A stretch of DNA of 20,244 nt. Source: a virus. The position numbers were made by a program, and so were the translations under genes. Positions 1 to 20,244 of this stretch are shown here, piece by piece (the first letter of the stretch is position 1; each line of letters begins with the position of its first letter). Location: positions 1-20,244 of the IMG/VR virus record IMGVR_UViG_3300012000_000156, one strand, 5' to 3'. The notes beneath the pieces are model-generated. The model ran no database searches, was not told the origin of the DNA, and saw only the letters and a program-made list of their open reading frames with translations.

Positions 1-37
1 GTTTAGAGTGCTTCTTTCCTGAAGGGGGAACAAAGTA

Positions 38-178
38 ATGAGTAAAAAGTGTGCAACAGATAATTGCGAAAGTACCGAGTTGGTTTATTCGGGCGTAGAT
101 GCCTTCCTACTAGGTGTGGAAACAGAAAAATGGTGCTATGACTGTGCCAATGCTAAAGCGAAGGATGCGTCACGGTGA
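38..178 (+). CDS. Small four-cysteine protein (46 aa), putative zinc-binding
   Basis: Starts at ATG 38 behind an AGGGGG ribosome-binding site at about 22-27 and ends at TGA 176-178. It is 46 residues with two cysteine pairs, C5-x4-C10 and C33-x2-C36 (motif KWCYDC), which could hold one zinc ion as a treble-clef or zinc-ribbon-like knuckle. No membrane segment is visible. Its stop overlaps the GTG start of the next gene, so the two are likely translationally coupled. It is the first of five tightly packed small genes. I do not recognise a family; small Cys-pair proteins are common in phages and function cannot be assigned. Confidence that it is coding rests on the ribosome-binding site, the coupled overlap and the paired cysteines. 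Confidence 0.7.
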   Translation: MSKKCATDNCESTELVYSGVDAFLLGVETEKWCYDCANAKAKDASR

Positions 179-339
179 TTTTAGATACTGGAACGCTGAT
201 TGCAATTATGATTGCATTAGTGGGTTCGTGCTTCGTTATGGTAGTTTCTATTCGTGCTTACGGAAAACTTATGAAGGAGAACATAGAACTGCGTAAGGAA
301 ATGTCGGAACTCAAGTGGAAAGAAATCCTAGAGAGGTAA
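175..339 (+). CDS. Small single-pass membrane protein with C-terminal charged helix (54 aa)
   Basis: GTG start at 175 overlaps the TGA of the preceding gene (GTGA). The stop is TAA 337-339. Residues about 6-26 (TLIAIMIALVGSCFVMVVSI) form one clear transmembrane segment. The remaining part (KENIELRKEMSELKWKEILE) is a charged heptad-like helix that could form a coiled coil. This topology is seen in phage lysis accessory proteins, such as Rz/spanin-like or antiholin-like proteins, and a lysis cassette does follow about 1 kb downstream, but no family is recognised. The stop codon lies inside the first exact copy of the AAAAAGTAAAAA boundary motif. Confidence 0.65.
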   Translation: MILDTGTLIAIMIALVGSCFVMVVSIRAYGKLMKENIELRKEMSELKWKEILER

Positions 340-348
340 AAAGTAAAA

Positions 349-528
349 ATGAACCCATTGTCAGACCCAAATGCAATAGTTGATTGTAGTTTGTCCTGCC
401 GTCTGGAGTGGATTGGAGTTTCTTCCAACTTCTTCAACTTCGAGGTTTATACACCTGCGTTGATTATTGTCCTAACTGTATGGATTGTTCGTAGAACTTG
501 GCGTAAGCGAAAGAAGACAAATGACTAA
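349..528 (+). CDS. Small single-pass membrane protein (59 aa)
   Basis: ATG 349 directly follows the AAAAAGTAAAAA motif. A GAGAGG sequence 12 bases upstream is a loosely spaced ribosome-binding site. It ends at TAA 526-528. Residues 36-47 (ALIIVLTVWIVR) are the core of a membrane segment, followed by a very basic tail (RRTWRKRKKTND), which predicts a cytoplasmic C terminus by the positive-inside rule. Two cysteines lie at residues 13 and 17 in the N-terminal part. The stop overlaps the start of the next gene (ATGACTAA). No family recognised. Confidence 0.6.
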   Translation: MNPLSDPNAIVDCSLSCRLEWIGVSSNFFNFEVYTPALIIVLTVWIVRRTWRKRKKTND

Positions 529-994
529 ACCCCTGTGGGATAAGTTTGTAGAAGCAACTGGTTATGTAAATGACAAGGTTGTAACTATGGAGCCGAACTC
601 AACGCTGTGGAAGAACAGGTTTTATACAGTCGTAAAGACTGTGCTTGAACCTGAACTAGGAGAAGCAAGCGGGCTACATCTTTCTATTCGCCACAACGAA
701 CGCAAGGCTGTGCGGGACTGGCGACACTTCCAACGCATAAAGAACGAACTGGCCGGCCCAGAGCGCGAGGCTGTGGAAATCTTCCCACCTGAAAGCCAAC
801 TTGTTGATACATCAAATCAGTATCACCTGTGGGTTTTACCTGAAGGAACTACAAGTTTCTTCACTTGGAACGAAGGACGCCATGTTACGGACAAAGCAAA
901 TGACCCAAAGACTGCACAATGGTTGCGGGACAAAGGGTTAGACCCGTCTGTAATTCGCAATGCTGTTCAGCGTCCGTATGATGAAGAGCAGTAA
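521..994 (+). CDS. DUF7694-like phage protein (157 aa)
   Basis: I choose ATG 521 (MTKPLWDKF) over an in-frame ATG at 485 because 521 overlaps the upstream stop by the usual few bases and the extra N-terminal residues look non-native. The central region (HLSIRHNERKAVRDWRHF, then QRIKNELAGPEREAVEIFPP and LVDTSNQYHLWV) matches my memory of a small domain widespread in phages and prophages and catalogued as a domain of unknown function (DUF7694-type). No catalytic motif is evident. The preceding genes overlap it, so it belongs to the same operon. Its TAA stop (992-994) lies inside another exact AAAAAGTAAAAA copy. Family assignment is from memory of the signature and is moderately confident; function is unknown. 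Confidence 0.75.
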   Translation: MTKPLWDKFVEATGYVNDKVVTMEPNSTLWKNRFYTVVKTVLEPELGEASGLHLSIRHNERKAVRDWRHFQRIKNELAGPEREAVEIFPPESQLVDTSNQYHLWVLPEGTTSFFTWNEGRHVTDKANDPKTAQWLRDKGLDPSVIRNAVQRPYDEEQ

Positions 995-1026
995 AAAGTA
1001 AAAACTTACAACCCTTAAGGAGAACT

Positions 1027-1179
1027 ATGAACAATGTAAATGTTGTTTGGACTGCTGTTGTCTCTGCTGTATGCGGAGTTGCATCTTTTATTTCTGCATT
1101 ACAGTCTAGTATTCCGTTCACGCTGTGTTTCGGATTGCTTGCTCTCACATCAGCAACATTGGCTAGTAGAGAGAAATAA
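1027..1179 (+). CDS. Small two-helix membrane protein (50 aa)
   Basis: ATG 1027 has a strong AAGGAGA ribosome-binding site at 1017-1023. The stop is TAA 1177-1179. The 50 residues are almost entirely hydrophobic, with one segment around residues 6-24 (VVWTAVVSAVCGVASFISA) and a second around 30-46 (PFTLCFGLLALTSATLA), separated by a short QSS turn and ending in a charged REK tail. The hairpin topology fits a small holin-like or antiholin-like protein, and lysis genes follow directly, but size and topology are the only evidence. Confidence 0.65.
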   Translation: MNNVNVVWTAVVSAVCGVASFISALQSSIPFTLCFGLLALTSATLASREK

Positions 1180-1190
1180 TTGAAACACTT

Positions 1191-1220
1191 TTGCTAAATT
1201 GTGGTTTCAGTTGGTAAAAT
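1191..1220 (+). promoter_or_regulatory. Putative sigma70-type promoter for the lysis operon
   Basis: TTGCTA at 1191-1196 and TAAAAT at 1215-1220, 18 bp apart. It lies just after the stop of the last small gene and before a structured leader that precedes the lysozyme gene. The -35 is imperfect. Confidence 0.4.
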
Positions 1221-1249
1221 GAGATTAATAGCACAAAAAAAGTTAGTAA

Positions 1250-1405
1250 ATCCACCCTCATACGGCTTTTTGAGCCTATGTTGGTGGTAAAGTAATACCT
1301 GTAAGTGAAAGACCTAGTGATGCCAAGACGCATTAGAAAGTAGGTAGTTACACCTATCTCCCCAGAGCGGGTGATACGGGTGGGCTTTTCAAGTCAGCCA
1401 CCCTG
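1250..1405 (+). ncRNA. Structured leader RNA upstream of the lysozyme gene (riboswitch-like, class unknown)
   Basis: The 253-bp gap 1180-1432 has no ORF but can fold into at least three nested helices. P1: CCACC 1252-1256 with GGTGG 1283-1287, enclosing CATA/TATG and GGCT/AGCC (1259-1280). P2: GTAA 1292-1295 with TTAC 1348-1351, and ACCT 1297-1300 with AGGT 1342-1345, enclosing CTA/TAG and ATGC/GCAT (1314-1336). P3: GGGTGG 1378-1383 with CCACCC 1398-1403, close to the ribosome-binding site. There is no U-run after P3, so control of translation rather than termination is more likely. Actinobacterial cell-wall hydrolase genes can carry ydaO-type c-di-AMP leaders, but I do not see the conserved ydaO core, so I leave the class open. 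It could also be a 5' stabiliser. Confidence 0.4.
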
Positions 1406-1432
1406 TCCATGTCCCCTAACAAAGGAAATCAA

Positions 1433-2020
1433 ATGCAGAAACTTAGTGGCGGAACTATCGAAAAAATAGTTAGTTTGACTCTTTCGGTCATCTTCCTATC
1501 AGTATTTTCGATTTATGTTCAGACATCTAGCGCAACGCAAATGACCAACGAAGATAAAGCAGTAATAGAACAACAGATTGCCAAACAAAAAGAAGTCCTT
1601 CGGCAATTAGAACTCAAGAAGTTTGCAGAACAGAAGACCCCGTTCTCAGACGAAGAACTAGTCCGCTTATTGTCAGCGGTCGGTTTCGAGGGCAAAGCCC
1701 TTGAAGTCGCATGGGCAGTCGTAAAGAAAGAATCACATGGCCGTCCTCTTGCTTTTAATGGCAACAGGTCTACTGGCGACTCATCCTATGGAATCTTCCA
1801 AATCAACATGATTGGTGACTTGGGAGTTATTCGTAGAGACAAGTATGACTTGGCTACCAATGCCGAGTTGTTTGACCCTGTGGTCAATGCCGAGATTGCC
1901 TACCTTATGAGTAATCAGGGCGAAGACTGGTCTTCGTGGAAGGTCGGTAAAGGCTATAATGGTCGTGACCAAAAAGCAACCCTAGAGTGGATTGCTAAGT
2001 TCCCAAAGGGAGTCGTATGA
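1433..2020 (+). CDS. Membrane-anchored lysozyme/lytic transglycosylase-like endolysin (195 aa)
   Basis: Start chosen at ATG 1433 (MQKLSGGTIEK), which has an AAAGGA ribosome-binding site 7 bases upstream; an in-frame ATG at 1409 lacks one. Residues about 12-34 form a hydrophobic signal/anchor segment (IVSLTLSVIFLSVFSIYV). A charged helix with heptad character follows (residues about 42-65). The C-terminal domain (about 75-190) is a lysozyme-superfamily fold: AWAVVKKESHG carries the probable catalytic Glu, followed by DSSYGIFQINMIGDLG and the DPVVNAEIAYLM helix typical of SLT/Rpf-like phage lysozymes. It should cleave the glycan strand of peptidoglycan, and the N-terminal segment suggests export or membrane tethering (SAR-like or signal peptide). 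It overlaps the peptidoglycan-binding gene by ATGA, so the two are coupled. It could alternatively be virion-associated. Confidence 0.85.
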   Translation: MQKLSGGTIEKIVSLTLSVIFLSVFSIYVQTSSATQMTNEDKAVIEQQIAKQKEVLRQLELKKFAEQKTPFSDEELVRLLSAVGFEGKALEVAWAVVKKESHGRPLAFNGNRSTGDSSYGIFQINMIGDLGVIRRDKYDLATNAELFDPVVNAEIAYLMSNQGEDWSSWKVGKGYNGRDQKATLEWIAKFPKGVV

Positions 2021-2511
2021 ATAATGAAGAAGTAGAAATCGTGGAAGAAGTTTCGGTTTCTCCGACAACCCCTGCGGTTGAAGAACAAGAAGTTGTTGAT
2101 AACGCGGATGCTCCAGAGGCAGCAGACGAAGTTGTCGAAGTTATTGAAGAAGAAGTTTTTCCAGCCCAGCCAGTAAAAAGTAAAAAAGTGGAACACGCAG
2201 ATGTGGTTCAGGCTTTTGCTCAGGCTGCGTGGGTAGGACAAGTCCCAGACATTACAGACGAAGTTCATGTATCAAGCATGGTTTTCGAGAGTAATTCACG
2301 GAATTCTCTATCAGTTGCTCAGTTGCAAATTCGTTTAGGCGTCATGGGCTACTCGGACTCATCAACAGACCCTCTTGGCTGGTTTAGTGAAGGAACACGC
2401 AAAGCCTTGCGTGACTTCCAGACTTTTGCAGGTCTTCCTATTACAGGAGATGCCGATGAGAAAACTTTAGAGGCAGTATTTACAGGAACTTCAGTCAAAG
2501 TAGTCGAATAA
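2017..2511 (+). CDS. Peptidoglycan-binding domain protein (164 aa)
   Basis: ATG 2017 overlaps the upstream TGA (ATGA). Residues 1-50 are very acidic and low complexity (Glu/Val/Ala/Pro), probably disordered. Residues about 98-155 are a classic PG_binding_1 repeat: SVAQLQIRLGVMGY, then GWFSEGTRKALRDFQ and GLPITGDADEKTLEAVF. It would dock on the cell wall and probably works with the lysozyme encoded just before it, since enzymatic and binding functions are split over two coupled genes instead of being fused in one endolysin. No catalytic domain is present. An AAAAAGTAAAAA copy lies inside this gene at 2175-2186, encoding VKSKK. Confidence 0.88.
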   Translation: MNNEEVEIVEEVSVSPTTPAVEEQEVVDNADAPEAADEVVEVIEEEVFPAQPVKSKKVEHADVVQAFAQAAWVGQVPDITDEVHVSSMVFESNSRNSLSVAQLQIRLGVMGYSDSSTDPLGWFSEGTRKALRDFQTFAGLPITGDADEKTLEAVFTGTSVKVVE

Positions 2512-2528
2512 ACTTCCACAAATAAAAG

Positions 2529-2584
2529 TCAGCGTCCATCCCTTCAAATAAAATTAAGGGGCTGGGCGCTGATTTTTACTTTTT
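2529..2584 (+). terminator. Rho-independent terminator after the lysozyme/PG-binding pair
   Basis: Arms 2529-2544 and 2556-2572 (TCAGCG...CGCTGA, with internal mismatches) enclose an 11-base AT-rich loop and are followed by TTTTTACTTTTT. The T-tract is itself a reverse-strand copy of the AAAAAGTAAAAA motif. Confidence 0.7.
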
Positions 2585-2621
2585 GCGCTCTGCGCTAGTG
2601 CGGAACATGGAAGGACGGCAC

Positions 2622-2915
2622 ATGGCTAAGGCAAATGCAGAAAAAGTCAAAGATAAAGATGATGCTCTAATGGAAAAAGCAAAGATGCTTGTCGGTAGAG
2701 TTGTCGCTGTATTCGCGGCTTCAGGATTATCTGTTGTAGGAGCAGGTTCTCTTTTTGGTATTGAAGTATGGAAGTCTATTGCCCTTGCGGGTGGTTTGGG
2801 TGTCGCTACTGTTGTAGAGGCTTTGTCCCGTGCTTATCTTGCAGATGGAAAACTTACTACTTCAGAAATCAACGATGCTTTCAAGTTAGTTGATAAAAAG
2901 AATCAGGCTTCATAA
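2622..2915 (+). CDS. Putative holin (97 aa)
   Basis: Start chosen at ATG 2622 (MAKANAEKVKDKDD) because GAAGGA lies 7 bases upstream. The in-frame ATG at 2583 abuts the terminator tract and has no ribosome-binding site. A charged N terminus is followed by two hydrophobic stretches, about residues 20-40 (AKMLVGRVVAVFAASGLSVV) and 45-65 (GIEVWKSIALAGGLGVATVV), then a soluble tail with DGKLTTSEINDAF. This pattern resembles r1t/LL-H-type actinophage holins, which permeabilise the membrane to time lysis. Position directly after the lysozyme and peptidoglycan-binding genes supports it. The TAA stop overlaps a partial copy of the boundary motif. Another small phage membrane protein is possible. Confidence 0.7.
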   Translation: MAKANAEKVKDKDDALMEKAKMLVGRVVAVFAASGLSVVGAGSLFGIEVWKSIALAGGLGVATVVEALSRAYLADGKLTTSEINDAFKLVDKKNQAS

Positions 2916-2931
2916 AAAGTAATCCACAAAA

Positions 2932-2969
2932 AGAGAACCCCTTGGAATTTCTTCCAGGGGGTTTTCTCT
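2932..2969. terminator. Bidirectional terminator between convergent genes
   Basis: AGAGAACCCC...TGG pairs with CCA...GGGGTTTTCTCT around the loop AATTTCTT. It sits between the end of the holin-like gene (+) and the end of the HTH gene (-), and has T-rich or A-rich flanks on both sides. Confidence 0.65.
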
Positions 2970-2984
2970 TGAAGTTGTTCGTAG

Positions 2985-3644
2985 TTACGAACTAGCACTT
3001 GTGCGGTTTGAGTGCTTGATTGGTTGATACGCCTTTGTCTTTCCGTTTTCAGTTGTTCGGTATCCATAACGAACGAGACGAAAAGCGAGCGCACTTGTTG
3101 TTACGCCAAGTAATTTTCCTAAGCGGTAAAGAGTTACGCCTTGCTCATTGTGCGCCTTGTTGAGCAGATAGGTGTATTCCTCTGCCTCTGCACGAAAGCG
3201 TGGAGAATTAGAACGCACCTTTTGTGCCAGCGGTTGAAGTTCTTTGAGTCGCTCTAAGATTTCAGGTGTTGGCATTGTGTAGGTGATTGGTGTCTTCTCT
3301 GCGTGACGAGGAACGCTAGGCACTAGGAAATAGGGCGGTAGCGGGTCAGTAGAGGGGCTTAGGAGTATTCGCCGTACTGTTTCAGGCGTCTTCCCCAACG
3401 CCTTAGCAATTGACTTGTTTGTCCAGCCTTCCTTACTTAGGGCAGTCACATAACTATCACGCACTTTGTTGTCTGCAATAGTTGAAAATAAATCCACTAC
3501 CTCTTGCGGTAGTGCTTGTCCTTGTTTGATTGGTTTACCCGCTCGCACATAATTTATCTTTTGTCGTGGTGTTCGTAATGACTCTCTTGCGGAGTGCGCC
3601 TTCGCAAGTTGTTCGGGGTGAGTCTTGAAGTTCACTCTTGTCAT
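2985..3644 (-). CDS. DNA-binding protein with two helix-turn-helix motifs (219 aa), putative phage regulator
   Basis: ATG at 3644 with GAAAGGA 7 bases upstream; stop at 2985. Two HTH-like segments are visible. Residues about 62-93 (YVTALSKEGWTNKSIAKALG then KTPETVRRIL) form a resolvase/sigma-like HTH. Residues about 160-192 (YLLNKAHNEQGVTLYRLGKL then LGVTTSALAFRL) form a second. Between them is a helical PEILERLKELQPLAQKVRS stretch. The protein is basic at both ends. It shares layout and scattered identities with the + strand gene at 7671-8171, so the two are probable paralogs. A perfect 17-bp palindrome lies 47 bp upstream of the start, which suggests autoregulation. It is the leftmost gene of the - strand block. 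Specific target genes are unknown. Confidence 0.75.
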   Translation of the reverse strand: MTRVNFKTHPEQLAKAHSARESLRTPRQKINYVRAGKPIKQGQALPQEVVDLFSTIADNKVRDSYVTALSKEGWTNKSIAKALGKTPETVRRILLSPSTDPLPPYFLVPSVPRHAEKTPITYTMPTPEILERLKELQPLAQKVRSNSPRFRAEAEEYTYLLNKAHNEQGVTLYRLGKLLGVTTSALAFRLVRYGYRTTENGKTKAYQPIKHSNRTSASS

Positions 3645-3674
3645 TGTTGTCCTTTCGTTGTCATTGTGTTTTCT

Positions 3675-3720
3675 TTTCTTTGTAAAGCATACAGGTTAGT
3701 AACCTGTAAAGCAAATCGGA
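3675..3720 (-). promoter_or_regulatory. Promoter/operator of the two-HTH gene: 17-bp perfect palindrome
   Basis: ACAGGTTAGTAACCTGT at 3691-3707 is a perfect 8-1-8 palindrome. TGTAAAGCA is repeated directly on either side (3681-3689 and 3705-3713). On the - strand TTGCTT and TATGCT are spaced 17 bp with the palindrome in the spacer, so a bound dimer would block RNA polymerase. The intergenic stretch 3645-3770 otherwise holds one AAAAAGTAAAAA motif copy. Confidence 0.6.
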
Positions 3721-3760
3721 TTGGTGTCTGTAAGTTTTTACTTTTTACCACATCTGCCAC

Positions 3761-3790
3761 AAAAAAGAAACCCCGCCTTTCAGCGGGGCT
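3761..3790 (-). terminator. Rho-independent terminator of the WGR-like gene
   Basis: CCCCGC 3771-3776 pairs with GCGGGG 3783-3788 around a 6-base loop. On the - strand it is followed by TTTCTTTTTT. Confidence 0.85.
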
Positions 3791-3802
3791 TCCCTTTGCC
3801 GA

Positions 3803-4042
3803 TTAGGCTACGAGGATTAGTTCGTAACCCTTTGCCTTCTTTTCTTCCACTTTGTCAAAAGCATAAGCCTTAGCCAAGAACGGATAGAAGAAAACTTTTT
3901 CTTGCTTTGCCTGTGGTGCTACTTCTTCTGCCTTACCCCATTGTGTTAGCACCTTGTTGTCGTCAAGGATAACTTCGTAGATTTTCTTCATACCAGCATT
4001 GCCACGATTTCCGTCCGACTTCTTGACTAGAATCCACTTCAT
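3803..4042 (-). CDS. Small WGR-domain-like protein (79 aa)
   Basis: ATG at 4042, with AAAGGA about 9 bases upstream; stop at 3803. The sequence follows the WGR pattern: KIYEVILDDNKVLTQWGKA (residues 19-37), then a helix ending in VEEKKAKGYELI (about 66-77). WGR domains bind nucleic acid in PARP and other proteins, and short stand-alone versions occur in phages. The core WGR triplet here is WGK. It is the first of four self-contained promoter-leader-gene-terminator cassettes. The exact substrate is unknown; early expression is likely from its near-consensus promoter. Confidence 0.65.
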   Translation of the reverse strand: MKWILVKKSDGNRGNAGMKKIYEVILDDNKVLTQWGKAEEVAPQAKQEKVFFYPFLAKAYAFDKVEEKKAKGYELILVA

Positions 4043-4070
4043 TTTGGTTTTTCCTTTTGTTCTGTTTTCT

Positions 4071-4087
4071 AAGCACCCTGTGTGCTT
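4071..4087 (-). ncRNA. 5'-leader hairpin A (AAGCAC-loop-GTGCTT)
   Basis: A 6-bp perfect stem with loop ACAGG (read on the - strand), starting close to the predicted transcription start of the WGR-like gene. It is one of four related leader hairpins. Confidence 0.5.
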
Positions 4088-4095
4088 ATAGGAGA

Positions 4096-4152
4096 AAAGT
4101 ATCGTAGTATTCCAAGCGTGTCAAGTTATAAAAGGTGTTTTTTCTGTGATTT
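4096..4152 (-). promoter_or_regulatory. Strong sigma70-type promoter A with conserved upstream block
   Basis: On the - strand: TTGACA (4119-4124), 17-bp spacer, TACTTT (4096-4101). A 35-bp block (4118-4152) covering the -35 and sequence upstream of it recurs at 4516-4550 with one mismatch. The -10 is followed by TCTCCTATAAGCA. Confidence 0.8.
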
Positions 4153-4173
4153 AGACTACACTTTTTGGGCAAG

Positions 4174-4196
4174 AAAAAACCCCCCTTGCGGGGGGC
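4174..4196 (-). terminator. Terminator with GCAA tetraloop (gene at 4211-4435)
   Basis: Six C / six G stem (4180-4185, 4190-4195) around the tetraloop GCAA on the - strand, followed by TTTTTT. Confidence 0.9.
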
Positions 4197-4210
4197 TTTC
4201 CCTTTGCCGA

Positions 4211-4435
4211 TTAGTAGGCGATAACCTTTAGGTGTGAGTAGCACTTGTTCTCTAGGTTATACATAGAGAGTTTAGTACCGCACTCGCAGTATCGAGCCTT
4301 GCTGATTGCCTTGATTGGGTTTGTGATTAGGTTGAACCCTAGTGTTGGCTCTGCCCAGTCTTCGGTATCAGGTACGAGGTTGATAAGTGCGATTTCTTCA
4401 CGAATCTTCTTTACTTGATTGTCAATACGCTTCAT
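4211..4435 (-). CDS. Small unknown protein with CxC...CxxH motif (74 aa)
   Basis: ATG at 4435 with AAAGGA about 7 bases upstream; stop at 4211. The N-terminal 20 residues are a charged amphipathic helix (MKRIDNQVKKIREEIALINL). The C-terminal third carries C50-E-C52 and C65-Y-S-H68, which could form a small zinc site. No family is recognised. It is expressed from its own promoter and ends at its own terminator, so it is likely an independently transcribed accessory gene of the early region. The function is unknown; a small host-takeover protein is only a guess from position and size. Confidence 0.7.
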   Translation of the reverse strand: MKRIDNQVKKIREEIALINLVPDTEDWAEPTLGFNLITNPIKAISKARYCECGTKLSMYNLENKCYSHLKVIAY

Positions 4436-4464
4436 TGTGGTTTTTTCCTTTTGTCTTTTAGCCT

Positions 4465-4478
4465 AACCCCTGTTGGTT
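4465..4478 (-). ncRNA. 5'-leader hairpin B (AACC-loop-GGTT)
   Basis: A 4-bp stem with loop AACAGG (- strand), preceded by ATAGCA as in the other cassettes. It is the weakest of the four. Confidence 0.35.
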
Positions 4479-4492
4479 TTGCTATTGAGAGA

Positions 4493-4550
4493 ATAATAAA
4501 TGCTAGTCTTACGCTGTGTCAAGTTATAAAGGGTGTTTTTTCTGTGATTT
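4493..4550 (-). promoter_or_regulatory. Strong sigma70-type promoter B with conserved upstream block
   Basis: TTGACA (4517-4522) and TATTAT (4493-4498) on the - strand, 18-bp spacer. It carries the same upstream block as promoter A. The -10 is followed by TCTCTCAATAGCA. Confidence 0.75.
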
Positions 4551-4564
4551 GTATTACATTAGGA

Positions 4565-4585
4565 ATACCCCCCTTGCGGGGGGCT
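4565..4585 (-). terminator. Terminator hairpin with GCAA tetraloop (gene at 4600-4851)
   Basis: Six C / six G stem, 4568-4573 with 4578-4583, GCAA loop. The T-tract is poor (TATTCCTAAT), so it may be leaky. Confidence 0.65.
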
Positions 4586-4599
4586 TCCCTACTGTTTTG

Positions 4600-4851
4600 T
4601 TAGTCCCAGTCCCCACCGTCCCACTCGCCTGTGGATAAAGTTGCTAGTTGGAGTTGGTTGAAACTAGGAATTTCAAGATAGTAGATAGATTGAACGCTAC
4701 GGGTGCTTGCCTTTGAGCAACCTTCCGCAGTTGCGTGGAATACAACGGTTTTATTTCCGTTAATAGACTTATTAGAGATTGAGATAGTTTCATCGTTTTT
4801 CTTAATTTCTCTGCTGCAAGTTCCGCAAAATACTTCTACTTTCTTAGCCAT
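4600..4851 (-). CDS. Small CxxC protein, putative zinc-binding (83 aa)
   Basis: ATG at 4851 with GGGGGAAG about 7 bases upstream; stop at 4600. C9-G-T-C12 near the N terminus, with H39 and C45 further on, could form a CCHC zinc site. The segment between is beta-rich (ETISISNKSINGNKTVVFHA). The C terminus is acidic and Trp/Gly-rich (STGEWDGGDWD). No family recognised. It has its own promoter, leader hairpin and terminator, as do its neighbours. Confidence 0.7.
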   Translation of the reverse strand: MAKKVEVFCGTCSREIKKNDETISISNKSINGNKTVVFHATAEGCSKASTRSVQSIYYLEIPSFNQLQLATLSTGEWDGGDWD

Positions 4852-4868
4852 TTTCTTCCCCCTTCGCT

Positions 4869-4887
4869 ATACCGACCCTTTCGGTAT
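4869..4887 (-). ncRNA. 5'-leader hairpin C (ATACCG-loop-CGGTAT)
   Basis: A 6-bp perfect stem with loop AAAGGGT on the - strand, preceded by TATAAGCA just downstream of the -10. Confidence 0.5.
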
Positions 4888-4900
4888 TGCTTATAAGAGA

Positions 4901-4929
4901 ATACTAAGTGCTAGTTTACGCAAAAGCAA
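4901..4929 (-). promoter_or_regulatory. Sigma70-type promoter C
   Basis: TTGCTT (4924-4929), 17-bp spacer, TAGTAT (4901-4906) on the - strand, followed by TCTCTTATAAGCA. About 20 bp further upstream is GTGACCAACACCACA, repeated with one change before promoter D. Confidence 0.65.
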
Positions 4930-4966
4930 GTCCAAAACCCTACTTTTTTTGTGGTGTTGGTCACAT

Positions 4967-4990
4967 AGAAAAGCCCCCCTTGCGGGGGGC
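4967..4990 (-). terminator. Terminator with GCAA tetraloop (44-aa gene)
   Basis: GCCCCCC 4973-4979 pairs with GGGGGGC 4984-4990 around GCAA (- strand), followed by TTTTCTATG. Confidence 0.8.
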
Positions 4991-5021
4991 TAATCTAGGC
5001 AAGACAATGACGGGTCTTTGC

Positions 5022-5156
5022 TTACTCTACTTGAAAACTCTCAAAGATTTCCTGCACCGAATCGTTGAGGGTTTCTATCAGTTCAGCGACTGCCTCATCG
5101 CTAAGATTTTCAACCATTTCCAAACTAATTGCTGAACGCCAGATAATTGTTGGCAT
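5022..5156 (-). CDS. Very small acidic protein (44 aa)
   Basis: ATG at 5156 with a GGGAG ribosome-binding site 6 bases upstream; TAA at 5022-5024. The protein begins MPTIIWRSAISLEMVENLSD and continues as an acidic helix (EAVAELIETLNDSVQEIF). No cysteines or membrane segment. It is easy to miss by length, but it is flanked by a promoter with the shared cassette layout, a leader hairpin and a terminator, which argues strongly that it is real. No family recognised. Small acidic phage proteins often act as inhibitors of host enzymes, but nothing here shows that. Confidence 0.65.
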   Translation of the reverse strand: MPTIIWRSAISLEMVENLSDEAVAELIETLNDSVQEIFESFQVE

Positions 5157-5176
5157 TTTGTCTCCCTTTCTCGCTT

Positions 5177-5191
5177 ACCGCCCCTTGCGGT
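5177..5191 (-). ncRNA. 5'-leader hairpin D (ACCGC-loop-GCGGT)
   Basis: A 5-bp stem with loop AAGGG (- strand), preceded by ACAAGCAAA, positioned as in the other three cassettes. Confidence 0.5.
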
Positions 5192-5206
5192 TTTGCTTGT
5201 AAAGTA

Positions 5207-5234
5207 ACAATAACATTTTTATAACAATAATCAA
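5207..5234 (-). promoter_or_regulatory. Sigma70-type promoter D
   Basis: TTGATT (5229-5234), 16-bp spacer, TATTGT (5207-5212) on the - strand, followed by TACTTTACAAGCA, which matches the post -10 sequence of the other cassettes in spacing. TGTGACTAACACCACA lies upstream (about 5245-5260). Confidence 0.5.
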
Positions 5235-5262
5235 GACCTAAAAGTGTGGTGTTAGTCACAAC

Positions 5263-5285
5263 AAAAAGACCCCCTTGCGGGGGTC
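5263..5285 (-). terminator. Terminator with GCAA tetraloop (DUF3846-like gene)
   Basis: GACCCCC 5268-5274 pairs with GGGGGTC 5279-5285 around GCAA (- strand), followed by TTTTTGT. Confidence 0.9.
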
Positions 5286-5306
5286 AATTTGTCAGGGGTT
5301 TGAGGC

Positions 5307-5645
5307 TTAGACGCCTACGGCTTCCCGTAGTTTCTTTGCCTCTTCGTCAGATAGCCCCAGCGTTTCGCCTTCATCGCCTGTGCCACCTGTGAAGATTGCG
5401 TTTCCGACAATAATGTCTGTACCTACCCCGAATACCGCTTCCCAGATACGGGTAGCGATTGGGTTGATTGGCAAGCCGTCTAACTTGCCTTCTTCATTTA
5501 CCCAGAGGGTAAGGTTCTCGGATAGGTCTATGGCTTGTACCCAGCCACCTACCCCAGCCTGTAATACATCTAGTTGCCCTTCGCCATTTTCATTGAGTGC
5601 TAACTCATTGAGTATGCCGTCAGTCGTTAGTTGTAGTGCGAGCAT
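5307..5645 (-). CDS. DUF3846-like protein (112 aa)
   Basis: ATG at 5645 with AAAGGAAAG about 5 bases upstream; stop at 5307. Residues 31-88 match the DUF3846 signature as I remember it: GVGGWVQAIDLSENLTLWVN, then EEGKLDGLPINPIATRIW and TDIIVGNAIFTGGTGDEGET. The family is common in actinophages, plasmids and some ardA-neighbouring regions. Its biochemical role is unknown. The gene has a near-perfect promoter with an inverted-repeat operator. It follows the 5997 gene on the same strand, with no terminator between, so it can also be reached by read-through. Confidence 0.85.
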   Translation of the reverse strand: MLALQLTTDGILNELALNENGEGQLDVLQAGVGGWVQAIDLSENLTLWVNEEGKLDGLPINPIATRIWEAVFGVGTDIIVGNAIFTGGTGDEGETLGLSDEEAKKLREAVGV

Positions 5646-5674
5646 TTCTTTCCTTTCTCTTTGTCGTTACTTTA

Positions 5675-5706
5675 GTAATCATACATAATGATTACCTATT
5701 TGTCAA
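5675..5706 (-). promoter_or_regulatory. Consensus promoter with inverted-repeat operator
   Basis: TTGACA (5701-5706), 17-bp spacer, TATGAT (5678-5683) on the - strand. GTAATCAT-N5-ATGATTAC (5675-5695) is a perfect 8-bp inverted repeat covering the -10. A repressor dimer bound there would block initiation. Confidence 0.8.
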
Positions 5707-5709
5707 GTC

Positions 5710-5997
5710 TTAGCGTAGTGCCTCTTTGACTAGTGTTACGGCTTCGCTATCTAGCCCGCCGATGTTGTATTGGAATACTTCAGTAAGTGCGGGACGCCCT
5801 GCCTCATACCGCTTCCAGTCATAGATAGTAGCGACTGTTCCATTGTCAAAAAGAATAGACCAGTTCACTGTTACTTTGTCACCTTCAGGATAGTAGTCAG
5901 GTTCTCCGAATACTTCAATAAGTCTCGCCAGAGTTGTTGTTACATAACCCTTCAGAGAGGTTCCATACTGTACTTCTCTATCTAGTGTGAAAGACAT
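5710..5997 (-). CDS. Conserved phage protein of unknown function (95 aa)
   Basis: ATG at 5997 with AAAGGGA about 8 bases upstream; stop TAA at 5710-5712. The sequence has a pattern I recall from hypothetical proteins of actinophages and other phages: LARLIEVFGEPDYYPEGDKV, then TVNWSILFDNGTVATIYDWK and YNIGGLDSEAVTLVKEAL. It looks like a compact alpha/beta domain with a conserved DGT/NGT...IYDW core. No catalytic motif, membrane segment or cysteine pair. It is the first gene leftward of the divergent non-coding region and has its own consensus promoter. Confidence 0.75.
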   Translation of the reverse strand: MSFTLDREVQYGTSLKGYVTTTLARLIEVFGEPDYYPEGDKVTVNWSILFDNGTVATIYDWKRYEAGRPALTEVFQYNIGGLDSEAVTLVKEALR

Positions 5998-6026
5998 AAT
6001 TTTTCCCTTTCTTTGTAGTTAGTAAT

Positions 6027-6055
6027 AATCTATCACTTGTCCTAAGTATTGTCAA
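6027..6055 (-). promoter_or_regulatory. Consensus sigma70-type promoter of the 95-aa gene
   Basis: TTGACA (6050-6055), 17-bp spacer, TAGATT (6027-6032) on the - strand. The leader ACAAAGAAAGGG resembles that of the DUF3846-like gene (ACAAAGAGAAAGG). Confidence 0.8.
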
Positions 6056-6059
6056 GTAA

Positions 6060-6300
6060 TCTAGCAGATAACCCTAGCCTTGTCAGAGTTGGAAAGTTGT
6101 TTGTAGTTACCTACCCCAGACCTAGCCACTAAATCACCAGAGACATAAACACATCTAACTCTCAGGAAACTATCAGACTTCATAATACATAACTACACTT
6201 CAAGAAACCAGACACATCTAGCCCCAGAAAGACCTAGAAAGTTGTTTGTAATTGTTGCTCCCAAAGGCGTAGATTTTTACTTTTTGCTAAGAGGCAAGGC
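6060..6300. repeat. Non-coding divergent region with short direct repeats and CTAG clusters
   Basis: No ORF with a ribosome-binding site is present. GAAAGTTGTTTGTAGTT (6092-6108) recurs with one change at 6237-6253. ACACATCTA occurs at 6149-6157 and 6212-6220. CCCCAGACCTAG (6114-6125) recurs as CCCCAGAAAGACCTAG (6222-6237). CTAG occurs five times in about 180 bp. One AAAAAGTAAAAA motif lies on the - strand at 6274-6285. It could be a regulator array, replication-related region or decayed genes. Confidence 0.5.
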
Positions 6301-6317
6301 ACATTGACTTTTTTAGA

Positions 6318-6352
6318 AAATAATTTTTGCAAACAAAAATAAAAAATTATTT
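6318..6352. repeat. AT-rich perfect inverted repeat
   Basis: AAATAATTTTT (6318-6328) and AAAAATTATTT (6342-6352), 11-bp arms, 13-base A-rich loop. It could be a weak bidirectional terminator or an easily melted DNA element. Confidence 0.6.
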
Positions 6353-6371
6353 CTTAAATTAACTTCCGGAA

Positions 6372-6432
6372 ACGATTTAGAAAGTCGCGCCGAACAAGCG
6401 GGGCCTTCTCGCAGGCCAAAAGCAGAAATCGT
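6372..6432 (+). ncRNA. Candidate structured RNA upstream of the structural operon
   Basis: ACGATTT (6372-6378) pairs with ACGATTT's complement AAATCGT (6426-6432) to close a 61-base element. Inside are GGCCT/AGGCC (6402-6406 with 6413-6417) and a possible CGC/GCG helix. It is more GC-rich than its flanks. It lacks tRNA T-arm signatures. It could be a leader of the operon starting at 6523 or a small RNA. Confidence 0.25.
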
Positions 6433-6522
6433 AAATGTTCATATATTTTGATGTATCGTCCAAGTCTTCTAGAGCCGTAGATAATGTATACTTCTAGCAA
6501 CCAAACTTAGAGGAGTAATTGG

Positions 6523-7632
6523 GTGGCACAACAGTTTGAGGGTTATTTTCCGCCACACCCTTTACAGCCAACTGAATACGGCATTCTGAGCGTTGCTCGT
6601 CTTACAGAACTTGTAGATAGAGAAAAGACTCTAGACAAAGAAGAACGCTGGGTTCGTGGGTATGACCACATCTTTGAGACAAACCCAACTATCAGACTTT
6701 TACAAGATAACGGTTCTGTTGCTCACGTTATCAATGACGCTACAGGCAGTAAGCGTTACATCACTGTAAAGCCATTCTTCCTTGAGGTTGAAGACTTTGC
6801 TACAGCCACAAATATGCTTCCTGAGAAGCGTCAAGAAAAGATTGTTCGTCAACTTGAAGCAGGAACTCAGAAATCTATTGAGCACGAGTTTATGAAAGGT
6901 TACGCTGCACGAGCAAACGGCAACGATAATCAATATCTCACAAAGGCATCTACTCTCAATATTGTTGATTACGGACGTCTAGTTCAGATGCAAGAAGGTC
7001 TAGGCTTCCTTGAGTATGCCATTGCTCAATCTCCGATTGGTGAGCAGGGCGTTATTCATATGACCCGTGATATGGCAGCCCTTCTAGGTAGCCAGTGGAT
7101 TCTTGAACGCCCCGATGAGACGGGAAGAAAGCACCTTGAGACAACCAACGGAACTCCTATTGCTATTGGTTCAGGGTATGACGGCTCAGGCCCACAAGTA
7201 GATATTCAAACTATTGCTGTGTCTAGCGGAAATGTTTGTACAGTAACTGTAACAACAAGTCACGGACTTGCTGTAGACGATATGGTCACTATTCAGTATG
7301 AAACAAATGGTTCTCTTAATAATACTTTCAAAGTAACTGGTACACCTAACGCAACTACCTTTACTTTCTCCACAGTTGGTGTTTCATCTTTTGCAGAGCG
7401 CACAAGTCCTGGCATTGCTTTCTTCTCCGAAGACCAAGACCACAAGTGGATGTACGCTACTGGATTAGTAGATGTCAACCTTGGCGCTATCCAAGTTGTC
7501 AATGAGAAGCGAGCAGATGGATACGATGTCCACGGCAATAAAAACGACATTATCCTCAAGGCAATTCGTCCTGCTGCCGTTCATCACGAACCTTCCGTTC
7601 ATTACGGAGTAAAGGTCCAGGTCCACCAGTAA
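6523..7632 (+). CDS. Capsid-associated virion structural protein (369 aa)
   Basis: GTG start at 6523 with AGGAG at 6511-6515. The opening YFPPHPLQPTEYGILSVARL (residues 8-27), the middle (residues about 110-130, EAGTQKSIEHEFMKGYAA), the stretch GVIHMTRDMAALLGS (176-190) and the LETTNGTPIAIGSGYDGSGP block (205-224) match a family I recall from actinophages, usually encoded beside capsid genes. Residues about 227-297 are an inserted beta domain (TVTVTTSHGLAVDDMVTI... NTFKVTGTPNATTFTF) of a type common in phage fibres and decoration proteins. It may be a minor capsid or head-decoration protein, or a divergent major capsid protein. It opens the + strand structural block. No clear -35 is seen upstream, which fits a phage-specific late promoter. 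Confidence 0.7.
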   Translation: MAQQFEGYFPPHPLQPTEYGILSVARLTELVDREKTLDKEERWVRGYDHIFETNPTIRLLQDNGSVAHVINDATGSKRYITVKPFFLEVEDFATATNMLPEKRQEKIVRQLEAGTQKSIEHEFMKGYAARANGNDNQYLTKASTLNIVDYGRLVQMQEGLGFLEYAIAQSPIGEQGVIHMTRDMAALLGSQWILERPDETGRKHLETTNGTPIAIGSGYDGSGPQVDIQTIAVSSGNVCTVTVTTSHGLAVDDMVTIQYETNGSLNNTFKVTGTPNATTFTFSTVGVSSFAERTSPGIAFFSEDQDHKWMYATGLVDVNLGAIQVVNEKRADGYDVHGNKNDIILKAIRPAAVHHEPSVHYGVKVQVHQ

Positions 7633-7636
7633 CTCC

Positions 7637-7670
7637 TGTACGCATCTAAAAAATGCTGTACAATAAGGTA
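7637..7670 (+). promoter_or_regulatory. Inverted repeat overlapping a -10-like element
   Basis: TGTACGCAT and ATGC-T-GTACA (7637-7645 and 7653-7662) form an imperfect inverted repeat. TACAAT (7659-7664) overlaps the right arm and would place initiation near 7671, the A of the next start codon, giving a leaderless mRNA. No good -35 is present. Confidence 0.35.
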
Positions 7671-8171
7671 ATGAAAAAGAAAGTAAGACTCCCAGACGAC
7701 GAGGTTACTTTCCTATCCGCATTAGATAAAGCCCAAGTACCAGCACGTCTTCGTGCGCTATGGGAAGCGGGCTGGTCTCTCAAGATTATTGCTGATTCTC
7801 TCAAACCAGCACGACCAAAATCTACAGTTCACTTTTGGATACTCAATGCTTCTTCAGAGCCACAGCGCAGACCAATACCAACACCTCCGCCAAAGTCTTT
7901 GACAGTATCAGCACCTATCAAACACTCTCCTAAGATTCGCTCTATCTCTCCAGGAGTTCCAGAGCATCTCAAACCACGCATCAAAGAACTCTCGCTTCTT
8001 TCACGACGCTATCGTGCCAAGAGCGACCCTAACAGCGACCTAGCAGTTGCCAACAGGGAACTTACAGCACTTGCCTTGAGCCTCTACAACCGAGGAGTAC
8101 CAGCAGCGGAGATTGCCAAGGTTGCGGGCGTTACCTATAGGGCTATGGCTAGGAGAATTGCTAATGGCTAG
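7671..8171 (+). CDS. Second two-HTH DNA-binding protein (166 aa), paralog of the 2985-3644 gene
   Basis: I prefer ATG 7671 (MKKKVRLPDDE) to the in-frame ATG at 7653. Neither has a well-spaced ribosome-binding site, but 7671 is where a leaderless transcript would begin. The first HTH-like segment is LRALWEAGWSLKIIADSL (residues about 27-44). The second is LYNRGVPAAEIAKVAGVT (about 138-156). A PEHLKPRIKELSLLSRRYRA helix lies between, after a Pro-rich basic linker. The same order, GW...K.IA..L, PE.L...R.KEL and GV....I.K..GVT, occurs in the - strand HTH gene. Its position between structural genes allows a role as late regulator or small terminase-like DNA-recognition subunit, but no terminase gene adjoins it. 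Confidence 0.7.
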   Translation: MKKKVRLPDDEVTFLSALDKAQVPARLRALWEAGWSLKIIADSLKPARPKSTVHFWILNASSEPQRRPIPTPPPKSLTVSAPIKHSPKIRSISPGVPEHLKPRIKELSLLSRRYRAKSDPNSDLAVANRELTALALSLYNRGVPAAEIAKVAGVTYRAMARRIANG

Positions 8172-8508
8172 AACCTATAAGACAGCATCAGGGACTTATT
8201 CCGAAGACCAACTTGTGATTGCCGTTTGGGTCAACCCAAAGCGAGCCAATAAACGCTCTCAGGCTCGCCCACTTGAAACTCTTATTTCAGAGAAGTCCAA
8301 TATGCCCTTAGCCTTTCCGCTTGAGACGCTTCAGATGATTGACTCTTGGATGTATTGCCCAGTAGCGAAAACTTCAGAAGATATAGATGAATGGCTCGTT
8401 GTTGGAAAAGCCAGCAGAGAAAAGCCGTTGCTAGTCTCTCTTACACTAGCCAAAACCTTTCTTGGCTGGGATACTTTCTATGTACCTCTAGAGTATACGG
8501 AGAAGTAG
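8164..8508 (+). CDS. Unknown small protein (114 aa)
   Basis: Start chosen at ATG 8164 (MARTYKTASGTYS), which overlaps the upstream stop (ATGGCTAG) and has AGGAG at 8150-8154; the frame is open further upstream but that part overlaps the HTH gene. The fold looks alpha/beta with no recognisable motif. Two features are a PLETLISEKSNMPLAFPLETL region with an internal PLETL repeat and a C-terminal LGWDTFYVPLEYTEK. The stop overlaps the GTG of the next gene by one base. It is part of the chain of coupled genes leading to the portal. Function unknown. Confidence 0.7.
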   Translation: MARTYKTASGTYSEDQLVIAVWVNPKRANKRSQARPLETLISEKSNMPLAFPLETLQMIDSWMYCPVAKTSEDIDEWLVVGKASREKPLLVSLTLAKTFLGWDTFYVPLEYTEK

Positions 8509-8855
8509 TGAAAAAACTGGCTGATGTTTTCCCAGCAGTAGTAGCAATAGCCCCACCTGACTCTTTGGAGTCCATCGAGGAGTTCACCCCTAGAGGTTTC
8601 TCTCCTCAAGGAACTCGCAGAGTAGACCGCTCAAGGATTGTCATTATTGCCGATTTACTTATTATTGCCGTTGACTCAGAGTCTGGTCCTAAAACAGTTT
8701 TCAATGAAAGATGCGTCTTCTATAGCAAGGGCGATGACAAGGTTCATAGAGCAATTACAGAGACAGGAAAAATCCTATCGTTTCGTAAGGAAGATAATTG
8801 CGGCTGTGGGTCTAGGCTGGGTGCGTGGAATCCAATAAAGGAGATAAATGCTTGA
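8508..8855 (+). CDS. Unknown small protein with C-terminal CGCG motif (115 aa)
   Basis: I choose GTG 8508, which overlaps the TAG of the preceding gene; a longer frame from 8391 would overlap that gene by over 100 bases. The body contains a hydrophobic stretch RSRIVIIADLLIIAVDS (residues about 42-58) that could be a buried strand-helix rather than a membrane span. It ends with NCGCGSRLGAWNPIKEINA, a Cys-Gly-Cys-Gly-Ser-Arg motif I recall from actinophage proteins encoded just before DUF1360-like genes. It overlaps the next start by 8 bases (8848-8855). The cysteines could bind metal. Function unknown. Confidence 0.65.
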   Translation: MKKLADVFPAVVAIAPPDSLESIEEFTPRGFSPQGTRRVDRSRIVIIADLLIIAVDSESGPKTVFNERCVFYSKGDDKVHRAITETGKILSFRKEDNCGCGSRLGAWNPIKEINA

Positions 8856-9132
8856 GTTAGTTTTAGGCGGTTTGGCTACCTATCGCCTCACAAGACTTGT
8901 CACAAAAGATGAAATATTTTCCCGTCCACGAAACTGGATATGGAAGAAGTTCCCGCCAGAGAAGAATTGGTTTGGATACTTGTTTACTTGTACTTGGTGT
9001 ACAAGCATTTGGATAGCATTACTTCTTGTATTATCTAGTATCATTATTCCCGTAGTAACTTTGGGGATAGAAACCGTATTAGCGTTTTCTGCCTTAGCAG
9101 GACTGTTGACCGCGTATGAGGAAAAGCAATGA
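8848..9132 (+). CDS. DUF1360-like membrane protein (94 aa)
   Basis: ATG 8848 with AAAGGAG at about 8838-8844. LGGLATYRLTRLVTKDEIFS at the N terminus, FTCTWCTSIWIALLL in the middle (residues about 47-61, with the CxWC signature) and a second hydrophobic helix near the C terminus match the DUF1360 family, which includes YjcA-type sporulation proteins and many actinophage proteins. Two or three membrane segments are likely. Its role in phages is unknown; location next to portal genes is recurrent in actinophages as I recall. It is coupled to the upstream gene by overlap. Confidence 0.82.
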   Translation: MLELVLGGLATYRLTRLVTKDEIFSRPRNWIWKKFPPEKNWFGYLFTCTWCTSIWIALLLVLSSIIIPVVTLGIETVLAFSALAGLLTAYEEKQ

Positions 9133-9167
9133 CCCTCATATTCCGTAACATAGACGAGGAGTTATAA

Positions 9168-10922
9168 GTGGGCGTATTTAGCCGTGGTGATGAACCAGTA
9201 GAGTCAACACCTTCTCCCGTCGCAAAGAAGTCAACACCTCGTCGTAAGCGCCAAACAAATCGTTCTCGTCAAGTAGTTATCAATACAACTCCACCTAAAG
9301 TTTCTGGACCAGCGTCCGTATTTTTATCTTCTAGTAATCAAGCGCAGTCAGTAGCGTACTCAACACCTCGCACTTTGACAGCAGCAGCAGTCCAAGTAAA
9401 AGTAAATGACAAGGGTGAATACGAACAATTCAAAACACGTCGCTCCGCTGCATCATCTGCGTGGCAAGCAGAAGCGTGGGAGTACTACGACGCAATTGGT
9501 GAAATCAAATATGCATTCAATCTTGTTGCATCTGTTGTTTCTCGTATTCGTATCTATGCAGCAATCAATGAAAATGCAGCAGAAGCACCAATTCCAGTTC
9601 GCAACTCTTCACATCTAGACCCACGACTTGCTGCCGCAGCAGAGCGTGCACTTGCACGACTTGATTCAGCATACGGTGGACAAGCAGGTCTCCTCAAAGA
9701 TGCTGCTCTCAATCTCTCTGTTGCTGGTGAATGTTATTTAGTACAGATGCCAGAGCGTCCAGGTTCAGGCCTACCTGAGTCTTGGGATATTCGTTCTGTT
9801 GATGAAGTAACTCTTGATGCTGCTGGTGGATTCAATGTTATTGGCCGCCGTGAGCAAACTGTTGGTAATGGAAAGAATAATCCGCAGAACCGTTTAGGTC
9901 GTGGTGCATTTGTTGGTCGTATTTGGCGTTCACACCCACGCTACTCAGATGAAGCAGATTCATCACTTCGTGGTTTGCTTGATATGTGTGCAGAACTTCT
10001 TCTGCTCAACCGTACATTCCGTGCCACTGCACGCTCTCGCCTCAATGCTGGCGCACTTTATCTTCCAGATGGTTTGTCAGTTGCTGCACAAGGCGACCCA
10101 GATATGCCATACGACTCAGATAATGAGTTGAATCCAAACTTTGTTGCTGAAGAAGCAGAAGATGAATTTGAAGAGCAACTTATTGATGCGATGACAACTC
10201 CTATTCGTGATGAGGAGTCAGCATCAGCAGTTGTTCCACTTATTATTCGTGGTCCAGCAGAACTTGGCGACAAGATTAAGCAATTCAAGTTCGAGCGTTC
10301 ATTCGACCCAGCGCTTGCTGAGCGTTCTGACCGCGTACTAGAGCGTATCTTGCAGGGACTTGATGTTCCAAAGGATGTTGTTACAGGACTTGCAAATGTA
10401 AAGTACTCAAACGCTCTACAGATTGATGAAGCACTCTATAAGGCACACATCGAGCCACTTATGTTGCTCATTTCAGATGCTTTAACAGTTGTTTATCTTC
10501 GCCCATATCTTATTGCTCAGGGATTTAGCCAAACAGATGTTGAAAAGATTGTTATTTGGTATGACCCATCAGCGGTTGCAACACGCAATGACCGTGCAGC
10601 AGATGCAGATGCTGGTTTAGACCGTAACGCAATCTCTCTTGACACTTGGCGACGTGCTCACGGCTTCTCAACAGCAGATGCACCAACACCGAACGAACTT
10701 GCTATTCGCTTACTGGCAGAAAAGGGAGTTATTACTCCTGAACTAACAGAGGCAATGCTTGGAGCGATTGCTCCAGAGATGATGGAAGCAGTGAAGAATG
10801 CTCAGCAAGCAAATTCTGTTGCTCCAATTCCTCCAGCACTAGAAGAAGTATTGAAACAAGCAACACAAACACCATCTGCTGAAGCGCCACAGGCTCCAGC
10901 AACACAAGAAGGAGCACAGTAA
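9168..10922 (+). CDS. Portal protein (584 aa)
   Basis: GTG 9168 with GAGGAG 6 bases upstream. Portal proteins form the dodecameric ring at the capsid vertex through which DNA is packaged and ejected. The N terminus (1-60) is basic and disordered. From about residue 95 the portal core appears: EYYDAIGEIKYAFNLVASVV, LNLSVAGECYLV, the GRIWRSHPRYSDEADSSLRG segment, LLLLNRTFRATARSRLNAGA (helical stem) and the later RILQGLDVPKDVVTGLANVK loop with YSNALQIDEALYKAHIEPLM. The C-terminal 60 residues are Ala/Pro/Gln-rich. An acidic stretch at about 320-345 (NPNFVAEEAEDEFEEQLIDA) is consistent with actinophage portals. Length fits the family. Confidence 0.93.
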   Translation: MGVFSRGDEPVESTPSPVAKKSTPRRKRQTNRSRQVVINTTPPKVSGPASVFLSSSNQAQSVAYSTPRTLTAAAVQVKVNDKGEYEQFKTRRSAASSAWQAEAWEYYDAIGEIKYAFNLVASVVSRIRIYAAINENAAEAPIPVRNSSHLDPRLAAAAERALARLDSAYGGQAGLLKDAALNLSVAGECYLVQMPERPGSGLPESWDIRSVDEVTLDAAGGFNVIGRREQTVGNGKNNPQNRLGRGAFVGRIWRSHPRYSDEADSSLRGLLDMCAELLLLNRTFRATARSRLNAGALYLPDGLSVAAQGDPDMPYDSDNELNPNFVAEEAEDEFEEQLIDAMTTPIRDEESASAVVPLIIRGPAELGDKIKQFKFERSFDPALAERSDRVLERILQGLDVPKDVVTGLANVKYSNALQIDEALYKAHIEPLMLLISDALTVVYLRPYLIAQGFSQTDVEKIVIWYDPSAVATRNDRAADADAGLDRNAISLDTWRRAHGFSTADAPTPNELAIRLLAEKGVITPELTEAMLGAIAPEMMEAVKNAQQANSVAPIPPALEEVLKQATQTPSAEAPQAPATQEGAQ

Positions 10923-11396
10923 ATGGCAGTAGAGAATCCGCAACTTGTTGAGGCACTCACAAAGGTATTGGGTAATGAAGTTGTTATGTACTTCAAGGCT
11001 CACGGGCATCACTGGAACGTTGTAGGAAACGATTTTTCACAGTTCCACGCATTCTTTGCCGAGATTTACGAAGATGTATACGGTTCTATTGACGATACAG
11101 CAGAAGATATTCGTAAGTTAGGTGCTCCAGCGCCTTATCGCCTTGTTGAGTTTGCTCGTGCATCAGATATTCAGGATGCACAGGTTGGGCAGAACGCTAT
11201 GGCGATGTGCAAAGACCTTTACGATGCAAATGAAATTATGTTGAACTCTCTCAAGATGACTTTTGATATTGCTAATCAGAGCAACGAGCAGGGAATTGCT
11301 AATTTCATTGCTGAGCGCATTGATATGCACCAGAAGTGGCGCTGGCAACTCAATGCATTCCTTACTTCAGAAGAAAAAGCGAATTACGAGTTCTAA
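10923..11396 (+). CDS. Dps-like ferritin-family protein (157 aa)
   Basis: ATG 10923 directly abuts the portal stop; AAGGAG lies at 10909-10914 inside the portal gene. The sequence is a clear Dps: KAHGHHWNVVG (residues 25-35), FSQFHAFFAEIYEDV (38-52) and DDTAEDIRKLGAP (57-69), then IDMHQKWRWQLNAFL near the C terminus. Dps proteins form 12-mers that bind or shield DNA and oxidise iron. By spacing, ferroxidase ligands correspond to H30, H42, D57 and E61, all present. The fifth position (Asp/Glu four residues after the second His) is Ala46, with Glu47 next to it. No Lys-rich DNA-binding tail is seen. Lying between portal and giant gene, it is probably expressed late and may be packaged or protect DNA. 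Confidence 0.93.
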   Translation: MAVENPQLVEALTKVLGNEVVMYFKAHGHHWNVVGNDFSQFHAFFAEIYEDVYGSIDDTAEDIRKLGAPAPYRLVEFARASDIQDAQVGQNAMAMCKDLYDANEIMLNSLKMTFDIANQSNEQGIANFIAERIDMHQKWRWQLNAFLTSEEKANYEF

Positions 11397-11398
11397 AA

Positions 11399-12097
11399 AT
11401 GGCACAAGACTGGGTTGTTTTCTTAGATAAGGCAGACGAAGCAGGTATTACTGCCGCTGCTGGTTCTAAGCCTGCCCCAAAAAAGGACCAGATAAAAGGT
11501 TCTAGTAAAAATGCTAAGGGTTCTGCTTCTGGAAGTAGAAAAGTTGTTTTTAGTAAGGCAACTGAAGAATCTTTGAAGAAGAAAGTCCAAGAACACAATA
11601 AAAAAGCATCAGCAGGACGCAAAGCAACTCTTGGAATGCTCAAGGCTGTTTATCGCCGTGGTGCTGGAGCATTTTCTACTTCTCACCGCCCAGGAATGAC
11701 TCGCAATCAGTGGGCTATGGGTCGTGTAAATGCTTTCCTTCGCCTACTTAGTTCTGGAAGACCAAAACACTCTAGTTACAAGTCAGACAATGACCTTCTA
11801 CCTTCAGCGCATCCAAAGAGCACAAAGGGTGTTACTGCTTCAGGAGAAGAATTTGATTATGAAAATGAATTATCAGTAGAAATTCTTGATAAAGAATCAT
11901 ACGAATATCCAGAAGACGCAATTGTTGCTATGGCAGAATACTCTGGCTTTGGTTATGAAGCAGAGACAGCAATTCGTGCATCTTGGCTTCGTGGTGTTCG
12001 CAATGGAGATGACCCATTCAAGCGAGCAGCATTATTAGCATCTCTTGGATATGAAAGTTTAGACGCAGACCTATTACCAGCGATTGAGGAAGAATGA
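11399..12097 (+). CDS. Portal-adjacent protein with conserved 'RRGAGAFSTSHRPGM' domain (232 aa)
   Basis: Start chosen at ATG 11399, three bases after the Dps stop, since upstream in-frame codons lie within the Dps gene. Residues 1-55 are basic and Ser/Lys/Ala-rich. Residues about 56-138 hold a block I recall as frequent in actinophage and environmental phage proteins: LKKKVQEHNKKASAGRKATL, GMLKAVYRRGAGAFSTSHRP and NQWAMGRVNAFLRLLSSGRP. Residues 131-148 (NDLLPSAHPKSTKGVTAS) match a segment near the N terminus of the giant protein that follows. The C terminus is acidic. It overlaps the giant gene by ATGA. It may be a capsid-internal or maturation protein; the function is unknown. Confidence 0.75.
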   Translation: MAQDWVVFLDKADEAGITAAAGSKPAPKKDQIKGSSKNAKGSASGSRKVVFSKATEESLKKKVQEHNKKASAGRKATLGMLKAVYRRGAGAFSTSHRPGMTRNQWAMGRVNAFLRLLSSGRPKHSSYKSDNDLLPSAHPKSTKGVTASGEEFDYENELSVEILDKESYEYPEDAIVAMAEYSGFGYEAETAIRASWLRGVRNGDDPFKRAALLASLGYESLDADLLPAIEEE

Positions 12098-15000
12098 GCA
12101 GAGTAATTCGCCGCTTTAGTTACGCACTCTCACCAGAGGGTAAGCGTGCTGCTGCTATCCAACAAGCACATAAGTTGCGTGAGGCTGCCATCTCCGTCAT
12201 TGATTCAGTCAATGCTGATGCATCTACTACTCGTAAGATTACAAAGCGCTCTGCGTTTCAAGTAATTCAGCGCTCACTGTCACAGACAAAAAATTTGCCA
12301 TTCTCTCTAAGAGAATATATGGCTATTAAGGAATTATCACAATACATCAGCCTTCTACAGAATAATAAAGTTACATCTCTTACTCTTTCACACACAGACC
12401 TTCTTCCAGTAGCGCACCCACGCTCTACAAAGCGTCACGCTATGACAGCATCTGCTCTCAAGGAAGCAAAGGCTCGTTGGTATGCAGATGATTTGAGAAT
12501 TAAAAACCCAGAGACTCGCTCCATTGTTGCTTCTGCTCTTCTTGCAGATGCTGGCTCTGTAGAGCGTACTTATTACACAAGTCTTTTATCTTCACTTCCA
12601 CAGGGAGAAATCCCTCGTGACACTTTGATGGCACTTACTGCTGATGGAAACTCTTCAGCAGAGCGTTCACTTCGTGCTCGCTTACAGCGCCGTGACCGCT
12701 TAGGACGCTTTGCATTCCAAGGTGGAGGAATGCGTGCCTTTATTCGTCGTGCAGATGGCGGAATCTTTTCTCTACTTGGAAAGCCAGTCGCTGACTCACC
12801 AACAAATGAAGACAATGTTCAGGTAGAACTTCCAGACGGACGTATTGTTGAATTCCCATCTTCACAGTCCGAGTATGTCAAAGCAATTATCAATCCAACT
12901 AAAGATGGATATAGCGCAACACCTGCAAAGGTTTCAAGTTCAGACCCAATCCTCAATGAAGCAGACCTAAAATTTGTTGAAGCACCTGCTGGCTGGGAAA
13001 AGAATAAAGATGGCGGATTTGATAAGGGTGGATTCCGAGTAAGTGTTGGTAATGGAAATAAATTCCTTTTTAGAATTGGTCCAAATGGAAATCTTCTTGG
13101 TTTAGTTAGAGGAGACGGTCCTTCTGGCGCACATAGCAGTTGGTCAGATGTTCTTGACACAATTGATAAAGAAGATGCTAAAGCAAACGGTCCTATTGGT
13201 GGAGGACGTCACGAAGGTGTTCCAGAGGGTTGGAGCAATGATGAATTTACATTCTTCACTCCTAAAAATGATGAAAATGGAAAGCGCCTTGATTATGTCA
13301 ATGGAAACTTCCAAGCAGACATTCAGCCAGATGGAAAAATCCGAGTACGCTCATTCAACAATGTAAATGATGTACAGACATTTGATAACTGGGACGCAGT
13401 AGAGGCTGCCTTACCTTCAATGCAGGAAGAGTATGCAAAGAAGACTCGTGAGCAAATCAAATCCTTTATGAAGGATTATGGATTTAGCCAAGAACAAATT
13501 GATGCTATTGACACTATGTCAGAAGAAGACATCAAGAATTTCTTTACAACAGAAAATAAGAATGCTTTCCCAACTAACTTCTGGAATGATTTTGAAGATT
13601 GGTCTACATCTGCTTATGTAGATTTGCCAAGTCAAGCACAAAAACAACGCTGGGCTTCTTTTGGTAAGTTGATGGGTAACACTCGTCGTGCTGGTGATTT
13701 CCCTGAGAAAGGTTCATCAGAGAAGAAGGCGACTATTCCTCAGCAGCAAGCACCGCAAGCACCGCAAGCACCGCAAGCACCTGAGAAAAAAGATGGAAAC
13801 AAGTTCCAGTATAAGTATCCAAATCAGGTATACAAGATTGCTCCAGGAGTTGACTACGACCCACAGGGACGTGAAGACCAAGAGAGCCCTGACTACACAG
13901 ATGACCCAACAGAACTTGCTCAGCAGTTTGATGAGCGTGACCTTGTTGCTGCTCTTGAAGAAGCCGTAATTCCAAAAGAAGAGGGTGATGAAGCAACTGG
14001 TTATGGTGTTTTAGGTTTCTCTCGTGGAGATGAATTTGTTCCAGCAGATGCGCTATTCCTTGCTATTGATGAAGCAGGTGGCGATGCTCCAATGGAACTT
14101 GCAAAGATTTATGACAAGAAATCTGGCGATACTGCTAACGAAGATGCACTCAATGCGTGGCGCAAGAAAGAATCTGTAGGAGAAGAAACACCTACAGTTG
14201 AAAAAGCATTTGAGCGTGCTACAGGCGAACCATCTTCTGATGAAAAGCCAGCAATGCAAGAACCTGCATTTGATGCAGCAGAGATGGATAAGGTTCCACT
14301 ACCTACTTTGCTTGAGGGTATGAGCCAAAGTGAAATTGATAAGTATATGGAGACAAAGGACCACACTCCATATCTACCTAAGAATGAAGATATTCCAATG
14401 CCAGAGGGGTATCAGGCTCTTAGCCCAGAACCTTACGCTGCTTGGAGAGATGTAACTCCAGAAAATCCTGATGCAAACCTTCCAGAAGGTTTCAGCGATA
14501 ATCCTGTTTATCTTGCACAATCATTCAACAAAGATGAATTAGTTGGTGAACTTCGCCGTGCTATTGAGCCAGGCAATGATGTTCCTGGTTCATCTGTTAT
14601 TGAACTTCCTACAGAAGATGGCGACAAGTTTGTAGCAACAATCCCAGGTGAAGCAGTTCGTGATGCGCTTCAACTACAAGGTGAAGACACAAACAAACTT
14701 ATCAAAGATATTGCTGATGAAGGCTTTGCTGGTCAGAAAGATGAAATTGCAGAACTTCCAGAAGAAGCACCAGTTGCTGAAGAAGCACCAAAGGCTGCAC
14801 CATCTGTACTTGAGTTGCTTCAAGAAGAAGGAGACCGTGCTGACGAACTCGAAGGCGAAGGCGATGGTATGCCTCGTGGAGATGCACAGGCTATCGCTGC
14901 GGCAGAGATGAAGCGTAAGTACGGCAAAGATGCATTTGAAGCGCTACAAGAACTTCCTCAAAATGAAGCGATGCGAGTTCTAGATGACTATGAAAATATT

Positions 15001-18000
15001 CTTATCTCAGGAAAGCCAATTACTCCTGGTACTTATGAAGTACGCAAAAAGTCAGTAATTGATGACAACTTTGATGTTGAGAATGTAGAACAGATTCCAG
15101 ATGGAATTGAAGATGCTCCACGCTCTCCAAACATTCCACCAGCAGATGCTGGAACTGCACCATACCGAATTACAGTAAAAGTCACTGACCTCAAGCCAGG
15201 AGATATTACTGTTGGTGACCACTTTGTTATTGAAAGTATTGGCGAGAGAGTTCCTGGAACTAACCGCATCAACATTGTTGGTTACTACCCAGGACATCAA
15301 ACACAGTACACGAAGCAGTGGAATGACTTCCGTGAGATTGAAGTAATTCGTAACGCAGAAGCACCTGCTAAGGGTGATTTGCTAGAACTCAGCAAGCCAA
15401 AGATGAAAGAGTTCGGACCTCTTACAAGAAAAGATGGTGTCTGGGCTCTAAAGAATCCAGCAGACCAAGAAGCATTTGATGCTGCTCAAGCAGATTACGA
15501 TGCACGTCTTGCACAAGCAGTTGCTCGTTTTGAAGACCCAACAAGCGTAACTAACAAACCACATCGTGTAGTTGTTCGTGCTGCTGACTTGAAGCCAGGC
15601 GATGTTACATACGACCCAGCAAAGGGTCACTTTGTTATTGAAGAAGTGTATGAAAAAGAAGGACTGAAGGATGGATTCCTTGCAATCAAGGGATACTACC
15701 CAGGACACGTTTCTCAAGAGAAGCAGTGGCGTTCAGGAACAAATATTGAAGTTGTTCGTAATGTTGAGCCACCTGCTAAGGGAGAACTTCCAGAATTACA
15801 TCAGCCAGCAGGTCAAGGTCCAAAGGGAAATTGGTTCCCAGATAAAGACCCAGCAAAGCGTGCTGAATTTGAAAAACAATTAGCAGAAGCCGCTGCACGT
15901 TGGCAGTTACCAGAAAATCTTCCAATTGTTGAGAACACAGAAGTGAAGCCAGAAGATGCAAAGGATGTTCCACGTCCTGTTGCTATGGCAAAGCCATCTC
16001 GTCCACGTCAGCCAGAGTTCCCAGCATTCCAAGGTGAGTTTGCTGCGATTGCTCGTGAAGCAAATGGTGACTGGAGCAAGTTCAGAGAACTTATCAAAGA
16101 TAGAGAAGTTATCTTCTTTGACTTTGAAACAACTGGTCTTTCACCAGAAGACGGCAATGAGCCTTGGCAAATTGGCGCTGTAAAGATGAAAGACGGCAAG
16201 ATTATTGACCGTATCAATATTCATATGAATCCAGGACGTTCCATCAGTGGAACATATGCTGGAGGAGTTGTTGATGGAAAGCCAAATGCTGTTGATAAAG
16301 ATGGCAATCCACTTACAGATGAATTCTTGGCGCAGCAGCCTTCACAAGCAGAGGCGCTCAAGCAATTCCTTGACTGGGCAGGACCAAACCCTCTTCTCGG
16401 TGCACACAATGCTGCATTTGATGATGAAGTTATGCGTCGTGTTGTTGACCGCAATGGTCTTGACTATAACCCAGCAGGAATTATTGACACACTTCCATTT
16501 GCTAAGGGAGTTTTCAAGGACCAAGAAGATAAGCCAAAGAACAACAAACTTGTTGGTCTTGCAGAGTTCTTCGGTGTAAAACTTGATAACGCACACTCAG
16601 CAGATGCAGATTCAGAAGCAACAGCAGAAGTCTTTGATGCTCTTCTCAATGCTGCTGTAGATAGAAATGCAGGGCCAGACCTACTAGATGTAGATGCTCG
16701 TGTTGCAGAGTACGACCAAGCACAGGCTGCATACGACGAAAACTTCAAGAACTACCAAGATAAGTTGGCAGAGTGGGCAGCAATCAAGGCCCAGCAAGAT
16801 GCTAATGAAGGTAAGCCTGTTGATATCAACAAGGTAGTTGCTGATGCAACTGCTGTTCCTGCTCCAAACCCAGATGGACGTCAAGAGCAGGACATTCCTA
16901 CTGTTGAAAACAACCCAGCAATCCTTGAGTTCACACCTAATACTGCCTACCCACAGGGCAAGATGAGAATGATGTCTCCTGAGTGGGTACTCAATGATGA
17001 CAACACTGTTCTACTTCCTAAAGAAGAAATCCGTATGCGTGATGTTCTTCCTGGTGACTTTATGCAGTCAAAGGATGGCGAAACAATTTGGCAGGTAGTT
17101 GCAGTTCGTGGTGGAGAAGAAAATGGTCTTCAGCCAGGACGCATCAAGATTTATCGCCGTAACTTAGAAAATGGCGACCTCAGTACTTACGAGAACTGGC
17201 ACGGAGTATTCCTCAACGGAGTTCGCCGTCCTAAGAATCCAGAAGACTTAGTTGTTCCAGAGAACAACACAGAAGAGTTTGTCGCTAATAAGTCAACTCC
17301 AATGTCTCCAAAGGATATGGAGTTCCACTTTGAAGCATTTGACGCTATTGGTGGTCAAGGACATATTGGAATTGTTAAGCAAAAAGATGGCACCTACAAA
17401 ATGGATGCTCATTTTGCTGACGAGAACGGTGAGATTAACTACCGTGTAAATGGAACATACCGCACAATGGAAGGTGCTCTTGCTGAAGGTAAGGCACTTA
17501 TCCAAAGCCACGCAAAGTCTATTGAGGATAAGCGTCGTGAAGACCAGAACGAACCTAAGAAGGTAGACGTTCCAGTTTCTCGTGGTGTTGTTCCAGATGA
17601 TGCTGATATTGCTCCAGAAGTTATTGATGTTGCTGACCTTCCAAGTGGAATGACAGGAAACATTGAAGTAACTCCTGTTGATGTTGATTCGGATAAGCCA
17701 GCATTCCAAGCAGATGCAAACCTTCTTGACCAAGACGGAGCGCTACTTGCTCGTCTCTTTGAGAAGTACTTTGGTAAGTCTGTTGCAGAGAAGGAAGCAA
17801 GAGACTTTATTGCTCGTGCTGCCGAAGCACACGCTGTAGAAGCACCCGCTGAGCCAACACCAAATATGCAAAAGAAGAAAGTTCTTGACCTTCGTGCAGG
17901 AGATGCAATAAATGTTCCTGGTAAGGGTCTAAAAAAGATTAAAAATGCTCTTCCACAGATTGGTGGAGACAGTACTCGTGTGGAATTTGAAGATGGGGAA

Positions 18001-20244
18001 AGTGCCATCTACATTAATTCTGGAGAAGTAGATATTCAAGTTTCTGATAAATCAGAGAAGAAGAGCCCAGCAAAGTCTAAGAAAGAAAAGACTCCTGACC
18101 CAGAACTCGTTGCTAAGAACGAGAAGATTGTAAAAATCAATGACTGGGTTGAAGAGAATGCTGGTCTTATTCCAGAAGTTCCTGTAAAAGATATTCGTGT
18201 TGGTGACTTTATTCGCCATAACGGAAATCACGTTTATGAAGAAGTAAAGGAAATTCTTCCTGGACGTCGCCCTGGACAAGTTAGATTTATTGTTCACGAT
18301 GCACTTCGTGGAGAAGACTACGAGCGTCGCTTTGATGCTGGTAATAAGGGACTTCGCTTTGTGCGCCGTCCTGGAATTGAAGATGTAGTTCCAAAGGATT
18401 ACAAGATTCCAGCACGTCAACCTAAGCAGACTCCTGGACGTCAACGCCGTCGTGGTTTTGGAAAAATTAATAAACCAGAAGACCAGCGCATCATTATTGA
18501 CCCAGCACGCAAACTCAATCCAGAGGCTCGTGCAGAAAACGGTCTTTACAAGGACCGTATGGGTGAGCCTGTAAAGATTGGCGATGAAGTTGTTCACGTT
18601 GGTCAGAAGTTCCGTGATAAGTACGATGGTGCAAAGGGCGTTGTTATTCAGCGTGTTGGTGCACAGAAGGCTGGCGGAATTAAGCGTGGAGATTTCCAGT
18701 ATCAAGATTATGTATTAGTTCGTCTTGAGAATGGCGATATAAAGATGTGGGTTGCTAACAATCTATTCCACATTGGGCCTAATGGAACTATCCCAGAACC
18801 AGTTGATAACTTGCCTCGTGGAAAGAAGCGCCCTGAGCCAAATGCACCTGCTGCTCCAAAAGTAGAGGCACCTACACCTACACCTGAACCAGAAGCACCA
18901 AAGGTTCCTGGTATGCCAGAGACTATTTCTAAAGAACCTGTACAAGATAAAAACGGCGGAAAATTTGAATTAAGTCTTATTAAGATTGGCGATGTTTATG
19001 AAGGCGCTCTTATCAACAAAGATAACAATCGCATTCAGATAGTTGTTAGAAGCACAGATATAAATGTTGCTAAAAAAGAACTAAAGGATGCTGGCGACTA
19101 CATCAAGCAAGCAGCAAATGGCGATGAAGCGATGGGTGATGGTGTTATTCCTGACTTAGATAAGCCAGCAGAAGTACCTACACCAGAGCCAACAAATGCT
19201 GAAGAAGGACTACCTACAGCAGAAGATGTGAAGAACCAGTTCCAACTTCTTGGCAGCGAATACGTTAGAGATAAAGGCGTTCAGGTTTTGATGAAAGTCA
19301 AAGATGTAAAGCCTGGCGATTTTGTTATGACTCGTCGTGGAAAGTTTGGTCAAGTTATTGAGGTACGCAATGTTGGTGACCGCGTTGCTATCAAAGTTGT
19401 TTATCGCGGTGGCGCTGAGTTTGAATACAAGCCATATCGTAAAGAAATGATGATTGATGGTGTCCATCGTATTCCAACTGCTGACAATCCAAATCCAAAA
19501 GAAGCAGTACCTGCTTACGCTCCAGAACCAACACCTACTCCAGAAGCAAATAAGCCTGCTGGAGCATTGACTCCAGATGCTGCTCTACGAGAGTTAGCAA
19601 AGGTAAAGAAGAAACTTCCTCTTATCAAAGATGCCAACTATATGGTTGGACACGGAGTTCGTGAGTTCAACAAAGCAGTAAAGGCTCTTAAAGATGGAGA
19701 TATCGAAAGATTTGAAGCCCGTGCTGATAGAGCAATTAGGTATATCGGAAATAACACCAGATATGCAGATGCTGTAAAGCGTCTTGAGGAAATCAAAGCA
19801 GGAATTATTGAAGACCCTAATATTCCTAAGCCAAAAGAAGTAGGCTATAACGGGCCTGCTCTTGAAGACTTAGACCCAACTAAAGTTGCACAAGACCGTG
19901 CTGCAAATAATGAAAACCCAGTTGAGTTTGACCAACATTGGAAGGATAAATTCTTATCTGACAATTTCTGGAGCGAACTAAGCAGACAAGGTTTTGATAT
20001 TGGCGCATATAAAGATGAGATTCGTAATTTTATTGCCAGCAACCAGGCTAAGTCATTAGCAGAACTTTCCCCTCAAGCAAGAATTGCTCTTCAAGGAATT
20101 GTTGCTTATCAAATGCTCAATATCAGAAAAGAGCCAAATGATGCTGCCAATGCTAAGAATCTTGCTTTAGTAGCAAACGCTCTTCACCTAGAAAGAAATG
20201 CTTATCAACCCCAAGCGTTGGAGATGGATGATGCAGGACAACTT
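12094..20244 (+). CDS. Giant multidomain phage protein with DnaQ-like exonuclease (>2717 aa, runs off the right edge)
   Basis: ATG 12094 overlaps the upstream TGA (ATGA), with GAGGAAG 3 bases upstream. I read the frame codon by codon to the window end with no stop. Domains: residues 1-125 helical, including TDLLPVAHPRSTKRHAMTAS (101-120); about 200-260 (GRFAFQGGGMRAFIRRADGG, then VELPDGRIVEFP), typical of large actinophage proteins encoded after the portal; a QAP repeat (about 550-563); Glu/Pro/Ala-rich linkers throughout; a DEDDh exonuclease at about 1335-1520 (D1343, E1345, D1443, H1501, D1506, motifs DFETTG, GAHNAAFDDE, HSADAD); and about eight 'GD' modules (near 1030, 1160, 1650, 1930, 2030, 2160, 2290 and 2400) resembling SH3/KOW-like barrels. 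From position and architecture it is likely a capsid-associated polyvalent protein ejected with the DNA. The C terminus is missing. Confidence 0.9.
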   Translation, partial: MSRVIRRFSYALSPEGKRAAAIQQAHKLREAAISVIDSVNADASTTRKITKRSAFQVIQRSLSQTKNLPFSLREYMAIKELSQYISLLQNNKVTSLTLSHTDLLPVAHPRSTKRHAMTASALKEAKARWYADDLRIKNPETRSIVASALLADAGSVERTYYTSLLSSLPQGEIPRDTLMALTADGNSSAERSLRARLQRRDRLGRFAFQGGGMRAFIRRADGGIFSLLGKPVADSPTNEDNVQVELPDGRIVEFPSSQSEYVKAIINPTKDGYSATPAKVSSSDPILNEADLKFVEAPAGWEKNKDGGFDKGGFRVSVGNGNKFLFRIGPNGNLLGLVRGDGPSGAHSSWSDVLDTIDKEDAKANGPIGGGRHEGVPEGWSNDEFTFFTPKNDENGKRLDYVNGNFQADIQPDGKIRVRSFNNVNDVQTFDNWDAVEAALPSMQEEYAKKTREQIKSFMKDYGFSQEQIDAIDTMSEEDIKNFFTTENKNAFPTNFWNDFEDWSTSAYVDLPSQAQKQRWASFGKLMGNTRRAGDFPEKGSSEKKATIPQQQAPQAPQAPQAPEKKDGNKFQYKYPNQVYKIAPGVDYDPQGREDQESPDYTDDPTELAQQFDERDLVAALEEAVIPKEEGDEATGYGVLGFSRGDEFVPADALFLAIDEAGGDAPMELAKIYDKKSGDTANEDALNAWRKKESVGEETPTVEKAFERATGEPSSDEKPAMQEPAFDAAEMDKVPLPTLLEGMSQSEIDKYMETKDHTPYLPKNEDIPMPEGYQALSPEPYAAWRDVTPENPDANLPEGFSDNPVYLAQSFNKDELVGELRRAIEPGNDVPGSSVIELPTEDGDKFVATIPGEAVRDALQLQGEDTNKLIKDIADEGFAGQKDEIAELPEEAPVAEEAPKAAPSVLELLQEEGDRADELEGEGDGMPRGDAQAIAAAEMKRKYGKDAFEALQELPQNEAMRVLDDYENILISGKPITPGTYEVRKKSVIDDNFDVENVEQIPDGIEDAPRSPNIPPADAGTAPYRITVKVTDLKPGDITVGDHFVIESIGERVPGTNRINIVGYYPGHQTQYTKQWNDFREIEVIRNAEAPAKGDLLELSKPKMKEFGPLTRKDGVWALKNPADQEAFDAAQADYDARLAQAVARFEDPTSVTNKPHRVVVRAADLKPGDVTYDPAKGHFVIEEVYEKEGLKDGFLAIKGYYPGHVSQEKQWRSGTNIEVVRNVEPPAKGELPELHQPAGQGPKGNWFPDKDPAKRAEFEKQLAEAAARWQLPENLPIVENTEVKPEDAKDVPRPVAMAKPSRPRQPEFPAFQGEFAAIAREANGDWSKFRELIKDREVIFFDFETTGLSPEDGNEPWQIGAVKMKDGKIIDRINIHMNPGRSISGTYAGGVVDGKPNAVDKDGNPLTDEFLAQQPSQAEALKQFLDWAGPNPLLGAHNAAFDDEVMRRVVDRNGLDYNPAGIIDTLPFAKGVFKDQEDKPKNNKLVGLAEFFGVKLDNAHSADADSEATAEVFDALLNAAVDRNAGPDLLDVDARVAEYDQAQAAYDENFKNYQDKLAEWAAIKAQQDANEGKPVDINKVVADATAVPAPNPDGRQEQDIPTVENNPAILEFTPNTAYPQGKMRMMSPEWVLNDDNTVLLPKEEIRMRDVLPGDFMQSKDGETIWQVVAVRGGEENGLQPGRIKIYRRNLENGDLSTYENWHGVFLNGVRRPKNPEDLVVPENNTEEFVANKSTPMSPKDMEFHFEAFDAIGGQGHIGIVKQKDGTYKMDAHFADENGEINYRVNGTYRTMEGALAEGKALIQSHAKSIEDKRREDQNEPKKVDVPVSRGVVPDDADIAPEVIDVADLPSGMTGNIEVTPVDVDSDKPAFQADANLLDQDGALLARLFEKYFGKSVAEKEARDFIARAAEAHAVEAPAEPTPNMQKKKVLDLRAGDAINVPGKGLKKIKNALPQIGGDSTRVEFEDGESAIYINSGEVDIQVSDKSEKKSPAKSKKEKTPDPELVAKNEKIVKINDWVEENAGLIPEVPVKDIRVGDFIRHNGNHVYEEVKEILPGRRPGQVRFIVHDALRGEDYERRFDAGNKGLRFVRRPGIEDVVPKDYKIPARQPKQTPGRQRRRGFGKINKPEDQRIIIDPARKLNPEARAENGLYKDRMGEPVKIGDEVVHVGQKFRDKYDGAKGVVIQRVGAQKAGGIKRGDFQYQDYVLVRLENGDIKMWVANNLFHIGPNGTIPEPVDNLPRGKKRPEPNAPAAPKVEAPTPTPEPEAPKVPGMPETISKEPVQDKNGGKFELSLIKIGDVYEGALINKDNNRIQIVVRSTDINVAKKELKDAGDYIKQAANGDEAMGDGVIPDLDKPAEVPTPEPTNAEEGLPTAEDVKNQFQLLGSEYVRDKGVQVLMKVKDVKPGDFVMTRRGKFGQVIEVRNVGDRVAIKVVYRGGAEFEYKPYRKEMMIDGVHRIPTADNPNPKEAVPAYAPEPTPTPEANKPAGALTPDAALRELAKVKKKLPLIKDANYMVGHGVREFNKAVKALKDGDIERFEARADRAIRYIGNNTRYADAVKRLEEIKAGIIEDPNIPKPKEVGYNGPALEDLDPTKVAQDRAANNENPVEFDQHWKDKFLSDNFWSELSRQGFDIGAYKDEIRNFIASNQAKSLAELSPQARIALQGIVAYQMLNIRKEPNDAANAKNLALVANALHLERNAYQPQALEMDDAGQL
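13747..13781 (+). repeat. 9-bp tandem repeat encoding Gln-Ala-Pro
   Basis: CAAGCACCG is repeated three times, followed by CAAGCACC. In frame it gives QAPQAPQAPQAP, an unstructured linker inside the giant protein. The identical codons suggest recent slippage expansion. Confidence 0.85.
15169..15780 (+). repeat. Two adjacent homologous protein modules inside the giant gene
   Basis: Residues about 1025-1094 and 1157-1229 share DLKPGD, a G/D-H-FVIE core, GYYPGH, KQW and IEV.RN.E.PAKG in the same order. The two are the clearest pair among about eight 'GD' modules and point to internal duplication. Confidence 0.8.

Follow-up and report, generated by a model that had tools for sequence, protein, structure and literature searches.

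The stretch of DNA analysed here (the window) is a 20,244-base viral contig from IMG/VR (record IMGVR_UViG_3300012000_000156). Its plus strand encodes a portal protein (9168-10922; phrog_776, 1.5e-105), a Dps/ferritin-like protein (10923-11396; Pfam, 1.1e-19; phrog_3636), a protein with a Pfam DUF5824 match (11336-12097) and a giant portal-adjacent protein of putative polyvalent type (12094-20244). The giant gene runs from an ATG at 12094 through the last base of the contig without a stop, giving 2717 codons that are open at the 3' end. Its start overlaps the stop of the DUF5824 gene as ATGA, an overlap type that is present in most relatives, and the ribosome-binding-like sequence GAGGAAG precedes it. 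A previous reading of the sequence alone (the sequence-only reading) had described this start as coupled to a gene of the portal operon; the ATGA overlap bears this out, with the correction that the partner is the DUF5824 gene and that the Dps-like gene lies between it and the portal gene. The product of the Dps/ferritin-like gene is possibly a DNA-binding or iron-storing virion protein; the gene is also found in three other contigs (L003, L015 and L016), and in L004 there is no room for it between the portal and DUF5824 genes.

The uninterrupted frame described by the sequence-only reading was confirmed along its full 2717 codons. Calculated with the frame's own base composition, the probability of such a stop-free frame arising by chance is ~10^-74, and no open frame longer than 217 aa lies opposite it within the giant gene. 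Over 12.8 kb, including the first 928 codons of the giant, the window is 99.9% identical to a contig (L015) that was assembled separately. Together with the complete homologues that we found in many contigs, these results exclude a chance frame or an assembly artefact. It is true that the contig is a metagenomic fragment that ends inside the giant gene, but given the second contig, the complete homologues, and the purifying selection and invariant active site described below, we give virtually no credence to the idea that the frame is artefactual or that its exonuclease is a dead relic.

Modules and exonuclease domain of the giant protein

The N-terminus of the giant contains two modules that are common to proteins of the head operon. 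The first is a DUF5824-like module (residues ~28-118; 12175-12447) with a paralogous counterpart in the adjoining upstream gene; a profile of giant N-termini matches the upstream DUF5824 genes, mostly with E values of 1e-4 to 1e-8. The second, recognised with the same type of profile, is an 'RDRxGRFAxxGG' module (residues ~183-267; 12640-12894). In relatives, the head-protease fusion protein encoded downstream contains this module too (E 1e-3 to 1e-6), and two giants from cultured phages, Pumpernickel gp82 and A3Wally gp85, carry it N-terminally. Their presence in both the giant and its head-operon neighbours suggests that these may be docking or addressing modules.

The remainder of the protein is built largely as the sequence-only reading had it, from repeated small domains and Pro/Ala/Glu-rich linkers. 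Self-BLAST recovered three pairs of repeats: an internally duplicated region (residues 601-700 and 800-899; 13894-14790), tandem small 'DLKPGD' domains (residues 1016-1102 and 1156-1238; 15139-15807) that are 46-49% identical (E ~1e-20) and look beta-barrel-like by eye only, and a small domain whose two copies lie far apart (residues 1588-1672, 16855-17109; residues 2361-2425, 19174-19368). In addition, a mobile module (residues 376-538; 13219-13707) is found at other places in the giants of L013 (746-907), L059 (996-1161) and L041 (1071-1236). We found no HExxH motif and no Pfam match to the MPTase domain in the window protein, and no Pfam or PHROG match to a MuF domain; identification of the giant as a MuF protein or capsid protease was rejected, as neither Pfam nor PHROG gives it support. 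A tape-measure identity was also rejected, as the tape measure of cultured relatives is encoded by separate genes that lie further downstream.

By Pfam, the window's own part of the giant contains one recognisable enzyme, a DEDDh 3'-5' exonuclease domain (residues 1335-1515; 16096-16638), which was detected with Pfam, PHROGs, PDB sequences, AlphaFold and Foldseek. This domain matched Pfam RNase_T (5.5e-21, 76.2 bits; cut-off 24), PHROG 192 (1.6e-35) and, among PDB sequences, the PolC exonuclease 2p1j (5e-10). A complete DnaQ-like active site had been proposed for this region, and its five residues are exactly as stated: D1343 and E1345 in a DFE motif (16120-16128), D1443 (16420-16422), and H1501 and D1506 (16594-16611). 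The DEDDh fold on which the proposal had been staked for residues 1335-1520 was recovered as well, with an AlphaFold model (pLDDT 89.9, pTM 0.88) that matched PolC, DnaQ epsilon, DinG and ExoI in Foldseek at probability 1.0. The domain has the fold and all five catalytic residues in common with PolC, DnaQ epsilon and DinG but differs from them in having no attached polymerase and in being embedded in a head-operon giant. Its scores fall far short of the NCBIfam equivalog cut-offs, which is expected of an isolated domain, and we rejected a polymerase or replication gene on the grounds that there is no polymerase domain and that the exonuclease does not approach the PolC/DnaQ cut-offs.

Every distinct homologue exonuclease that is complete enough to judge retains all five catalytic residues, and two truncated homologues are intact in the portion that they retain. 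An incomplete Pfam match in L074 had hinted at loss of the DxE motif, and thus at a dead exonuclease in distant relatives; this was rejected, as the aligned homologues keep DxE. The dN/dS ratio of the exonuclease is 0.06-0.15 in closely related pairs and ~0.21 in comparisons with the window, where dS is near saturation, values that indicate purifying selection. From these data, we consider it highly likely that the DEDDh domain of the window giant is active as an exonuclease.

DNA appears to be the better candidate for its substrate, a preference that we hold with moderate confidence. An alternative is that the protein is delivered to the host but acts through its DEDDh domain on RNA or nucleotide second messengers (host transcripts or defence signals), as the superfamily includes RNase T and the ERI exoribonucleases, both of which are also among the fold matches. 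The best sequence and fold matches, however, are to the DNA-acting PolC/DnaQ epsilon, DinG and ExoI, and in some relatives a UvrD helicase follows the exonuclease, so we regard an RNA or second-messenger target as rather unlikely.

Relatives and their exchangeable C-termini

Relatives of the giant were found by scanning IMG/VR with the exonuclease and the giant N-terminus, and the N-terminus has relatives encoded in more than 100 IMG/VR stretches. The complete homologous giants are 1712-3540 aa in length (that of L018 stops early, at 1712 codons) and occupy the slot between the portal and the head-maturation protease. In the relatives examined the gene order is constant: portal, an optional Dps gene, DUF5824 gene, giant, a gene of ~260 aa and a head-protease-like long protein.

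Within this slot, the giants differ in the enzymes that they carry. Exonuclease and kinase occur together in L004, L006, L007, L008, L011, L013, L014 and L063, and a kinase occurs without the exonuclease in L035, L036, L041, L042, L050, L059, L071 and L095. The exonuclease is combined with ArdC-N and MPTase-PolyVal domains in L029 and L074, where the positions were mapped, and the same end is found in L019, L093 and L081. Neither exonuclease nor kinase was found in L115 and phage DSL-LC01. A UvrD helicase match is present in 5 of 16 scanned members, located after the exonuclease where mapped, and GNAT domains in one of the 16. The matches to hallmark domains in same-slot homologues reach 5.9e-31 for ArdC-N and 1.7e-29 for MPTase-PolyVal. 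In the L029 giant these domains score 3e-15 and 1.4e-23, respectively; its ArdC-N/MPTase end is 71.5% identical to that of L019, and in the N-terminal and exonuclease blocks both giants share 51-64% identity with the window.

Several individual giants have further features. That of L111 (1206-12167) has GNAT acetyltransferase matches at residues ~2008 and ~2750 and a DUF3626 match. Residues 1135-1170 of the L050 giant (10001-17080) weakly resemble sigma-70 region 4, so that this giant might possibly represent a delivered transcription factor. The giants of L115 (3633-12734) and DSL-LC01 (L002:17926-27795) have a C-terminal domain in common, at 35% identity. This domain looks like an ADP-ribosyltransferase by eye, an identity that we rejected because Pfam gave no support for it in the C-terminal piece of DSL-LC01.

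Comparison of close relatives points to exchange of C-terminal cassettes. Through most of the N-terminal and exonuclease blocks, the giants of L011 and L013 agree at 95-98% identity, but their last 600 residues, where the kinase types differ, are only 15-32% identical. Conversely, the L013 and L035 giants are alike at the C-terminal end (76-91% identity in the last 700 residues) and mostly 36-76% identical N-terminally, and L035 lacks the exonuclease block. This pattern reads as a recombination signature of exchangeable effectors, and the sequence identities argue that the exchange of kinase type between L011 and L013 is very recent. Across the relatives, the C-terminal alternatives comprise two kinase types and the ArdC-N plus MPTase-PolyVal end.

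The last part of the window giant can be placed among these alternatives. Its final ~130-240 residues match the giants of L063, L035, L036, L008, L013, L006, L014 and the L007 contig, all eight of which terminate in a HipA/PI3K-like kinase of the first type. The segment at residues 2497-2717 (19582-20244) is 41% identical to L063 residues 2722-2944, and the kinase profile match in L063 spans 2924-3213. Since the giants aligned with the end of the window finish in the kinase, and the L063 alignment meets the kinase match, the window appears to break off at the edge of the kinase or just within it, and we infer that the window phage encodes a C-terminal HipA/PI3K-like kinase. The sequence-only reading had suggested that more domains may lie beyond the window, and the C-terminal kinase in every matching relative agrees with this. 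From the lengths of the complete homologues and the alignment to L063 (3213 aa), the window giant probably ends ~270 residues beyond the window, for a full length of ~2990 aa; we looked for a contig extending beyond the window end and found none.

In the relatives, the C-terminus is best described as a kinase-like domain of the HipA/PI3K kind, and we do not assign it to a Pfam family. A Lys, a Glu, an NxDRHxxN motif and a DxG motif are invariant in 14 of 14 aligned sequences that include the two divergent versions, which corresponds to the catalytic Lys, the Glu, the catalytic-loop Asp and Asn, and the metal-binding Asp. These invariant residues are common to the HipA/CtkA and PI3K/PI4K kinases. 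The Pfam matches fall under the gathering cut-offs (PI3_PI4_kinase, best 24.9 bits, cut-off 27.1; HipA_C, 21.2 bits, cut-off 30.5; CotH, also sub-threshold), and among PDB sequences PI4K type 2 and CtkA give weak profile matches. A structural model (pLDDT 77) matched CtkA and HipA in Foldseek with TM-scores of 0.38-0.46. The domain is nonetheless very divergent from CtkA and HipA (12-13% identity) and is seen only in the relatives, not in the window. Its matches in a viral structure library are uncharacterised phage proteins, among them a 1479-aa protein of Gordonia phage GodonK, equal in length to the portal-adjacent gp67 of that phage, and a protein annotated as a portal protein.

Giants are also present in the same slot in cultured actinophages, located after a homologous portal as in the window: Pumpernickel gp82 (2235 aa; Microbacterium), Atuin gp71 (3113 aa; Arthrobacter), GodonK gp67 (1479 aa; Gordonia) and A3Wally gp85 (1913 aa). 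All four are annotated as hypothetical protein or DNA helicase, and no DEDDh exonuclease was detected in any of them. Pumpernickel gp82 has a kinase match at its C-terminus. Atuin gp71 (L119:2693-12034), annotated 'DNA helicase', combines UvrD with an ADP-ribosyltransferase exoenzyme domain (2.1e-6), and is probably another polyvalent protein as judged from these domains. The 3289-aa giant of DSL-LC01 (WJZ48510.1; proposed 'Nanparkviridae') is 38.8% identical to the window giant at the N-terminus (residues 27-267), and this phage has the same gene order and a portal 70% identical to that of the window. Its giant differs in having no exonuclease or kinase match and a different C-terminal domain, the one in common with L115.

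The window portal is 58-70% identical to those of large Microbacterium phages and DSL-LC01, and 41-46% identical to those of Arthrobacter phages and Gordonia phage GMA2. Given these portal relatives and the WhiB genes that 7 of 8 related contigs carry, an actinobacterial host is very probable. DSL-LC01 likewise has a predicted actinobacterial host (PMC10611076), and this phage and the base composition suggest a freshwater setting. A search of 84,980 prokaryote genomes with the giant N-terminus gave no match.

Polyvalent assignment and proposed delivery with the DNA

To our knowledge, polyvalent proteins have been defined almost wholly by computation, with few members caught in the virion or given a tested function. 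In the main-text passages of Iyer et al. 2017 (PMC5512222), they are described as multidomain proteins with 2-15 disparate domains, drawn from a list of 131, and those of phages as lying typically beside the virion genes of portal-terminase phages; packaging and injection are proposed there, as an inference for most members. The same passages predict self-processing by the MPTase domain and describe DdrB of phage P1 as a processed head protein (PMC5512222).

The window giant resembles these proteins as a giant multidomain late-gene product near the portal or terminase. Its neighbourhood is one of late virion genes, with the portal upstream and, in relatives, a head protease downstream. Many complete homologues carry at least two domains of disparate activity in one chain; the window part, cut at the kinase edge, shows one recognisable enzyme. 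An MPTase processing domain of its own, common but not universal in polyvalent proteins, is absent from the window part. On the basis of the slot and of homology to proteins with ArdC-N and MPTase-PolyVal, we are very confident that the window giant belongs to the phage polyvalent proteins. The 'polyvalent' label given by the sequence-only reading is thus strengthened by the hallmark, UvrD and GNAT domains of same-slot homologues and by the swapping of C-terminal enzymes. Two features set this group apart: the DEDDh exonuclease is a recurrent core here, and none is discussed in the main-text passages of the 2017 paper (PMC5512222), and the kinase is HipA/PI3K-like rather than of the truncated serine/threonine/tyrosine type given in those passages. 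Polyvalent proteins as a kind are already known, and we claim no priority for an exonuclease in a polyvalent protein; as far as our searches show, the recurrent DEDDh core, the combination of this core with HipA/PI3K-like kinases and the connection between metagenomic and cultured actinophages are new.

The account that we favour, and consider fairly likely, is that the giant is a phage polyvalent effector that is packaged near the portal and enters with the DNA, its exonuclease and kinase acting in the host. The N-terminal modules held in common with head-operon neighbours would most likely place the giant in the prohead near the portal. Travelling inside the capsid, it would pass into the host along with the DNA, either whole or after cleavage by the head protease. 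There, the DEDDh domain would trim 3' ends, most likely of DNA, and the predicted C-terminal kinase would phosphorylate host proteins so that takeover is favoured or defence blunted. Injected virion enzymes have precedents in T4 Alt and the ~3500-aa virion RNA polymerase of N4. Passage of a ~3000-aa protein through the tail needs unfolding or processing, which counts against delivery, as does the lack of an MPTase, since this domain is predicted to self-process other polyvalent proteins. On balance, delivery of the giant into the host with the DNA seems probable to us. A literature search for virion proteomics of these phages surfaced none.

A more specific form of this proposal is that the giant is a virion-delivered cassette protein of freshwater actinophages, similar to polymorphic toxins, in which a DEDDh core that processes DNA ends at entry is combined with exchangeable C-terminal effectors: the two HipA/PI3K-like kinase types, the ArdC-N/metallopeptidase end and perhaps an ART-like domain. 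We put this forward tentatively, as a possibility.

Two further explanations do not involve ejection of the protein. One is that the giant serves mainly as a structural or scaffolding component inside the head, with the exonuclease acting in assembly, for instance by trimming DNA ends during packaging. The position of the gene within the head operon and the modules in common with the head-protease fusion protein would agree with this, as would the range of sizes (1712-3540 aa), which could be tolerated in a filler or scaffold protein. However, C-termini such as ArdC-N/MPTase, kinase and GNAT have no evident role in assembly, and cassette swapping fits effectors. As several complete relatives without the exonuclease retain the slot, this domain appears not to be essential to assembly, and we judge a scaffold role improbable.

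The other is that the giant is a late-expressed intracellular enzyme, active for example in host DNA degradation or superinfection exclusion, and not a virion component; a PolC/DnaQ-type exonuclease with UvrD partners in relatives would suit general DNA degradation. Against this stand the invariant position between portal and head protease, the translational coupling, the N-terminal modules common to head-operon proteins, and the occurrence of kinase-fold matches among phage proteins that are annotated as portal or adjoin it, so this explanation seems to us quite improbable. Returning to delivery as the preferred explanation, the uniform slot, the swappable C-terminal enzymes in close relatives and the existence of culturable relatives (with Microbacterium, Arthrobacter and Gordonia hosts) make both the delivery claim and the role of each enzyme directly testable. 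The comparison also provides a functional lead for the giant 'hypothetical' or 'helicase' genes beside the portal in large actinophages.

Elsewhere in the window, an SLT-type lysozyme gene is followed by a peptidoglycan-binding gene, with overlapping ends (1409-2511). The region at 3768-5290 contains five terminator-like hairpins (CCCCCCTTGCGGGGGG type), ~300-400 bases apart, which appear to separate short minus-strand genes, and a 43-base direct repeat (91%) lies at 4118 and 4516 within this hairpin region.
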